A stretch of 64,000 bases of DNA from a bacterium (lineage in GTDB: Bacteria; AUK180): contig JAGLGN010000032.1 in NCBI GenBank assembly GCA_023144005.1, positions 1-64,000 on the forward strand, written 5' to 3'. Position numbers and translations under genes: made by a program. The notes beneath the pieces are model-generated. The model saw nothing but the letters and a program-made list of their open reading frames with translations, did no database searches and was not told the origin of the DNA. Positions 1 through 64,000 of this stretch are shown here, in pieces. Each line of letters starts with the position of its first letter. The stretch's first letter is position 1.

Positions 1-80
1 AGAGCTTCAGCCCGAAGGGAATATCATCTTTGATCAATTCCTTCCTCCATCTTCGCTCACGGACCACAGAGGGTACGCTA

Positions 81-150
81 CGCTCATTGTTCGTTGGACT
101 TGCCTCAAATCTAAATATTCCATTGGCATGTATTTATGGATCAGAGCACC
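81..150. repeat. Diverged copy of an inverted-repeat element (right half)
   Basis: This stretch aligns with 47901-47971, the right half of a 144-bp inverted-repeat element. The block around CTCATTGTTCGTTGGACTTG matches CTCAATGTTCGTTGAAATTG there, and the end TTTATGGATCAGAGCACC matches TTTATGAATCAGGACACT (14 of 18). The distance between the two blocks is 50 nt here and 51 nt there, which argues for one common element. I could not find a matching left arm before position 81. The rest of 1-403 has no convincing gene. Confidence 0.5.
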
Positions 151-403
151 CTAACAAAGACGGATCAAAACTCCATCAAATAATATATTTATTTTCTTTT
201 TGAACATCATGGAATGATGTGAGAAAAGCATATGCTAATAATGAAAAGATGTATTTCCGATCCCCGATATGATTGCGGTAAACCTCGCGGGAATGACAAA
301 AAGAAAGTAAATGGCATTGTATATATGAACTTAATCATATTCAGTTCTGATCATGGAATAGAGGTAAAATCTATCAACTAAACCGGAGAAGAACCAATAA
401 TGT

Positions 404-895
404 TCACTGTGAAGGGATATGTGTATCTTTGATATGACCGATGATCTGAAGCGCTGAGCTCTTCACCTGTGGAGAAAGTCCTTCACCGAGTTCGATCGAT
501 CTTATCTGAATGCCCAGATACATTACCCGGGTATTTATCTCCGAACTGATCAATCGGGCAATGACCTTGACCGGGATCATATGCGTGGAAAGAGTGGTCT
601 CGGGGATATGGTCCTCGTCCACCAGAAGAAGATCGCCGGGAGATCCTCCGAAATTGGCGGCATCAATAAAGACCACTTTTTCGGGCGAAAGATCTATGAC
701 CTTATCCACGATATTTTCCGGCCATTGCGCGGCATTCATGATAATGGGATTACCTTCGGGACACGACACTTTTTCAAAAATGAATGGGCCGACGCCGTCG
801 TCGGAACGCATATCATTTCCGATCGTGACCAGCACGCTGAGCCCCTCTACGGGACTCAGCGCTTTTTTGATCTTATCTGTTAATGTATTTGACAT
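404..895 (-). CDS. [NiFe]-hydrogenase maturation protease (HyaD/HycI family), for HydA
   Basis: Endopeptidase that removes the short C-terminal tail of a [NiFe]-hydrogenase large subunit after nickel is inserted. The protein (163 aa) shows the family pattern: a glycine-rich N-terminal IGNDMRSDDGVGPF with the acidic nickel-sensing residue, a central FIDAANFGGSPGD, and STHMIP with the conserved histidine. I chose the ATG at 895. It overlaps the end of hydA by 23 bp, and the upstream in-frame start at 931 would add a poor N-terminus inside hydA. As last gene of the hydBGDA unit it probably processes HydA, whose C-terminus carries the cleavable tail. A second paralogue (5124-5588) serves the membrane hydrogenase. 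The pairing is inferred from position only. Confidence 0.9.
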   Translation of the reverse strand: MSNTLTDKIKKALSPVEGLSVLVTIGNDMRSDDGVGPFIFEKVSCPEGNPIIMNAAQWPENIVDKVIDLSPEKVVFIDAANFGGSPGDLLLVDEDHIPETTLSTHMIPVKVIARLISSEINTRVMYLGIQIRSIELGEGLSPQVKSSALQIIGHIKDTHIPSQ

Positions 896-2198
896 CAAGA
901 AAGTGTGCAGAACATGATATACACGGGTCATACGCCCTGACGAGCATTTCCATAAGAAGCGTCATTTCCTCTTCCGACCTATCCATCTGCTCGGGAACCA
1001 GCTTTTTCATGTCATGCTCAATGTTGTTAACATTCTGATTGGTAGGGATGATGCAGTTGGCATTAACGATCTTGCCTTTATCATCAACTTCATAGTGGTG
1101 GAAGAGAATACCTCTGGGAACCTCTACCGCGGCATAGCCTTCGCCCGCCTTGACCTCAATATTATTGGTTTCGTTCAGGCCGACAACGATCTGCTCACTA
1201 TAATTGACCCCTCTGTCTCTTAATTCTTTAAGTATCCTGATGGATTCTTCAAGCGCATGTACACATTCCACCAGTTGAGCCGCTGTGTTTAAAAAAGGAT
1301 TGTAACACATCGGTTTCAGCCCGATGGCCTCGGCTACAGCCTTGGCTTTCGGGTGAAGCTTGTCATAATTAAGATTGAGACGGGCAAGAGCGCCTACCAT
1401 ATATGACTCTCTTTTATGCTTCGCGAATTTAGCGGAGGAATGCGGCACTATGAACTCATTTGTAACTTTCCTATATTCATTTTTAGGGTATCTGAAATTG
1501 TCGGTACTGCCGATATCACCCATCAGGAAAGGATATTCACCGTCATCGCTTACAAGCCCTACAAATTCCATCTCCCTTTCGAATTGGGGGAATTTGAGTG
1601 TAGCCGCAAGCTCAACAGTTGCGTCCATATCCGCTCTCATATCATACAAGAAAGTCAATTGGTCGGTGATGTCCTTTACGCTCGGAAGTTTTGTAAAACC
1701 TCCTATAATGGCGGATATCGGATGCACATGCCTTCCTACAAGGATATCACACACATCATTACAGGTTTTCTTCATTCTTAAAGCTCTTCTCACCACTTTA
1801 TTGTGCGTAGAAATAAGCGGAACAAAGCTCTTCACTCCAAGAAGGTCGGGAGCTACAAGAAGGTAGATATGAAGAAGATGACTGTCAAGCGTTTCATAAT
1901 GCAGAAGAAGCTTTCTGAGTTCAATGGTCTGCTTGGAGGGAGTGAACCCTATAGCGTTTTCGGCGGCCTGTATCGATGCGAGAGTATGCCCGCAAGAACA
2001 AATTCCGCATATGCGTGAAGTGATATGCTGGGCTTCAAATATAGACCTGCCCCGCAGCATTCCTTCAAAGAGCCTTGGTGCTTCAACAATGTGAAGTTCA
2101 GCCTTTTCAAGCTTGTTGTCCCTTACGTTGACAACGATATTTCCGTGTCCTTCCACTCGTGTAAGGTATTCAACTTTTATATCGTAGTTCTTACTCAT
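873..2198 (-). CDS. hydA: Group 3b-type [NiFe]-hydrogenase large (alpha) subunit
   Basis: Catalytic subunit of a soluble bidirectional NAD(P)-linked hydrogenase (441 aa). Both nickel-binding motifs are intact: RICGIC at about residues 62-67 and DPCISCSAH near the C-terminus, followed by a 9-residue tail that a maturation protease should cut after the histidine. I chose the start at 2198 because AAGGAG lies 7 nt upstream; the more upstream ATGs are too close to it. The gene overlaps hydD by 8 bp. The order B-G-D-A plus protease matches the sulfhydrogenase-type (group 3b) operons known from Pyrococcus and many bacteria. Assignment to 3b rather than F420-linked 3a or Mvh-type 3c rests on the HydB and HydG partners. 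Confidence 0.93.
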   Translation of the reverse strand: MSKNYDIKVEYLTRVEGHGNIVVNVRDNKLEKAELHIVEAPRLFEGMLRGRSIFEAQHITSRICGICSCGHTLASIQAAENAIGFTPSKQTIELRKLLLHYETLDSHLLHIYLLVAPDLLGVKSFVPLISTHNKVVRRALRMKKTCNDVCDILVGRHVHPISAIIGGFTKLPSVKDITDQLTFLYDMRADMDATVELAATLKFPQFEREMEFVGLVSDDGEYPFLMGDIGSTDNFRYPKNEYRKVTNEFIVPHSSAKFAKHKRESYMVGALARLNLNYDKLHPKAKAVAEAIGLKPMCYNPFLNTAAQLVECVHALEESIRILKELRDRGVNYSEQIVVGLNETNNIEVKAGEGYAAVEVPRGILFHHYEVDDKGKIVNANCIIPTNQNVNNIEHDMKKLVPEQMDRSEEEMTLLMEMLVRAYDPCISCSAHFLDVKYINR

Positions 2199-2943
2199 TT
2201 TCATTCTCCTTGACATCTTTGGCTTTATTGTACATATTGAATTTATTAGTCACCCACTCAAGAGGAATATCGTGCTTTTTCAATATCTCGATCTGACCTG
2301 TTTTCGCGGGGTCGTCAAGCATACCACGGCAGCCGTAGCATATATTGCCGTTATTGACACACCAGCTGTTGCAGCCGGCGCGAGTAACAGGGCCCATGCA
2401 TGTAAGCCCCCTATCGAACAAACATTCATTCTCATTGAGCTTACACTCGGTACATACGGACTTCTCAGGGGCTTTATAAGGAAGTCCCATAAGTGCATGT
2501 TTCAAGACGGTTACGAATTCGGGAACATACATCGGGCATCCGTGAACATAGTAATCAACCTTTACGACCTGATCGACCGCCATGGTCGGAACGGAATCGA
2601 AGTATTTTTCATCTTCTCCGTAAACATATTTCTTGATCTCCGGAAGCTCAAAATTATTCTTCATTCCGTTAACACCGCCGATAGACGCGCAGGCACCTAT
2701 GGTAATAAGTACTTTTGCTATGGATCTGATCTCTTTTATCCTCTCGATCGCATGTTTCGTTGTAATGCTTCCTTCGATAACGGCAACATCATAATCACCG
2801 CCGCTTTTTTCAGACATGACTTCCCGGAATTCGACAACATCGATCTTATCAAGGACATCAAGAAGGGCCTCGCCGATATTGGCGATCTGCAGCTGGCATC
2901 CTTCACAACAGGCAAAATCAAAAAAGGCTACTTTCGCTTTCAT
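2191..2943 (-). CDS. hydD: Group 3b-type [NiFe]-hydrogenase small (delta) subunit
   Basis: Electron-transfer subunit (250 aa) carrying the Fe-S clusters next to the NiFe site. The proximal-cluster cysteines are visible in ACCEGCQLQI near the N-terminus, in GACASIGG and in HGCPMYVPE. A cysteine-rich C-terminal half (CTECKLNENEC and the stretch ending in CYGCRG) supplies the other clusters. No Tat signal is present, so the enzyme is cytoplasmic. It sits between hydG and hydA, separated from hydG by 1 bp and overlapping hydA, which implies translational coupling. Confidence 0.93.
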   Translation of the reverse strand: MKAKVAFFDFACCEGCQLQIANIGEALLDVLDKIDVVEFREVMSEKSGGDYDVAVIEGSITTKHAIERIKEIRSIAKVLITIGACASIGGVNGMKNNFELPEIKKYVYGEDEKYFDSVPTMAVDQVVKVDYYVHGCPMYVPEFVTVLKHALMGLPYKAPEKSVCTECKLNENECLFDRGLTCMGPVTRAGCNSWCVNNGNICYGCRGMLDDPAKTGQIEILKKHDIPLEWVTNKFNMYNKAKDVKENENE

Positions 2944-2944
2944 A

Positions 2945-3781
2945 TTACAGGGCCTCTATATTATTCTTCACTTTTGTATAGCAGAATACCGGACCGTCCT
3001 TACAGCAGTAACTGTCGCCGATCTGGCAGTGACCGCATACACCGACACCGCATTTCATATGTCTTTCAAGCGACATATAGATCTGGCTTTCGGGAATGTT
3101 TTTCGCCAAGAGCTCGTTAATGACGAATTTATACATTACCGGAGGGCCCACAACAATGGCAAATGTTCTTTTCGAATCAAGCGTCACCCCGGGAATTAGA
3201 GAGGTGATCATGCCGACATTGCCGCGCCAATCCGGAGCCGCGCTGTCCACTGTTACGCTGAAATTGACATCCAGTCTTTCCTCCCAATGGGAAAGCTCCT
3301 CGTGAAAAAGCATTTCGGTCGGTGATTTGCAGCCAAGAAGGATGCTTACCTTACCAAAATTTCGCCTATTATCATTAACATAATTGATCAGGGATCTGAG
3401 AGGAACAATGCCAAGGCCGCCGGCAACGAACATAAGGTCATTTCCTTCAAGCAGCCTTATCGGGAATCCGTTCCCTAAAGGCCCTCTGATCCCAACGGTA
3501 TCCCCCGCTTCCATTTTATGAAGCGCCCCGGTTAATTTGCCCACATTCCGGACAACCAGTTCAAAATATCCCCTTTGTGTCGGGGATGAAGATATGGAGA
3601 TCGGAGCGTCGCCGATGCCGGGGATCGATACCATGACAAATTGGCCGGGATCATGATCCAGAAGGTCGCCACCGTGCAATGCGATCTTGAAACTCTTTTC
3701 AAATTCGGTCATCTGTTTGACATCAAGTATTTTTCCCTGCTTAATATCATAAGGAGATTTTCTTATTTCTCTTTTATCCAT
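2945..3781 (-). CDS. hydG: Hydrogenase FAD/NAD(P)-binding (gamma) subunit
   Basis: Flavoprotein of the ferredoxin-NADP reductase / dihydroorotate dehydrogenase PyrK type (278 aa). It should exchange electrons between NAD(P)H and the Fe-S chain of the hydrogenase. An N-terminal FAD-binding barrel contains the RGPLGNGFP stretch. A nucleotide-binding domain follows with FVAGGLGIVPLRSL, and a C-terminal [2Fe-2S] site is formed by CGVGVCGHCQIGDSYC. The start at 3781 follows AAGGGG by a normal spacing and overlaps hydB by 8 bp. A paralogue lies at 15246-16055 in the membrane hydrogenase operon. Confidence 0.9.
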   Translation of the reverse strand: MDKREIRKSPYDIKQGKILDVKQMTEFEKSFKIALHGGDLLDHDPGQFVMVSIPGIGDAPISISSSPTQRGYFELVVRNVGKLTGALHKMEAGDTVGIRGPLGNGFPIRLLEGNDLMFVAGGLGIVPLRSLINYVNDNRRNFGKVSILLGCKSPTEMLFHEELSHWEERLDVNFSVTVDSAAPDWRGNVGMITSLIPGVTLDSKRTFAIVVGPPVMYKFVINELLAKNIPESQIYMSLERHMKCGVGVCGHCQIGDSYCCKDGPVFCYTKVKNNIEAL

Positions 3782-4823
3782 TTTCATTCCCCTTTTTTTC
3801 TTCGATCAAGGCATTGATCGTTTCTTTCAAATCGATTCCGGCAACACAGGCTCGGGTACATCTGCCGCAACCGGTACAGAAGTATCTTCTGAACTTAGAT
3901 ACGGGATAATTAAATTTTCTGTTGAGACGATGTCTCTGACGTTCTCCCCTGTCCTCTCTGAAGTTCTCACCGCCGGCTACCTCTGCAAAAGAGCCGTTCT
4001 GACATGAATCCCATACCCTTGTCCGTGTACCGGTATTCAGATCAAGGTTGATATCATCTATAATATCGAAACAATAACATGTGGGACAGACATTTGTGCA
4101 ATTCCCACAGGAGACACATTTTTCTCCGATCTCATCCCAGACCTTACTTTTCATTGCATTTACAAAAAGAGGCTTCAATTCGGCATAAGGTATGTCCACC
4201 TCATTCTTGAATACATTTCGCTTTCTTTCTTTCAAAAGTCTTAATTCGCTTACATCCCTTTTATCTGCTTTTGTACATAATCCGGTTTTATTGATAAGTT
4301 TTTCCCCGTGATATGTATTCACATGAATGATAAAGCGGTCGTCGATCTCGGTGAAGAAGAGGTCATATCCACCATTTGGATTCTGATTGTCCATTAATGC
4401 GCAGCTTGCGTTCTCATCACAGTAATTGCTGCATTCCAATCCGATGATCAATATTCTGTTCTTCCGAAGGATGTAATTAAAATCCTTAGGATTTTCAGAA
4501 AAAATGATGTCCAGGCACTGAATTCCGAAAAGGTCACATGTATGAACACCGAAGAGAACTATTTCTTCCGAATACAGAGTAGGGGTCCACTCCTTTTTTC
4601 TCTTATCGTATTCTATAATTGTCTCCTTCTGAGGAAGGAAATACTTTTTCGGAGGAAGAATTGTAGATGTATAATCCAAATCGATCCTCGCCCCGGAAGT
4701 AACCTCCTCAAAGGCAAAGCTTTTAACTCCTTTCCTGACTGGAGCAACTACTTTCTTGGTCCTGGCGATCTGCATGACAAAATCATTCAGATCCTCCTTT
4801 TTTAGAATTACTAAGTTTTCCAT
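3774..4823 (-). CDS. hydB: Hydrogenase 4Fe-4S (beta) subunit
   Basis: Iron-sulfur subunit (349 aa) related to anaerobic sulfite reductase subunit A and sulfhydrogenase HydB. It links the flavin subunit HydG to HydD. Two C-terminal [4Fe-4S] motifs are visible: CVSCGNCTNVCPTC and CTGCGRCTRACVAGID. The N-terminal two thirds contain scattered extra cysteines but no other recognisable motif. It is the first large gene of the hydBGDA unit. A sigma70-type promoter lies about 200 bp upstream (5024-5052), leaving a long leader that holds one or two tiny open frames. A paralogue opens the membrane-hydrogenase operon at 17032. Confidence 0.9.
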   Translation of the reverse strand: MENLVILKKEDLNDFVMQIARTKKVVAPVRKGVKSFAFEEVTSGARIDLDYTSTILPPKKYFLPQKETIIEYDKRKKEWTPTLYSEEIVLFGVHTCDLFGIQCLDIIFSENPKDFNYILRKNRILIIGLECSNYCDENASCALMDNQNPNGGYDLFFTEIDDRFIIHVNTYHGEKLINKTGLCTKADKRDVSELRLLKERKRNVFKNEVDIPYAELKPLFVNAMKSKVWDEIGEKCVSCGNCTNVCPTCYCFDIIDDINLDLNTGTRTRVWDSCQNGSFAEVAGGENFREDRGERQRHRLNRKFNYPVSKFRRYFCTGCGRCTRACVAGIDLKETINALIEEKKGNENG

Positions 4824-4939
4824 ATACTCTCCATTTTAATCTTATTATTTCTAAGTCCGCATATCGTCAGACAGCGCTCTAAATGCCGGCAGACCCGCAA
4901 TACTGGGAATTCAACCTCTGTATTATTTATTTTTGTAAT

Positions 4940-5008
4940 TTAAAAAACATAGGATAAAGTGAATAGGATAAAAAAGATAACCGGCACAGGGTCTTTTTCA
5001 TATTCCAT
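4940..5008 (-). CDS. Possible leader peptide / tiny membrane peptide upstream of hydB
   Basis: Between the hydB promoter and hydB there is a 22-codon frame starting with ATG at 5008 and encoding an acidic head (MEYEKDPVP) followed by a hydrophobic run (VIFFILFTLSYVF). A second start 7 nt downstream, in another frame, opens a 24-codon basic frame (MKKTLCRLSF...) with AGGATGG at good spacing. Only one could be real, and either could be chance. The position as first frame after a strong promoter is the main support. Confidence 0.25.
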   Translation of the reverse strand: MEYEKDPVPVIFFILFTLSYVF

Positions 5009-5023
5009 CCTAAAATATTAGTA

Positions 5024-5052
5024 ATTATAATTTATTTTTGTCGTATTTTCAA
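5024..5052 (-). promoter_or_regulatory. Sigma70-type promoter of the hydBGDA operon
   Basis: On the minus strand TTGAAA (5052-5047), a 17-bp spacer and TATAAT (5029-5024). The predicted transcription start is near 5017, giving a leader of nearly 200 nt before hydB. It lies just downstream of the terminator-like hairpin that closes the preceding operon. Confidence 0.75.
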
Positions 5053-5091
5053 TAGATAAAACGAATAATTGTGAAAAAATTCTCTAACTCG

Positions 5092-5124
5092 GTGTACTGT
5101 CTCATAAATATGATGACAGTACAC
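5092..5124 (-). terminator. Strong hairpin closing the membrane-hydrogenase operon
   Basis: Perfect 10-bp arms GTGTACTGTC/GACAGTACAC, extended on the minus strand by an inner TCAT/ATGA stem after one bulged A, with a 4-nt loop. The first base overlaps the stop codon of the maturation protease gene. A run of six T follows about 12 nt downstream in the minus direction. This is farther than in a classical intrinsic terminator, so it may also act as an mRNA-stabilising stem. Confidence 0.6.
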
Positions 5125-5588
5125 TAGATACTTCCTAATATATCTAAGATCCGATCCCCTGCTTCGCGTATACTTTCACCCATTTCAGAGCCAAGTGCGA
5201 TATTCTCCGGCTGTATGCCCAGAAGGATCAATTCCTTCTCTGAACCGATAAAAAATTGCTTGATCTTTCCTAAACTCAGCGTATGTGTTGAGAAGCCCTG
5301 CTCTTTCAGATCCTCGAGCGGGATAATAGCCGCGTCTCCGGGGTTTCCCTTGAAATCCACAGCATCGATCAATAATATGACTTTCTCTTTCCTGCCGAGG
5401 ATCTTAAAGATATAGTTCTCAATGGCCATGCCGGCATCAATGAATTTATCGGGAAATCTTTCTAGTCCTTTTCTGGCTATATATATGCCGATGGCATCGT
5501 CACCGCGCAACTCATTTCCTATGCCTACCGCGAGAAGATCTTCACTGGAATATTTCTGAAGTTCTTGCGCAACCTCAGAGGGAATCAT
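5124..5588 (-). CDS. [NiFe]-hydrogenase maturation protease, for the membrane hydrogenase
   Basis: Second HycI/HyaD-family endopeptidase (154 aa). Motifs: VGIGNELRGDDAIGIY at the N-terminus with the conserved acidic residue, LIDAVDFKGNPGD in the centre, and FSTHTLSL with the conserved histidine. It is the last gene of the membrane-bound hydrogenase operon and overlaps the ferredoxin gene by 14 bp. It probably removes the roughly 32-residue tail after DPCYCCTER of the large subunit at 11788-13473. Having a dedicated protease in each operon fits the known specificity of this family. Confidence 0.9.
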   Translation of the reverse strand: MIPSEVAQELQKYSSEDLLAVGIGNELRGDDAIGIYIARKGLERFPDKFIDAGMAIENYIFKILGRKEKVILLIDAVDFKGNPGDAAIIPLEDLKEQGFSTHTLSLGKIKQFFIGSEKELILLGIQPENIALGSEMGESIREAGDRILDILGSI

Positions 5589-6171
5589 ACAGTGATATAC
5601 GGTGGCGGCACTTAGGACAGAGCACTACAAACATATCATCTCTTTTGTCAAAAGTAATGCTTCTGCTCGCATCATCGACTATGCCTAATTTCTTCAATTT
5701 CTCATTAAGCAGGCCAAGGTTCGCCGGCTGTTTTTCACCGAGTGAGTCAAGCATCCACAAGATATGATCGCGGGTAGACAGTATCTCTCCACACTCCTCA
5801 CAAACAACAAGTTCAAATTCCTTCGCTGTGTGAAGATCATCCCTTGAAAATACCGCGAGTTCAAATTCCGGCACCATCTTGACGCCATCCTTTGTTGTGC
5901 ATACCCTTTCACATTCGCCGCACATGATACAATGATCTAAATGCCATATGACCTGTCTCTTTTTGCCTTCCGCGTCATTTATTTCTTCGATCGCCTCAGA
6001 AGGACACCAATTTACACAGCCGCCGCAGCCGATACAACTGTCCTGCGGTTCTGGCTTCCCTTTAAAGCGGGGATGTATCGTAGCGGGCTTAAACGGGTAT
6101 CTCGTTGTTGCGGGACGGCTGAAAAGGGACTTAACAGCTTCTCTCAACTCTCTTAGTTTTGGCAGCCACAT
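5575..6171 (-). CDS. Membrane hydrogenase ferredoxin subunit (MbhN/NuoI-like) with C-terminal zinc ribbon
   Basis: Peripheral electron-input subunit (198 aa). An N-terminal amphipathic stretch with LFSRPATTRYPFKP resembles the membrane-docking segment of NuoI-type proteins. Two [4Fe-4S] motifs follow: CIGCGGCVNWCP and CIMCGECERVC. The C-terminal half carries two CxxC pairs (CEECGE and CPKCRH) that look like a zinc ribbon, as in some HycF/MbhN relatives. The start at 6171 has GGAGAG upstream and overlaps mnhG; a longer reading from 6210 would lie inside mnhG. It should accept electrons from ferredoxin and pass them to the NuoB-like small subunit. Confidence 0.88.
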   Translation of the reverse strand: MWLPKLRELREAVKSLFSRPATTRYPFKPATIHPRFKGKPEPQDSCIGCGGCVNWCPSEAIEEINDAEGKKRQVIWHLDHCIMCGECERVCTTKDGVKMVPEFELAVFSRDDLHTAKEFELVVCEECGEILSTRDHILWMLDSLGEKQPANLGLLNEKLKKLGIVDDASRSITFDKRDDMFVVLCPKCRHRISLYDSL

Positions 6172-6172
6172 A

Positions 6173-6505
6173 CTATTTACTCTCCTTATCCTTGTACTTG
6201 TCGCAAACACTTTTCTTCCAGAGCTTCACTCCGGATTTGTATGCTCCCCGCGCAAGCGCGTGGGCGCCTGTCGGCGAGGTTACAAGAATAAATACCATAC
6301 ATATCAGCGCCTTGACACCAAGCGGGTTGAACCCTACTATGACGACAACGCCGATTAAAACAAAGCAGATCCCCAGGGTAACGCACTTTGTCGCTGCCTG
6401 CAGACGGCAATAAACATCAGGCATACGCAGTAGGCCGATACAGCCGAAGAGATTGAAGAGAACTCCAATACCGATTATTATGTATCCTATTATATTATTC
6501 ATCAA
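6173..6505 (-). CDS. mnhG: Mrp-type antiporter subunit G-like (MbhC-like)
   Basis: Small membrane protein of 110 aa with three predicted helices, matching the MnhG/MrpG family (GIGVLFNLFGCIGLLRMPDVYCRLQAATK is split by helix boundaries; the LRMPDxxxRLQAATK core is typical). In Mbh-type hydrogenases this subunit is part of the sodium/proton antiporter-like module that couples H2 formation to ion transport. It overlaps mnhF by 11 bp and the ferredoxin gene closely follows. Confidence 0.9.
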   Translation of the reverse strand: MMNNIIGYIIIGIGVLFNLFGCIGLLRMPDVYCRLQAATKCVTLGICFVLIGVVVIVGFNPLGVKALICMVFILVTSPTGAHALARGAYKSGVKLWKKSVCDKYKDKESK

Positions 6506-6758
6506 AACTCTTCCCCTCCAGATGCTTCGCCAGAGCGATAGTGCCCAAAAAGGAGATCAGGGCCCACGCGATGGCGATATTCATATAAAAGTCCTTCCCT
6601 GTTTCAACGGCGATCAAGGCGGTAAATCCCACCACGACTATCCCGAGAATATCAATAGCGACAACCCTGTCAGGAACAGTCGGGCCTCTCGCTATACGAT
6701 AAAGGCAAAGAAAGCAGCATATCAGCAACACTACAAAGAATAGCAATTCGATGATCAT
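6495..6758 (-). CDS. mnhF: Mrp-type antiporter subunit F-like (MbhB-like)
   Basis: Membrane protein of 87 aa with three helices. The loop YRIARGPTVPDRVVAIDIL is the signature of the MnhF/MrpF family. It overlaps both neighbours (mnhE by 4 bp, mnhG by 11 bp), so translation is coupled. It acts as part of the antiporter-like arm of the membrane hydrogenase. Confidence 0.92.
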   Translation of the reverse strand: MIIELLFFVVLLICCFLCLYRIARGPTVPDRVVAIDILGIVVVGFTALIAVETGKDFYMNIAIAWALISFLGTIALAKHLEGKSFDE

Positions 6759-7240
6759 CCGAACACCTTCATTAAATACTTCTCAAATTTTTCAACAATC
6801 TCTTTGCTTGCAAGATCCACATCATCTGATTTCACATTCAACCAGTGTATATAGATATATTCCCCTTCGATATCCACCGAGAGTGTTCCCGGGGTCAGGG
6901 TTATCGAATTACAGAGAACTGACCTCCCAGACCGTGATTTCAATTTCGTCTTCACCTTCACAATGCCGGGATGTATCGGAAGATCGGGATGCAGGACACG
7001 GTACATGACGTCCAGATTTGCCAGTATCAAATAATATGTGAATACCGGAATATAGACCAGGAACCAGAACAAGCGGTCTATATGCCATAGCCGTTTGTAG
7101 TTCTCAACAAATTCCTTTCCGAAGAGCAGCGCTACTATCAAAGCAACAAAAAACCCAAGTATCAATGTCTGCAGATCAAGAGGCAGCACCAGAAGGATCC
7201 AGATAATATACGAAATAAAAAAGAGTGTAAACCTTTTCAT
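6755..7240 (-). CDS. mnhE: Mrp-type antiporter subunit E-like (MbhA-like)
   Basis: Protein of 161 aa with N-terminal hydrophobic helices and a C-terminal soluble part, the layout of MnhE/MrpE. The segment ending in LCNSITLTPGTLSVDIEG is the most conserved part of this family, and IYIHWLNV follows. Order E-F-G is the standard Mrp order. ATGA overlap with the upstream mnhD-like gene. Confidence 0.92.
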   Translation of the reverse strand: MKRFTLFFISYIIWILLVLPLDLQTLILGFFVALIVALLFGKEFVENYKRLWHIDRLFWFLVYIPVFTYYLILANLDVMYRVLHPDLPIHPGIVKVKTKLKSRSGRSVLCNSITLTPGTLSVDIEGEYIYIHWLNVKSDDVDLASKEIVEKFEKYLMKVFG

Positions 7241-8712
7241 TTTATCACCAGCGCCTTATATGTATCGGCATTTAAAATCACTTCAACGGCTGGAGTCAAT
7301 ACCGCATCTCGTAATTGAGGGATCAGCAGGAAAGAGGTGGCTAAACATAAGATCGCCAGGATTATCATACTGACAGACATGAAAAATGGTGATTCCTTGA
7401 TACTCTTATAACTCTCCTTCAATGACCCGAAAAACGCATATCTTTGCATCTTCATGTAATAGGCAAGGGTAAAAATGCTTCCAGCGATCGCCCAGAACGC
7501 AAAGATCGTATGCCCCGACTGAATACATGCGATAATTATCAGAAGTTTTGAGAAAAACCCGTTGAAAGGAGGCATTCCCGATATACTGAGCGAGGCGATC
7601 AGAGACGTTCCTCCGGTTATCGGCATTACTTTGTTCAGCCCACCCATTTCATCAAGATTTCTGGTGCCAAGCCTGTGATAGACCGAACCCGAATTCATAA
7701 AGAGCAGGGATTTAAAGACCGAATGGTTCACCAAGTGGAACAAAGCCGCAAGAATACCGAGTTTCGTTCCCAAGCCGATACCGAGAATAATGTACCCGAT
7801 CTGGGATATTGAACTATAAGCGAGCAGCCTTTTCATATCCATCTGTCCAAGAGCCAGTAACCCTCCCACCATAATGGAGATTAGCCCCATGTAAGCGAGC
7901 ATATTTCCCCCGTTGAATCCGAAAATATTGTACATCACACGGATCATCGCATATAGTCCAAGCGTTTTGATCACGACGCCGCTGAGCATTGCGGATATCG
8001 GTGCAGGGGCAGCCGGATGGGCATCCGGTAGCCAGGCATGGAACGGTATGATCGCCGCCTTTACCGAAAATGCGGCAATAAATAGAAAGAGCGTGAACTT
8101 CAAGAGAATATTGAATTCCGAATTTGCGATCGCTTCACTGATATAGGCCATATTCAATACACCGAACTGTGAATATAAAAGGGCTATCGCAAGAAGTATG
8201 AAAGTGGACGCGATCCCGCCCATGACCATATACTTGAACGATGCTTCCAGCTCGTCAGCTTCCGTTCCGAAACCGACCAGAGCATATGACGCTATTGACG
8301 CGATCTCAATAAAAACGAAGAGGTTGAAAAAGTCTCCAGATAGAAGCACTCCGTTCATTCCCGCAAGCATCAGCAGAAAGAGCGCGTAATAATAATTATT
8401 AGCGGTGTAACGCCTCATATAATTAATCGAGAACAATGTAGCTGTAAAAGCTATCAGGTTCACTATGGACAGCATCAATCCGCTGAGACCGTCAAGAACC
8501 AGATTTATTCCCAGTGGAGGAACCCATTTTCCGATCACATACATTCCCGATTTATTAAACATGAATATCGTCATAATAAAAAGTGCCAATGTGATCACAT
8601 TTGCAAGGATCTCGCTGATGACACGAACCTTATTCCTGGTCAGCACATTTAAGAACACGACCAGAAACGCGCCGGCAAGCGGTATTAATACAAAATACGG
8701 TAGAGTATTCAT
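7237..8712 (-). CDS. mnhD: Proton/sodium-pumping antiporter-like subunit (MnhD/MbhH-like)
   Basis: Polytopic membrane protein (491 aa, about 14 helices) of the NuoL/M/N-MrpA/D family. Family residues are visible around FSVKAAIIPFHAWLPDAHPA, with the conserved lysine of the discontinuous helix, and in LLAYSSISQIGYI. It should form one ion channel of the hydrogenase membrane arm. It lies between the MnhC-like and MnhE-like genes with 4-bp overlaps on both sides, the order found in Mrp operons and in Mbh. Confidence 0.93.
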   Translation of the reverse strand: MNTLPYFVLIPLAGAFLVVFLNVLTRNKVRVISEILANVITLALFIMTIFMFNKSGMYVIGKWVPPLGINLVLDGLSGLMLSIVNLIAFTATLFSINYMRRYTANNYYYALFLLMLAGMNGVLLSGDFFNLFVFIEIASIASYALVGFGTEADELEASFKYMVMGGIASTFILLAIALLYSQFGVLNMAYISEAIANSEFNILLKFTLFLFIAAFSVKAAIIPFHAWLPDAHPAAPAPISAMLSGVVIKTLGLYAMIRVMYNIFGFNGGNMLAYMGLISIMVGGLLALGQMDMKRLLAYSSISQIGYIILGIGLGTKLGILAALFHLVNHSVFKSLLFMNSGSVYHRLGTRNLDEMGGLNKVMPITGGTSLIASLSISGMPPFNGFFSKLLIIIACIQSGHTIFAFWAIAGSIFTLAYYMKMQRYAFFGSLKESYKSIKESPFFMSVSMIILAILCLATSFLLIPQLRDAVLTPAVEVILNADTYKALVIK

Positions 8713-9056
8713 CCCTTCAACCTTTTTATTTCCGTTATATCAAAGGTGCCGAACCTCTCATAGATCCTGATAGCTACTGCTACCATCAAAGCCGTCACAG
8801 CAAGGCCTATTACAATGGATGTCAGCACAAGCGCTTGAGGAAGCGGGTCCACACTGCTGGCAAGAAACTCATCTAATCGCATCGACTTTGTCATTATCGG
8901 AGCGATGCCATTGTTCTTATAACCGAGAAGGATCAAGAACAAATTGACTGCATTCTCCATAATAATGAACCCGAGCACGATCTTTATAAGGTTCTTTTTG
9001 CAGAAGATCCCGTACAATCCAATAAAAAACAATATTAAGCAGAGAATATAAATCAT
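8709..9056 (-). CDS. mnhC: Mrp-type antiporter subunit C / NuoK-like (MbhG-like)
   Basis: Three-helix membrane protein of 115 aa in the NuoK/MnhC family. The segment GFIIMENAVNLFLILLG carries the conserved glutamate of the second helix, and DPLPQALVLTSIVIGLA is a hallmark of MnhC. It completes the ion-translocation path between the pump subunits. 4-bp overlaps with both neighbours. Confidence 0.93.
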   Translation of the reverse strand: MIYILCLILFFIGLYGIFCKKNLIKIVLGFIIMENAVNLFLILLGYKNNGIAPIMTKSMRLDEFLASSVDPLPQALVLTSIVIGLAVTALMVAVAIRIYERFGTFDITEIKRLKG

Positions 9057-9535
9057 TTGTCTTTCTCCGTTTTTGATATGTCCTCATCAAGGATGACTTT
9101 ATGAGTAGACAGGACATAGAAGACAAGGAACAATCCCGCCATCACCTTGAGTGCTATCGCGACATTAGATATTGGAATCGTTCCGCCGCTTAGAAATGTA
9201 AAGGGTGTGCCGCCAAATTTCTGATGAAGGAAATTCGCAAAGAACCCACCACCGTAATAGATACCCAGCCATGCTACCGCAATAAAGAGCAAAGCACCAA
9301 AGGACTCTACCAAAGTGGTTCTCGTCCTTGGAAAGAGTTTATCCGTTCTCTCTTTTCCGAAAGAAAGCATGATGAGGATAAAGCTTGCTGCCATTATCAC
9401 GCCTCCAGCAAATCCGCCGCCGGGAGTCAGATGTCCGAAAAGAACGATATAACATCCGAATAGAAAGATAAACCCTTCGATCCAACAGCAAACTGATTTA
9501 ACTATTTCACTTAATCCGCTTTTGTTATTAGTCAT
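9053..9535 (-). CDS. mnhB: MnhB-domain membrane subunit (MbhF-like)
   Basis: Membrane protein of 160 aa with four helices. The stretch LFGHLTPGGGFAGGVIMAA is diagnostic for the MnhB family (C-terminal half of MrpA/MrpB). It overlaps the upstream MbhDE-like gene by 8 bp and MnhC by 4 bp. Part of the antiporter-like module. Confidence 0.93.
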   Translation of the reverse strand: MTNNKSGLSEIVKSVCCWIEGFIFLFGCYIVLFGHLTPGGGFAGGVIMAASFILIMLSFGKERTDKLFPRTRTTLVESFGALLFIAVAWLGIYYGGGFFANFLHQKFGGTPFTFLSGGTIPISNVAIALKVMAGLFLVFYVLSTHKVILDEDISKTEKDK

Positions 9536-10052
9536 TTTTCGCTTTTCTCCTCAGAAGAACCACAGCCCCAAGAATTGCCGTGAACAGAACGGTAGCTTCT
9601 CCCAGTGTATCGTATGCCCTGTAGTCAAGGATCACACTGGTTACAATATTGGCAGACCCGGTCTCCTTCAATCCGTTTGCCAGATAATGGGGCGCTACTT
9701 TGCTCAAATAATTGCCGAACTCAGGCAGAAGATCCATTGCCTTAGAAGCGAACATAAAGAGCAGAAGAAGGAGCACCATACATATGGCAAAGGGGAAGAA
9801 TTGCCGGATATTTTTCACCAGATGAACATCCACGGCTATTGTCGCTCTGATCAATATCACAAGCGTCAGAATTTCAATGATAACCTGAATGATCGCAATA
9901 TCCGGTGCCCTCAATAAAAGGAAAACAACGGACAGCATGAATCCTACCGCGCCAATCGAAACAACTGAAGACAAAAGATTTTTCGCTTCAAGTGCGATTA
10001 ATGCGGCAAGCAACATAAAAAGAATCAAAATATAAATTATTACATGAACCAT
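9528..10052 (-). CDS. Antiporter-module subunit with fused MbhD-like and MbhE-like parts
   Basis: Membrane protein of 174 aa. The N-terminal half has LRAPDIAIIQVIIEILTLVI, the DUF4040/MbhD signature equivalent to a C-terminal piece of MrpA. The C-terminal half has DYRAYDTLGEATVLFTAILG, the MbhE signature related to NuoJ. In Pyrococcus Mbh these are two genes; here they are one continuous frame. It overlaps the large pump gene upstream by 13 bp. Confidence 0.9.
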   Translation of the reverse strand: MVHVIIYILILFMLLAALIALEAKNLLSSVVSIGAVGFMLSVVFLLLRAPDIAIIQVIIEILTLVILIRATIAVDVHLVKNIRQFFPFAICMVLLLLLFMFASKAMDLLPEFGNYLSKVAPHYLANGLKETGSANIVTSVILDYRAYDTLGEATVLFTAILGAVVLLRRKAKND

Positions 10053-11791
10053 ATTACCACCAGTATTATGACTCCGCCTGCAAGTATCCAGGACAGGTAG
10101 TTGGACAATACACCATTATGCAAATATCTTAGCAATTTAATTATATAAAAAGCCATTGCTTTTAGAACTTCGTAAAGGTCAAAGATCTTCTTCGCCGCCA
10201 ATCCGTAAATAAATTTGAAGGGTTGGCCATTCTCAATTCCTTCGTAGAAGTCCGCTCCTGAAATATGCATATCCGGCCTGAGCCCTTCTCCGCCGGCAAA
10301 GCCCTTTACACGGCGGATCTTGATCCTTGATATAAGGAAGATCAATGCTCCGAGGACGAGGCCTACTACGATCAGCAGCATTGCCATTTTCGGATGCCAT
10401 AGGCCTGTTAGATCAAGATTTCCATACATTGGTTTGATAAAAAGATCAAAGGCGAATACACCCAGAACAATACAGGAAAGAGCCAGAATGATCTGAGGAA
10501 AGACAAGGGAGAATTTCTCCTTGAACTTTTTCTCTGTTCCTTTTGGATACTTCTTCGCGCCAAGGAATAGCGCATGCATCAGCTTCATAAATGAAGCCAG
10601 CGTCAAGGCGGAGCCGAAGAGGGCGGCGAGCAGACAAAGTATTGAAAGGAACGGATATTGTTCAGCGGTAGCGGCCAATACTCCCTGATAGATCAACCAC
10701 TTTGAAAAGAACCCGTTCAATGGAGGAAGTCCGGAAATCGCAAAAGAGGCGATAAGCATACTCGTGAACGTGATCGGAAGGTATTTCGCCATGCCTCCCA
10801 ATTTATCCAGATGATCGGTTTTGCTGACCTTCTCAACCTGACCGGTACCGAGAAAGAGACAGGACTTATAGATCGAATTATTTATCATATGGAAGAGACC
10901 TCCGGCAATACCCAGAGGATTTCCAGTTCCGATACCTAGAACCATGTATCCTACCTGAGAGATCGCATGATAGGACAGAAGTTTTTTCGCCGTATGCTGT
11001 GTCAGAGCCATAAATACAGCGCATATGATCGTTATTGACCCGATAAGCATTACACTTATTTTCACGACCGGAGGAATGGTGACGATAGAGAATATCCTCG
11101 CCAGAAGATAAATACCAAGTAGTTTATCTAAAGAAGCGGGCATAAAAGCTGTCACCGGAGGTGGGGCTTTATCCGCGCATTCCGGTATCCACGTATGAAA
11201 AGGCATATTTCCCGCTTTGGCAAATGCCGCAGCGGCAATACAGATAAATGCTATCATCGACCAAGTTGAAGAAAGGATGCCGAATGATCCCGTCAGCCGG
11301 AATAATACAGCAACACCCAGTATCAGGAGAGAATCACTTCCTCCGAGTATGATCAGGGTTTTCTTCGCGGCAAGATTAGCGCCCGAGTTAAATTGCATCA
11401 TCAGGTAAAGGGTAATTCCCGAAATACCCCAGAATATGATCAAGACGATCCAGTTCGCGCTCAATATTATGCCGTATGCTGAAGCCAATGTCAGGAAAAA
11501 GTAAGAAAAATACTTATTCAACTTCTTCTTAATGAAACCTGCGGAGTAAATGGAAAGTACCAATCCGAAGAATCCTATAAAGAAAAAGACAAGTTTGGTC
11601 AAATTATCCCATAAGATCCAAGCTGTATATTTCTCGGGAATGTTCGGGTTGAAAAGCAGGTACACGCCGATCACGATATTAGCGAACGCTAATATCGGTG
11701 CAATAACTCTCAACGGCTTTTTCCAGTCAGGAGTAATAAAAAGGACAAAGGCTACGATCAGATTAAAAATGATTGGCAGAAAGATATTCAT
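10040..11791 (-). CDS. Large proton-pumping subunit (NuoL/HyfB/MnhD-like)
   Basis: Second NuoL/M/N-family pump subunit of the operon (583 aa). The core matches around AKAGNMPFHTWIPECADKAP, with the conserved lysine, and LLSYHAISQVGYMVLGIGTG. The C-terminus extends beyond the pump core with a charged segment and a final membrane helix, somewhat like the HL extension of NuoL. The operon therefore has two pump subunits in addition to the NuoH-like subunit, more than the minimal Ech type. It overlaps the large hydrogenase subunit by 4 bp. Confidence 0.9.
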   Translation of the reverse strand: MNIFLPIIFNLIVAFVLFITPDWKKPLRVIAPILAFANIVIGVYLLFNPNIPEKYTAWILWDNLTKLVFFFIGFFGLVLSIYSAGFIKKKLNKYFSYFFLTLASAYGIILSANWIVLIIFWGISGITLYLMMQFNSGANLAAKKTLIILGGSDSLLILGVAVLFRLTGSFGILSSTWSMIAFICIAAAAFAKAGNMPFHTWIPECADKAPPPVTAFMPASLDKLLGIYLLARIFSIVTIPPVVKISVMLIGSITIICAVFMALTQHTAKKLLSYHAISQVGYMVLGIGTGNPLGIAGGLFHMINNSIYKSCLFLGTGQVEKVSKTDHLDKLGGMAKYLPITFTSMLIASFAISGLPPLNGFFSKWLIYQGVLAATAEQYPFLSILCLLAALFGSALTLASFMKLMHALFLGAKKYPKGTEKKFKEKFSLVFPQIILALSCIVLGVFAFDLFIKPMYGNLDLTGLWHPKMAMLLIVVGLVLGALIFLISRIKIRRVKGFAGGEGLRPDMHISGADFYEGIENGQPFKFIYGLAAKKIFDLYEVLKAMAFYIIKLLRYLHNGVLSNYLSWILAGGVIILVVIWFM

Positions 11792-13473
11792 CTCAATTCC
11801 CCCCGTAATCTTTTTGTTTTTTCTTCGGACAATCTAAGCAGTTCTTCCCAATTGTATTTAACATTTCCGTTCTCGACCGCCTGCATTCTTTCGGTGCAGC
11901 AATAACATGGGTCAACAGCGGCAAGTGTTATTGCGGCATCCGACACATCACCGCCGACAGCCGCCAATTCATTTGAAAGCACATTCATATAAGAAGGAGC
12001 CCTTATCTTATGCCTTACAGGAGTATTTCCACCATCGCTTCTGACATAATGCCATACCTCTCCACGGGGAGCCTCATATCTTCCGATACCTTCTCCCGGC
12101 GGGATCTCGCGGACTTCCTCCCAGATATTCCCTTCTTTCAAACCTTTAAGTTTATCGAGACATTGAGTTATTATCTTTACCGATTCATACATTTCAAGAA
12201 CACGGCAGACCGTCTTGTCGAAAATATCTCCGTTCTGACATACGATCACATCCCATTCAACCAATTGATAAGCACCATTGAGGATATCTATTTTCCTGAT
12301 GTCCTGATCCAATCCGCTTGGGCGGGCAGTGGGGCCTGTAACACAATAATTGATCGCCTCTTCCTTGCTCAATACTCCGATGTTCTTCGTACGGGCATGA
12401 ATAACAGGGTCATCAATTACGGCACCCTTGAAGAGGTCAAAGATCGGGACCAATGACGCCGTCTTCTCCTTCATCGCGTCGATCTCCGAATTGAAAATAT
12501 CCTTTCTCACACCGCCGATACGCATCATCGCATAGTGATTTCGGTTTCCGGAGATCTGTTCACAAAGGTCAAGAACTGTCTCGCGGTATTTCCATGCCCA
12601 CATCCAGACCGTATTATAGCCCAGGAAATGTCCGGCAAGGCCAAGCCAGAGAAGATGTGAATGTACCCTTTCTAGCTCTGCGATAACGGTTCTGACATAT
12701 TTCGCCCTTAAAGGGATCTCCAAACCCAGAAGGTCCTCAACGGCGTTGACATACGCATAAGGGTGAGAACATGAACAGATGCCGCAGATCCTTTCGACCA
12801 GAAATGTGACCTGATCCCAATGTTTTCCTTCTGCGATCTTTTCTATCCCTCGGTGATTGTATCCGAGATTGATATTGAGGTCAATTACCTTTTCACCCTG
12901 AACCATAAGTTCGAAGAACTCCGGTTCTTCCTGAAGAGGATGATAAGGGCCGATGGGAATTATTTTTGTTTTCTTGCCGTTCTTTGTTAATTCTTCGATC
13001 TTAATATTCGGACGGCGGCAGGAATCTTCTCCCCGGGGCTCTTTTCTTCCGTATTCATAATCCTTTCTTAGAGGGTATACACCTTCCGGCCATGTCGGGT
13101 CAAGAAGTAGCCTGCTGGTATCAGCAGCGCCCGTGAATTCAATACCCAGAAGTTCTCGCATTTCCCTTTCGATCCATGTCGCGCCTTTGATAATATCAGC
13201 GATCGACGGGATCTGCCCCTTGTCACGGTCTGTAAAAACACGAAGAGAATACACAACGCCCGTCTTATCATCTGAAAAATGATAGAGGACCTCCATATTT
13301 TTCACATTGTCCAATCCTGTGGCAATACAGAAACGCAACTCCAATTTCCGGAACAAAAGCTCCGCAGCGGACCTGAGATCCTTCTTATCGATCTCGATAT
13401 AATGGCGCTTGGAGCTCTTCTCTTCCCATTTAATGATCTTGCCTTTTAATATGTCTTTTACTTTATTAACCAT
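11788..13473 (-). CDS. Membrane-bound group 4 [NiFe]-hydrogenase large subunit, NuoC-NuoD fusion type
   Basis: Protein of 561 aa. Residues 1 to about 150 match the NuoC/30-kDa family (EREMRELLGIEFTGAAD, LRKDYEYGRKEP). The rest matches the HycE/NuoD/MbhL catalytic family. Nickel ligands are intact: RICGIC at 228-233 and DPCYCCTER at about 521-529, followed by a 32-residue tail expected to be removed. In Pyrococcus the two halves are separate genes (MbhK and MbhL). Intact cysteines argue for hydrogen chemistry rather than for the sulfane-reductase (Mbs) relatives, which lose one pair, or complex I, which loses both. Confidence 0.93.
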   Translation of the reverse strand: MVNKVKDILKGKIIKWEEKSSKRHYIEIDKKDLRSAAELLFRKLELRFCIATGLDNVKNMEVLYHFSDDKTGVVYSLRVFTDRDKGQIPSIADIIKGATWIEREMRELLGIEFTGAADTSRLLLDPTWPEGVYPLRKDYEYGRKEPRGEDSCRRPNIKIEELTKNGKKTKIIPIGPYHPLQEEPEFFELMVQGEKVIDLNINLGYNHRGIEKIAEGKHWDQVTFLVERICGICSCSHPYAYVNAVEDLLGLEIPLRAKYVRTVIAELERVHSHLLWLGLAGHFLGYNTVWMWAWKYRETVLDLCEQISGNRNHYAMMRIGGVRKDIFNSEIDAMKEKTASLVPIFDLFKGAVIDDPVIHARTKNIGVLSKEEAINYCVTGPTARPSGLDQDIRKIDILNGAYQLVEWDVIVCQNGDIFDKTVCRVLEMYESVKIITQCLDKLKGLKEGNIWEEVREIPPGEGIGRYEAPRGEVWHYVRSDGGNTPVRHKIRAPSYMNVLSNELAAVGGDVSDAAITLAAVDPCYCCTERMQAVENGNVKYNWEELLRLSEEKTKRLRGELR

Positions 13474-13475
13474 AA

Positions 13476-13898
13476 TTATATCTCTCCACGCAATTTCTTA
13501 ACAACCTTGACAACACCGTCAATTATTGCCTCGGGACGAGGGGGGCACCCGGGGATATACGCGGTTACCGGAATTATCTCATCTACAGGGATCACTCTAT
13601 TGTAAGAAACCTTGAACATTCCCATTGAAGATGCGCAGCTTCCGAAGGCGATCACCGCGAGAGGTTTTGGCGCCTGATCATAAAGGTCTTTCAAAAATTC
13701 GGCACCCTTTCTGTTCATCATTCCCGAAACAAGCATCGCGTCGGCATGTTTTATTGAACCGACCAGTTTAACTCCGAAGCGCTCCACATCAAATCTGGGC
13801 GTAAGGACATCAAGTATCTCTATGTCGCAATTATTACACGCCGCAGAAGCAAAATGAAAAACCCAGATCGATTTTGACAATATCTTTAATTTGTTCAT
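13476..13898 (-). CDS. Membrane hydrogenase small subunit (NuoB/MbhJ-like)
   Basis: Electron-transfer subunit (140 aa) that carries the single proximal [4Fe-4S] cluster next to the NiFe site. Cysteine motifs: AACNNCDIEI at the N-terminus, GSCASSMGMF in the centre and IPGCPPRPE near the end. The start at 13898 gives an ATGA overlap with the NuoH-like gene; upstream in-frame starts would only add sequence that overlaps that gene. Confidence 0.93.
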   Translation of the reverse strand: MNKLKILSKSIWVFHFASAACNNCDIEILDVLTPRFDVERFGVKLVGSIKHADAMLVSGMMNRKGAEFLKDLYDQAPKPLAVIAFGSCASSMGMFKVSYNRVIPVDEIIPVTAYIPGCPPRPEAIIDGVVKVVKKLRGEI

Positions 13899-14782
13899 AG
13901 ACCCACCACCGCTAATATCAAAGCTACCAGACTCAAAGGAAACAAGATAAACCAGAAGAGTTTCAGGCATTGCTTTACCTTTAACCTGGGATTCGTATTT
14001 TCCACTAAGATCACAATCACCAGAAGGGCTACGTATTTAAAAACATTAACACCGCCCCAAAATATCGAAGAAATGAAAAACGGCAAAGTGGCAAGCAGGA
14101 TATACTGCCCCATTTTGAAAAATCCCAGAAGCGGGCCGGAATATTCTATATATGCCCCGGCCATGATCTCGGTCTCCGCTTCAGCTATATCAAATGGAAC
14201 CCTTCCCAGTTTTGCCTGCATGACAAAGAGTGCGAGAACAGAGGCGATACCTCCCGAGTAAGAATACATCACCGGAGGTTTATTCATGATATTCACCAGG
14301 CTCAATTCGCCACCGGTCTTGACCCAGATAACGGCGATCGTCATCCAGAACACCAGTTCATATGAAAGGACCAGCTTTATCTCCCTTGAGGCGCCCAAAG
14401 AAGCCAGCGGATTAGCGCTGGCGGCACCTGCGAGGATCAGACATATCGGCGGGATCGTCAGCAGGTAGACAATGACTATCAAGTCGCCCTGAAAAGCTGC
14501 ATCCGGAAAGAAAAATGCCATTCCCGCATACATTGCGACCAGAGTGGCACTGACCATGAAGAGGACCGGAGTTGCCAAAAAGGTTAAGAGGTGAGCATTT
14601 TCTGGAACTACACTTTCCTTTGTAAATAATTTCAGAAGATCGTACCAAGGCTGCAGTATAGGAGGGCCTACACGCCATTGGACTCTGGCGGTAACCTTCC
14701 TCTCAATATATGAAGCGACCATTCCTACGATCAAAGCAAAAAGGAACCCGGGGAAAACAAGGAAATAGAAGATAGTTTTCAT
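13895..14782 (-). CDS. Membrane anchor subunit (NuoH/HycD/MbhM-like)
   Basis: Integral membrane protein of 295 aa with about eight helices. Family stretches include SYIERKVTARVQWRVGPP and FDIAEAETEIMAGAYIEYSG with the conserved acidic residues at the interface to the NuoD-like subunit. It anchors the peripheral hydrogenase arm and lies between the polyferredoxin and NuoB-like genes with 4-bp overlaps. Confidence 0.94.
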   Translation of the reverse strand: MKTIFYFLVFPGFLFALIVGMVASYIERKVTARVQWRVGPPILQPWYDLLKLFTKESVVPENAHLLTFLATPVLFMVSATLVAMYAGMAFFFPDAAFQGDLIVIVYLLTIPPICLILAGAASANPLASLGASREIKLVLSYELVFWMTIAVIWVKTGGELSLVNIMNKPPVMYSYSGGIASVLALFVMQAKLGRVPFDIAEAETEIMAGAYIEYSGPLLGFFKMGQYILLATLPFFISSIFWGGVNVFKYVALLVIVILVENTNPRLKVKQCLKLFWFILFPLSLVALILAVVGL

Positions 14783-15249
14783 TCTGTCAACCCCAATTGC
14801 TTTTTCCAGTGAACCCCTTTCACAAAAAGGCCTTCTTTTATCATGTAAATATTCTCCTCGATATTTTCTTTGAAATCACCGATAGTGATCGCACCTTCGG
14901 GGCATGATGTTACGCAAATAGGATCCCTTTCAGGGCAGAGATCACATGTGGATGTCTTGAATTCAACCGTCTCAAGCGTATTCACTCCGAACGGGCAGGC
15001 TAAAAGGCATGTTTTACAGGAAGTGCATAGGAAACTTGACCGGTGAAGATCATCATCCTTTTTCAAAGCGTCCGTAGGGCAACTGATAACACAGGGAGAA
15101 TCTTCACAATGGCGGCAATAGACCTTCCGTATCGCCTCTTCGAGTATTGATTTGAAACCCGTTTTCTGATCATGAAGAGGATAATTGCAATCCGCTACGC
15201 AATTATTACAACTGTAACATTTTTCAAGATCAATTAATATCATTTTCAT
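14779..15249 (-). CDS. Four-cluster ferredoxin (HycB/HydN-type) of the membrane hydrogenase
   Basis: Protein of 156 aa with four groups of cysteines typical of the HycB/HydN/DmsB electron-wire family: CYSCNNCVADC, CRHCEDSPCVISCP, CTSCKTCLLACP and CDLCPERDPICVTSCP. They should bind four [4Fe-4S] clusters. It follows the HydG-like gene with an ATGA overlap (start 15249; the ATG at 15243 is an alternative). Its position suggests that it wires the HydB/HydG-like pair to the Mbh core. Confidence 0.9.
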   Translation of the reverse strand: MKMILIDLEKCYSCNNCVADCNYPLHDQKTGFKSILEEAIRKVYCRHCEDSPCVISCPTDALKKDDDLHRSSFLCTSCKTCLLACPFGVNTLETVEFKTSTCDLCPERDPICVTSCPEGAITIGDFKENIEENIYMIKEGLFVKGVHWKKQLGLTE

Positions 15250-16055
15250 TCCCAAATCCCTTCAATGTCCTTGATCAGGCTGTACTTGAAAACCGGACCG
15301 TCTTTACAAGCAAAATATTTACCTACCCCGCAATGGCCGCATTTACCTATGCCGCAGCTCATATTCTTTTCCATGGAAAGATAAATACTTTCCGGAGCAA
15401 AGCCGAGCTCCAGGAGTTTGAATGTGCCGAATTTCATCATTATAGGCGGGCCGCAAACGACAGCGACACCGTTTTTGGGATTTACGCTATAATCATCAAA
15501 TAAACAGGTCACCACTCCCTCTTTCTCCTTCCAGTCATTATCCGCCGCATCAACGGTCCTGCAGATCTCGGCACCGCGCTTTTTCCAGCTCTCGAACTGA
15601 TCCTTATAAACTATGTCAGCAGGATTTTTCGCGCCGTATAAGAGAGTTATCTTTTCGTACTTGTCTTTTTCATCCAGAAGCGTCAGAAGTAATGAACGCA
15701 GTGGAGCCATCCCGACACCGCCGCCCAGTAAGAGCACTTCTTTCCCTTCAAACTCATTGAGCGGATAAGAAGTTCCCAATGGCCCTCTGATCCCCACAGT
15801 ATCGTTTGCTTTCAATTCATGAAGCTTCTCTGTAACTCGCCCGGCCTTCATTATCGTCACTTCAAACGGACCCTTGGCAAATTGAGAAGAGGATGGAGTA
15901 AATGGAGATTCCCCTATCTTCGGCATGGTAAGTTGAATGAATTGACCGGTAGCAAAAGAAAATTTCTTTTCCGGCTCCAGGATAAATGTTTTGATCAGCG
16001 AGGTCTCTTCGATAACCTTAATAACCTTACAATTGATCGTCTTATAAGGATCCAT
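15246..16055 (-). CDS. HydG-like FAD/NAD(P)-binding subunit of the membrane hydrogenase operon
   Basis: Flavoprotein (269 aa) paralogous to HydG at 2945-3781. Visible are RGPLGTSYP for FAD binding, LGGGVGMAPLRSL for nucleotide binding, CGPPIMM, and a C-terminal [2Fe-2S] motif CGIGKCGHCGVGKYFAC. It should let NAD(P)H feed, or be formed by, the membrane hydrogenase. The start at 16055 follows GGAGG and lies 2 bp after the HydB-like stop; the longer reading would begin inside that gene. Such subunits are not part of classical Mbh, which takes electrons from ferredoxin only. Confidence 0.88.
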   Translation of the reverse strand: MDPYKTINCKVIKVIEETSLIKTFILEPEKKFSFATGQFIQLTMPKIGESPFTPSSSQFAKGPFEVTIMKAGRVTEKLHELKANDTVGIRGPLGTSYPLNEFEGKEVLLLGGGVGMAPLRSLLLTLLDEKDKYEKITLLYGAKNPADIVYKDQFESWKKRGAEICRTVDAADNDWKEKEGVVTCLFDDYSVNPKNGVAVVCGPPIMMKFGTFKLLELGFAPESIYLSMEKNMSCGIGKCGHCGVGKYFACKDGPVFKYSLIKDIEGIWE

Positions 16056-16057
16056 AA

Positions 16058-17032
16058 TTATTTCGCCTCCGCAACTTTTATCAGCACTTCTTGGAAATCT
16101 ATCTTCCCTTGACAGCCGGCAGTGCACCTTCCGCAGCCGGTACAGCCGTTAAAACCCTGCATTTGGGGCCTGTAAACGAATTTACAGGTAAATCTGTGTT
16201 TGAACCGTTCTATAAGATCTTCCCTGGGATTAGCTCCGCCCGCGACACGCGCATAGCTCTTGAGCTGACAGCTGTCCATATACCTGATCTTGTTCTCATC
16301 CCCCTCTGACAGGAAGAAACAGAAACAACTGGAACAAACATTTGTGCAACTGCTGCAGCTGACACAGGTTTTGCCATATTCCTTAAATACATCGCTGTGC
16401 TTCTCGATCTTGCCCTCAAGGTCCTTGAGATCCAATACTTTGTTCCCGTTGAACTTCTTCAACTCTTCTTCAAAAGAGGTCCTGTGAGAGCTCATCGACT
16501 TTTCCTGTTCGGATCGGGCAGATTCAAAAAATCCGCCGTGGTCTTTTAAGAATTTCGCGCCGGCATCCGAACCAACAGAAACCAGATACCCATTCTCCAC
16601 AATGGAGAAGTTCAGATCGAAATTCTCTGTAGCCCACGGCTGATCTCCCAGGACCGTACAGAAACAATCCGGGTGATGTGTGGTACAATCGGCCGAAAAG
16701 ACAAGGACATCTTTTCTGAAATGGGGATCTTCGGGATCTTCCAGATAGATCTTCTTCAGAAGGGAAAGTCCTTTTGTGTCACAGCCGCGTGCGCCAAAAA
16801 TGATCCTTGGCTTATCCTTTTTCTTTTCAACAAGATTCTCTTGGGGGGAATAGAAAAAGTACTTAAGAGGAAGGACCGTCCTGTGACCTTCGAATGTAAA
16901 CTCCGAATCGGCTTCCATTCTTGCCCAATCCCAGCTTTCCTCTTGCCTGCGCGGATAAAAGATCTCGTAGTCGGGGATCAATTTTTTCGTCAGGGCTTTC
17001 ACTTTTTCATTACTGATAAATTTTTGTTCCAT
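16058..17032 (-). CDS. HydB-like 4Fe-4S subunit of the membrane hydrogenase operon
   Basis: Iron-sulfur protein (324 aa) paralogous to HydB at 3774-4823. Two C-terminal [4Fe-4S] motifs are present, CVSCSSCTNVCSSC and CTGCGRCTAGCQGKID. Additional cysteines and histidines occur in the middle (ADCTTHHPDCFC). ATG at 17032 overlaps by one base with the stop of the 38-codon gene upstream (TGATG), which suggests translational coupling. Together with the HydG-like protein it forms the candidate NAD(P)H module of this operon. Confidence 0.88.
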   Translation of the reverse strand: MEQKFISNEKVKALTKKLIPDYEIFYPRRQEESWDWARMEADSEFTFEGHRTVLPLKYFFYSPQENLVEKKKDKPRIIFGARGCDTKGLSLLKKIYLEDPEDPHFRKDVLVFSADCTTHHPDCFCTVLGDQPWATENFDLNFSIVENGYLVSVGSDAGAKFLKDHGGFFESARSEQEKSMSSHRTSFEEELKKFNGNKVLDLKDLEGKIEKHSDVFKEYGKTCVSCSSCTNVCSSCFCFFLSEGDENKIRYMDSCQLKSYARVAGGANPREDLIERFKHRFTCKFVYRPQMQGFNGCTGCGRCTAGCQGKIDFQEVLIKVAEAK

Positions 17033-17148
17033 CACGATTTACACCTTAATAACGTAGTAGTTGGATTAAGAAATGCATGAGTAGCAACCATATTAACAAT
17101 GTTTATAGATGATTTTAGTGGAAAGAATATCTTGAAAAGTAACCTCAC
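17032..17148 (-). CDS. Small 38-aa protein, first gene of the membrane hydrogenase operon
   Basis: GTG start at 17148 preceded by a perfect GGAGG 7 nt upstream; stop TGA overlaps the HydB-like ATG (TGATG). The peptide starts MRLLFKIFFPLKSS and ends THAFLNPTTTLLRCKS. It begins roughly 43 nt after the predicted transcription start. I do not recognise a named family. The pattern of a hydrophobic or amphipathic helix followed by xFLNPTTT faintly resembles the membrane-docking N-terminus of NuoI-type ferredoxins (LFSRPATTRYP in the MbhN-like protein of this operon). It may be a small accessory subunit or a leader peptide. Confidence 0.5.
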   Translation of the reverse strand: MRLLFKIFFPLKSSINIVNMVATHAFLNPTTTLLRCKS

Positions 17149-17197
17149 TCTTATTCCTCCAATAGATTATACCTTATTCTATTTATTAACCTGAAGA

Positions 17198-17226
17198 ATA
17201 ATACCACATTCTTTATTCAATGTCAA
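17198..17226 (-). promoter_or_regulatory. Sigma70-type promoter of the membrane hydrogenase operon
   Basis: Minus strand: TTGACA (17226-17221), 17-bp spacer, TATTAT (17203-17198). This is an almost perfect consensus and the only strong match in the 420 bp between ftsY and the HydB-like gene. It should drive the 12-kb operon down to the hairpin at 5092-5124. Between here and 17453 I see no gene. Confidence 0.8.
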
Positions 17227-17453
17227 CCACTTCTTTATATTTGCGCAGTTATTAATCTAGAGCTATCGAGCCGGATATCCCCGTACATTGCTATACTTAG
17301 ACAATATTGCATTCATAGGCAAGGCTAGCAACTATGTGAATTTTCTCACAAGCGGGATCAGTAGAGGCAAAGAGTCTACACGCACAAGAAAGTGTGTCTG
17401 GTCAAATGTAAAACGAGGGAGTAAATTGCAGGAAAATATTGTATTTGATCTTG

Positions 17454-18416
17454 TCAGAATATCTTTTCAAGATAGGCAGTGATCTTGAAAGGCGCCAGGT
17501 CTTCAAATCTCTCCCCTGTACCCATGAAAAGAACGGGGATACTGAATTTCCTGAACGACTGCACAAGTATTCCGCCTTTTGCGGTTCCATCCATTTTCGT
17601 GATGATCAGCCCGGTGGGCTCCGAATTCTTTTTGAAGATGTCTATCTGATTCAAAGCATTCTGTCCGGTGGTTCCGTCAATGATGAGTATGCGTTCATCA
17701 GCGGCTTTACCAGCGGCTTTTTCTATTACACGCTGTATCTTAGTGAATTGATTTATCAAATTTTCATTCGTATGTATGCGTCCGCCGGTGTCCACGATAA
17801 GAATATCCGAATCTCCGCGCTGCTGAAAGGATTTCACGGCATCAAATATCACCGATCCGGGGTCTGCGCCCGCCTGCTGACTGTACAGCTTGATATCGAG
17901 TTTATTTGCCCATTGCGCCAATTGCTCCACAGCGGCGGCGCGATATGTGTCTCCCGCTGCAAGGGACACTTTCATTTTTCTTTCTGATATTAGATAATGG
18001 GCCAACTTAGCGACGGTAGTGGTCTTTCCAACACCATTGACACCCATTACCAAAATAATACTTCCCTTCTCCGGAGAAAATACCCTTTCACTTCCTTTCA
18101 GGATGCGTGAGATCTGGGAGGCCAACTGCTTGGATAAAAGGTCATAGTCCCTGAGCCCTTCAGCGTTATTCTTCAATTCCTCCATGATATCCACAACTGT
18201 CTGCGGACCCATATCCGCCTCAAGCAGCGTCATCTCGATCTTCTCCAGAATGCCCTTTTTGTCTCCTTTGAAAACACCCTTTAATCTCGCGGCTAACAGG
18301 CCTTCTCTGCGGGTGGATGGACGCTCAACGGATCTCCTTTTTAATAGTAAAAGCAGTAGAACAAGCACGAGGACCAAAAAGAAAGAAATCATAGATATTT
18401 GAAGAGGTTGTGTCAC
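17454..18416 (-). CDS. ftsY: Signal recognition particle receptor FtsY
   Basis: SRP receptor GTPase (320 aa) that docks ribosome-SRP complexes at the membrane. An N-terminal membrane helix (about residues 9-26, rich in L and V) replaces the acidic A-domain of E. coli FtsY. The NG domain shows GVNGVGKTTTVAKLAHYL (G1), DTYRAAAVEQL, DTGGR (G3) and TKMDGTAKGG (G4). GTG at 18416 lies 2 bp after smc; ATG at 18392 is an alternative that would remove eight residues before the helix. smc-ftsY adjacency is known from many bacteria. Confidence 0.96.
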   Translation of the reverse strand: MTQPLQISMISFFLVLVLVLLLLLLKRRSVERPSTRREGLLAARLKGVFKGDKKGILEKIEMTLLEADMGPQTVVDIMEELKNNAEGLRDYDLLSKQLASQISRILKGSERVFSPEKGSIILVMGVNGVGKTTTVAKLAHYLISERKMKVSLAAGDTYRAAAVEQLAQWANKLDIKLYSQQAGADPGSVIFDAVKSFQQRGDSDILIVDTGGRIHTNENLINQFTKIQRVIEKAAGKAADERILIIDGTTGQNALNQIDIFKKNSEPTGLIITKMDGTAKGGILVQSFRKFSIPVLFMGTGERFEDLAPFKITAYLEKIF

Positions 18417-18418
18417 TT

Positions 18419-21400
18419 TTACTCGAACGCTACTGACATTATTTTAGAGACACCCTCTTCCTCCGAAGTAACTCCGTACAGGACATCCGCAAATTCCATT
18501 GAACGCTTATTATGTGTGATCACAATAAATTGTATATCCTCTGAGAATTTCTTTATCATTGAGAAAAATTTAACCAGATTCACTTCATCCATCGCCGAGT
18601 CAACCTCATCAAAAATACAAAACGGAGTAGGATTCTGAAGGAAAATAGCAAATATAAGAGCAGCGGTGATCAGGGCTTTCTCACCACCTGAAGTCAGACT
18701 GAGTGTCTGAACATTCTTGCCCGGTATATGCACTTGAATATCGACTCCCGTTTCAAGAGGGTCATTCGGCGTTACCATTACTACCTTGGCGTTACCGCCA
18801 TTGAAGAGCTCCTTGAAGGTCTTATCAAAATAGACATTGATATTCTCCAAAGAAGCGGCAAATTTTTCGCAAATATCAATATTCACTTTCTCTATCATTT
18901 CCATCAGGCGGTCCTTGGACTGGGAAACATCATCGAAATTTGTCTTCAAGAGCTCATATTCTTCCTGAAATTTACTGTATTCGTCCTGGGCTTCAAAATT
19001 GATCGCGCCAAGTCGTTCGATCTTTCCCGAAAGCAGATCAACTTCTCCTTCAATGGCCGTTATGTCATGGCCGGCGCCGTCCAGTTCATTCAGAAATCCC
19101 GAGATATCCGCTCTGTCGTCAAAATATTCCTCCAGATGGGAATATTCTGTTTTTGCTTGGACGATCAGGTCGGTCTTACCCTCTTCAAAGCTAGCCAATT
19201 CCTTGTCAATGCCGTCAAGCTCACTTCTTGAGTTAATAATTTCCCTGCTCAGCTCTTCCTTCGCATCCTCTTTATCCTTCACTTCTTCATTTAGTGAGGA
19301 TAGTTGGCTCTCATAACCTTCCAGTTCTTCTGCGTTCTTACCGATCTCGACCAAAAGGTCTTTGATCTCTATCCGCTTATGTTTAATGGATTCCTGGGAT
19401 TCCTTGATCTCGCCTTTGTAGAATTTCAGATCCCTGTCGATCTCAAAGAGCAATGTTTCATAATTTGAAATATTGTTATCAAGATTGCCGAGCTCGCTTT
19501 CCAGAAGCCGGATATCACTCTGATTTCTGTCTCTGATCCTTTCATTCTCCAGAAGGTCATTCTCAAGCGCGGTTTTCGAGGAATGGTATTTCTCGTATTT
19601 CTCTCTGATCTCGGTATTTTCACCTCTGACGGTTTCAAGGGAATCCTCGATTTCAGTGAGCTGCTCCACATAATCCTGTATCTCTTTTTCATAGATCTCA
19701 ATTGTTTCTTTTTCGGTGGTCTTGTTCTCCTGAAAATTCTTAATGGCTTGCTCAATAGAAATTGTCTCTTCTTTATATCGCGACAGATCAAAGCTGATCT
19801 TTTTCTTTTTCTGCTTTATCTCTTCGATCTCTTCCCGAATTGTAGTCGATCTGGAGAATTTCTTCTGATACTCTTCTTCCAGCTTGATGACTTGTTTTTC
19901 CTTCGCTTTATGCTTTTGTTTTAACTCATTGATCTCTTCTTTAAGTGTCAGCAGGCCGCCTTCGTGAGATCGTTTTCCACCCACAACACGACCATCAGAA
20001 TGGAATAACTCGCCGTTCAAAGTCACTATCCTGAAGCTCTTTCCTCTAAGCTCACCCTTCAGGCGGGTAGCAATATCCATATCTTTCACCACAATAACAT
20101 TGCGGATAAAACGATCAATTATTTCTTTATAAGCGGGTATAGCGGAATAAAGGTCAACAGCCCATCCTACAACACCCCCGATCATAGAAGGCAATTTAAA
20201 AGGAGCGCCATGACTTGGCTGAGAATCCAGAGGAAGGAAGGTCACCCTGCCGCCTTTAATTCTGTTCAGATATTTAATGGCCCTTTTCGCATCGTCTTCC
20301 TGATCAACGATCACATAATGCAGAACAGCTCCGAAGGCAACTTCCAAGGCATGCGCGTGAGCCTTGGAGTAAGAGATCAGATTGGCAACAGCATCATGTA
20401 TGCCGGAGATGGAAGTATCGTCCTTCTGCGCGGATTTCTTCATCACATGCCGGACACCGCCGGGGAAAGCCGAGTAATTCTCAAGATTACTTGAAAGTAT
20501 CTTGATCTTCTCATTCAGAGAATCACATTCGACAGAGCTTTTTCCGAAAAGATCCTTCACATCGGCCATCTCATTTTCTGTCCGTAAATTTTCCTTTTCA
20601 AGATCTTCAAGAGTGGAATCAAATTCATCCATCTTGTCTTCGATCCGTTTAAGATCCGCTCTTGCGGCCTCCAGGTCATCGTTAAAATCGGTGATGCGCT
20701 TTTCAAAATTGCCCAGGCGCACTTTCAGATGCTCTATGCTGTTCTCCTTACTTGCCTTGGCGCTGGAAAGAGAGATCTTCTCGTTCTCCACTTCGGAAAG
20801 TTTGCCGGAAAAATTCATATATGTATCTTCGAGGTCAGCGTTCTCCTTCTCAAGATGAGCAAGGTCTTTCTCTAATCCCTTCAATTTATCAATGATCATT
20901 TCAAGGCCGGTTTCTAATTTCTTGCCTTCGGCTGATTTTTCCTTCGTATTGCTTTTCCATTCTTTCAATTGTTCCGCGTGTTTCTTCTTATTATCTTCGT
21001 TGCTAACTATCCGGCGCTTATCCTCGCTGATCAAGTCTTCCTTATTCGTGATATCCTGTATCATTAATTGCCGCTTATTCTCAAGGCCCGCTATCTGATT
21101 GCTGATAGACAGCTTTTTATTCACTTCGGCAGATTGAGAATTCCATGCCGATTTGATCTCCTGCTCTCTTTTTGCCCGCTCTTCTTCTTTTAACGAGATG
21201 GTCTTCAGCAGTTCCGCTTTTTTTAAAGAGAGCGGGCTGCGCTTATCATCGTATTGCTTGATATCATCCTCGAATACAAGGTATTTAAGCCCGGAAAAGA
21301 GTTTCTTGATCTCGGCAAGCTTATTTCGGTAATCCATGTATCTCTCATACTTGGATACCGCCCGCTTCAATCCGCCGTATTGCTTATCCTTTTCAGCTAT

Positions 21401-21982
21401 GATATCGGCAATACGCTGAAGATTCTCCTCTGTACGATGAAGTTTTCTCTCCGTTTCAATCTTTTCGATCTTTTCGCCCATGACACCTGCGGCTTCCTCA
21501 AAAATGATACGCCTTTCTTTCGTTGAGGCCAGGAGGAAATTTTCTATCTTCCCCTGTTCAATTATGGCGTATGAGTTAGAAGTAATACCGGTATCAGCAA
21601 AGAGAGCAACGATCTCTTTCATCTTTGCGCGGCGGTCGTTTATAGTGAATTTTGAACTTTTATCCCTTGAAAATTTTCTGGAAACCACGATCTCGTCAAG
21701 GTCCATCTTTAACTTCCGGTCGAGATTATCGAACTTCAATTCTACTTCGGCAAATCCTGACGGGTTCATCTTGTCATTGCCCTTGAAGATAACATCCTCC
21801 ATCTGGCCGCCTCTGAGGGATTTCGGGCTCTTTTCCCCCAAGGTCCATTTTACGGCGTCCACGACATTGGATTTACCGGAACCATTGGGTCCGATAATGA
21901 TATTTATCCCGCTCTTTAATTCAATTTTAGTTTTTCGCGGAAATGTTTTAAATCCCTTCAGGGCAACTGATTTGAGTTTCAA
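18419..21982 (-). CDS. smc: Chromosome segregation ATPase SMC
   Basis: Full-length condensin subunit (1187 aa). Walker A GPNGSGKSNVVDAVKW lies near residue 31. Long coiled coils of lysine/glutamate-rich sequence flank a hinge at about 500-680 (FPGGVRHVM through the glycine-rich stretch before DGRVVGGKRS). The C-terminal head holds the signature LTSGGEKALITAALIFA and Walker B IFDEVDSAMDE. The start is TTG at 21982 with AAGG just upstream, 6 bp after etfA. It is co-transcribed with the Etf genes, an unusual partner set. Confidence 0.97.
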   Translation of the reverse strand: MKLKSVALKGFKTFPRKTKIELKSGINIIIGPNGSGKSNVVDAVKWTLGEKSPKSLRGGQMEDVIFKGNDKMNPSGFAEVELKFDNLDRKLKMDLDEIVVSRKFSRDKSSKFTINDRRAKMKEIVALFADTGITSNSYAIIEQGKIENFLLASTKERRIIFEEAAGVMGEKIEKIETERKLHRTEENLQRIADIIAEKDKQYGGLKRAVSKYERYMDYRNKLAEIKKLFSGLKYLVFEDDIKQYDDKRSPLSLKKAELLKTISLKEEERAKREQEIKSAWNSQSAEVNKKLSISNQIAGLENKRQLMIQDITNKEDLISEDKRRIVSNEDNKKKHAEQLKEWKSNTKEKSAEGKKLETGLEMIIDKLKGLEKDLAHLEKENADLEDTYMNFSGKLSEVENEKISLSSAKASKENSIEHLKVRLGNFEKRITDFNDDLEAARADLKRIEDKMDEFDSTLEDLEKENLRTENEMADVKDLFGKSSVECDSLNEKIKILSSNLENYSAFPGGVRHVMKKSAQKDDTSISGIHDAVANLISYSKAHAHALEVAFGAVLHYVIVDQEDDAKRAIKYLNRIKGGRVTFLPLDSQPSHGAPFKLPSMIGGVVGWAVDLYSAIPAYKEIIDRFIRNVIVVKDMDIATRLKGELRGKSFRIVTLNGELFHSDGRVVGGKRSHEGGLLTLKEEINELKQKHKAKEKQVIKLEEEYQKKFSRSTTIREEIEEIKQKKKKISFDLSRYKEETISIEQAIKNFQENKTTEKETIEIYEKEIQDYVEQLTEIEDSLETVRGENTEIREKYEKYHSSKTALENDLLENERIRDRNQSDIRLLESELGNLDNNISNYETLLFEIDRDLKFYKGEIKESQESIKHKRIEIKDLLVEIGKNAEELEGYESQLSSLNEEVKDKEDAKEELSREIINSRSELDGIDKELASFEEGKTDLIVQAKTEYSHLEEYFDDRADISGFLNELDGAGHDITAIEGEVDLLSGKIERLGAINFEAQDEYSKFQEEYELLKTNFDDVSQSKDRLMEMIEKVNIDICEKFAASLENINVYFDKTFKELFNGGNAKVVMVTPNDPLETGVDIQVHIPGKNVQTLSLTSGGEKALITAALIFAIFLQNPTPFCIFDEVDSAMDEVNLVKFFSMIKKFSEDIQFIVITHNKRSMEFADVLYGVTSEEEGVSKIMSVAFE

Positions 21983-21988
21983 CTTACC

Positions 21989-22966
21989 TTAACCAAGCAG
22001 CTCCGTCAATTTCGGCGCGATCTCAAAAAGGTCTCCAACGATCCCATAATCCGCTACATTAAAGATAGGAGCGTTCGAATCCTTGTTGACAGCGATAATA
22101 TAATCGGCCGACTTCATTCCGACCTGATGCTGAATAGCACCTGAAATACCAAGGGCAATATACAATTTAGGCATAACGGTCGTACCTGTCTGGCCAACCT
22201 GATGCGCATAAGAGATCCATCCCGCATCAACAGCCGCACGGGAAGCTCCCACAGCAGCGTTCAATTTTGCCGCAAGATCAAAAACGACCTTGAAGTTGGC
22301 TTTATCCCCGAGGCCGCGGCCGCCGGAAACAATAATATCAGAATCAGCGAGATTAACCATTTCCTCTATGCTTCTTACCGCTTCAATGATCTTCAGAGGC
22401 GAATCACCGTCAATATAGGTGAATTTCGTAATATTCTTCTCCTTGCTGTATCCGGTCTCTACCTTAAAGACCTTAGGCCTTACCGTTGACATCTGAAGAT
22501 GCTTCGGGGTCTTGATGGTAGCCATCAGATTTCCGCCGAAAGCGGGGCGTGTCTGCAGAAGGAGTCCTGTGCCCTCTTCAATATCCAACTCGGTACAATC
22601 AGCTGTCAGGCCGGCTTTCATTGTAATAGCGAGCTTGGGCATCAGCGAACGGCCCTGAGGAGTGGCTCCGGCAAGTACAATACCCGGCTCTTCCTCATTT
22701 ATCACAGCCGCGATATTTCGCAAATAATGAACATCGTTCAATTGCTGAAGTTTCTCATGGTCCAGAAGGATCACCTTGTCAGCTCCGGCTTTGAACAGGC
22801 CTTCCGTCTGAGCGGTATCTATCTTATATCCGGGGACAAGAACTACTACTTCCCCATTGTTCTTTTTTGAGAGCTCTGCTCCTTCCGAAACCAGTTCAAA
22901 TGTAACATGGTGAATACTGCTTTCCCTGCATTCCCCTATAATAAGTATTTTATTCTTTGTGCTCAT
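21989..22966 (-). CDS. etfA: Electron transfer flavoprotein alpha subunit
   Basis: FAD-binding subunit (325 aa) that accepts electrons from acyl-CoA dehydrogenase. The C-terminal FAD domain is intact: SGGRGLGDKANF, GASRAAVDAGW, GQTGTTVMPKLYIALGISGAIQH and NAPIFNVADYGIVGDLFEI. ATG at 22966 has GGAGAG upstream and overlaps the end of etfB. I cannot tell from the sequence whether this Etf is of the bifurcating type. Confidence 0.96.
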   Translation of the reverse strand: MSTKNKILIIGECRESSIHHVTFELVSEGAELSKKNNGEVVVLVPGYKIDTAQTEGLFKAGADKVILLDHEKLQQLNDVHYLRNIAAVINEEEPGIVLAGATPQGRSLMPKLAITMKAGLTADCTELDIEEGTGLLLQTRPAFGGNLMATIKTPKHLQMSTVRPKVFKVETGYSKEKNITKFTYIDGDSPLKIIEAVRSIEEMVNLADSDIIVSGGRGLGDKANFKVVFDLAAKLNAAVGASRAAVDAGWISYAHQVGQTGTTVMPKLYIALGISGAIQHQVGMKSADYIIAVNKDSNAPIFNVADYGIVGDLFEIAPKLTELLG

Positions 22967-22976
22967 CTTCACTCTC

Positions 22977-23768
22977 CTAAGCCAGGTGGTTCTCTTTGAT
23001 GAACTTGAAAACACCTTTTACCGTTTCCAGATCATCACCTTCAACCTTGATACCGCCCTTTTTTGGCGGGGGGGTAAATGCTTTTACGACTCGTGTAGGA
23101 GAACCCGTGAACCCGATATTCGCTTCATCGGTATTAAGATCATCTGCGCCCCAGACCGGTATTTCCGCCTTCTTCGCGGCCATCTTGCCGCGGAATGAAG
23201 GGATACGCGGTTCATTCAATTCCTTGAGGACGGTCATAAGAAATTTCCCTTTGACCTCGATGATATCAAAGCCCTCGCTTCTCATTCTCTCGACCTTCGC
23301 ATGTCCGGGTTCGAGCTCATCGATCTTTCTCACATATGTAACAGAGGGTATTTTCAGCCAGGTGGCTACACCGGGACCGACCTGCGCGGTATCTCCGTCG
23401 GTCGCCTGTTTACCTGCTATCAATACATCAAAATCGCCTAATTTTTCAACTGCCTTGGAAAGGATATATGAGGTAGCCCAGGTATCGGAAGCGGCAAATT
23501 TCTTATCTGAAAGGAGTATGCCCTTATCAATACCCATAGAAATAGCTTCTCTTAATGCGGCATCGGCCTGAGGAGGGCCCATGGTCATGACGACCGTTTC
23601 TGTATCTCCCCATTTATCCTTGATCTTCAAGGCCTCTTCGATCGCATACATATCGAACGGATTGATGATCGATGGAACACCTTCTCGTATCATGGTGTTC
23701 GTAACCGGATCGATCTTGAGTTCGGCCGTATCCGGAACCTGTTTTATAAATACTACTACCCTTTTCAT
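22977..23768 (-). CDS. etfB: Electron transfer flavoprotein beta subunit
   Basis: Partner of EtfA (263 aa). Typical stretches are VFIKQVPDTAELKIDP at the N-terminus, NPFDMYAIEEALKIKD, GKQATDGDTAQVGPGVA and ARMRSEGFD-like KVERMRSEGFDIIEVKG. Located directly after acyl-CoA dehydrogenase (1-bp gap) and before etfA. In anaerobes an Etf with an acyl-CoA dehydrogenase often serves butyryl-CoA formation or fatty-acid oxidation. Confidence 0.95.
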   Translation of the reverse strand: MKRVVVFIKQVPDTAELKIDPVTNTMIREGVPSIINPFDMYAIEEALKIKDKWGDTETVVMTMGPPQADAALREAISMGIDKGILLSDKKFAASDTWATSYILSKAVEKLGDFDVLIAGKQATDGDTAQVGPGVATWLKIPSVTYVRKIDELEPGHAKVERMRSEGFDIIEVKGKFLMTVLKELNEPRIPSFRGKMAAKKAEIPVWGADDLNTDEANIGFTGSPTRVVKAFTPPPKKGGIKVEGDDLETVKGVFKFIKENHLA

Positions 23769-23769
23769 A

Positions 23770-24939
23770 TTACTTCCTTAATCTCGACAGCTCCTTGGCT
23801 AAATGTGACGCTATGACCTCTCTTTGGATCTGATTCGTACCTTCGAAGATCTGAGTGATCTTTGCGTCTCGCATCATTTTTTCCACGGGATACTCTTTCA
23901 TATATCCGTATCCGCCGAGAACCTGTACGGCATCGGTTGTAACCTCCATCGCTACATCCGAGGCGAATGTCTTCGCCATTGCCGAATATCCGCCCGTATT
24001 TTTTGCGCCGGAGTCGATCAGCTTGGATACATTGTATATCAGCGCCCTGGCGGCTTCGATCTTTATTGCCATATCAGCGATCATAAATCTGATCGCCTGG
24101 AACGAATATATCTTACTTCCGAATTGTATTCTCTCCTGTGCATAGCTAAGCGCCGCTTCCATCGCGCCTTGAGCTATTCCAAGAGCCTGTGCGGCAACGC
24201 CGGGACGGGATTGATCAAAGGTTCCCATAGCAACTCTGAAGCCAGTTCCTTCCCTGCCGATCAGATTTTCAGCGGGGATCTTGCAGTTATTGAATATCAA
24301 TTCCACTGTCTCCGAAGCTCTTATGCCCAATTTGTTCTCTTTCTTACCGATCTCAAGACCATCGGTTTCACTATCGACGATAAATGCGGTCATTCCCCGT
24401 ATTCCACGGGTTGGATCTACGGTCGCGAATACCGAATGCACTCCGGCAACGCCGCCGTTCGTGATCCATTGCTTTGTTCCGTTAAGGATATAATGATCCC
24501 CTTCCTTCGTTGCGGTCGTCCTGACATTGGAGGCATCGGAGCCGGCTTCGGACTCGGTCAGGGCAAAAGCTGCTATCTTCTCGCCGGAAGCTATTGAAGG
24601 AAGAAATTTTTTCTTCTGCTCTTCACTTCCGTACAAAAGAATGGGAAAAGCTCCCAAAGCGCTGCCCGCGTAAGCAAGAGCGATTCCGCCGCAAACCCTT
24701 GAAAGCTCTTCGGTAACCAGAGACATTTCAAATATTCCCATGCCGAGGCCATCGTATTCTTCCGGAACGAAAACCCGGTAAAGGTCTGACTTAGCCAGAA
24801 TTTCTACGATCTCATTCGGAAAGATCTGCCCTTCATCATACTCTTCTCTAATGGGCAGGATCTTCTCATCGGCGATCTGCTTCGCGATCTCAACTATTGC
24901 CTGCTGTTCTTCGGTCAATTCATAGTTCATCTTAACCAT
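23770..24939 (-). CDS. Acyl-CoA dehydrogenase
   Basis: FAD enzyme (389 aa) that interconverts acyl-CoA and enoyl-CoA using Etf as partner. N-terminal helical domain, then [20 protein letters not shown] in the middle domain, and near the C-terminus [20 protein letters not shown] and IFEGTNQIQ, whose glutamate is the usual catalytic base in bacterial short-chain members. The start at 24939 follows GGGGGA. Chain-length specificity cannot be read from the sequence; short chains (butyryl) are plausible in this context. Confidence 0.93.
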
Positions 24940-24957
24940 ATCTTCCCCCAAACTTGT

Positions 24958-25599
24958 TTATTTATTCAGAAGTTCTGTAATGAACTTCATCTCGGGCTGC
25001 GCGCCCACAGTAATATTCTCTTCCTTGAGGTCCACGACCTGCTGAGGAACTGAAGACACATTGAATCTTTCGGATAATTCCTGTGCTTCGGTAGCTTCGA
25101 CACAAATCCCGCGAACCTTTTTATTGACAAAGGCGAGCGAATGCGCCAGGACAACAGAGCCCGGGCAATATGGACATGTGGGAGTAACAAAAACATGTAT
25201 CGTCTTCTCGGTATCCAGCTCTCCGATCTTCTTTATTCCATTATCGGACAGTGAGCTTTTTCCGGAAGCGAGCATCTTGATCCCTTCGATAAGGCTCCTC
25301 GCCTCATATCCAAGGGGCGCACCCATGAATTCGATTCGGTAACCTTGATCGTAACCCAGAAAGATATAGGGGAATACATTGATCTGATTCTTCTTGGAAA
25401 TTTCAGAATCGCTTGGCAGCACTTCCACTTTTATCTTATCACTGAGCTCCGACAACTCACTTAAAAAATTAATTGTAAATTCCGTATACTCGTTATCTTC
25501 AGGTCCCTTGATCACCTTCACATCCACATCATTCTTGAAGGATGCGAATTCTTTTACCAACTCTTTGTGATCATTTTCGCCTATCAATCTCTCGGCCAT
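24958..25599 (-). CDS. Protein disulfide oxidoreductase (double thioredoxin-fold, PDO/glutaredoxin-like)
   Basis: Cytoplasmic redox protein (213 aa) with two thioredoxin-like halves, as in archaeal and thermophile PDOs. The C-terminal half has the active site VTPTCPYCPGS (Cys142 and Cys145) and the cis-proline loop SSVPQQ. The N-terminal half keeps the fold (VFPYIFLGYDQGYRIEFMG) but has no CxxC, so only one site should be active. It opens the run PDO-acd-etfB-etfA-smc-ftsY behind a clear promoter at 25627-25655. Confidence 0.85.
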   Translation of the reverse strand: MAERLIGENDHKELVKEFASFKNDVDVKVIKGPEDNEYTEFTINFLSELSELSDKIKVEVLPSDSEISKKNQINVFPYIFLGYDQGYRIEFMGAPLGYEARSLIEGIKMLASGKSSLSDNGIKKIGELDTEKTIHVFVTPTCPYCPGSVVLAHSLAFVNKKVRGICVEATEAQELSERFNVSSVPQQVVDLKEENITVGAQPEMKFITELLNK

Positions 25600-25626
25600 A
25601 TCTTTCTCCTAATATAATGATTTGTT

Positions 25627-25655
25627 ATTTTACCAAATTTATTGATTGAATTCAA
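25627..25655 (-). promoter_or_regulatory. Sigma70-type promoter of the PDO-acd-etf-smc-ftsY operon
   Basis: Minus strand: TTGAAT (25655-25650), 17-bp spacer, TAAAAT (25632-25627); AGGAGA ribosome-binding site before the ATG at 25599. A 34-bp palindrome sits about 60 bp upstream of the -35 box. Confidence 0.75.
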
Positions 25656-25713
25656 GATAATCCGCAAGCCAGTTTAATGTGTCATGCGTGGCGTGACACG
25701 TATCACGTGCATC

Positions 25714-25747
25714 ATGTCGCATTGTCGTAATTACGACAATGCGACAT
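25714..25747. repeat. Perfect 34-bp palindrome (candidate operator)
   Basis: ATGTCGCATTGTCGTAA followed directly by its exact reverse complement. It lies between the arsR stop (25755) and the promoter of the PDO/Etf/SMC operon. Adjacent bases 25681-25713 contain further short palindromes (CGTGA..TCACG and CACGTG). No T-run follows on either strand, so it is a poor terminator; a protein-binding site or cruciform is more likely. Confidence 0.7.
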
Positions 25748-25754
25748 TGAACAA

Positions 25755-26036
25755 TTAGTTTCTACTTAATATTTCTTCAACATGTTCTATTATTTCCAGG
25801 ATTTCTCTCTTCTTCAAACTGTTTAGCACATTTCTATCCTCCGTAATATAGTACAAAATATCGAGGTCTCTTAATATTTTTAGATGCTTTGATACAGTTG
25901 TAGGACTTTTCCCTATCAGAGTTCCAATTTCGCCCGTACATACCGCTCGCTTTGACAGCAACTTTATTATTTTATAACGAGTGGGACAACTCAATGCCTT
26001 AAAAATACTTACTGCTCTTTTCTCTGCTTCTTTCAT
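25755..26036 (-). CDS. ArsR-family winged-helix regulator
   Basis: Small DNA-binding protein (93 aa). Typical layout: FKALSCPTRYKIIKLLSKRA, then the recognition helix around IGKSPTTVSKHLKILRDLDIL, and a short C-terminal helix. Only isolated cysteines are present, so the classical ELCVCD metal site is not seen and the inducer is unknown. It is transcribed toward the palindrome and the PDO/Etf operon, which it may control. The arsC-like gene 0.7 kb upstream is another candidate target. Confidence 0.88.
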   Translation of the reverse strand: MKEAEKRAVSIFKALSCPTRYKIIKLLSKRAVCTGEIGTLIGKSPTTVSKHLKILRDLDILYYITEDRNVLNSLKKREILEIIEHVEEILSRN

Positions 26037-26102
26037 TATTTAATCCCCCCTTCTATGATCTTAGTAGTTTTCTTTCTTCTATCTTATCTTCTATTCTGAA
26101 GC

Positions 26103-26528
26103 TCAGCGCCTTAACTCTATTAGCTCTCGCAATCTCGCGATATCATTCCGCATTCCCTGCAGCATTTTCGAATCAGCCTTCAGGAGTAATTTCACTCCCG
26201 CTGAAATAAGTGTCTTTGCAAAACCGGCTGCTATCGAAAGAAGTATAATAAATGCGAATATGCCGATACCGACACGGAAATTTTCGGGGATACTGATATC
26301 TACCCGCCCCGTATCTTGAGTCTTGATCCGGCTTACCATTTCACTTTGGAAATAGTCGACAAGGCCTACTTTTTCAGGTGATTTTATCATACCGATAAGA
26401 TTGCTGAAAACCCAGATACCCAGAGCAATGCCGATGCCGATCAGAAGGAAGCCCAGCAGGCGATTTACCCGCGCATTCCTATCTTCACTGGATTCAGTCA
26501 AAAGCTGATTGTCATTTTCAATATCCAT
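26103..26528 (-). CDS. Uncharacterised membrane protein with two transmembrane helices
   Basis: Protein of 141 aa, family not recognised. A polar N-terminus (MDIENDNQLLTES) is followed by a helix around LLGFLLIGIGIALGIWVF, a polar middle segment of about 45 residues, a second helix (VGIGIFAFIILLSIAAGF) and a basic amphipathic C-terminus. The ATG at 26528 has AAGGAG at good spacing. A consensus promoter lies immediately upstream (26545-26573). It precedes arsR by 66 bp and may share its transcript. Confidence 0.75.
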   Translation of the reverse strand: MDIENDNQLLTESSEDRNARVNRLLGFLLIGIGIALGIWVFSNLIGMIKSPEKVGLVDYFQSEMVSRIKTQDTGRVDISIPENFRVGIGIFAFIILLSIAAGFAKTLISAGVKLLLKADSKMLQGMRNDIARLRELIELRR

Positions 26529-26544
26529 GTCCGCTCCTTTTCTC

Positions 26545-26573
26545 ATTATACTTGTTTCAGGAAAGTATTTCAA
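26545..26573 (-). promoter_or_regulatory. Sigma70-type promoter for the small membrane protein and arsR
   Basis: Minus strand: TTGAAA (26573-26568), 17-bp spacer, TATAAT (26550-26545), then AAGGAG and the ATG at 26528. Leader length about 10 nt. Confidence 0.75.
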
Positions 26574-26614
26574 GATATGCGCAGCAAGCCTTTGGCAGTA
26601 CGAAGTGGTAGTAG

Positions 26615-26675
26615 AGGAAATGAATAATTGGAAAATGAATAATGGAGAGGGTATTACGAGAAATTGTCAATTGCT
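26615..26675. repeat. Dispersed AATGAATAATTG-type repeat
   Basis: Contains AATGAATAATTGGAAAATGA and, shortly after, GAGAAATTGTCAATTGC. The reverse complement of 42876-42930 carries AATGAATAATTGAGAAATTG followed by copies of ACAATGGACAATTG. The two intergenic regions thus share a degenerate low-complexity repeat in opposite orientation. No coding potential. Confidence 0.45.
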
Positions 26676-26706
26676 TTTATCCACATTAGACGCGATACGT
26701 CAAACG

Positions 26707-27123
26707 TCACATGTTCAATATCAACAACTGAAATTTCTCGCCAAGCTGCAGGATCTTCTTTCTTATCAAGTCACGGGATTCTGAATACTTCGGCAGGTCA
26801 CCGCCCCAGGGGTCTTCAATACCCCAATCCTCAATGATCTTGCCTGATAACTCAGGGCAAGAGATCTCACAACCCATCTTTATCACGATGTCAAACTCCG
26901 AGGGGATCTCCCGCAAGGATTTTGGAGAGTATGCTGAGATATCTATGCCTTCCTGTCTCATCACTTCAATGGCGTTCACGGCAACTTGCTTTGAGGGTGA
27001 AGTGCCGGCGCTGAATATCTCGACTGATTCTTTATACAATGCCCTGGCGAATCCTTCCGCCATCTGACTGCGGCACGAATTCCCTATGCATACGAATGCT
27101 ATTTTCAAATTAGCTTCCTTCAT
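26707..27123 (-). CDS. ArsC-type arsenate reductase / low-molecular-weight protein tyrosine phosphatase
   Basis: Protein of 138 aa of the LMW-PTP fold. The active-site loop is CIGNSCRSQMAEGFA near the N-terminus. The CxxNSxRS form is typical of thioredoxin-coupled arsenate reductases. The segment IKMGCEISCPELSGK followed by IEDWGIEDPWGG matches the redox-cysteine loop and the conserved WxxxDP of ArsC relatives. No arsenite pump (ArsB/Acr3) is in the window, so arsenate reductase is probable but not certain. It overlaps the mtfA-like gene by 4 bp. Confidence 0.82.
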   Translation of the reverse strand: MKEANLKIAFVCIGNSCRSQMAEGFARALYKESVEIFSAGTSPSKQVAVNAIEVMRQEGIDISAYSPKSLREIPSEFDIVIKMGCEISCPELSGKIIEDWGIEDPWGGDLPKYSESRDLIRKKILQLGEKFQLLILNM

Positions 27124-28067
27124 TTAGATCTCCGCCCAAAGCGAACAGGTATCATATCTTTGAGAGCGGCATTGAAGAGAGAGAAGGTGTCCTGTCGATA
27201 GATCTTTTTGAGAATATCGTACAATTTCTGATGCTTTCTCTTCATTTTCGCAGGGGCCTCAAAGAAGTATTCGCTGACCACGGAGAAAAATTCCGCCTCA
27301 TTGGTTCCCCCGTAGGGATTGATATCGCTACGCCCGGATCTGATACGGCCCAGTTCATCTGCCATTATTTTACGCCAGCTCTCGATCAGGCCGTGGCTGG
27401 AAAGCAGAAAGGAAGGAATGCCGTCAATACTGCCGTCCGCTCCGTCTATCTTATGGACAAACTCGTGTATACCCACATTTGTACCGTCATCTGCATCCTT
27501 GAATGAGGAGTACAGATATGTTCTCGAAAGGATCATCGTCGTACCCCCGTCCACAAGGCCCATTATCCTTCCGCCCTTTCCTTGTTCATAATCCTCATTG
27601 AAACCACCCGGATAGATCAGGATCTCGTTCAATTTGGAATACTCCCAGCCGGGAAGTTTGAAGATGGGGATAATGGCTCCAGCGGCGGTCAAGACCTTGT
27701 CTTTTTCGTTGATCTCAGTATCCACGGGCGTGATATGCTTCTCTCCGAGAAATATCTTCATCAGAGCCTCAAAACGCTTCTTCTCCTTTATCGGCAAGGC
27801 ATTGTAGTATTTCACTTCGCTTTTGAGTATATCATACCATTCTGAAAGCATCTCACCCTTGACCAGGCGCATTCTGCGGCGCGAATTATGCGTAAAAATG
27901 AAGTACAATACAATAAAGAGCAAGACCGCGGATAAAAGCGCAATAGCAAATCTCGCCGTGACAAAAGTCTCACCGAATCCAAGGGTTATTATGGGAGCGG
28001 ATATCAGAAAGGCACCGAATAACGATAATCTCGAAATGAACCAGTTATGCCCCTTGGAATACTCCAT
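27120..28067 (-). CDS. MtfA-like (M90) zinc metallopeptidase with N-terminal membrane helices
   Basis: Protein of 315 aa. Two N-terminal hydrophobic helices are followed by a cytoplasmic domain with the zinc motif HEFVHKIDGADGSIDG, an exact MtfA-type HExxH variant region, and the downstream NEAEFFSVVSEYFFEAPAKM containing the third ligand glutamate. E. coli MtfA is a soluble peptidase that interacts with Mlc; the membrane-anchored form is common in other bacteria. It overlaps its neighbours by 1-4 bp (ATGA-type coupling). Confidence 0.88.
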   Translation of the reverse strand: MEYSKGHNWFISRLSLFGAFLISAPIITLGFGETFVTARFAIALLSAVLLFIVLYFIFTHNSRRRMRLVKGEMLSEWYDILKSEVKYYNALPIKEKKRFEALMKIFLGEKHITPVDTEINEKDKVLTAAGAIIPIFKLPGWEYSKLNEILIYPGGFNEDYEQGKGGRIMGLVDGGTTMILSRTYLYSSFKDADDGTNVGIHEFVHKIDGADGSIDGIPSFLLSSHGLIESWRKIMADELGRIRSGRSDINPYGGTNEAEFFSVVSEYFFEAPAKMKRKHQKLYDILKKIYRQDTFSLFNAALKDMIPVRFGRRSK

Positions 28068-29131
28068 TACTTGAACCTGAGCACCGCACTTACGGGGTTA
28101 TGATCACTATTGGTGAAACCAAGATCGTGCCCCTTTACCGAGATCACCTCGATATTTGGAGAAAGTAAAAAGCCGTCAATAACGGTGACAAAGTTCTCAC
28201 CTTCCACATAGGGGGCATCATTATCGCGGCATGTCCAAATGCTCTCATCCACAGCCCAGTGAAAAGTTTCCGGTGTAAAATCATCCGGCAAGAGTACAAG
28301 CCATGCAGGCCATACTTCATCCGGCCGTTTTTCTTCCAATTGCTTCTTTGACAGCAGATGGTTCCAATCGCCTCCGAGAATGAGGTAGGTGTTCTCGTCA
28401 TATTTTTCGGCGATATAATCCTTCACATATTTGATCTGATGCTTTCTCACCTTGCCGCCTTTGTCATAAGCGGAGAGATGAAGATTGATCAATATCAGTT
28501 TCTTCCCTTCTGCCATCGGGATAACTGTCTCCAAAAGGCATCGGTCCAGAACAAAGAGCTGTCTGGGGAAATCTTCCTTACCGGGAAGCTGCAGCCGGCG
28601 GGAATGTTCAAACGGGTATTTTGAAAATGTGCAAAGCCCCGAGTGGACTGAACCCATCGGGTTTTTCATCGGGACGGGAACCCATGAGACCTTGTAATTA
28701 AGCGCGAATACATTATTATACTCGGGAAGGGCGTTGCGGAAACGCTCCAATTGATTCAATTTCCAGCTTCGAGAGGCCTTCACATCGATCTCTTGAATTA
28801 AGAGAATATCGGGCGAGATCGCCTTGATAAAATCCAGTATGCTCACACAATTTTCAAGCGTCTTCTCATGACTTTCGGACCTGGACATCAGGCCGCCGTC
28901 CATAAAGAAATCCCGGCCCTTATCCAAGCCGCAATACCCAATATTGAAAGTGGTCAGTGCGAAGGTGTCTCCCAAGGTCAATTCTTTCGCCCTTTTTCCG
29001 GGAAATACTGAAAGATCCGTTACTTCGGGCGGCTTGAAATCCGCTATCACCATGGAGAGCACAAATAATCCAAAGAGTAGGATAGGGATGGAAACACCTA
29101 TACCGACCCATTTCAAAGCTTTTTTCATCAC
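28067..29131 (-). CDS. Endonuclease/exonuclease/phosphatase (EEP) family protein, membrane-anchored
   Basis: Protein of 354 aa with one N-terminal helix (VGIGVSIPILLFGLFVLSMV) and an EEP domain outside the membrane. Catalytic motifs: TFNIGYCG, LLIQEID (metal-binding glutamate), LGGDWNHL (Asp and Asn) and the terminal TNSDHNPVSAVL (Asp-His). The EEP fold covers nucleases, sphingomyelinases and lipid phosphatases. The location at the cell envelope favours a phosphodiester or lipid substrate, but I cannot choose. Confidence 0.85.
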   Translation of the reverse strand: MMKKALKWVGIGVSIPILLFGLFVLSMVIADFKPPEVTDLSVFPGKRAKELTLGDTFALTTFNIGYCGLDKGRDFFMDGGLMSRSESHEKTLENCVSILDFIKAISPDILLIQEIDVKASRSWKLNQLERFRNALPEYNNVFALNYKVSWVPVPMKNPMGSVHSGLCTFSKYPFEHSRRLQLPGKEDFPRQLFVLDRCLLETVIPMAEGKKLILINLHLSAYDKGGKVRKHQIKYVKDYIAEKYDENTYLILGGDWNHLLSKKQLEEKRPDEVWPAWLVLLPDDFTPETFHWAVDESIWTCRDNDAPYVEGENFVTVIDGFLLSPNIEVISVKGHDLGFTNSDHNPVSAVLRFK

Positions 29132-29931
29132 TTATCCCCACCGATCTGAAATTCCTTACCTATGAGTAATGCAAAATACAGATCGTAATACTTGTCTCTG
29201 AGAAATCCTCCGAGAATGGTAACTACATATGCCCCTTTCGCGAAACCGCTTTGGGGAGTAAAAATGGAGGTTAGCGAAATCCTCTGTGATATATACTTCG
29301 AATCAGGGATATAAAGGTAATAATGCTGCAGTCCCAGCATAATACCCGGATTGAACTTATACAGGAAATATGTTTCATTCTCTAGGTTGACATCCTCTTG
29401 CGCCATTATTGCATTACTCATCCTTTCAAAAAAATACTTCGAGCGGGTGCCCATATTAAAATAATTGATGGTGAGACTGTGCATGGCTATCATTTTCCCG
29501 AATGCCATCTTCACGGTCGGACAGAGATATGCGTATGTTCCTGTCCTGTTCAGGGGTTCAAGCAGATCCAATGCCGCGTCATCAAAGTCACTATCATATC
29601 CCTGAAGCTCAAGAAACGGGAAGCCCAATACCTCGAAGGCGGCGAATACACCGGCAGACAATGTAATGTCCAAAATGGCGATGGGTTCGATATTCATCCT
29701 CACTCCCAGGTAGTCATAGCTTGGGGTTAACTTATTCTGAATACCGATATCGATCTTTGAATCCTTAAAAAGGATATTATCAGAATCGTAGAGATCGAAT
29801 CTGATAAACAGCCGAGAATCATTCTGTATCCCCGGCGGATACTGAAGGGCGAAACTGGATGTATAATACAATTCGGAGCAAACCGCAGTCTGCAATAATA
29901 GCGCGAGGATAAATAACAACACTTTTTTCAT
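29128..29931 (-). CDS. Secreted, probable outer-membrane beta-barrel protein, family unknown
   Basis: Protein of 267 aa with a clear signal peptide (MKKVLLFILALLLQTAVCS, cleavage near SEL). The mature part alternates hydrophobic and polar residues with many aromatic ends, has no membrane helix and ends with strands rich in Y and L, as in small outer-membrane barrels. It does not end in phenylalanine. ATG at 29931 has GAGGTG upstream. First gene of the run with EEP, MtfA-like and ArsC genes. I do not recognise a named family. Confidence 0.6.
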   Translation of the reverse strand: MKKVLLFILALLLQTAVCSELYYTSSFALQYPPGIQNDSRLFIRFDLYDSDNILFKDSKIDIGIQNKLTPSYDYLGVRMNIEPIAILDITLSAGVFAAFEVLGFPFLELQGYDSDFDDAALDLLEPLNRTGTYAYLCPTVKMAFGKMIAMHSLTINYFNMGTRSKYFFERMSNAIMAQEDVNLENETYFLYKFNPGIMLGLQHYYLYIPDSKYISQRISLTSIFTPQSGFAKGAYVVTILGGFLRDKYYDLYFALLIGKEFQIGGDK

Positions 29932-30000
29932 ATGCACCTCATTGTATTATTATACTGTGAATAGCAGGTACGGTCAAGCAAATATCCGCTCAATCGGCAG

Positions 30001-30030
30001 TTGACTAAATTCACATATTTTTGCTATAAT
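30001..30030 (+). promoter_or_regulatory. Sigma70-type promoter of the suhB-pit-folE2 operon
   Basis: TTGACT (30001-30006), 18-bp spacer, TATAAT (30025-30030). Only 10 nt separate the -10 box from the ATG at 30041, so the mRNA leader would be about 3-5 nt, and no Shine-Dalgarno sequence is present. Confidence 0.78.
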
Positions 30031-30040
30031 ATAAGCAAAT

Positions 30041-30817
30041 ATGGATAATGACGTATTCCAATTCGCCTTAAACCTCGTATTAGATGCCGGCAAGCTTTTC
30101 AAAGAAGGCTATCACCACCCCAAAGAAGTGAAGATGAAGGGTCAGCGGGAGATGGTGACCAAAACGGATGAGGATATCGAAAAACTCATCAAGGACCGAT
30201 TCGCAGAGAGATTCCCCGATATCATATTTATCGGTGAAGAGAAATCCGCGGACGCTCCATTCGGAAAGGGGCGCAATATTATTCTTGATCCGGTTGACGG
30301 TACGATGAACTTCATACACAAGATCCCTTTTACGGCGATCTCTCTGGGTTTCTATGAGGACGCAAAGGGGGTCTTCGGAATGGTCTATAACCCCATACTG
30401 GAAGAATTCTTCGTAGGAGTAGAGGGCGAAGGGAGTTATCTCAACAACGCTCACATTAGAGTTTCCAAAATATCAACTGTCAATGATTCCCTGCTGGCTA
30501 CTGGGCTGCCATATGACAGAACAGAACATTCAAATTTGGACCATATCTCAAAGATCGGCCCTATATGCCGTGACATCCGTAGGTTGGGGTCAGCCGCGCT
30601 CGATATGTGCTATACCGCCAACGGGACATTTGACGGATATTGGGAGCTCGGATTGAAAGCATGGGATGTGGCGGCGGGAGCGATCATCGTAAACAATGCA
30701 GGTGGAAAGATCACTAATTTTAACAATGAGAAGCTGGATCTCTTTGCAGGAGATTTCTTAGCTTCCAATGGAAAGATACATAATGAAATTCATGGACTTA
30801 TCAAGGAGGGTTTATGA
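30041..30817 (+). CDS. suhB: Inositol monophosphatase family protein
   Basis: Mg2+-dependent sugar/inositol phosphatase (258 aa). Motifs in order: KTDEDIEKLI near residue 45, IGEEKSAD with the metal-binding glutamates, ILDPVDGTMNFIHKIPF (the family signature DPxDGTxNF) and WDVAAGAIIVNNAGG near the C-terminus. Substrate could be myo-inositol-1-phosphate, NADP or a related sugar phosphate. It is the first gene of a plus-strand operon and overlaps the DUF47 gene by 4 bp. The start is supported by promoter spacing even though there is no ribosome-binding site. Confidence 0.93.
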   Translation: MDNDVFQFALNLVLDAGKLFKEGYHHPKEVKMKGQREMVTKTDEDIEKLIKDRFAERFPDIIFIGEEKSADAPFGKGRNIILDPVDGTMNFIHKIPFTAISLGFYEDAKGVFGMVYNPILEEFFVGVEGEGSYLNNAHIRVSKISTVNDSLLATGLPYDRTEHSNLDHISKIGPICRDIRRLGSAALDMCYTANGTFDGYWELGLKAWDVAAGAIIVNNAGGKITNFNNEKLDLFAGDFLASNGKIHNEIHGLIKEGL

Positions 30818-31458
30818 GCTTTTTCAGCACAGGTAAGATAGAAAAAGAGGTCAAAGAGCTTATTCATCAACACATTGACCTGGTTGATCAATGTTTGATG
30901 GATCTGAACAAAATGCTGGTATCCGCATGCGCGAAAGAGGGACAATGTCCCGAATTCACCATAAGGATACACAATAATGAAACCGCGGCGGATAAGCTGA
31001 GACGAGTAATTCTCCAGAAGATAGAAAAGGGAGCGTTCCTTCCCAATCTGAGGGGAGAATTATTGAAGCTCATCGAAATAATCGATGATGTTGCAAACAG
31101 GTCTGAAACCGTTGGGGATTACTATGTCCTTTATCAACCGGAGTTCACCGACGAAGAGGCAAAGACACTGGTCGAGATCGGCAAGATGACCAAGGTAGCC
31201 TTTGATCTTCTCAAAGAGGCATACGGAAGCCTTTTCAAGAATTTCAAAAAGACCGTTGAGAAGTGCGCGGAAATAGAATTAATTGAAGAGCAAATTGATA
31301 CGATCGAGTGGAGGATACGCAAAGATATCTTCAAGGGAGAGGACCTGGCTATGAATATCCTGAAAAAGGATTATGTGCTCCTTCTTTGCGATATCTCCGA
31401 CAAGATCGAGGACGCCAGTGATATGCTTGAGATAATGGTTGTAAGAAGGAAGGCGTAG
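30814..31458 (+). CDS. DUF47/PhoU-like Pit accessory protein
   Basis: All-helical PhoU-like protein (214 aa). Members of this family are encoded next to Pit phosphate transporters and modulate them. Features: KEVKELIHQHIDLVDQCL at the N-terminus, a central RSETVGDYY-type loop and the C-terminal LCDISDKIEDASDMLEIM. The stop is followed after 4 bp by the pit start, which confirms the pairing. Confidence 0.9.
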   Translation: MSFFSTGKIEKEVKELIHQHIDLVDQCLMDLNKMLVSACAKEGQCPEFTIRIHNNETAADKLRRVILQKIEKGAFLPNLRGELLKLIEIIDDVANRSETVGDYYVLYQPEFTDEEAKTLVEIGKMTKVAFDLLKEAYGSLFKNFKKTVEKCAEIELIEEQIDTIEWRIRKDIFKGEDLAMNILKKDYVLLLCDISDKIEDASDMLEIMVVRRKA

Positions 31459-31462
31459 AATA

Positions 31463-32437
31463 TTGTCTTTTCTAAATATATTACCTAAAATATTACCCGG
31501 AACCTTCCTGGGATGGGGATTGGGGGCAAATGACGCCTCTAATATTTTCGGAACCGCTGTTGCCAACAATATCATCAAGTTCTACCATGCCGCTATACTG
31601 GCAAGTATATTCGTTATCGTGGGATCATTCCTCGAAGGGCCGAAAACCTTTGACACAGTCGGCGGCCTCGCAGCGATCACAAAAGGCGACCTCGCGGCGA
31701 TCACGCTTGGCGCCGCGGTCAGCGTAGCTTTCTTCACCTATTTGAAACTTCCCATCTCAACCTCTCAGGCATTGGTCGGCTCGATCCTCGGGATCGGTAT
31801 AATAAAAGGTTCTGATATCGACCTCAAGATCCTTTTGAAGATCGTTCTTTGCTGGATCACAACCCCGCTGGGAGCGTTCATCATCGGATTTATTTTATAT
31901 GCGTTCATCAAATGGATCTTCTCCAAATTCAATTACGGTGTACTCTTTTACAGCATCTTCATAAAGGTCGGGATCCTGCTCGCGGGCATAATGGGTTCCT
32001 ATTCATTGGGTGCCAATAATGTAGGGAATGTCACCGGTATTTACGCTGTGCATATGAAGATCGCGAATCTGCCTTTCGGCCTTTCCTCAGATCGTTTCTG
32101 GGCGCTTTTGGGCGGCATTTCGATCGCCATAGGCATAATGACCTATTCCAAAAGGGTGATGGAAACCGTTGGCAAGAAGATAACGAACATGCTGCCGATG
32201 ATGGCTCTGATCTCTGTTGTGGCACAAAGTATTACCGTTTACATTTACACCAATGTTGGCGTACCTGTATCGACATCACAGGCAATAGTCGGCGCAGTGG
32301 CCGGCGTAGGCGCTGTACACGGTTTTTCAAGCGTGAACTTCAAGTCCATCGGACGGATAGCCATCGGATGGTTGATGACACCTATCGCCGCGGGAGCAGT
32401 TGCCATAGGAACATATTTCTTGTTTAAACTGTTTTAA
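31463..32437 (+). CDS. pit: Low-affinity inorganic phosphate transporter, Pit family
   Basis: Integral membrane symporter (324 aa, about 9-10 helices). It has the two inverted family repeats: GWGLGANDASNIFGTAVAN with PISTSQALVGSILGIG, and SYSLGANNVGNVTG with PVSTSQAIVGAVAGVG. Start is TTG at 31463 with AAGGAAGG upstream; no better start is available before the first conserved helix. Phosphate is carried with H+ or Na+. Expression follows the DUF47 regulator in the same operon. Confidence 0.95.
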   Translation: MSFLNILPKILPGTFLGWGLGANDASNIFGTAVANNIIKFYHAAILASIFVIVGSFLEGPKTFDTVGGLAAITKGDLAAITLGAAVSVAFFTYLKLPISTSQALVGSILGIGIIKGSDIDLKILLKIVLCWITTPLGAFIIGFILYAFIKWIFSKFNYGVLFYSIFIKVGILLAGIMGSYSLGANNVGNVTGIYAVHMKIANLPFGLSSDRFWALLGGISIAIGIMTYSKRVMETVGKKITNMLPMMALISVVAQSITVYIYTNVGVPVSTSQAIVGAVAGVGAVHGFSSVNFKSIGRIAIGWLMTPIAAGAVAIGTYFLFKLF

Positions 32438-32438
32438 A

Positions 32439-33218
32439 ATGGAATTAAAAGATATTCAAAGGGAATTGCCTGAATTTAAAGAGAAGATCGACCTTGTCGG
32501 CGTTAAGAACATCTGCGCTCCCATAAGGATCAAGGACAGGGCGAATAAGGTGCAGAATACAGTGGCGAAAATTGAAATGTCCGTATGCCTGCCTCATCAT
32601 CAGAGGGGCACTCATATGAGCCGTTTCACGGAGCAGCTGCACCTCTCTGAAAGGACACTTTCCTATAAGACCTTAAAGAAAACCCTTGAGGACCTTCAGA
32701 AAATACTGCATGCTGATTCATCCTTCATTATCGTAAGATTCCCCTATTTCATTAAAAAGACCGCCCCTGTATCGAAATCAAAGAGCCTTATGAATTATGA
32801 TGTGGAATTCACCGGACGGTTAAAGAATGGGAAATTCTTATTCACTTTGACAGTAAAAGTTCCTGTTATGACACTTTGCCCGTGTTCTAAGGAGATCAGC
32901 GAGAACGGCGCTCACAATCAGAGGGCATTTGTAACGATCTCCATTGACACCAACAGCTTTGTCTGGATCGAGGACTTGGTCAAGCTTGCCGAAAACAGCG
33001 CATCCGCCCCTCTATATATGACGCTGAAGCGGCCCGATGAGAAATTCATTACCGAGCTCTCCTATAATAATCCTCGATTCGTGGAGGATGTAGTAAGAAA
33101 GGTGGCAGACGGACTGAAGGGGATCAGCAAGATAAGGAGATTTAGAGTAGAGGTTGAGTCTCAGGAATCCATACACAATCATTCTGCTTACGCCTTCATA
33201 GAGTATGAGAAAGAATAA
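32439..33218 (+). CDS. folE2: GTP cyclohydrolase FolE2 (type IB)
   Basis: Zn- or other-metal-dependent enzyme (259 aa) that makes dihydroneopterin triphosphate from GTP for folate biosynthesis. Family marks: ICAPIRIKDRANK at the N-terminus, QRGTHMSRFTE, VPVMTLCPCSKEISENGAHNQR with the metal-binding cysteine, and RVEVESQESIHNHSAYAF at the end. It starts 1 bp after the pit stop and overlaps the nucleotidase gene by 14 bp. Confidence 0.95.
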   Translation: MELKDIQRELPEFKEKIDLVGVKNICAPIRIKDRANKVQNTVAKIEMSVCLPHHQRGTHMSRFTEQLHLSERTLSYKTLKKTLEDLQKILHADSSFIIVRFPYFIKKTAPVSKSKSLMNYDVEFTGRLKNGKFLFTLTVKVPVMTLCPCSKEISENGAHNQRAFVTISIDTNSFVWIEDLVKLAENSASAPLYMTLKRPDEKFITELSYNNPRFVEDVVRKVADGLKGISKIRRFRVEVESQESIHNHSAYAFIEYEKE

Positions 33219-33786
33219 AGCCATCGGGATCGATATCGATGCCGTTCTGGCAGATTCTGATCCCGTATTCATCAAAGAACTTCAGCAGATAACCGGCAAG
33301 GAGTTTATCAGAACTAAGGAAACGCCATTCAAATACGAGGATGCCTTCGGTATTGATGAAGACACAATGAACATCTTCTGGGATACCTTTACCCGCAAGA
33401 ACGGCTGGATTGATATTCCCGTTCTCTCAGGCGCTGTTGAAGCGGTCAAGCTGCTCCACGAGGAGTATCATATCGCCATTGTTTCAGCAAGGCCGCAGGT
33501 CCTGGAAACACAGACAGTCAAATGGCTAGAGCTCAACAATATCCCGTTCGACGAGATATTCTTCACTGATTTTGAAGATAAGGCACAAAAACTGTCGCAT
33601 CTTGATGAATTGGAATACTTTCTGGAAGACAATCCCATTTTTATAATGGATCTGATAAAACGGGGTGTACATATTCTGCTTTTTGATTATCCGTGGAATC
33701 AGAATTTTACTGATCCTGGAGTTACAAGGGTCTTCGGTTGGGAGGATGTCTATAAATTGTTCTTCAAGTCCAATCGCGCCAGATAG
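33205..33786 (+). CDS. 5'-nucleotidase / deoxyribonucleotidase-like HAD hydrolase
   Basis: HAD-superfamily phosphatase (193 aa). Motif I is GIDIDAVLADSD with two aspartates, motif II lies around IVSARPQ, and motif IV is FLEDNPIFIMDL. The tail HILLFDYPWNQ is typical of the NT5C/YqfW-type deoxynucleotidases. The final 37 bp overlap the end of the convergent pgsA gene; both stops look genuine. Confidence 0.82.
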   Translation: MRKNKAIGIDIDAVLADSDPVFIKELQQITGKEFIRTKETPFKYEDAFGIDEDTMNIFWDTFTRKNGWIDIPVLSGAVEAVKLLHEEYHIAIVSARPQVLETQTVKWLELNNIPFDEIFFTDFEDKAQKLSHLDELEYFLEDNPIFIMDLIKRGVHILLFDYPWNQNFTDPGVTRVFGWEDVYKLFFKSNRAR

Positions 33787-34301
33787 TCGATAAACGAATA
33801 GAGAGTTACACCGAAAAGCATCCAATTGGCGATGGTCAGGGATATTCCCTTCCAGCCGATCATCATTGCGGCATCTCCCGCTGAATCAACCACAAGCAAA
33901 AGAATGAATATGATAGCTATCATCTGAACGGTTGTCTTTATCTTCCCTGAAAGCATTGCGGGTATCACTTTTCCCTTGGCGGATATGACCATTCTTAATC
34001 CGGTAATAGTGAATTCCCTGAAAAGAATGAAGATCACGATCCATGCCGGAGTGATACCGTACTTGACGAAAAGGATCAATGCTGAAAAGACCAGGATCTT
34101 ATCCGCCAGCGGATCGGCGAATTTACCAAAATCAGATACGGCATTGTATTTTCTGGCTATCAAACCGTCAAAAAAGTCGGTGACCGCGGAAATGATAAAT
34201 GCGGCGCCGGCAAATGTGAATGCTTCTATCTCGAATAAATAAACAAAGAGCGCTGCCAGGATTATCCTGACGGCAGTCAAAATATTTGGTACTTTTTTCA
34301 T
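33750..34301 (-). CDS. pgsA: CDP-diacylglycerol-glycerol-3-phosphate 3-phosphatidyltransferase
   Basis: Membrane enzyme (183 aa) for phosphatidylglycerol synthesis. The CDP-alcohol phosphotransferase signature is complete: DFFDGLIARKYNAVSDFGKF followed by ADPLADK (D..DG..AR........G...D...D). About five helices. It overlaps rimO by 4 bp upstream and the nucleotidase convergently by 37 bp. Confidence 0.95.
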   Translation of the reverse strand: MKKVPNILTAVRIILAALFVYLFEIEAFTFAGAAFIISAVTDFFDGLIARKYNAVSDFGKFADPLADKILVFSALILFVKYGITPAWIVIFILFREFTITGLRMVISAKGKVIPAMLSGKIKTTVQMIAIIFILLLVVDSAGDAAMMIGWKGISLTIANWMLFGVTLYSFIDYLARLDLKNNL

Positions 34302-35587
34302 GTTCTTCCTCTGAATTCCCCATCTTGAATATACAATTTCGCTTTGATGAATTTTCCGGGTGTCATCCGTTTGCCCGTAACTTTTATATTAAGGTCCACA
34401 CCGGGAGAATCCCTGAAGGTCCTACCCTCATATCCTCCCTTTGCTTCGCGGTCAATGACCACTATTTCCTTTTTCCCGACGGGGAAGGTTTCATAAATAT
34501 TTTCGGTCTGTATCTCTTCCAGCAGAGAGAGCCTCTTTTCAATTTTATCAAGGGGAACGGGCTGAAGCGAAAGAGAGTCGGTAATATTATTCTCATCGCT
34601 GAAAGGGAAAAAGACTGCCCTTTCAACCCTGTTCTTCCTCAGGAAATCAGCAAGTTCTTTAAAATCATCTTCACTCTCACCGGGAAATCCGATAATCAGA
34701 TTAGTCCGCAAAATGCCTCCCGCTGAACGGATAAGGGGAAGGGAATCGTAAAACCCCTTATTCAAGGATGGGCGGCCCATGAAACGAAGCAGCCTTTCCG
34801 ATACATGCTGTATTGGAATATCAAAATACGGAATAATAGTTTTCATTTCCAGAAATCTTTCAACCCATGCGGGATCAATATCTGCGGGGTTGAGGTAATG
34901 CACCCTTATCCAGGTAAATCCCATCTTATCCAGCTCCTCAAGCAATTCAAGCAGGCGTGATCCGCCGAAAAGGTCTTTGCCGTAATCGGTGGTGTCCTGC
35001 GCGATGATGATGAGCTCGCTTATACCTTGCTTAAGCAATTTCCCGGCTTCTGCCAGGATATCATTGATACTCCTGCTTCTTAAAGGGCCTTTGATATGCG
35101 GGATGAGACAGTATGTGCATTTATGAGAACAACCCTCGGCGATCTTCAGATACTCGTAATGAGCTCCTGTCAGCAGAAGCCGCTCCGCACCCGGATATTG
35201 ATTGTTCTTTTCTCCGAAGATAAAACGCTTTCTCTCATTATAGAATTGTTTAGGAACATCATAATGATCTATTCCTCTAATAAGATCAACATCCTTGAAT
35301 ATCTTCTTATCCCTGCCGAAACGCTCCGCCATACATCCGCTGACAATGATCTTTAATTGGGGATTTGTCTTTTTTAATTCAAGATATTCTTCTATCACAT
35401 CCTCTGCCTCTTTAATTGAACTTTCGAGGAATCCGCAGGTATTGATGACTATATGATCGGCTTCGTAGGGGTCGAAGGTGATCTCATAATTTCCATCCAT
35501 GATAGATGAAGCCGCAAGTATTTCAGAATCTACCAGATTTCTTGGACATCCCAGGGAAATCAGGAATACCTTCTGCTTTTTTTTCAT
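34298..35587 (-). CDS. rimO: Ribosomal protein uS12 methylthiotransferase RimO
   Basis: Radical-SAM enzyme (429 aa) that adds a methylthio group to Asp of ribosomal protein S12. The N-terminal UPF0004 domain starts with LISLGCPRNLVDSE and contains further cluster cysteines (NTCGFLESS, SGCMAERF). The radical SAM motif is CSHKCTYC with IPHIKGPLRSRS, and a TRAM domain closes the protein. GCPRNLVDSE distinguishes RimO from MiaB (GCQMN). Confidence 0.96.
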   Translation of the reverse strand: MKKKQKVFLISLGCPRNLVDSEILAASSIMDGNYEITFDPYEADHIVINTCGFLESSIKEAEDVIEEYLELKKTNPQLKIIVSGCMAERFGRDKKIFKDVDLIRGIDHYDVPKQFYNERKRFIFGEKNNQYPGAERLLLTGAHYEYLKIAEGCSHKCTYCLIPHIKGPLRSRSINDILAEAGKLLKQGISELIIIAQDTTDYGKDLFGGSRLLELLEELDKMGFTWIRVHYLNPADIDPAWVERFLEMKTIIPYFDIPIQHVSERLLRFMGRPSLNKGFYDSLPLIRSAGGILRTNLIIGFPGESEDDFKELADFLRKNRVERAVFFPFSDENNITDSLSLQPVPLDKIEKRLSLLEEIQTENIYETFPVGKKEIVVIDREAKGGYEGRTFRDSPGVDLNIKVTGKRMTPGKFIKAKLYIQDGEFRGRT

Positions 35588-36234
35588 AGGGAGAAATACT
35601 TTTTCAGTTTCCCCTCAGTAACTTTCTTCTTTTTATATGATTCTATGCGGAAATGAAGTATCCTTCCGTCGGTGCCGGTAAATACCACTTCCTTCAACTT
35701 AAAATTCTTCTCATCAATGAGAAATTCAATGGAGGAGAACGGAAAATTCTTATCCATGGGTTTGATCTTAACAAGGACGATCCCGTCCGAACTCCTGAAG
35801 ACCTCTTTATGGAATTGCTCCCATTTCTTCTTGGAAGGGATGATATAGGTAAGAGAATCATCTTCCAGTTCGAACTCCTTTCTAACCCTCTTGCCGCTCT
35901 CTTCGGTTTCATAATGCAAGGCGTCTCCGTTTGAAACATAAATATCACTTGTAGAATTCTTCATTTCCAATCGGAATTTTTTTGAATTTAAAAGATATAT
36001 CCCCTTGCCGTTCATTTCACTCCACTTCTCTAAAAAAGGGATCCACACCCGCTCGGAGAAACTAAGGAATACTGTATCATTGCTGTTAAATACAGCATAT
36101 AGGGAATGGAGAAAAAGTGATGAGTCCTTTTCTTTCATCGGAACAAAGGTATCATTGTATAATGTGAATCCGAAATTCAGCAATGCGGCGATCACCAAAA
36201 GGATCAGAGAAAATCTTTTCTCATATCGTACCAT
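35584..36234 (-). CDS. lolA: LolA-like lipoprotein carrier / outer-membrane lipoprotein-sorting protein
   Basis: Protein of 216 aa with an N-terminal hydrophobic signal or anchor (SLILLVIAALLNFGFTLY) and a beta-rich mature part of LolA character: GKGIYLLNSKKFRLEMKNST, VSNGDALHYE, then a C-terminal half with FKLKEVVFTGTDGRILHFRI. Location directly after ftsK (31-bp overlap) is the same ftsK-lolA order as in proteobacteria, which strengthens the call. Its role would be carrying lipoproteins across the periplasm. Sequence identity looks low, so the name rests partly on context. Confidence 0.72.
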   Translation of the reverse strand: MVRYEKRFSLILLVIAALLNFGFTLYNDTFVPMKEKDSSLFLHSLYAVFNSNDTVFLSFSERVWIPFLEKWSEMNGKGIYLLNSKKFRLEMKNSTSDIYVSNGDALHYETEESGKRVRKEFELEDDSLTYIIPSKKKWEQFHKEVFRSSDGIVLVKIKPMDKNFPFSSIEFLIDEKNFKLKEVVFTGTDGRILHFRIESYKKKKVTEGKLKKYFSL

Positions 36235-38402
36235 TTTTCCTCCGTGATGAGCATTTCCCTTTTGCCCGATTTGTCCTTTTGTGAAACGATGCCGTTCTGC
36301 TCCATCAAGTGGATCAGCCGGGATGATCTGTTGTATCCTATAGATAGAACCGTCTGAAGGTAAGATGTCGAAACCTTTCCTGCCTCCAGCAGAGCTGATA
36401 CCGCCGGGACAAAAAGCTCATCGTCCACCTCTTTAGTTCCAGCGTCAAGGCCGTTCAAAGCCGCTTCGGTAACATACTCCTCTTCCCAATCAAAGAATTC
36501 CTGCTGATCCAGCGAGGCCCAGTATTGAACTATTCTCAAGGTCTCTTCATCAGCGGGAAAAGGAGCCTGCGCTCTGACGAGATCACTGGAGCCCGGGGGA
36601 AGATAAAGCAGATCGCCTTTTCCTAAAAGTGCTTCTGCGCCGTTCTTGTCAAAGATCGTTCTTGAATCGACTTTCGAGGCAACCCGGAAGGAGATCCGAA
36701 CAGGGAAATTGCTCTTAATGACCCCGGTGATAACATCCACCGAAGGCCTCTGTGTAGCTAATACAAGATGTATACCAACTGCACGCGCCAATTGCGCTAA
36801 ACGGGCTATGGAAGACTCTACATCGCCTCTGGCGACCATCATGAGATCAGCGAGCTCATCAATGATCACGACTATATAGGGGAATTTCTTCAATTCCTGA
36901 TCTTCCTTGGAATGTTTTTCAACATAAGCATTATATTTGGTAATGTGATTGAGGCCGTAATTGGCCATCTCACGGTATCTGAACTCCATCCGGCGAACCA
37001 TTTCCTGAAGCTTCTTTGCAGCAGTCTTTGGTTCGACCACAATATCTCCGAGTATATGCGGTAATTTACTGAATTTGGTCATCTCGACCCTCTTCGGATC
37101 TATGAGCAGCATCCTCAGGTCATCCGGAGTGAATTGCATCAGCAGAAAATCGATAAGGGCTTTTATCATCACGGATTTGCCTGAACCGGTTGACCCCGCG
37201 ATGAGCAGATGCGGCATATCATTCAGGCAGCCGGCGATATGCGAGCCGTCGATCGTGCACCCGATACCGAAAGCCAGCCCTTTACATTTTTTCAGAGGGC
37301 CGCCCATGAATTCACTCAAGGCAATTGTCCGCTTATTCTCGTTCGGTATCTCAATGCCTATTGCCTGTTTTCCCGGGATGGGGGCGATTATTCTCACCGG
37401 TGATTTTGCGAGGGCGTAGGAGATATCATTTTCCAGAGAAGTTATCTGACTGACCCTTTGTCCCGGCGATAGCGTTATCTCATAACGGGTAACCGTGGGC
37501 CCGGTAACATAAGAGGCAAGCGTTGCTTCCACACCAAGGAGGTTCAATTTTTCAATGAGTATCTCCCCCAATGCCTCAAGAGCATCCACATCGTTCTTCA
37601 GATTACCCTTGGAAACGGGATTTAGGATCGACGCGGGGGGCGGCTTGATCTGTCCGGCGCTCATGACAGGAATGGGGATCGCCTCTATTTTTTTCTGAGG
37701 TGCTTTCGCAGTTTTCTTCTCGGATACTTTTGCTTTCTTCTTCTGGGGAGCGGGTTTACTGCTCAATTTTTTCTCTTTTCTTTTTATTCTTTTCTGCTTT
37801 TCCTTTTCCACTGTTTTTTCAAGAGATTTCCGCTTTCTCTCTCTTCTGAGTGCAATGAGATTGAACACCTTGTTCTTGAGTTTTTGAACGAATTTCCGAA
37901 AAAGGAAATTCGTCATTGTAAATATCGCGCCAACAGTGAGCAGTACGGCAACGATGATCGCGCCGAGTTTGCCGGCCGTCTTAATAAGGATGCGCACAGA
38001 GAACCACCCCAAATACCCTATCTTGAAAAGTATGTCCTGAGTCGGCTTGGCATTACCTACAACACTCTTTGAAATGAAAAGGCCGAATATTATGGAGAAG
38101 GCGAACATAAAGAGAAATACTCCATAAAAACTCTTAAAATTCCTATCGCTGCTGTCAAAAAGCCGAATGCCTATATATATCAGCATCAATGGTATCAGAA
38201 GGCTTGACCAGCCGAAAGCGACCTTCAGGCCGAAGGCGATGACCATACCTATCTGTCCGATCACCGAATAATCCTTCGCAACATTTGTTACCAACGGGTT
38301 TTTGGCGGGATTATATGTTACAAGGCTGAATCCCACATATATGGCCAGCAAAAATATGATTATGCCGATAAGTTCGAATTTTTGTTCTTTTTTTATGTTC
38401 AT
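36204..38402 (-). CDS. ftsK: DNA translocase FtsK/SpoIIIE
   Basis: Protein of 732 aa. Four N-terminal membrane helices (residues 1 to about 165), then a short lysine/alanine-rich linker, the alpha/beta motor domain with Walker A AGSTGSGKSVMIKALIDFL and Walker B VVIIDELADLMMVA, ATQRPSVDVITGVIK, and a C-terminal gamma winged helix that reads polar chromosome sequences. The linker is much shorter than in E. coli FtsK. ATGA overlap with uppP. Confidence 0.96.
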   Translation of the reverse strand: MNIKKEQKFELIGIIIFLLAIYVGFSLVTYNPAKNPLVTNVAKDYSVIGQIGMVIAFGLKVAFGWSSLLIPLMLIYIGIRLFDSSDRNFKSFYGVFLFMFAFSIIFGLFISKSVVGNAKPTQDILFKIGYLGWFSVRILIKTAGKLGAIIVAVLLTVGAIFTMTNFLFRKFVQKLKNKVFNLIALRRERKRKSLEKTVEKEKQKRIKRKEKKLSSKPAPQKKKAKVSEKKTAKAPQKKIEAIPIPVMSAGQIKPPPASILNPVSKGNLKNDVDALEALGEILIEKLNLLGVEATLASYVTGPTVTRYEITLSPGQRVSQITSLENDISYALAKSPVRIIAPIPGKQAIGIEIPNENKRTIALSEFMGGPLKKCKGLAFGIGCTIDGSHIAGCLNDMPHLLIAGSTGSGKSVMIKALIDFLLMQFTPDDLRMLLIDPKRVEMTKFSKLPHILGDIVVEPKTAAKKLQEMVRRMEFRYREMANYGLNHITKYNAYVEKHSKEDQELKKFPYIVVIIDELADLMMVARGDVESSIARLAQLARAVGIHLVLATQRPSVDVITGVIKSNFPVRISFRVASKVDSRTIFDKNGAEALLGKGDLLYLPPGSSDLVRAQAPFPADEETLRIVQYWASLDQQEFFDWEEEYVTEAALNGLDAGTKEVDDELFVPAVSALLEAGKVSTSYLQTVLSIGYNRSSRLIHLMEQNGIVSQKDKSGKREMLITEEKWYDMRKDFL

Positions 38403-39193
38403 ATAAAAATAACCGTTACCAATCCTGCTATTATAGCATAGATCCCGAAAAGATAGTATTTTCCTGAGTTCACTAAATTGCGAAGTAATTTAAGAGCAAA
38501 ATATCCCGAGATCAAAGCGGCCAGAAAACCAATGATCATCTGACTCATCGGCAAGGATTGAGCACCGCCTGCGCCGGATATGGTTTCCAGAATAAAAGCG
38601 CCGCCGATGGCGGGAAGTGACAGTAAAAATGAAAAATTGAATGCCTTTTCGGGAGAAAGGCCTGAAATGCCCCCAGCCAAGATAGTCGCACCCGATCTTG
38701 ATATACCGGGTATCGCGGCAAAGCCCTGCATCAGTCCTACAAATGCTCCGGATGCCGGATTCGCGGTCTTGATACTGTTTTTGTTCTTTGTAAGAAAGAC
38801 TTGTGCAAGAATATTGATACCGCCGGTGAATAATAATGCCCACCCGGCAACCTTAGGAGTAGAGAACATATCCATCAGGATCTTCTTGAAAAATATTATG
38901 AACACCGCAGTAACCAGTGTTCCCAGTAAAAGGGAATGTAGCAGAGCGGCTTTCTTTGAAAAGGGGTTCTTGAACATCAGCAGTACTTCCCAGATCTGCT
39001 TACGCATGAAGATCAGAACCGCGAGTAATGTACCCATATGGAGAACTATCCCGAAGTACACATTACCGGAAAACTCGTTTCCCATTAGAGATTGTATGAT
39101 AGAAAGATGTCCCGATGATGATATCGGTAGGAATTCGGTCGCCCCCTGCACCAATCCCAGGAGCAGGGAGTAAACCGATCTGAGTACGCTCAT
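38399..39193 (-). CDS. uppP: Undecaprenyl-diphosphatase UppP/BacA
   Basis: Integral membrane phosphatase (264 aa, about 8 helices) that recycles the lipid carrier for cell-wall synthesis. The two catalytic regions are present: GLVQGATEFLPISSSGHLS and GFAAIPGISRSGATILAGG. It starts 1 bp before the stop-side of the TPR gene and overlaps ftsK by 4 bp. Confidence 0.97.
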   Translation of the reverse strand: MSVLRSVYSLLLGLVQGATEFLPISSSGHLSIIQSLMGNEFSGNVYFGIVLHMGTLLAVLIFMRKQIWEVLLMFKNPFSKKAALLHSLLLGTLVTAVFIIFFKKILMDMFSTPKVAGWALLFTGGINILAQVFLTKNKNSIKTANPASGAFVGLMQGFAAIPGISRSGATILAGGISGLSPEKAFNFSFLLSLPAIGGAFILETISGAGGAQSLPMSQMIIGFLAALISGYFALKLLRNLVNSGKYYLFGIYAIIAGLVTVIFI

Positions 39194-40552
39194 TTACTTA
39201 TTGAGCACTCCGCTTTTTTCAATATTGGATACTATTTCAGCGATGTATTTATCATTCTTTCTCTTGAGAACCTTTTTTGCCCAATAATAGGCCTTCTTAT
39301 GGTCTTTATTAGAATAATAAGCCACGGTGATACCCATCATGGAAGGAAGGAAGCGGCCGTCCAGACTAAGAGCTTTCTTGAAATACTGAATGGCTTTCTG
39401 AAAATTCGGTGTCTTCTTGCTCATATAACACTTACCAAGATTATGAAGAACGCTTATATCGGCTTTTTTGAGCATCTCTACTCTTGCGTAATAATTTATT
39501 GCCTGACTGTATTTTTGAAGGTCCATATAGGCGTCACCGATATTTACTAAAACCAGATAGTCGCTTCCGCCGTATTGCTCCGCGATCTTGAATTGTTCCA
39601 TGGCAGCCTGTTTCTTACCCATCTTAAAGAGCGCTTTACCCGCGCCGAGATAACCTATGGCGTTAGTATCGTCCTTTTCAATAACCTTGTCAAAGAGCCC
39701 CTTGGCCTTTTCATATTCGCCGTTATCCAGAGCATCCTGGCCGAGCCAGGTAAGCACTTGAGCATCTTCACCGCCCATTTTCTCCAGCTTCGCCATTTCC
39801 TTTAAAACGAGTTCTTTTTCACCCATGGTGCTCAGAACATTGATCTTAAGCTTGATGAGGTTCATATTCTTTGAGTCTTTCTTCAGCCGCTTCGAAATGG
39901 TCTTCAGGGCTTCGTCGAATCTTTTTGTTCTCTGATATATCTGTATCAGCTGAGTTGACATGGTCTCTTCGAAATCCGGATGCACCATAGCGTTCAGGGC
40001 AGCATTTTCTGCCTGCGTCCAATTCTCTTCCTCAAAGTAGATAATATAAAGATTGTAATAGATCGAGGCCTGATTCTTCTTGACTGATTCCTCTTTCTCC
40101 ATATCGGATTCTTCGGTTTTCAATCCCTTATCGAAATACTTCTTGGCCTGTGACTTGAATTCCTTCTTTTGAGCGTCAATCTTGGAAGCGGTTGACTTTC
40201 TCAAATAAGAGGTACCTATCTGTAGATATGCATAGGTGGTCGGCGTCTGAGCAAGGGATTTGACATACCATTCTATGGCACCATCGACATCGTCCACACG
40301 GTATTCCATATTGGCAAGGCTGTAATAGGCACTCACAAATTCCGGGGATGACTTGACAACCTTCTTGAAATACTTCGCTGCTTCTTCGAATTTAGCCGAT
40401 CTATCTTCATCGGAAAGGCCGTTAGTTGTATCTAAAGCCTCGGTTTCGGCCTTTTTTGCACGCTTCCAATAGTTAGCGGAGAGTTCTCCCCAACCGTAAA
40501 CTACCGAAAAGCTAAATAATGTAACAAGCAAAACTGCGATGATCTTTTTCAT
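39194..40552 (-). CDS. Secreted tetratricopeptide-repeat protein
   Basis: Protein of 452 aa with a signal peptide (MKKIIAVLLVTLFSFSVVYG) and about nine TPR-type helix pairs, for example AYYSLANMEYRVDDVDGAIE, GYLGAGKALFKMGKKQAAME and VLHNLGKCYMSKKTPNFQKA. It should act as a periplasmic scaffold. It follows the 31-residue mS38-like gene; the AAGGAG for this gene overlaps that gene's stop codon. No specific partner can be named. Confidence 0.85.
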   Translation of the reverse strand: MKKIIAVLLVTLFSFSVVYGWGELSANYWKRAKKAETEALDTTNGLSDEDRSAKFEEAAKYFKKVVKSSPEFVSAYYSLANMEYRVDDVDGAIEWYVKSLAQTPTTYAYLQIGTSYLRKSTASKIDAQKKEFKSQAKKYFDKGLKTEESDMEKEESVKKNQASIYYNLYIIYFEEENWTQAENAALNAMVHPDFEETMSTQLIQIYQRTKRFDEALKTISKRLKKDSKNMNLIKLKINVLSTMGEKELVLKEMAKLEKMGGEDAQVLTWLGQDALDNGEYEKAKGLFDKVIEKDDTNAIGYLGAGKALFKMGKKQAAMEQFKIAEQYGGSDYLVLVNIGDAYMDLQKYSQAINYYARVEMLKKADISVLHNLGKCYMSKKTPNFQKAIQYFKKALSLDGRFLPSMMGITVAYYSNKDHKKAYYWAKKVLKRKNDKYIAEIVSNIEKSGVLNK

Positions 40553-40563
40553 CCTACAACTCC

Positions 40564-40659
40564 TTAGTAGGCTTTCTTTTTATGTCTATTTGCCCTTCTT
40601 TTCTTTCTTCTTTTGTGTTTTTTGACCTTCAAAAGCTTTCTTCTGCGTCCTGACGGCAT
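40564..40659 (-). CDS. 31-aa AURKAIP1/COX24 (mS38-like) basic ribosomal small protein
   Basis: ATG at 40659 with AGGAGG six nt upstream; 31 codons and TAA at 40564. The peptide starts MPSGRRRKLLKVKKHKRRKK and ends in NRHKKKAY. This matches the short bacterial AURKAIP1/COX24-domain proteins (MPSGKRRKRHKxxTHKRKKRxRxNRHKKK in Bacteroidetes, from memory), related to mitochondrial mS38 and mycobacterial bS22. They bind the small ribosomal subunit. A consensus promoter lies upstream at 40692-40720, and the gene is co-transcribed with the TPR gene. Confidence 0.82.
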   Translation of the reverse strand: MPSGRRRKLLKVKKHKRRKKRRANRHKKKAY

Positions 40660-40691
40660 GGCGTCCTCCTGTATAAAAATATTAATTATTC

Positions 40692-40720
40692 ATTATACAG
40701 TATTTACACCCTGTTTTCAA
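40692..40720 (-). promoter_or_regulatory. Sigma70-type promoter for the mS38-like and downstream genes
   Basis: Minus strand: TTGAAA (40720-40715), 17-bp spacer, TATAAT (40697-40692). The -35 box overlaps the stop codon of the M14 peptidase gene. It likely drives the mS38-like, TPR, uppP, ftsK, lolA, rimO and pgsA genes, which are tightly packed. Confidence 0.78.
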
Positions 40721-42480
40721 TCAATAAAGGCAAATTTCAAGACCTTTTTAAAGAGCCCACCTGATTTCTCTGCCTTTATATAAACAAGATATATGCCAGA
40801 TGCTAAAGAAGTGCCATCAGGGCGTAACTTATCAACGATAAAGGAGTCCTCTACCACATTTGAAGTGCTTGTTTTCGGCGGGAAAGTGTAGATAATACTG
40901 CCATCGATAGAATATATGGAACAGTTAAGCAGCCAACCCTCTTGAGGAACCTCCAGCGCGATAACCGTATTACTCCCGAAGGCGGGATTAGGAACGATCT
41001 TCACAGCTATTTCCTCACTTTCGAACGGCTGCATTTCAATATTTATCTCCTGTGGTGTCTGATCGATGGAGAAAGGGTGAAATACCGTTTGATAACCCGG
41101 TTTGGAGACCATAAGAGTATAGTCCCCTGCTGTCAGCCCCCAGTAATAATTACCAGCGGTATTTGAATACCTATTTCTCACCAGTGAATAATTGTACAGC
41201 TCTGTTATCTTCAGGGTTGCTCCGGAAATGGGTAATCCTGTCTCAGCATCGGAGATACAGCCGTAAATGTGCCTTGAACAGATCTCTTGCGCGAAGCTTA
41301 GAAATCCTTCATACTGCTCAGGCAAATAGGCCTCAACAACCGACCAGGACGGGTGAAAGCCCAATGATGAGGGGCCGGCCTCGACCGTGAATGCAAGTGT
41401 GCCGAGTTCACCATAAAGCCAATCATCGGAATCACCGGCTGCAGGATACAGGAACACACTCATATAGGGATCATACTTCTCACTGCTGGAATATTTATCC
41501 ATCACCGCTGACATTGAGGAGGCGATCTGAGATAGCCGGCCGTGATCGGGAGTATAAACATAATCGTAGCCGAAAGGAAAGAGGATCATCTCGCCATAAG
41601 TGTGAAAAGACAAAGAGGCGATCGGATTAAGTTCTGTCGCAAGGTCTCTGACCGCGATATTCTCATATTCAGTAAACGGGCCGGTGCCGGGAAAAACATC
41701 GCTTGTAGAATCAAATTCCACACCGGATTCACCCCAATGCCAGTCATAATTTCTATTGGGATCAACACCGTCATCGATAGCGGCATATGATTGATCGGAA
41801 TTATTATCCCTTGTATTCTTTCTCCAGAAAGAGTCAAGTCCGCTGTAAACCACTTCAAGGCCGTCCGGATTGACCATTGGAACAAACCATAACGCATAAT
41901 TGTCCACAAGAGCGGAAAAGAAGGTATCCCCCTCACTGATGTCATTCAGAAGATTTTCCATGATGTAGAGGACGATCTCCGTCGTTTCCAGCTCTCTGGC
42001 GTGATGCTCGCCCATGATCAGGATATTGAATTCCTCCTCATCCACAGAAGGATTGTCCGAGATCCTCAATGCCCATATGTCACGAGAGGTATAGCTTGCG
42101 TTATACCCTGTACCCTTGACCTTCTCCCAGGAATCTCCGATATCGTAGATCTCCACATAAGCGGGATAAGAATCCTTCAATGCCTCGATACGCAGCAAAG
42201 CAGTATCATAGGAGGAATATCCCGTGATCGAGCGGTTGATGGCGATCACCTCAAATCCCGAAGAACCGCAAAGCGCCGCGTACTCCTCTATCTGTGATTC
42301 ATTCAACACAACATCGACCGACGAGGGAATTACCATTTGAATGTCCCAGCCCTTGATCGGCGGGTCAAGAGGGTCGTTGAAGCGGACGAGTACCTGCTCC
42401 GCTCCGATACTCACCGTGATAATAAATAGAATAAGGACAAAAAATGGTACCCGGCCTATATTTTTTACTTTTTTCTCCAT
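40717..42480 (-). CDS. Secreted M14 zinc carboxypeptidase with T9SS-like C-terminal domain
   Basis: Protein of 587 aa. Signal peptide, then the M14 catalytic domain: GEHHARELETTEIV (zinc His160 and Glu163), VNPDGLEV, DPNRNYDWHWG (substrate Arg), SFHTYGEMILFPFGY (third zinc His) and TVEAGPSS with the catalytic glutamate. A carboxypeptidase-regulatory-like Ig domain follows (about 410-480). The last 90 residues (VKIVPNPAFGSNTVIAL... ending ASGIYLVYIKAEKSGG) resemble the Por secretion-tail sorting domain of type IX secretion. It would be exported and anchored at or released from the cell surface. Confidence 0.92.
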   Translation of the reverse strand: MEKKVKNIGRVPFFVLILFIITVSIGAEQVLVRFNDPLDPPIKGWDIQMVIPSSVDVVLNESQIEEYAALCGSSGFEVIAINRSITGYSSYDTALLRIEALKDSYPAYVEIYDIGDSWEKVKGTGYNASYTSRDIWALRISDNPSVDEEEFNILIMGEHHARELETTEIVLYIMENLLNDISEGDTFFSALVDNYALWFVPMVNPDGLEVVYSGLDSFWRKNTRDNNSDQSYAAIDDGVDPNRNYDWHWGESGVEFDSTSDVFPGTGPFTEYENIAVRDLATELNPIASLSFHTYGEMILFPFGYDYVYTPDHGRLSQIASSMSAVMDKYSSSEKYDPYMSVFLYPAAGDSDDWLYGELGTLAFTVEAGPSSLGFHPSWSVVEAYLPEQYEGFLSFAQEICSRHIYGCISDAETGLPISGATLKITELYNYSLVRNRYSNTAGNYYWGLTAGDYTLMVSKPGYQTVFHPFSIDQTPQEINIEMQPFESEEIAVKIVPNPAFGSNTVIALEVPQEGWLLNCSIYSIDGSIIYTFPPKTSTSNVVEDSFIVDKLRPDGTSLASGIYLVYIKAEKSGGLFKKVLKFAFID

Positions 42481-42504
42481 TTCTAAATTACCCTCATCTG
42501 TGGG

Positions 42505-42532
42505 ATTATACCATAAGCGATGCGAGAATCAA
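42505..42532 (-). promoter_or_regulatory. Sigma70-type promoter of the M14 peptidase gene
   Basis: Minus strand: TTGATT (42532-42527), 16-bp spacer, TATAAT (42510-42505). GAGGG precedes the ATG at 42480. Confidence 0.7.
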
Positions 42533-42962
42533 AAAAAAAGTACGAAGTACGGGGTGCGATGTACGAGGTGAAAACGAAAACAATATCCACATCCGTAACC
42601 GGAAAAACATTATTTCGTTGCTTTCAATAAAATCACCCATTAAAACAATAGAACACCGGAGCGAAGGAAGATATGGGACATGTCGTACGCTGCAGGCGTT
42701 CGTCTGTCCCGATGTAAAAGTTCAAAGCAAAGAGTTGACAGGAAGCGAAGCGTGTAAACTCTTTGCCCCGTTAGAATCAAGTACTAACCTTATCCACAAC
42801 TTCCTTTTCTGCAATTCTCCATTCTTCCTTTCCCCCTGTTCCACTGGGTCCACTTGTACCTGGGTCCACTGCGAAGCGCCATTGTCAATTGTCCATTGTC
42901 AATTTCTCAATTATTCATTCTCCCCTCTGCACCTATCACCTCTTTTCTGCACTTACTCTCTG
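42533..42962. other. Repeat-rich intergenic mosaic without a gene
   Basis: About 430 bp between divergent genes. It holds near-repeats GTACGAAGTACGGGG / GTACGAGGTG (42540-42570), GGGACA...TGTCCC arms around 42673-42708, a perfect 10-bp hairpin GCAAAGAGTT/AACTCTTTGC (42727-42766), an 11-bp direct repeat CTGGGTCCACT (42844-42854, 42860-42870) and the CCATTGTCAATT tandem block (42876-42930). Open frames crossing it have no ribosome-binding site or family resemblance. Confidence 0.6.
42876..42930. repeat. Tandem CCATTGTCAATT repeat block
   Basis: Successive units CCATTGTCAATTGT, CCATTGTCAATT and TCTCAATTATTCATT. A related block occurs in reverse orientation at 26615-26675. Low complexity and lacking any gene, it looks like a dispersed non-coding repeat. 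Confidence 0.55.
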
Positions 42963-42991
42963 TTGACACCCCCGCACTCATTCAGTATAAT
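42963..42991 (+). promoter_or_regulatory. Consensus promoter giving a leaderless diguanylate cyclase mRNA
   Basis: TTGACA (42963-42968), 17-bp spacer, TATAAT (42986-42991). Only AACAC separates the -10 box from the ATG at 42997, so transcription should start at or beside the A of the start codon. Confidence 0.8.
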
Positions 42992-42996
42992 AACAC

Positions 42997-43914
42997 ATGG
43001 CTGATAAAACATTTCCGAGCACATATTTCGAAAAGATCATCGAGAATATCTCCGGGGGAGTGTATATAGTGAATACCTCCCGCAAAGTAATCTATTGGAA
43101 TAAGGGAGCAGAAGCGATCACCGGCTTTTCCAATGAGGAAATGATGGGTAAGGAATGTGCGTTCGTCGGTGATAAACTTATCAACGGTCACGGGGAAAAA
43201 CCCTGCGATGATAAATGTCCGTTCAATATCACCAGCAAAGCAACTGAAAGGCGCAAAGGAGATGAGCTTTTTTTCCTGCACAAAGCAGGACATAGGATCC
43301 CTGTTATCGTTAGATCGATACCCCTTTTGAATAAAGATGGGGAAGTTGAGGCGATGGGAGAGTATTTCTTTGATAATTCTATCTTTGTTCTCGCTTTGGA
43401 ACAACTTGAGAAATTTCACAATGACTCTACCGTTGACAAATTAACCGGCATCGGGAACAGGAGATACGCCGAATCTCATCTCAAATATCTTTCCAAGAGA
43501 AACCTTTCTTTGAATGACCCCTTCTCTCTTTTATTTGTGGATATTGATGACTTCAAAAAAATAAACGATGTATTCGGGCATGAAACAGGTGACAAGATAC
43601 TTCAAATGACCGTTAATTCGCTCAAGAGCGGATTAAGAGGAACTGATCTCTTGTTCAGGTGGGGAGGTGAGGAATTTCTCATTATTCTTCCATCCACTGA
43701 ATTAGAAAGGATCAAGAGCATTGGCGAAAGATGCAGAATGCTGGTTGAGAACTCTTCTATTGAACATGAGGGACAGCGGATATCTGTCACCGTTTCTCTC
43801 GGGGGCACGCAATATATTTCCGGCGAGGACTCTCTTATTGCTGTTGACAGAGCTGATACATATCTTTATTCCAGTAAGAAGGACGGAAAAAACATCACCA
43901 CCATTGGGAAATAG
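42997..43914 (+). CDS. PAS-GGDEF diguanylate cyclase
   Basis: Protein of 305 aa that should make cyclic-di-GMP. An N-terminal PAS domain (YFEKIIENISGGVYIVN to about residue 125) precedes a GGDEF domain starting at DKLTGIGNRRYAESHL. The active site is RWGGEEFLIILP near residue 222. DIDDFKKINDVFGHETGD supplies the metal-binding residues. No membrane helix is seen. The gene is preceded by a consensus promoter 5 nt from the ATG. The same strand continues with the histidine kinase after an inverted-repeat element. Confidence 0.95.
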   Translation: MADKTFPSTYFEKIIENISGGVYIVNTSRKVIYWNKGAEAITGFSNEEMMGKECAFVGDKLINGHGEKPCDDKCPFNITSKATERRKGDELFFLHKAGHRIPVIVRSIPLLNKDGEVEAMGEYFFDNSIFVLALEQLEKFHNDSTVDKLTGIGNRRYAESHLKYLSKRNLSLNDPFSLLFVDIDDFKKINDVFGHETGDKILQMTVNSLKSGLRGTDLLFRWGGEEFLIILPSTELERIKSIGERCRMLVENSSIEHEGQRISVTVSLGGTQYISGEDSLIAVDRADTYLYSSKKDGKNITTIGK

Positions 43915-43915
43915 T

Positions 43916-44153
43916 AATATGGGGACGATGGTTGCAGAAGTTGCAACCTCACCCCCAATATTCTCGTACTGCCCCTTTATTTACATACTTATCACCCTTT
44001 CCACTTGACATTATGATATTTCTCCATGCATTTCATACAGCCTCGTACCACACTCAACATATATCTATTCGGCCCAGTATAATATGAATTACATGACCCG
44101 TAACATAAGAATATTCATACTGTGCAACTTTTGCAACCACCGTCCCTATTTTT
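43916..44153. repeat. REPIN-like inverted-repeat element (about 238 bp)
   Basis: The left arm (43916-43948) reads AATATGGGGACGATGGTTGC followed by AGAAGTTGCAACC. The right arm (44124-44153) is its near-exact inverse: GCAACTTTTGCAACCACCGT followed by CCCTATTTTT (25 of 29 positions). Each arm can itself fold (GGTTGCA..TGCAACC). Paired REP-like arms around a unique middle are typical of REPIN or MITE elements mobilised in trans. No transposase is in the window. Confidence 0.65.
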
Positions 44154-44201
44154 CCATAATTGACTTTTTCCATCTGATACTATAAACTTTTATGTGGGCA
44201 T

Positions 44202-47200
44202 ATGAAAAAAGACGAACAAAACATCGGCAAGAGCTTCTTAATAGATGATCTTCCATCTCCCTATATGTTGATCAAGAATGAAAAGGTTTCTTCTATGAAT
44301 GAGATCGCCCATTCGCTCACGGGATATGCATCTACCACAGAACCGGTGCCCCTTTCTGAAATATTCGAAGAGGCGGACCTCGCCATTCTACTTAATAAAA
44401 TAAACTCAATAGAGCCCAAGGACTTCAGGAGAATGGACGCGATACTGCTGACAAAAGGGAAAAAGAGGATACATGTCGAATTATTTCTCTCAAGGCCTCA
44501 CAAGGAGAAAGCCATCCTATGCTGCCTGAATCCTGTTGAGAAAAGGTATGATTTTCAGAACAAGCTCTTTGAGAGGGAGAGGCAATTCGCCTCATTGCTG
44601 AAAAATCTTCCGGGGATCGCCTATCGGTGTAAGATCGATGAATACTGGACAATGGAGTTTCTTTCAGAAGGCTGCTATGAAGTTACAGGATACACTCCTG
44701 AACAGCTTATTGAAAATAACGAGCTCGCGTACGCTGATCTGATCAGCGAAGAAGACAAGGAATATGTGAGTAGAACAGTGCTTTCTTCCGTAGAGAAAAG
44801 AGAGATGTTCACCCTGGTTTATAGAATAAAGACCGCTAAGGACGAGATTAAATGGGTTTGGGAAAAAGGTCAATCATTTGAAAATGAAAAGGGCGAAAAA
44901 AGACTGGAAGGGTTTATTTCAGATATTACCGACCGGATAAAATACGAAAAGGAATTTCAAGAGAGCCGTACCCTCTACGAGCAACTTGTTGAGACATCTC
45001 CCGATGCCATCATCCTCCTGCATCCCGAGGGAATAATAAAGATGTCCAATTCCAAGACAGCGGAGCTTTTCGGATATGCGGATCCAAACGCTTTTGTAGG
45101 GAAGTCGATCTACGATTATGTTTACCCCGAATACAAATTCCCTTTGGAAAAGTGTATTTCCAGCACAATGATCACAAATGAGCCAGCCGAGAAGGAACTC
45201 ATCTTTAAAAAGGGAAATGATGTGATTTTCTGGGGAGATGTCAGAGCATCCGTGATCCGGGATAATCACGGAAATGTTCAAATGATAACCCTTATCATTA
45301 GGGACACTACCGAGCGGAATATCACGGATGAGAATCTGAGAAAGAGCCGCGAGAAATACAAAGCGGTCCTTGCCGCTGTTCCCGATCTTATCTTCCTGAT
45401 GGACAATGAAGGTACGTTTCTCGATTACAAAGCGGAGATCGGGCAGGATCTGATACAAAAACCCGATTATTTCATTCATCGCAATGTCTATGAGGTCGTT
45501 CCTAAATATATTGCCGATCTGACACTGGCACACATCAAAAAAGCGGTGAAAACCAATAAGATGCAGAAGTATGAGTATATGCTTATAAACGCCAATGGGC
45601 AGAGAGAGGATTTTGAATCCAGAGTTGTCCCTGCGGGCAGAGGTGAATGCCTCGCTATTGTCCGAAATATCACCGAAAGAAAAAGGGCTGAGAGAGAGTT
45701 GATCTCTGAAAAAGAAAGATTGGACATTACCTTGAGTTCGATCGGTGATGGAGTGATCTCAACCGACACCAAAGGCAATATTACTCTTATCAACAAGGTA
45801 GCGGAAAAAGTATTGAAAGTGCGGAAAACCGATGTTATGGGACATCCTATCACGAAGTACTTCAAATTACTGCGGTCGCGCGATAAAAAGCCTCTTTCAC
45901 CGCCGCCTTTCAAGGCGGTCCTTGTAGACAAAAAAGCGATCGATTACACCGAAAATATCCTACTTTCCTTCACGGATGCTGAACCCATACAGATCGGTTT
46001 TTCACTCTCGCCCGTTAAGGCAACAGACGGCACATTGATCGGCTCCGTTCTGGCTTTCCGCGATATTACCGATATCCTTCAGATGCAGAATGAAATGGTC
46101 AAATCACAGCGTTTAGAATCCTTGGGAGTCCTCGCGGGAGGTATCGCGCATGATTTCAAGAATATCCTTACCGTAATATCCGGAAATATACAATTGGCAG
46201 AGATGTTCTACGATAAAAAGGAACAGACCCTGGAAATATTGAGAGAGGCCTATGATGCCTCGGACAAAGCGGTCGAGCTCACTCAGCAGTTCCTCACCTT
46301 TTCCAAGGGCGGCGCACCCGTCAAAAAGGCGGCTTCTCTCTTCGAATTACTGGAAGAATCCATCACCTTCACTTCAAGGGGTTCGAGCATCACACCCAAG
46401 ATAAAAGCCGTGGATGGACTATGGAATGCCGAGGTAGATTCCGGGCAGATCAGTCAGGTGGTAAATAACCTGGTTCTCAACGCCATTCAGGCGATGGGCG
46501 ATAATGGTAAATTGACAGTAAGCGCATCCAATGTCAAGTTTAAAAAGGGAGAGCATCACACCCTGCCCGCAGGCAATTATATTAAGATCGATTTTGAAGA
46601 CAACGGCCCCGGGATCCCCGAAAAGACATTGGCCAAGATTTGGGACCCGTATTTTACAACAAAGGACGCGGGTAATGGCCTGGGACTTTCATCATGCTAC
46701 TCAATCATCTCAAAGCATGAAGGACATATTTCAGTAACTTCTAAAGTCGGGAAGGGAACCACCTTTACGATTCTGCTGCCGGCACTTGGGAAATCAGGAA
46801 AGATCAAAAGCATGCGTTCCGCAGAGGAATTGAAAAGAGGCAGCGGAAGGATACTTCTGATGGATGATGAAGAAGGGATCAGAGATCTTACTAAACGAAT
46901 GTTGGCAGGATTGGGGTATTTCGTCACCGCTGTTTCTGACGGCGACAATTTATTAAAAGAATACAACAAGTCGGTAAAGCAGAAAAAACCTTTTGACCTT
47001 TATATAATGGACCTTATTATTGCCGGGGGAATGGGCGGCAAGCAAACTATGAAGAAGTTACTGGTAAAAGACCCAAAGGCGAAAGTCATTGTAGTAAGCG
47101 CATTTTCAAGAGACGATTCAATTACCAATCATAAGGCACTCGGATTTGCGGGAAGCCTCAAAAAGCCATTCAAACTCGAGGAGATGGCGGAGCTCGTTTT

Positions 47201-47219
47201 CCAAATTATCAATTCATAG
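44202..47219 (+). CDS. Multi-PAS hybrid sensor histidine kinase with receiver domain
   Basis: Protein of 1005 aa. Four to five PAS/PAC segments occupy roughly residues 1-635, with boundaries marked by FISDITDRIKYEKEF, IIRDTTERNITDENL and IVRNITERKRAERE. The kinase core has the H-box GIAHDFKNILTVISGN (His near 650), the N-box QVVNNLVLNAIQAMGDNG, and G-boxes DNGPGIP and GNGLGLS. A C-terminal receiver domain has the phosphoacceptor aspartate near 937 (LYIMDLIIAGGMGG). No membrane segment is visible, so it probably senses a cytoplasmic signal. An output partner is not encoded next to it. Confidence 0.95.
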   Translation: MKKDEQNIGKSFLIDDLPSPYMLIKNEKVSSMNEIAHSLTGYASTTEPVPLSEIFEEADLAILLNKINSIEPKDFRRMDAILLTKGKKRIHVELFLSRPHKEKAILCCLNPVEKRYDFQNKLFERERQFASLLKNLPGIAYRCKIDEYWTMEFLSEGCYEVTGYTPEQLIENNELAYADLISEEDKEYVSRTVLSSVEKREMFTLVYRIKTAKDEIKWVWEKGQSFENEKGEKRLEGFISDITDRIKYEKEFQESRTLYEQLVETSPDAIILLHPEGIIKMSNSKTAELFGYADPNAFVGKSIYDYVYPEYKFPLEKCISSTMITNEPAEKELIFKKGNDVIFWGDVRASVIRDNHGNVQMITLIIRDTTERNITDENLRKSREKYKAVLAAVPDLIFLMDNEGTFLDYKAEIGQDLIQKPDYFIHRNVYEVVPKYIADLTLAHIKKAVKTNKMQKYEYMLINANGQREDFESRVVPAGRGECLAIVRNITERKRAERELISEKERLDITLSSIGDGVISTDTKGNITLINKVAEKVLKVRKTDVMGHPITKYFKLLRSRDKKPLSPPPFKAVLVDKKAIDYTENILLSFTDAEPIQIGFSLSPVKATDGTLIGSVLAFRDITDILQMQNEMVKSQRLESLGVLAGGIAHDFKNILTVISGNIQLAEMFYDKKEQTLEILREAYDASDKAVELTQQFLTFSKGGAPVKKAASLFELLEESITFTSRGSSITPKIKAVDGLWNAEVDSGQISQVVNNLVLNAIQAMGDNGKLTVSASNVKFKKGEHHTLPAGNYIKIDFEDNGPGIPEKTLAKIWDPYFTTKDAGNGLGLSSCYSIISKHEGHISVTSKVGKGTTFTILLPALGKSGKIKSMRSAEELKRGSGRILLMDDEEGIRDLTKRMLAGLGYFVTAVSDGDNLLKEYNKSVKQKKPFDLYIMDLIIAGGMGGKQTMKKLLVKDPKAKVIVVSAFSRDDSITNHKALGFAGSLKKPFKLEEMAELVFQIINS

Positions 47220-47222
47220 ATT

Positions 47223-47250
47223 TTGAGAATTCCATGTTTTCTGTTAAAAT
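47223..47250 (+). promoter_or_regulatory. Possible promoter giving a leaderless mRNA
   Basis: TTGAGA (47223-47228), 16-bp spacer, TAAAAT (47245-47250), then TAAGG and the ATG at 47256. The spacing from -10 to ATG is 5 nt, as at 42991-42997. The AAGG could alternatively be a ribosome-binding site, though too close to the start. Confidence 0.45.
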
Positions 47251-47255
47251 TAAGG

Positions 47256-47837
47256 ATGAAAGAAAAGCATAAAAAGAGACTTAGAACTTACACATATATT
47301 GCCATATTAATATCATTTATTGTTCTGTGGATCTTCTTCAGGGAGGAAGCCATTCTATACGGCCTTTCATGCATATTTTTCTTTTCTCTGATCTTCGAAA
47401 AGGACAAATTATGGGCATGGATACCCGCATTCATAATATCATGGGTATGGGTATACCTCGCCAGAGAAATGTATATGGGATACTCCGGGTTCAAATACAA
47501 TATATACGGGGTTTCTCTCTTCCCTATTCTGGCCTGGCCCACACTTCTCATGCTGGGATACTTCGTTCTTTTCTCTGCTGTCAAGGCCAAGAATCAACTC
47601 TTCAGATGGCTCAAGATGTGTATTGTCTGGGCTGTGGGACTTATAATAATCGAAAGTGTGGGTTACAATCTCCTCGGGGTTCATCTGTCTCAAGGAACTC
47701 AATACGCGGGGTGGCCTATATTGAATTGTTTCCATTCTCCCGCCTGGATGCAAGTATCATATTTCAGTGTCGGTTTTTTCTTTTATGGAAGCATTGCATA
47801 TTTTGAAAAACGGCTCAGGGACAAATCAGTGTCCTGA
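47256..47837 (+). CDS. Uncharacterised integral membrane protein
   Basis: Protein of 193 aa with about six helices and a basic N-terminus (MKEKHKKRLRTYTY). No family recognised. Notable segments are WAWIPAFIISWVWVYLAREM, GVSLFPILAWPTLLMLGYF and a C-terminal helix near FFFYGSIAYFEKRL. I prefer the ATG at 47256 over the TTG at 47223, which coincides with a promoter-like -35. The stop codon lies inside the left arm of the inverted-repeat element at 47828-47971. Confidence 0.7.
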   Translation: MKEKHKKRLRTYTYIAILISFIVLWIFFREEAILYGLSCIFFFSLIFEKDKLWAWIPAFIISWVWVYLAREMYMGYSGFKYNIYGVSLFPILAWPTLLMLGYFVLFSAVKAKNQLFRWLKMCIVWAVGLIIIESVGYNLLGVHLSQGTQYAGWPILNCFHSPAWMQVSYFSVGFFFYGSIAYFEKRLRDKSVS

Positions 47838-47971
47838 TTCATAAATACAATGACAATGGCTGATGCTATTTTTTCAGCATGAGAGGAGCAAGGGACTCCA
47901 CACTCAATGTTCGTTGAAATTGACTCAAAGCCCGGCACTACACTGCTACCATCTTTATGAATCAGGACACT
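47828..47971. mobile_element. MITE-like element with perfect 18-bp terminal inverted repeats
   Basis: AGTGTCCTGATTCATAAA at 47828-47845 and its exact reverse complement at 47954-47971 bound a 144-bp unit. It fits exactly between two convergent genes: the left arm contains the stop of the membrane protein and the right arm ends 2 bp before the stop of the Lnt-like gene. The right half recurs in diverged form at 81-150. Too short to code for a transposase. A bidirectional terminator role is possible but the 108-nt loop is long. Confidence 0.65.
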
Positions 47972-47973
47972 AC

Positions 47974-49050
47974 TCAGAAAGAAGAGGTATAAATTCCGAC
48001 TCCCATATTCCTGTAATATTGTGCACCCCGCTTCATCGCTATTCGAAATGTTTTACCCCAAGATAGCGGGATCCTCTGTGTAACGATAACGATATCACCC
48101 TTTTTTACTGAGAAATACGCATCCGTAAAGAGCATATCCTGGCAAACAAATAGGTGATACTTGCGCTCATCCATGTAGAACTGCCTTGCCATTTTTTCCT
48201 TTGGAGAATCCTCCACAAATATTATGGGGTGATGTTTATTGGTATAAATGGCGGATTCTTCGGTCATAAGAGCGGCATGAGATTCCTTGCCTACATTATA
48301 GCCATATGCCAAAAATTTGTTATTATCCCAGAAACGATTCAGGTTATTTATCATGAATTGCTGCAACGGCCTCATATCCCTTGGGAAAAAATACTCATTC
48401 AAGATAATTCCATCATGCTTTTTCATAGAATTCAGCAGAGGTAATATTTCACCGTGCAGGATTTCCGGCGACGCGGTTTTCAAGAACGGATATCCGTAAT
48501 TGATCATCTTCTGCGGGATAAAAAGAAAGAATGAGACCAAGATCAACATGGGTACATATCCCCTTCTGAATGAAGTGAATGAAAGAAAAACAGACAGGAT
48601 CAAAGAAGCCCAGATCGGATTAAGTGAAACTCCTCTCGGAAAGAGTTCAACCATCGGAAAAGTAATATTGAAAGCTGGAAAATAGCCTGTGAACTCAAGG
48701 ATGTACTGTACCACCGGGATGCCTATGATAAAGATAATAAGATAGATCCAGCGGCCCCGCATTAATAGAAGAAATGGTATCAGATACAATATAAGAGCGG
48801 CGAAAAAGGGAATGAAATAGTAAATACCGAGAACCAGAATTCCTTGAAATGTTATCCCTAGAATGGTGAAGAAGATGAAAAGCACCATATGAAGTTGTCG
48901 TAGCCGCCTCACAAAATAAAGAGCTATCGTGAAAAATAAGAGATACAGGATTCCGTCAAAATGAAATAAAAATCCAGCGGCAGCCCCTGAAAGAGCTGCC
49001 GCGATAAATGTCAGTAAATTCTTAAAGCGCGGGTCAACGCTTACCGTCAT
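47974..49050 (-). CDS. Divergent apolipoprotein N-acyltransferase-like membrane protein
   Basis: Protein of 358 aa. Residues 1 to about 185 form six to seven helices, starting with SGAAAGFLFHFDG, which is reminiscent of the Lnt N-terminus. The following domain keeps residues that align with the nitrilase triad of Lnt in order and spacing: Glu219 (DGIILNEYFFP, for the WPE motif), Lys272 (YTNKHHPIIFVEDSP, for YxKxHLVPFGE) and Cys303 (HLFVCQDMLF, for the CYE motif). It is much shorter than Lnt (about 500 aa). It may be an acyltransferase of unusual substrate or a degenerate copy. Overlaps the SPFH gene by 17 bp. Confidence 0.5.
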   Translation of the reverse strand: MTVSVDPRFKNLLTFIAAALSGAAAGFLFHFDGILYLLFFTIALYFVRRLRQLHMVLFIFFTILGITFQGILVLGIYYFIPFFAALILYLIPFLLLMRGRWIYLIIFIIGIPVVQYILEFTGYFPAFNITFPMVELFPRGVSLNPIWASLILSVFLSFTSFRRGYVPMLILVSFFLFIPQKMINYGYPFLKTASPEILHGEILPLLNSMKKHDGIILNEYFFPRDMRPLQQFMINNLNRFWDNNKFLAYGYNVGKESHAALMTEESAIYTNKHHPIIFVEDSPKEKMARQFYMDERKYHLFVCQDMLFTDAYFSVKKGDIVIVTQRIPLSWGKTFRIAMKRGAQYYRNMGVGIYTSSF

Positions 49051-49987
49051 TGATCAGGCCTTCAAGATTCATGATCGTGGTCTGATCGGCAACTATGACC
49101 TTAATATTGCCTGACAATTTATTCACATAAAGCCAGTTTGAATATCCGGGATTTGCCTTGATAGCCTTTCCGATAGCGCGGATCTTTGCGACCTCGCCTC
49201 CGGCTTCTATCTCTTTTCTTTTAGCTTCCAGTTTCTCCTTTTCATTGATATACACCATCTTTTGAGCCTGCTGTTCCGCTATTTGCTTTTCTTCGATCGC
49301 TTTTTCGAATAGTTTCGGAAATGCGATATCTCTTAAAAGAAGCTTCTCGACGATAAAGCCACGCTGAGCAAGCTCTTGTTTCAGATCTTCAAAAAGAAAA
49401 TTTTGGACCTCGGCTCTCTTTTCAGAGTAAAGTTGCATAACCTTGTATTGAGCAACTGTATTGCGGATAAGAGAACGGATAGCGGGACGGATTATCTTAC
49501 TCTCATAATGTTTTCCGATCGTTGTATGCATTTCCGCCAATGTTTCCGGGTTGATACGATACCAGACAGAAAGATCAACTCCGACCTGCAGTCCCTCTTT
49601 TGTAGGCGACCATACGGAATCATCCCCATGCATCCTTCCTTCGCCTTTTGCAATCGACATAGTGTAATCCTGTATTCGCACATCATATTTGTCCAGTTTA
49701 TAAATGAACGGAAATATTATGTGAAAGCCCTGCTCCATCGTGGAAATACTTCCCTTGACAGAGAAGCGGTTGAACTTCACGACCTGGTCTCCCGGATGAA
49801 CGATCACGATACCCTGTGAGACAAGAATAAGCAAAATGACCAGAATAAATGCGATCAGGCCCCAACCTGATTTAAATTTCTGAGAGAGTCGCTTGCCCTC
49901 TTTGTCGAACCAGACCTTCTTCGGTAAGGCAAGATTTAATGCAATGATAATAATGACAACAAAAATGATAAAGATGATCAAACCCAT
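49034..49987 (-). CDS. SPFH/Band 7 (prohibitin-like) membrane protein
   Basis: Protein of 317 aa. An N-terminal helix (LIIFIIFVVIIIIALNLALP) and a second hydrophobic segment (GLIAFILVILLILVSQGIVI) precede an SPFH domain (VIVHPGDQVVKFNRFSVKGS, VDLSVWYRINPETLAEMH) and a coiled-coil region ending in KEKLEAKRKEIEAGG. Such proteins form ring scaffolds in membrane microdomains. The stop of the 47-codon gene upstream is directly next to this ATG, and AAGGAGG sits inside that small gene. Confidence 0.9.
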   Translation of the reverse strand: MGLIIFIIFVVIIIIALNLALPKKVWFDKEGKRLSQKFKSGWGLIAFILVILLILVSQGIVIVHPGDQVVKFNRFSVKGSISTMEQGFHIIFPFIYKLDKYDVRIQDYTMSIAKGEGRMHGDDSVWSPTKEGLQVGVDLSVWYRINPETLAEMHTTIGKHYESKIIRPAIRSLIRNTVAQYKVMQLYSEKRAEVQNFLFEDLKQELAQRGFIVEKLLLRDIAFPKLFEKAIEEKQIAEQQAQKMVYINEKEKLEAKRKEIEAGGEVAKIRAIGKAIKANPGYSNWLYVNKLSGNIKVIVADQTTIMNLEGLINDGKR

Positions 49988-49988
49988 C

Positions 49989-50132
49989 TTATTCCTCCTT
50001 TTTCATCAGCTCAAAAAGCAATGAATTTTCTTCGTTATATCCGTTCACGCCAAGATATACTGCTGAATATCCCTCTCGGGAATATGCATCTATCTCGGTG
50101 TACACTAATGTATTGTTCAATGTACGGTTCAA
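49989..50132 (-). CDS. Small 47-aa protein between HD-GYP and SPFH genes
   Basis: TTG start at 50132 with GGAGGAG just upstream; TTGA overlap with the stop of the HD-GYP gene; TAA one base before the SPFH ATG. The peptide contains TLVYTEIDAYSREGYSAVYL and ends SLLFELMKKEE. It is acidic, soluble and of no family I recognise. The exact packing between two genes, coupled at both ends, is the main evidence. The alternative is that this is simply a linker region. Confidence 0.5.
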   Translation of the reverse strand: MNRTLNNTLVYTEIDAYSREGYSAVYLGVNGYNEENSLLFELMKKEE

Positions 50133-51952
50133 TTCTCCTCCATTTTCAACATATTCAAGAGCTTCAGCTGCAAATTGGATTTTGCCGTCTCGCCATGTTC
50201 CGAATATATCTCCGCAAGCAAAGCTCTGAGTTCTATTTCCAAATACACAAAACGGTCCTGTTGTGAAATTGCCGCTGCATCCTCAACAAATCTGATCGCA
50301 GTATGAAGGTCTTTTTTCCTGTAAAGCTGGCCCATAAGGTGATAGTATTCTATCAGGCATCGTGGATCTTTCAGAGTTTTTGGATCCACCTGATCTAATT
50401 TTTTCTCCATCTTCTCCATATTGCCTTCCTGAAGGTCGATCGTAGCAAGCGCCAATATGATCTCAGAGGTAGGATCAAACTGTTTCTTAAGATCAGAAAT
50501 AATAGGTCTTGCCTTTCTCAATTTTCCCCAACGGATAAAATTCTTCGCCCTTTCCAGATTTACCAGATATATCCCTCTTTTTATCTCTAAATTGCGAGAT
50601 GTTCTCAAATTCATAAGGAAGTTCTGCTCGGCAGCCTCATAGCGCCCCATCACGCTGAGAAGTTTTCCTTTGCCGCCGTGAGATATGGACAAGCCATAGG
50701 AATCGTCCAGATCATGTTTCAGGTCAAGAGAAAGATCATAATATTTCAAGGCCTTATTAAAACCGCCAAGATCGAATTGTATCCTGGCTTGAACATCATA
50801 CATCTTGGCTAAGTTCAGAGAGATCTCCTCATAGAGCTGGTAATTCTCATCCAGAAGCTCAAAGTACTTTAAGCCGATGGAGTAATTCTTATCATGCACC
50901 AGCATCAATGTGCCTGACAATTCCTTGTATATCTCTTCACAATAGGCCATCTCAACCAATGCCGCCTCTTTCTTATTCAGCTTCCAATAGCTCATCGCCA
51001 GATGCCTCAATGCGCGGGCGTGCTCCAGAGGAGATATATGCCGATTCGACAGGATCATCTCCGAAATATTGATCACCTCATCAAATTCCTTCTTATAATA
51101 GTGGTAGAGCGCGTTTTCATTCAAGAATTTATCATTGATGGCGATCCCGTACTCGCTGGATAACTGCTCCAGTTTCCGTATCGTCAAAAGGGACTGGTCT
51201 AATTGCTTCATCTTATTGTGGATCTCGAGCATTTTCAATTCAATTGAATACTTTCTTTCGGGGTCTTTAAATTTTTTCTCCGCTCTTTTAAATAGCTTAA
51301 CCGCCTCTCCCCAGGCATTGGTCTCGAATCCCCTGCTGAAATTCATCCCTTTTAAGAACTCTATTTCACCTTCTTTAAATAGAATTACGAAGGCATCAAC
51401 AAGCTTAGGGTCGTACAATGTGCCTTTATGGGCGATCAGCTCTCTAACGGCATCTGAATCGCGCTTTCTGCGGCGATAGACCCTATTTGTGGTCATCGCG
51501 TCATAGGAATCACAAATGCCGATTATTCTCGATACTAAGGGAATATTTTCTCCGGTCAGACCGCCCGGATAACCGCTGCCGTCCCATCTCTCATGATGAT
51601 GCTTGACAATGATATTGACTTCCTGTAGAAGGGGGTGTTTTGAAAGGATGTGCTGCGCATAGATAACATGTTTTTCCATTTCTAATGTCTCTTCTCTGCT
51701 TAAAATCCCTTTTTTCTTCAATACATGCTCCGAGATCTTTGCCTTACCGACATCGTGAAGCTGAGAAGCAAGATATACGGTGGATATTTCATTTTTAGAA
51801 AGGCCGATGTACTCGGCTACTTTAACCGCATAGAGTCTTACGCGGTCTGAATGTCCGGAGGTATATTTATCTTTCGCGTCAATGGATTCTGTCAGATATT
51901 TGACCGCTAGAACGAAAAGGTCCTGAACATTGAAGTTTAAAATATTCCCCAT
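50129..51952 (-). CDS. HD-GYP domain protein with C-terminal TPR repeats
   Basis: Protein of 607 aa. Residues 1 to about 190 are an HD-GYP domain: SGHSDRVRLYAVKVAEYIGL, LASQLHDVGKAKI (HD), IVKHHHERWDGSGYPGGLTG (HHExxDGxGYP) and IIGICDSYDAM. It should hydrolyse cyclic-di-GMP or act as its receptor. The rest is helical TPR-like, suited for protein contacts. The promoter at 51959-51987 gives a 6-nt distance from -10 to ATG. Confidence 0.93.
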   Translation of the reverse strand: MGNILNFNVQDLFVLAVKYLTESIDAKDKYTSGHSDRVRLYAVKVAEYIGLSKNEISTVYLASQLHDVGKAKISEHVLKKKGILSREETLEMEKHVIYAQHILSKHPLLQEVNIIVKHHHERWDGSGYPGGLTGENIPLVSRIIGICDSYDAMTTNRVYRRRKRDSDAVRELIAHKGTLYDPKLVDAFVILFKEGEIEFLKGMNFSRGFETNAWGEAVKLFKRAEKKFKDPERKYSIELKMLEIHNKMKQLDQSLLTIRKLEQLSSEYGIAINDKFLNENALYHYYKKEFDEVINISEMILSNRHISPLEHARALRHLAMSYWKLNKKEAALVEMAYCEEIYKELSGTLMLVHDKNYSIGLKYFELLDENYQLYEEISLNLAKMYDVQARIQFDLGGFNKALKYYDLSLDLKHDLDDSYGLSISHGGKGKLLSVMGRYEAAEQNFLMNLRTSRNLEIKRGIYLVNLERAKNFIRWGKLRKARPIISDLKKQFDPTSEIILALATIDLQEGNMEKMEKKLDQVDPKTLKDPRCLIEYYHLMGQLYRKKDLHTAIRFVEDAAAISQQDRFVYLEIELRALLAEIYSEHGETAKSNLQLKLLNMLKMEEN

Positions 51953-51958
51953 GACTAG

Positions 51959-51987
51959 ATTATAATATAATTAGGTGTTAATTTCAA
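51959..51987 (-). promoter_or_regulatory. Consensus promoter of the HD-GYP gene (leaderless)
   Basis: Minus strand: TTGAAA (51987-51982), 17-bp spacer, TATAAT (51964-51959), then CTAGTC and the ATG at 51952. It starts 8 bp after the CCA end of tRNA-Arg. Confidence 0.78.
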
Positions 51988-51995
51988 CACAGAAA

Positions 51996-52071
<76 letters not shown>

Positions 52072-52080
52072 ATCCCATTT

Positions 52081-52596
52081 TTAGTATTCTATTATAGTGA
52101 ATATCTCCAGATTGTCAAGTTTTTTCCGGGCTTCCAGGAATTTTAATTCCACTAAGAACAAAGCCCCGACCACACTTGCACCATTTTTTTCGATCATTTT
52201 CTTCACAGCACCTACGGTTCCGCCTGTAGCAAGAAGATCGTCTATGATCAAGAATCGATCACCTTTATTTATGGCATCTTTGTGCATCTCCAATGTGTCT
52301 TCCCCGTATTCAAGGGAATAACTCTCAGAAATGGTCTCAGCGGGGAGCTTCCCTTTCTTTCTCACGGGAATAAAGGGTTTGTCCAAAAGATACGACAGTG
52401 CGCCGCCAAAGATAAATCCCCTGGATTCGATCGAAGCCAATTTATCATACTCAACATTTGCCAGAACATCTTTCATGGCATCAATTGCCTTTTTAAAACC
52501 CGCAGGATCCTTCAGCAGAGTAGTGATATCTTTGAATACTATACCCTTTTTCGGGAAATCCGGAACATCTCTGATCAAAGATGATAATTCTTCCAT
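52081..52596 (-). CDS. apt: Adenine phosphoribosyltransferase, internal start within the sigma-Apt frame
   Basis: Apt (171 aa) salvages adenine to AMP with PRPP. ATG at 52596 is preceded by AAGGAGAGGCAT, a strong ribosome-binding site, and the protein would begin exactly where other Apt proteins do. This is listed separately because free Apt may be the main product. Dimer formation and the PRPP loop appear intact. Confidence 0.75.
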   Translation of the reverse strand: MEELSSLIRDVPDFPKKGIVFKDITTLLKDPAGFKKAIDAMKDVLANVEYDKLASIESRGFIFGGALSYLLDKPFIPVRKKGKLPAETISESYSLEYGEDTLEMHKDAINKGDRFLIIDDLLATGGTVGAVKKMIEKNGASVVGALFLVELKFLEARKKLDNLEIFTIIEY

Positions 52597-53424
52597 ATGC
52601 CTCTCCTTTTCAATATTTAAATTGCTTTGTATTATTCCTACACCCTTATTGATGATCTGTCTAACCCTTTCTTTCGAAAGGCTCATAATGGTCCCAACCT
52701 CATCAAGAGTTCGAAAGGCATGGCCATCCAGCCCAAAACGCAATGAAATGGCCTGCTTAACTTTCGGTTTTAAGGATGAGATCATCTTCGACACATATTC
52801 ACTCTTATCCTTTCTGTCCTCTTCTTCGTAAAATGAGGCGCTGTCGCGGGAAAGCGTGAGATAATTAATGAAATCCTCGCTATCATTATCTATCTTGAAT
52901 GACATCGAATATTCATTTTGAACAATATTTAATTGATGCAGAAACTTCTCTTCTTCCATGTCAAATTGCTTTGCGATCTCTTTCGTTGTTGGTTTTCTCT
53001 CATGCTCGTGAAAGAACTCGTCGATATAATTCATAACTTTCACGCGAAAATCAAGAATATATATCGGGATCTTAACTATTCGCGCGTTCTTATCGATGAA
53101 ATTGATTATATACGCCTTGATCCAAAAATATGCGTATGTAGAAAATTTGAAATGCTTCTCAGGTTTAAAATGATCGATGGCTTTGAGCATGCCGGAAACT
53201 CCTTCAGAAAGGATATCCAATTTACTGATCCCCCGCAATCTGAAGTACTTCTTTGCGACCATTATTACAAGTCGTTGATTATGAAGGATGATTTTTTCTC
53301 TAAGAGCATGATCACCTGTCTTCTTGTACTCTACAAAATACTCATACTCTTCTTCGGAAGTGAACGGTTTGTAATCCTTCAATTCACGAAAATATATTTT
53401 TAAGAGCTTATCTTCAATATCCAT
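52081..53424 (-). CDS. Fusion of a sigma70-family factor (N-terminal) with adenine phosphoribosyltransferase (C-terminal)
   Basis: One continuous frame of 447 codons. Residues 1-276 are a group 2 sigma factor: region 2 around IILHNQRLVIMVAKKYF and FKFSTYAYFWIKAYIINFI, region 3, and region 4 with AISLRFGLDGHAFRTLDEVG and LSKERVRQIINKG. Residues 277-447 are a complete Apt: MEELSSLIRDVPDFPKKGI, SIESRGFIFG and the PRPP loop FLIIDDLLATGGT (391-403). No stop separates the parts. The codons before Met277 contain AAGGAG placed for initiation at ATG 52596, so free Apt can be made as well. An NlpD-like gene lies upstream, as in nlpD-rpoS. Confidence 0.85.
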   Translation of the reverse strand: MDIEDKLLKIYFRELKDYKPFTSEEEYEYFVEYKKTGDHALREKIILHNQRLVIMVAKKYFRLRGISKLDILSEGVSGMLKAIDHFKPEKHFKFSTYAYFWIKAYIINFIDKNARIVKIPIYILDFRVKVMNYIDEFFHEHERKPTTKEIAKQFDMEEEKFLHQLNIVQNEYSMSFKIDNDSEDFINYLTLSRDSASFYEEEDRKDKSEYVSKMISSLKPKVKQAISLRFGLDGHAFRTLDEVGTIMSLSKERVRQIINKGVGIIQSNLNIEKERHMEELSSLIRDVPDFPKKGIVFKDITTLLKDPAGFKKAIDAMKDVLANVEYDKLASIESRGFIFGGALSYLLDKPFIPVRKKGKLPAETISESYSLEYGEDTLEMHKDAINKGDRFLIIDDLLATGGTVGAVKKMIEKNGASVVGALFLVELKFLEARKKLDNLEIFTIIEY

Positions 53425-53430
53425 ATTTTC

Positions 53431-54171
53431 TCATGGTAAGAACAGTAGAGGGTTCAGCGGAAGCTTCTTTTTTCTCACTTCGAAGTGAAGGATCTCGCCG
53501 CTCACCTTAGCAACTACCTGTCCGGTAACGATCTTCTCACCCTTTTTCACTTTAACTTCCTCGCAGGGATAGTAGAAGACGTAATATTCGGCATCGACCT
53601 GAAATCCGACCATTAAGCCAATACCCTTAAGGAAGTCCAAATATGTTACCACCCCGTTATTTACGGCTATGATCTCCTTTGTCCGGGGTTTGATATCTAT
53701 TCCATTATTATTCGTGAAGATCCCTAATTCTTCATTGTATATCCTGCCGAATTTCCGGATCACGCTTTTTCTGTCAACATTATGTAAAGGCCATGACCTC
53801 AAGAAAGAGTCTCCCCCGTTGGAAAGCTTTGCGCCGGGCAAGGGCTTCTCGGCAGTTGAAAATGACCCGGCGCCTGGAATACGCAAGACCTGCCCCACTG
53901 ATATTTTCGTGGCATCTTCAATAGAATTGAACTCCGCGATATCCTCTATGGGCACCTTGAAATTCTTACTGATACGGTAGAGGGTCTCCCCTTTTCTCAC
54001 CTTGTGAACCGCATAGTTCTTGTCTGGAATCACAATCTTCTCAATTTCCTCTCTGGCTTCTTTTTTTGCCGCCAGAATTGTTGTCTTATTATTTTCAGTG
54101 ACCATTGATCTTCCGATCAGGGAACATGAAGAAAAGACAAGGGGAATAAATAGAAGCGCAGCTAAATTCAC
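53431..54171 (-). CDS. nlpD: NlpD-like lipoprotein: LysM plus degenerate M23 peptidase domain
   Basis: Protein of 246 aa. Lipobox PLVFSSCSLI (lipidated Cys16), a LysM domain VRKGETLYRISKNFKVPIED to VGQVLRIP, and a LytM/M23 domain whose zinc ligands are lost: NNGIDI instead of HxGxD and YYVFYYPC in place of HxH. E. coli NlpD is degenerate in the same places and ends the same way (LHFEVRKKKLPLNP here). It would activate cell-wall amidases in the periplasm. ATGA overlap with the LOG gene; 6 bp before the sigma gene. Confidence 0.85.
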   Translation of the reverse strand: MNLAALLFIPLVFSSCSLIGRSMVTENNKTTILAAKKEAREEIEKIVIPDKNYAVHKVRKGETLYRISKNFKVPIEDIAEFNSIEDATKISVGQVLRIPGAGSFSTAEKPLPGAKLSNGGDSFLRSWPLHNVDRKSVIRKFGRIYNEELGIFTNNNGIDIKPRTKEIIAVNNGVVTYLDFLKGIGLMVGFQVDAEYYVFYYPCEEVKVKKGEKIVTGQVVAKVSGEILHFEVRKKKLPLNPLLFLP

Positions 54172-54632
54172 TTTTTTCTGGAACTGAATATTTTTTCTGC
54201 CTCGGTGATCGCACCCTGAGCTTCATTGACTTTGATCACTTTGTCATCCACATCCCACGAGCTGATCGAGATCACAGGCTTATTGATCTTAAGAGCCATC
54301 GCGATCTCCGATAATGTTCCCAAACCCCCGCCGACGGCAATAACGATATCGGCAGTTCTAACGATGATCGCATTCCTCGCCTGCTGCATTGAAGTTAAGA
54401 TGGGAACTTGGATATGCGGATTCGCATCTTTCTTATCGGATCCGGGTAATATCCCAATCGTAAGGCCGTCCTTGCTTCTGGCACCTTTCGCTACACTTTC
54501 CATGACGCCGCCAAGGCCGCCGCACACGAGGATCCAGCCCTTCTCAGCGATCAAAGCACCTAAATCTTCGGCGATTTTCTCATATTCTTTTAGGGGAACG
54601 CTGTTTCCGACAACTCCGATTATCTTGCTCAT
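54168..54632 (-). CDS. LOG-like / TIGR00725 family protein (Rossmann-fold nucleotide-binding)
   Basis: Protein of 154 aa with GGLGGVMESVAKGA near residue 40 and GGGLGTLSEIAMAL near residue 105, the conserved motifs of the lysine-decarboxylase-like LOG family (phosphoribohydrolases of nucleoside monophosphates). Short length and MQQARNAIIVRTAD fit the TIGR00725 subgroup. Its role may be nucleotide salvage, matching the nearby Apt. It starts 17 nt after tRNA-Pro. Confidence 0.85.
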   Translation of the reverse strand: MSKIIGVVGNSVPLKEYEKIAEDLGALIAEKGWILVCGGLGGVMESVAKGARSKDGLTIGILPGSDKKDANPHIQVPILTSMQQARNAIIVRTADIVIAVGGGLGTLSEIAMALKINKPVISISSWDVDDKVIKVNEAQGAITEAEKIFSSRKK

Positions 54633-54648
54633 AGTTTTACTCCATAAA

Positions 54649-54724
54649 TGGTCGGGGTGACTGGATTCGAACCAGCGACCTCTCGGCCCCGAACCGAGCG
54701 CGCTACCAACTGCGCTACACCCCG
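54649..54724 (-). tRNA. tRNA-Pro (anticodon CGG)
   Basis: 76-nt cloverleaf on the minus strand. Acceptor CGGGGTG/CACCCCG, discriminator A and encoded CCA; D-arm GCGCAGTTGGTAGCGC; anticodon stem CTCGG/CCGAG with loop TTCGGGG; T-loop TTCGAAT. Anticodon CGG reads CCG. The first 10 nt overlap the end of the upstream CDS. Confidence 0.97.
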
Positions 54725-55242
54725 ATCTCTTTCAAAAAAAATCCAGCATTTTTGATTATACCAATATCAATTAAATAAGTCAATAAACCCACTGCTATTG
54801 AGGCAATGAAGACACCCAAAGCAATAAAGACAATTGACTTCTTCTTATCCAATTTCAAAAAGAAATATATAAGCGCTCCCGTCCAGGCGCCACTGCCCGG
54901 TAATGGGATGGATACAAATAACATCAGACCGACAAACTCTAATTTCTGGACCAGAGCCGATTTGGTTAAGGCCTTTTGCCTTAATTTCTCTAATATATTG
55001 TTCCCGCCGTTGATGCCTTCGATCCACTTTGAAACAGGATCCAAAAGTAAGACAACCGGAAGAATGACTGCCAAGTTTCCTGTCAACGACAGTAACACTG
55101 TTTTTATAATACCGAATTTGAACAGGAAAACACCTAAAGGGATCCCTCCCCGCAGTTCAAAGATCGGAAGCATCGAAACGAGAATAACTATGGCTTCGCC
55201 TGACAATCCGATCGAAGCGAGATAATCAACAATTGGCTGCAT
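54715..55242 (-). CDS. COG2426 / small multidrug export family membrane protein
   Basis: Integral membrane protein (175 aa, about 5 helices). The N-terminal motif MLPIFELRGGIPLGVF is the family signature, and SIPLPGSGAWTGALIYFFL is the second conserved part. The function of this family is not established despite the name. The stop codon TAG is formed by bases of the tRNA-Pro 5' end, so processing of the tRNA would cut the mRNA at its stop. Confidence 0.85.
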   Translation of the reverse strand: MQPIVDYLASIGLSGEAIVILVSMLPIFELRGGIPLGVFLFKFGIIKTVLLSLTGNLAVILPVVLLLDPVSKWIEGINGGNNILEKLRQKALTKSALVQKLEFVGLMLFVSIPLPGSGAWTGALIYFFLKLDKKKSIVFIALGVFIASIAVGLLTYLIDIGIIKNAGFFLKEIGV

Positions 55243-55247
55243 AAAGT

Positions 55248-55685
55248 CTATTTCTTAAAAGGTACCAGGGGTTCTACTCCTCGTTCAAAAAACAGAAGCT
55301 TATAAAGGCGAACCCTCTTTTTACCCATCTCCCAGATCGCTACTCGGATATTAAGTTCTTCATCCATAAAATACATGATGATGTATCCAGTGTCTTTGAC
55401 ACTTTCCGCATTTATCAATGTACCCCATTCATATGGGATAGCGGGATTCTTGGATTCTATCTTATCCTTCTTCGCTTTTGCCTCAATTTTCTCTTTCAAG
55501 GCCGGCTTTCTTCCTTTCGGCAGGGGTTTGATCTGCTCCTGTTCGGTTTCAACCGGCTCTGGAACGGTTTCGGCAACAGAAGTTGTCTGTATCGTATCCT
55601 TTGGGGCTACAGGGGTTTCTTCAGCATACACTCCTATGGTTAGGAGCATTAAAAACATTATCGCAAATATCACTTTGCATTTCAT
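55248..55685 (-). CDS. Secreted protein of unknown function
   Basis: Protein of 145 aa. Signal peptide MKCKVIFAIMFLMLLTIGVYA, then a low-complexity linker of P, E, T and K residues to about residue 80, and a small C-terminal domain (YEWGTLINAESVKDTGYIIM, LNIRVAIWEMGKKRVRLY). I recognise no family. 4-bp overlap with the Ptb/Pta-like gene. Confidence 0.65.
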   Translation of the reverse strand: MKCKVIFAIMFLMLLTIGVYAEETPVAPKDTIQTTSVAETVPEPVETEQEQIKPLPKGRKPALKEKIEAKAKKDKIESKNPAIPYEWGTLINAESVKDTGYIIMYFMDEELNIRVAIWEMGKKRVRLYKLLFFERGVEPLVPFKK

Positions 55686-56590
55686 ATACTTCTCCTTGAG
55701 GCCAGGTGCACTCCCAGTAGAATGGAGTTGAATTTGGCCTCTGCGTCATCGGCCCGTGAAAGCAGAATTATTGGTATCCTCGCCCCCAATATCACTCCGC
55801 CGGCACGTACTTTAGCAAAATATAATATCGCTTTGGCGGTCATATTACCCGCCTCCACATTAGGCGCAAGCAGAATATCCGCGCTACCTGCCAGGAAGGT
55901 ATCCACACCTTTATGCTCTGCGGACCTCTTTGAAATTGCAATATCTATACCAAAAGGACCGTCAACGCGAATATCCTTTCGCGCCTTAAAATGCCTCTTC
56001 AATGACTCGGCATCAAGTGTTGATGGTATTTTTTTTGAAACTTTTTCAGAGGCGGAGAGCAGGGCGACCTTGACCCGTCTGGACCCGAAAGAATGCATCA
56101 ATTCCGATCCATTCTCAATAATGGCGATTTTCTGTTCCACATCTGGAAAAGGGACAACGCCGCCATCTGTTATAATCGTGAATTTCTTGGCTAAGGGGTT
56201 CTCAAACACAAAACAATGCGTTATCAGACTGCTCTTTCTGAGCCCGGTATCTTTGGAAAGAACTCCCTTCATGAACAGAGGAGTAGGTATCAGGCCCTTC
56301 ATCAAAAGAGAATCGGATTTTTCCTTTACCTGATCTGTGCTTTTTGCGATCGTATCTTCATCGGAATCACTATTAATTATCCGAAACATCAGAGGAGGTA
56401 TATCCTCTTTTTTCAGCAATGAAATGATCTTGCGCTTATTCCCGACAAGAACTCCTTTGCAGATACCCCTCTTTACAGCTTTAAACAATCCCTTTAATGG
56501 CTCTTCATCATGAGCGGCAACCAAAATAACATCCAAAATATTCTTACTTCCTCTGACCGTGCGCTCAAGTTCCTTGAAATTCCTGATCAT
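55682..56590 (-). CDS. Phosphate butyryl/acetyltransferase family protein
   Basis: Phosphotransacylase (302 aa) moving acyl groups between CoA and phosphate. Compared with Pta catalytic domains (about 330 aa) it is the shorter Ptb-like form. Visible are VLVAAHDEEPLKGLFKAVK, KGVLVGNKRKI, ITDGGVVPFPDVEQK, VDGPFGIDIAISKRSA and LLAPNVEAGNMTAKAI, then GGVILGARIPIILLSRADDA. It would allow acyl-phosphate and ATP formation from acyl-CoA, in line with the Etf/acyl-CoA dehydrogenase genes, though no acyl kinase is in the window. Confidence 0.88.
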   Translation of the reverse strand: MIRNFKELERTVRGSKNILDVILVAAHDEEPLKGLFKAVKRGICKGVLVGNKRKIISLLKKEDIPPLMFRIINSDSDEDTIAKSTDQVKEKSDSLLMKGLIPTPLFMKGVLSKDTGLRKSSLITHCFVFENPLAKKFTIITDGGVVPFPDVEQKIAIIENGSELMHSFGSRRVKVALLSASEKVSKKIPSTLDAESLKRHFKARKDIRVDGPFGIDIAISKRSAEHKGVDTFLAGSADILLAPNVEAGNMTAKAILYFAKVRAGGVILGARIPIILLSRADDAEAKFNSILLGVHLASRRSI

Positions 56591-56947
56591 CTACTTCTCC
56601 TGAATTCTGCTTATCCGATTCTTTTCATCCAAAAAGATCTTTGTCGGAAAATGGCCCTTCATTTCATTTTTATCTAATTGACAGAATGAAAATATGATCA
56701 CGCTATCTCTCTTTTTACCCAATAAAGCTGTGCCTCCATTGAGGATGATCACGCCTTTATCTCCGGGAATGGCATATGTTTCAAAGCGGTTCCCATTACT
56801 CACATTGACAACCAGGACCTTTTCATATTCGTCAATACCTGCCTTTTCCATCAGGTCTTTATCAATAGTAATACTACCATCATATCCTACCTGTGAATCA
56901 GTTACAACTCCCATATGAAGTTTGGAATACAGATATGTCTTTTTCAT
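56591..56947 (-). CDS. panD: Aspartate 1-decarboxylase PanD
   Basis: Pyruvoyl enzyme (118 aa) making beta-alanine for pantothenate and CoA. The precursor cleaves itself between Gly24 and Ser25 in GYDGSITID; LEYEK-like DEYEKVLVVNVSNGNRFETY and NGGTALLGKKRDSVIIFSF are conserved. It lies directly before the phosphotransacylase gene, linking CoA supply to CoA ester use. Confidence 0.95.
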   Translation of the reverse strand: MKKTYLYSKLHMGVVTDSQVGYDGSITIDKDLMEKAGIDEYEKVLVVNVSNGNRFETYAIPGDKGVIILNGGTALLGKKRDSVIIFSFCQLDKNEMKGHFPTKIFLDEKNRISRIQEK

Positions 56948-58383
56948 TTAGCCACCTTTGCTAATTTATAATTATAGGTCTCTCTCCTTACCGGAGAAAA
57001 TATCGAAATGATATAGATCCCATCCGGATATTTACTGAGGTCAACATCCCATTTGTTCGTTTCAAAATCAGATCGGTTGATGAAACGGCTGCCCGCTATC
57101 GTGAATATCCGCACCGTATCGTTCGAATAAAGCCCCGAGATCGAGAAGATGCCCGTGCAGGGATTTGGAGATATTTCAAAACCCTCCGAAGAATTCTTAT
57201 AAAATAGTATCTCGTCCCATAAGAGATCAGAAGAGGTCAATGATTCCAAATACGCGGGATCATTTATATAATTGATCGTTATGCCGGTTGACGGGACCTC
57301 TTTATAAGAAGAGGTCAGGTGCTCTCCTAAAGATGTTGATACAAATATCTCATATTGTAAAAGAGCATCAGAAGCAGAGGTATTAACCATCAGCGAAAAA
57401 GAAGCGGTATCCTCTGAGATAGCTCCAAGAACATTTCCCATATCTGAATTTCCTCGATTGTTCCATAGTTCGTATTCATGCAAAACATCCATAAGCCGGT
57501 CCTTATTCAGGCGATCGGTATCGTTGAGGGGTAACTCCATGTCTGACAGGAGCGCTGAGCAAAAAAGATTAAATGAGCTAACGATAGCTGGATAGGCGGA
57601 CATACGAAGCAGTGACATTGAGTTCCACTCAACAGAAGCGGCATTGTCCTCATAATGCCGATAGAATTCCCGGCAGAAGGATAATCCCAATTCCTCGGGG
57701 GATATCACTCCATCTTCATCAAATACTGCATTTATTACGGGAGAATAATTCCATCCATAGGATGAGAGATAATCCTCATTCGCGGCAATAAAACCGGCAT
57801 ATCCGTTTACTTCAGATGCAAGGGTCATGGTAGAACTGATACAGGCGTCGATACCCAGAAGCGATAAGATAATGCCCGAGTCAGATAATGCCTGCCTCAT
57901 TTCCCCGCCGGCGATAGATAGAGAATCCGAGTTCGTTTCATCAATACTGAGATCCGATCCCGAAAAACGGTACCAGGAATTTCCATGATCCCAGAGGATC
58001 AAGGCGTAATTGTCTGCGGGAAATGATGATACTGACCATTTGATGAAATCGCTTAATACCGCAGGCGAACCCATGTTTACTTCTCCGAGAGAAAGAATCG
58101 CGTTTTCAGGAGAAGGGGTCATATCGGTGGTCATGTAAAACCTTCTGGCATCCGACCAATCGCCGTATGCGTTGTCATATCCGGGGTGTCTGTCAAATTG
58201 ACAAACGATATTCACATTGGGTGAAGTTCCGATCGCGGAGGAAATCTCCATAAAATCCGTTATAGCGTATTCCTCAAGATTATTATCCCCGTTCAAATAG
58301 ATCATGACCGTCCAATTATCGGAAAAAGCATTCATGGCAAAAGCCATTAAAAGTACAAGCAGAAAAAGACCGGCTCGGATCAC
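56944..58383 (-). CDS. Secreted C11 (clostripain-type) cysteine peptidase with T9SS-like C-terminus
   Basis: Protein of 479 aa. Signal peptide, then WTVMIYLNGDNNLEEYAI, LILWDHGNSWYR with the catalytic histidine and LLGIDACISSTMTLASEVNG with the catalytic cysteine. The C-terminal about 80 residues begin ISPNPCTGIFSISGL and end with DGIYIISIFSPVRRETYNY, the pattern of a type IX secretion sorting domain as in the M14 peptidase. Overlaps panD and the MshEN-SPOR gene by 4 bp each. Confidence 0.9.
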   Translation of the reverse strand: MIRAGLFLLVLLMAFAMNAFSDNWTVMIYLNGDNNLEEYAITDFMEISSAIGTSPNVNIVCQFDRHPGYDNAYGDWSDARRFYMTTDMTPSPENAILSLGEVNMGSPAVLSDFIKWSVSSFPADNYALILWDHGNSWYRFSGSDLSIDETNSDSLSIAGGEMRQALSDSGIILSLLGIDACISSTMTLASEVNGYAGFIAANEDYLSSYGWNYSPVINAVFDEDGVISPEELGLSFCREFYRHYEDNAASVEWNSMSLLRMSAYPAIVSSFNLFCSALLSDMELPLNDTDRLNKDRLMDVLHEYELWNNRGNSDMGNVLGAISEDTASFSLMVNTSASDALLQYEIFVSTSLGEHLTSSYKEVPSTGITINYINDPAYLESLTSSDLLWDEILFYKNSSEGFEISPNPCTGIFSISGLYSNDTVRIFTIAGSRFINRSDFETNKWDVDLSKYPDGIYIISIFSPVRRETYNYKLAKVAK

Positions 58384-60287
58384 TTTTGGACCTTAACCAC
58401 CGTAGGTTCATACCCGAATTCCATCATCATATCAGAAAATGGTGCTGCTTCGCTGGCCGAAGAATACGGGCCGGAATAGAGGATATAATTACTGCCGCTT
58501 TTTGAAATATAGAGTTTCTCAACGCCATAACTCTCCATCTCATCTTTCATATCATCAACAGTTGCCCTTGTCCCGGAAACGATCTTTATCTTGTATTCAT
58601 AAACCACTTTCTTGGCGGCAGCAGCACGACGGGCCTCATCTTCCTTGCGTTTTTTCTCCGCTGCGGCAGCGCGCCTTCTGTCATCGGCCGCTTTTTTATC
58701 TCTTGCCGCCTTGGCATCAGCGGCTTTCCTTCTGTCCAATTCCGCCTGAGCGTCAGTAGCTTTCTGTCTGTCCAGTTCCGCCTGAGCATCTAATTCTGCC
58801 TGTCTGTCCAGCTCCGCCTGAGCATCTAATTCTTTTTGCGTGTCCAGCTCCGTCTTAGCATCTAATTCTGTCTGTTCATCAAGCTCCGCCTGAGCATCTA
58901 ATTCTGTCTGCCTTTCGAGTTCAGCCTGCCTTTCAGCTTCCGCTTTCTTTAGGGCTTTCTTATCTACTTTCGGCTTAGCTTCTTTCTTGATCTTCGGTGT
59001 TGAGGGGCCCGCAGGAAATCCGCCCTTCATAATAAGATATACGTTCGTGGCAAGCAGGATCACAATAAGGCCCATGAAGATATTTCTGAAGAGAATGCTT
59101 TGAAAATAGAACTTTCTGGCCCCTTCCTTGATATCCTCGAAATCCTCTCCGGCATAAGTATCATTGTATATTCTTGAATGCAGGTATTTCTTTACCTTCT
59201 TGTCTCTCAGTCCCTTTTCCAGTTTTTTCCTTTCCTCGTCCAGGATCTCACTAAAACCAGAGTATTCCTTTCTCACTTTTTCGAGTTGGCCCATATCCTT
59301 ATCAAGATCTTTTTTTAGATTGACGATCTCGCCTTTTTCCTTGGCAATATCAATCTTGATCGTTTTTACTTCTTCCAGCATTTCCTGGTACTTGGAATAG
59401 AAGTTCTTCATCCCGTCGAGAAATTTATCGTATGTACCTTCAAGTGGTTTCAACTTCTTATTGTATCCGTCGATAACGCCCAAACGCTTCTGAATCTCTG
59501 ATTTTACCGCATTGAAGTTCTGAACGATCTTCGTAATGCCGTTTTTCAATTCCTCTAATTTATCTTTCAATAATCGGTTCTGCTTCCCCAACTTCTCTAT
59601 TTCAGGAGAGATCACATCCTTTTCCAAATACGAAGGCTCTACGCCGGTATTTTGCTGTACCTGGGATGGCTGATAAGTCTGCTGTTGTGCCGGAGCCGGA
59701 GTCTGCTGCATCATTTGAGCTGTTTTATCCACAGTGGTCGGCTCTTCCGAATCAAAACCCAATATGGCATCGATATCATCATCATTGAATCCGGCATTGG
59801 CAGCGGGCGGTGGTTCCTCTATATGCGATATTACTTCTGTCTTCATCGATTCTGCCGCAGAATTTGACGGATAATATTTCTTCAGGGCTTCGCTCAATGA
59901 GTGTTCTGATGTCACCAGAGGGTCAACCTTCAATCCTGTCATTGACTCTATCTTCGCCTTCAGGCTTTCATCAAGAGGGTCGATCATAACTATTGACAGG
60001 TTCGATGCAAATTTATCCACTGGAAGTACTTTATTGGCAAGGCAGAAATCTTGCGGCATTATTTGAAGGACATTATCCGGGACATGGAAATTATTCAGAT
60101 CAATGGTAGAAACTCCGAATTTATCGGTAAGGAATTTAAGAAGGATATCTTCTGTGATATATCCTAACTCCACCAGTATAGAGCCAACCTTCTTGCCGGA
60201 TTGTTTCTGCACCTTCAATGCCTGCAAAAGCTCTTCCTTTTTTATGATGTTATTAATAACCAGCAGTTCGCCTAATTTCAATGCCAT
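58380..60287 (-). CDS. MshEN-domain protein with coiled coil, membrane helix, ELD-repeat region and SPOR domain
   Basis: Protein of 635 aa with an unusual chain of domains. Residues 1-140 form an N-terminal MshE/GspE-type domain (LKLGELLVINNIIKKEEL and KKVGSILVELGYITEDIL), the domain that binds cyclic-di-GMP in MshE. A linker rich in Q and P follows, then coiled coil (about 220-375), one membrane helix (about 399-420), a hexapeptide repeat [AT]ELDxQ (about 455-520), an alanine/arginine-rich stretch and a C-terminal SPOR domain (563-635). The SPOR part would be outside the membrane and bind peptidoglycan; the MshEN part inside. Confidence 0.85.
   Translation of the reverse strand: MALKLGELLVINNIIKKEELLQALKVQKQSGKKVGSILVELGYITEDILLKFLTDKFGVSTIDLNNFHVPDNVLQIMPQDFCLANKVLPVDKFASNLSIVMIDPLDESLKAKIESMTGLKVDPLVTSEHSLSEALKKYYPSNSAAESMKTEVISHIEEPPPAANAGFNDDDIDAILGFDSEEPTTVDKTAQMMQQTPAPAQQQTYQPSQVQQNTGVEPSYLEKDVISPEIEKLGKQNRLLKDKLEELKNGITKIVQNFNAVKSEIQKRLGVIDGYNKKLKPLEGTYDKFLDGMKNFYSKYQEMLEEVKTIKIDIAKEKGEIVNLKKDLDKDMGQLEKVRKEYSGFSEILDEERKKLEKGLRDKKVKKYLHSRIYNDTYAGEDFEDIKEGARKFYFQSILFRNIFMGLIVILLATNVYLIMKGGFPAGPSTPKIKKEAKPKVDKKALKKAEAERQAELERQTELDAQAELDEQTELDAKTELDTQKELDAQAELDRQAELDAQAELDRQKATDAQAELDRRKAADAKAARDKKAADDRRRAAAAEKKRKEDEARRAAAAKKVVYEYKIKIVSGTRATVDDMKDEMESYGVEKLYISKSGSNYILYSGPYSSASEAAPFSDMMMEFGYEPTVVKVQK
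58698..58925. repeat. Tandem repeat encoding ELD hexapeptides
   Basis: Imperfect 18-bp unit within the MshEN-SPOR gene, encoding [AT]ELD[AER][QK] about a dozen times and then an A/K/R-rich stretch. Slippage could vary the length of this periplasmic spacer. Confidence 0.7.
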
Positions 60288-60296
60288 AATTTACCT

Positions 60297-61226
60297 CTAA
60301 TTAAAATCCAGATTTCTCTTATCAAAAATGTCCTTAACATATAGTACAAATTCTTCGCGGCCTAATTTGACCTTCTCGATAATATCTCCGTAGTAACTGC
60401 TCAAATGATGATGTTTCAAAGATCTTTTGAGCTCCTCCTCCGCAAGTTTATGGGAGGGGTCCACGATATGGAGAAGGGCAATATAATAAAGGGAATATGA
60501 TATCGATTCAAATATTCCATAGACATGAGAGACTTTTCTAAGGGTACTCTTGTACAATTTATCATGTTCCTGTTTCAGACTCAAAGAGCTTTCATAATAC
60601 TTCAGCGCATTATCAAGATCGTTTTTCTCAAAGAAAATATCCCCCAACTTGATAACGATGGTCCGGGAGATATTCTCTTCAGCGAATTTTTCATAAAATC
60701 GTATTTCTTCGTCAGAAAATGATGCGAATTCCTCCTTCTTCAGATTCTTGATCCGGGAATTCACATAATTGTTGTACTGCTCTTCAGAAAGCGTTTCCTT
60801 CAGGCATTCATGCGAGTTGAGAACATTTAGAAATGCGTAAAAATTATTGAAGTCGGAACGGTAAAAATAATCGAGATACTTCTCCAATATATTAGGGTCG
60901 TCCATTGGAACAACCTTCAGTACACTGTCCAGAAGAGCAAATATCTCTTCAGTGCCGGGGCGGGAGATATACTTAAGGAAGTATGTGTAGAATGATTTAT
61001 TGTCAACTCCCTGTGGAAGGGAATTATTGTCTTTGATGTAATTCAGGACAATATTGAATATCCCCGTATCCTCCATATAATATGATTGGGAAACTATGAA
61101 TTTACTTGTGTCATATTTGTTCTTTCTGCTCAATACCACGATAGTGATTATGATAAAGAGAGTAAGGACGATGACAATTATCAGAGTTTCTATATTAATT
61201 CTTCCCTGAGAGAAATTCCTCAACAA
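60297..61226 (-). CDS. Membrane-anchored helical-repeat (TPR-like) protein
   Basis: Protein of up to 309 aa. One N-terminal helix (TLIIVIVLTLFIIITIVVL) is followed by a mostly helical domain with a TPR-like pair near LGDIFFEKNDLDNALKYYES. The start is uncertain: TTG at 61226 overlaps accC by 32 bp, and the frame has no ATG or GTG before the helix. It precedes the MshEN-SPOR gene by 9 bp and may work with it. Function unknown. Confidence 0.75.
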   Translation of the reverse strand: MLRNFSQGRINIETLIIVIVLTLFIIITIVVLSRKNKYDTSKFIVSQSYYMEDTGIFNIVLNYIKDNNSLPQGVDNKSFYTYFLKYISRPGTEEIFALLDSVLKVVPMDDPNILEKYLDYFYRSDFNNFYAFLNVLNSHECLKETLSEEQYNNYVNSRIKNLKKEEFASFSDEEIRFYEKFAEENISRTIVIKLGDIFFEKNDLDNALKYYESSLSLKQEHDKLYKSTLRKVSHVYGIFESISYSLYYIALLHIVDPSHKLAEEELKRSLKHHHLSSYYGDIIEKVKLGREEFVLYVKDIFDKRNLDFN

Positions 61227-62550
61227 AATGGGTGTTATAATTACCCTGCAAAAAGGCGGGAGTGTTGACCAATTCCTTCAAAAAGGAAATATTCGTATTT
61301 ATCCCGTCAATATAAAATTCATCCAGAGCGCGGTTTAATCTGTTGATGGCTAAATATCTGGTCTCTCCGTATACGATCAATTTGGCTATCATTGAATCAT
61401 AATGCGGCGGTATCTCATATCCAGCATGCACAAATGTATCGATTCTTATTCCAAATCCTCCAGGGAGATTGAGCTTTTTGATCTTTCCTGGACTAGGCAT
61501 AAAGCCCTGGGAAGGATTCTCGGCATTGATCCTCACTTCGATCGCGTGGCCGCGGAGATTGATATCCTTCTGCTTAATTTTCAGTTTTTCTCCGTCAGCG
61601 ATACGGATCTGCTTAGCGATCAGGTCCATCTCGCTCCTCATTTCTGAAACAGTATGTTCAACCTGAATGCGTGTATTCATCTCCATAAAATAGAAATTCA
61701 AGTCCTTGTCAACGATAAACTCCATGGTACCGGCACTGTTGTATTTCACTTCTCTGGCACCCTTGATGGCCATCTCCAGAATCGCTTTTCTCTTCTCGTC
61801 ATCAAGGATAGGAGAAGGAGATTCTTCCACGATCTTCTGGTGGCGGCGCTGCATAGAACAGTCCCTTTCGCCAATATGAACGATATTACCGTAATTATCT
61901 CCAAGAAGCTGGACCTCAATATGATGAGGGTTCTCTATATATTTCTCAACATATACGGATGCGTCATTAAAGGCATTTTGCGATTCACTCTTTGCCATCT
62001 CGAAATTGTTTTTCAGTTCCCCGTCATTGCGCACAATGCGCATGCCTTTCCCGCCGCCGCCTGAAGAGGCCTTTATTATTATGGGATATCTTATCTTCTT
62101 AACGATCTTCTTCAAGTCCTCAAAAGAGTCAATATTTCCCTTAGAGCCGGGGACCACAGGGACACCGGCACTGGTCATTGTCTTTCTTGCTTCCGACTTA
62201 TTTCCCATCAAACCGATTATGGAAGAGGAGGGGCCGATAAAGATGATATTACTCTCTTCACAGATCTTGGCAAATTCCGCATTTTCGGCAAGAAATCCAT
62301 AGCCCGGATGGATCGCATTGGCACCGCTTATCTCCGCGGCGGTAATAATGGAAGGGATCTTCAAGTAACTGCTCTTTGAAGCAGGAGGGCCTATGCATAT
62401 CGCTTCATTGGAAAATGCGACATGCGGAGAATTCTTATCTGCCGTAGAGAATACGGCAACTGTCGGGATCTTAAGGTCTTTACAGCTCCTTATCACCCTT
62501 AAAGCGATCTCGCCTCTATTGGCTATCAGAACCTTTTTGATCTTTGCCAT
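61195..62550 (-). CDS. accC: Biotin carboxylase subunit of acetyl-CoA carboxylase
   Basis: ATP-grasp enzyme (451 aa) that carboxylates biotin on the carrier protein. N-terminal KVLIANRGEIALRVIRSCKDL, HPGYGFLAENAEFA, ATP loop KASSGGGGKGMRI, EKYIENPHHIEVQLLGD, GERDCSMQRRHQKI and FMEMNTRIQVEHTVSE with the catalytic residues. The biotin carrier (AccB) is not beside it. ATG at 62550 lies one base after the stop of the helicase gene. Confidence 0.96.
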   Translation of the reverse strand: MAKIKKVLIANRGEIALRVIRSCKDLKIPTVAVFSTADKNSPHVAFSNEAICIGPPASKSSYLKIPSIITAAEISGANAIHPGYGFLAENAEFAKICEESNIIFIGPSSSIIGLMGNKSEARKTMTSAGVPVVPGSKGNIDSFEDLKKIVKKIRYPIIIKASSGGGGKGMRIVRNDGELKNNFEMAKSESQNAFNDASVYVEKYIENPHHIEVQLLGDNYGNIVHIGERDCSMQRRHQKIVEESPSPILDDEKRKAILEMAIKGAREVKYNSAGTMEFIVDKDLNFYFMEMNTRIQVEHTVSEMRSEMDLIAKQIRIADGEKLKIKQKDINLRGHAIEVRINAENPSQGFMPSPGKIKKLNLPGGFGIRIDTFVHAGYEIPPHYDSMIAKLIVYGETRYLAINRLNRALDEFYIDGINTNISFLKELVNTPAFLQGNYNTHFVEEFLSGKN

Positions 62551-62551
62551 T

Positions 62552-64000
62552 CTACTCAAAACCCTCGATCTTCATCATATTGTATTCCTGAAGCAGATGC
62601 GCGAATTCACCCCAAAGTATTCTACTTTTAATAAGCTTCTTAATAATATTCTGAAGCTTGGCGTATGTGTGTGTCTCTTCAAGGTTCTTGAAACCGACTT
62701 CAATAAGTTTGTTGATCTCAACAAAGAAAAGGTATTGGATCACATTGGACATTCCCGGAGGCGAATCCCTGTTCTTGTCAATATGAAGATTGATCACATC
62801 GATCTTGGGTATTTTCTCACTCGGGATGCTCTTTGCCTTAGCGATCTCCCTCAACTGCTGCATCATTTCCTGTGTATCTCCCCAATCCTTGGTGAGTATC
62901 ATACCAACATCAAGATCATATTCAATATCTCCGGAACCGGTGGTATTATGCATTGTAGGGCGCTCATAACTTTCTTTTTCATCAAGCTTACACCCTTCCC
63001 TGTCCAAGGAAGAGATCGCCCAGATCGGACAGTTCAAGGAAAGTGAGAGTTCAGAAAGGCCCGAAGATATCCTATTGATCCTGGTCTGAGGATCGGTGAT
63101 ATGAGATTCCAGAGGCATCTTCTGAAGATAATCTATGAAGATCGCTATCTCATCTGTCTCAAATTCATGGAGGACATTGTAGGCATGAGATTCTATCCTT
63201 TCAAAATTCTCTCTCTGACCGCCTTCGATCAGGAAAATATAGTTCATGAAAGCTTCTGTTGAATGCCATCCCTTTATGAATTTATTCTTGATAAGTTTAT
63301 CTTCCATGATATTCTTGGTCTGGAGCACGGTGGGATTCACCAAACTCTCTTTGGATAGAATTCTCAAAGTAAGAACGCGCTGCGTCTGTTCCCAGGAATA
63401 GTAAAGAACGGGGATCTTGTTTTGTGCAGCGACATGAGAGGCTATGGCAAGAGAGAAATTGGTCTTGCCCCTTCTGGGCGCGCCCAATAAACCGTAATAG
63501 AATCCCTTTCTCAAGCCGGAAAGTACCTTATTGAGTGTATTGAAGGGTTTTATGGAGTAACCCATCACTCCGTCCAGCAATTCTTCTTTTCTCGTTCTGA
63601 TCTCACTCTCCAATTCGTACAGATTGTATTTCATGGGCATGATAACTTCATGGAATTGCATCTTCTGCAGAGAGATCAGCTGATGCCCCAGTTTACCGGC
63701 AAAATCAGCGACATCGATCTTATTTGATGATGTGGAGAGAAGATATTCCTCTATTTTTTCGCGAACTTCTTTCAGCTTATCCTTACCAGCCCTCATCTTC
63801 ATGATCTCAATATAAGTCATTACCTGCGAAAGCTGCGGTGGATCCACATTCCTTAATTTGGTGTAGAATTTCTGCATCTCAATGGTATAATAGTTACGAG
63901 GGATCAGTTCGTTCTTTATGGATTCATAATCAATGACCGAATCCTCTCTTTTACTGTCAAAGAACTCAAAGATGACATTACAGACTATTCTCGACAGTTT
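62552..64000 (-). CDS. dnaB: DnaB-like replicative helicase, 5' end outside the window
   Basis: The frame stays open to position 64000, so the start lies beyond the window; at least 482 aa. The upstream 41 codons (for example VCNVIFEFFDSKREDSVIDY) and the following helical region look like the DnaB N-terminal domain. The motor domain has Walker A GLLGAPRRGKTNFSLAIA, YYSWEQTQRVLTLRIL, IAIFIDYLQKMPLESH (Walker B with DYLQ) and a C-terminal KNRDSPPGMSNV. Walker A differs from the usual GRPSMGKT. Replicative DnaB or a DnaB-like paralogue. Confidence 0.88.
   Translation of the reverse strand, partial: KLSRIVCNVIFEFFDSKREDSVIDYESIKNELIPRNYYTIEMQKFYTKLRNVDPPQLSQVMTYIEIMKMRAGKDKLKEVREKIEEYLLSTSSNKIDVADFAGKLGHQLISLQKMQFHEVIMPMKYNLYELESEIRTRKEELLDGVMGYSIKPFNTLNKVLSGLRKGFYYGLLGAPRRGKTNFSLAIASHVAAQNKIPVLYYSWEQTQRVLTLRILSKESLVNPTVLQTKNIMEDKLIKNKFIKGWHSTEAFMNYIFLIEGGQRENFERIESHAYNVLHEFETDEIAIFIDYLQKMPLESHITDPQTRINRISSGLSELSLSLNCPIWAISSLDREGCKLDEKESYERPTMHNTTGSGDIEYDLDVGMILTKDWGDTQEMMQQLREIAKAKSIPSEKIPKIDVINLHIDKNRDSPPGMSNVIQYLFFVEINKLIEVGFKNLEETHTYAKLQNIIKKLIKSRILWGEFAHLLQEYNMMKIEGFE

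Follow-up and report, generated by a model that had tools for sequence, protein, structure and literature searches.

An intact adenine phosphoribosyltransferase fused in frame to a sigma-70 family factor, restricted in the genomes sampled to a small family of uncultured bacteria

A stretch of bacterial DNA comprising 64,000 nucleotides (the window) was analyzed. On its minus strand it harbors a single open frame of 447 codons, which starts with the ATG at 53424, ends with the stop at 52081-52083, and contains zero internal stops; in it, sigma-70 regions 2, 3, and 4 are followed by an entire, motif-intact adenine phosphoribosyltransferase (Apt). The locus contains the following features:

52081..53424, minus strand: sigma-Apt fusion gene, 447 amino acids plus stop (ORF list, Pfam, and NCBIfam)
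52609..53424, minus strand: sigma part, residues 1-272, with regions 2, 3, and 4 by Pfam
52603..52608, minus strand: AAGGAG Shine-Dalgarno-like motif, in frame, linker codons 273-274
52594..52596, minus strand: putative internal ATG for free Apt, codon 277, six bases past AAGGAG
52084..52596, minus strand: full-length Apt domain; motifs ESRGFIFG, RKKGKLP, and DDLLATGGT intact
52579..52674, minus strand: residues 251-282, predicted by AlphaFold2 as one continuous helix from the recognition helix of region 4.2 through the linker into the first helix of Apt
53431..54171, minus strand: NlpD-like LysM/M23 protein, directly upstream of the fusion gene, a conserved operon member
54168..54632, minus strand: TIGR00725 family protein, leading the conserved block and sharing 4 bases with the NlpD-like gene
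51996..52071, minus strand: tRNA-Arg (CCT), about 10 bases past the stop of the fusion gene
54649-54724, same strand as the fusion gene: tRNA-Pro (CGG), immediately ahead of the TIGR00725 gene

The two tRNA genes thus flank the sigma-apt block on both sides and on the same strand.

All Pfam matches in the fusion exceed their cut-offs: Sigma70_r2 at residues 46-115 (51.2 bits, cut-off 24), Sigma70_r3 at 129-189 (35 bits, cut-off 25.3), Sigma70_r4 at 215-261 (37.5 bits, cut-off 24.1), and Pribosyltran at 301-426. The matches to regions 2 and 4 assign the N-terminal half to the sigma-70 family, and the presence of region 3 separates it from the ECF factors, which have regions 2 and 4 only. An earlier note on this DNA had proposed that no stop codon separates sigma factor and Apt and that AAGGAG lies in the linker codons. 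Both statements are borne out by the single 447-codon frame with its Pfam sigma and Apt domains and by the position of the motif at 52603-52608, six bases before the Apt ATG and inside the junction (52590-52620). The sigma complement of the source genome consists of RpoD, three Sigma70_r2 proteins in short (ECF-sized) frames, and the fusion.

Residues 280-447 match the NCBIfam model for apt, TIGR01090, with 214.6 bits at a cut-off of 185.85, and the copies from two other genera of the family (G003 and G004) also pass. Since the match extends over positions 1-169 of the 169 positions of the model, the Apt half is complete, as had been assumed. The PRPP-binding motif DD-LLATGGT and the flexible-loop motif RK-GKLP are invariant in all four fused proteins, as are all other catalytic motifs of Apt. 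The Apt half is 52% identical to 4lza_B over 172 residues, with an rmsd of 0.9 and a Z score of 28.3 for the model; the Apt part of the model deviates from APRT crystal structures by about 1-2 angstrom. With regard to family score and catalytic motifs the Apt half resembles that of PDB 4lza, from which it differs by the sigma factor attached to its N-terminus. A second close apt gene was not found in the fused genomes, where the remaining PRT matches are weak; therefore, Apt function must come from the fusion gene, be it as fused protein, as free protein, or as both.

The closest solved structure to the window's sigma half is E. coli RpoS (129 bits), followed by the best SigA (124 bits) and RpoD (118 bits). 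In proteobacteria the gene order nlpD-rpoS is found, and here, too, an NlpD-like gene lies upstream of the RpoS-like sigma. The window's sigma differs from RpoS-type factors in that it reaches 156.7 bits with the RpoS model TIGR02394 (NCBIfam), a model made for proteobacteria with a cut-off of 378.7, in its diverged region 2.4 and end of region 4.2, and in the C-terminal Apt. Unfused sigma factors of the sister family and of other phyla carry WWIRQ or WWIKQ in region 2.4 (WYIRQ in one phylum) and keep RERxRQIE..A..KL in region 4.2 with small variations. In the fused clade, including a genome truncated before the joint (G002), WIRQAI in region 2.4 is replaced by WIKAYI, WIDTTV, WIEAYI, or WIKSYI. 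The end of region 4.2, readable in three diverged lineages, reads KERxRQ followed by IINKG, LLKRG, or LINKG; RQIINKGVGII and similar sequences replace RQIExxAxxKL. The region 2.4 glutamine that reads the -12 base in E. coli sigma-70 (residue 437) is thus lost. Heat-shock sigma factors likewise lack the glutamine reading the -12 base. The fused factor had been regarded as a group 2 sigma factor, a group with regions 2.4 and 4.2 near the RpoD consensus; this assignment cannot be kept, as both regions depart from that consensus in exactly the fused clade. As judged from the aligned residues, the predicted promoter-reading surface is shown to be changed in this clade.

The sigma half nevertheless retains a core: in those fused genomes whose junction is readable, FSTYA with the tryptophan behind it and, in the recognition helix of region 4, the KER-RQ core do not vary. 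Between genera, identity amounts to 36-45% for the fused sigma as compared to 63-76% for RpoD and 66-72% for Apt; the faster divergence of the sigma half could reflect weaker constraint instead of specialization. In the truncated genome region 4 reads TREGIR, not (T/S)KER(V/I)R (loci L007 / L120), which may be an end-of-contig error.

The fusion was searched for in the source genome and 59 others. It is intact in a second genome of the same genus (G001, 99% identical) and in G003 and G004 (about 55% identical over the whole protein and only about 45% in the sigma half), and is hence kept in all four family genomes with an intact junction. For a fourth genus (G002) the sigma half alone is available, as the contig end falls inside the sigma gene just short of the joint. 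From the core of region 4.2 to the methionine of Apt, the fused proteins align without gaps, so linker length is invariant. The sequence AAGGAG-N6-ATG is identical in all four genomes, and the surrounding linker codons vary (AGG CAT, TTG ATA, TGG CTC). Ribosome-binding-site statistics were drawn from the window and the retrieved loci. Of the 404 internal ATGs that lie in frame in the larger ORFs of the window, only 2 are preceded by AAGGAG at a suitable distance, and in these genomes AAG and GAG each account for no more than about 30-50% of the codons for their respective amino acids. With motif and spacing conserved in four genomes, the idea that AAGGAG allows free Apt to be made from an internal start is plausible.

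The source genome and G001 differ by 34 nucleotide changes in the fusion gene, of which three alter amino acids, all of them in sigma. The resulting values for the whole gene are dN 0.003 and dS 0.124, with dN/dS about 0.02; separately, dN/dS is about 0.05 for sigma and zero for Apt, where all 17 nucleotide changes are silent. Judged by these ratios, both halves are shown to be under purifying selection. An open linker over about 10 codons is, without selection for fusion, not very improbable by chance in one lineage; the case for a retained fusion therefore relies on its recurrence in three diverged genera with unchanged length and signal. This comparative evidence excludes both an assembly error and a recent accident as the source of the fusion, because the same open joint occurs in diverged genera with fixed length and AAGGAG and with low dN/dS. 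A recent loss of a stop codon, as considered in the earlier note, was rejected: the fusion is common to three genera whose sigma halves are too diverged (36-45% identical) for a recent event, and the joint has stayed open. A stop at the junction in relatives, named there as evidence against a fused protein, occurs in no genome of the family, but the sister family does have separate adjacent genes.

Two genomes of this sister family, which belongs to the same class, contain the same block of a TIGR00725-like gene, a LysM/M23 NlpD-like gene, sigma, and apt, the last two as separate genes. The gap between the sigma stop and the apt ATG measures 4 bases in one (G005) and about 6 bases in the other (G006), and the apt ribosome-binding site already lies inside the C-terminal codons of sigma. 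The internal ATG of the fused genomes coincides with the start site of free Apt in the sister family. Since the sister family has the same operon with the two genes separate, these gene orders are most simply explained by a single fusion event in the family, starting from an older operon pair of sigma and apt. The sister family thus provides a natural before/after comparison, in which the promoter-reading residues were rewritten together with the fusion. Sigma directly followed by a separate apt was also found in three of three sampled genomes in each of two other phyla (G030, G060, G061; G035, G062, G063), with gaps ranging from a few to about 360 bases; the adjacent pair is absent from most other genomes sampled. 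That two or more other phyla share the pair suggests that this sigma and purine salvage were functionally connected before the fusion arose. In two of these loci (L071 of G061, L083 of G062) the separate sigma and apt genes share a reading frame interrupted by just one stop, and one mutation could fuse them. A contig labelled Candidatus Methylomirabilis contains a looser version of the neighborhood (L035:4001-5978), with sigma 35% and Apt 57% identical to those of the window and about 650 bases apart.

Two AlphaFold models were calculated from different alignments. Both predict one helix at residues 251-282/283, in which the region 4.2 recognition helix runs into the first Apt helix. Across the joint, pLDDT is about 70-80 in the first model and lower in the second; overall pTM is 0.50 and 0.39, respectively. 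In the alignment behind the first model (A2), unfused sigma sequences were matched to the Apt part, which leaves the model's sigma half with little alignment support; the second model (alignment A4) has the opposite weakness. We regard the continuous helix, predicted with moderate confidence at best, as a lead, not as a result.

C-terminal regulatory domains are known from ECF41 and other sigma factors (PMC3426412, PMC8999054), and sensory parts of this kind are usually a C-terminal domain answering a small molecule or a partner (PMC3426412, PMC8999054, PMC9023288). Like ECF41 and its counterparts and like OrbS (PMC9023288), the window protein is a sigma factor bearing a part that could serve as its own sensory or regulatory domain. 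It departs from these ECF cases in three ways: an RpoS-like sigma half that includes region 3, an entire metabolic enzyme as the fused partner, and an internal start from which this enzyme is probably made by itself. A second comparison is offered by B. subtilis PurR, which appears in the VIA list of structure matches with a Z score of about 18. It combines a helix-turn-helix DNA-binding part with a following PRT-fold domain in one dimeric regulator, and PRPP and ppGpp compete in its PRT pocket (PMC8789054). However, PurR is a repressor with a catalytically dead PRT domain, whereas the window Apt keeps its catalytic motifs.

We lean towards a model in which one gene gives rise to sigma-Apt and, by internal initiation, to free Apt, and in which the Apt dimer acts as an on-board dimerizing, nucleotide-responsive domain. 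Two protein products, a dimeric sigma, and control by a ligand are inferred and would operate as follows. As the sigma frame stays open until Apt is complete, ribosomes that begin at the sigma start and translate the gene in full would always yield a 52-kDa sigma-Apt. AAGGAG-N6-ATG at the joint may let ribosomes start internally and produce an ordinary 19-kDa Apt. Apt enzymes are dimers, and a mixed pool of sigma-Apt:sigma-Apt, sigma-Apt:Apt, and Apt:Apt would therefore be expected. The most likely role of Apt would be to dimerize sigma and to alter its access to RNA polymerase or to the -35 element, depending on whether the pocket for PRPP/AMP (possibly (p)ppGpp) is occupied, a state relayed via the short helical joint. 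It is a tentative further step to propose that a catalytically active salvage enzyme serves as the sensory and dimerizing domain of an RpoS-like sigma, that binding of PRPP, adenine/AMP, or (p)ppGpp sets polymerase specificity, and that free Apt adjusts what fraction of the dimers carries sigma. With so large a dimeric enzyme attached to its region 4, the sigma factor could also be hampered in binding to RNA polymerase. If Apt controls sigma, nucleotide pools would be tied to a stress-type sigma within one polypeptide, bypassing ppGpp and anti-sigma proteins; nucleotide metabolism and transcription may thus be physically linked in one small family of uncultured bacteria.

The main rival to control by a ligand is a structural fusion with no regulatory coupling, for which the family ancestor lost the sigma stop, Apt was tolerated and active on sigma, and selection keeps two working activities and the translational coupling of apt to sigma. 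We rate it as possible, though less likely. A single mutation or small indel could fuse genes spaced as closely as those of the sister family, where the stop lies 4 (G005) or about 6 (G006) bases before the ATG; moreover, Apt resembles an unmodified enzyme without extra sensing features, and sigma diverges faster than RpoD. However, each fused genome has 15 linker codons, of which 6 to 9 could become a stop by one substitution, and no stop has come back in three genera, linker length is invariant, and the rewritten region 2.4 and 4.2 end are confined to the fused clade.

It is unlikely that the product is a precursor whose joint is cut by a protease or recoded by the ribosome, freeing sigma and Apt. 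Some sporulation sigma factors of bacteria are made as pro-proteins, and the linker sequence is variable; but the linker is short and predicted helical, and a conserved internal start would be needless if cleavage gave Apt. When the nucleotide sequences of the joint were compared across genomes, no conserved slippery sequence or other-frame stop was found, and release by frameshifting was rejected for this reason. Still less probable is a decaying sigma half that is no longer a sigma factor, with the gene kept for Apt. Fast divergence and the altered region 2.4 and 4.2 end would fit decay, as would the failure of Pfam to recognize region 1.2 in the fused protein, though it is recognized in three of four unfused counterparts tested. 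Decay is opposed by the low dN/dS of the sigma part, by the invariant residues of its core, and by zero frameshifts or stops in any copy. The named relatives are metagenome-assembled genomes of varying assembly quality, but an assembly or sequencing artefact at the junction was rejected as having a negligible chance, as four independent assemblies, two of them strongly diverged, agree on the same open joint.

The fusion is known from four genome assemblies only. Considering the best few candidates per genome, it was found neither in the unrelated genomes of the 60-genome search, nor in four other phyla, sampled with 398, 195, 386, and 7 genomes, nor in the three-genome samples of the two phyla with adjacent sigma and apt. 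It is likewise absent from the 80 viral-contig loci listed, and a scan of named genomes returned the same-genus copy only. Altogether, about 1,060 genomes were sampled with the best few candidates each, and the fusion occurred in this family only, although rare cases elsewhere are possible. The open-licence literature yielded no description of a sigma-Apt protein or of an rpoS-apt operon, in agreement with the earlier note, which knew of no such protein. As far as these searches show, a sigma with a fused C-terminal domain is known, and an intact purine-salvage enzyme as its partner, with a probable nested second product, is new. One further locus (L104:1471-2838, G623) has an Apt domain at the C-terminus of a 456-codon stop-to-stop frame, preceded by about 280 codons with no Pfam match; it is possibly a mere open frame in G+C-rich DNA, or another Apt fusion.
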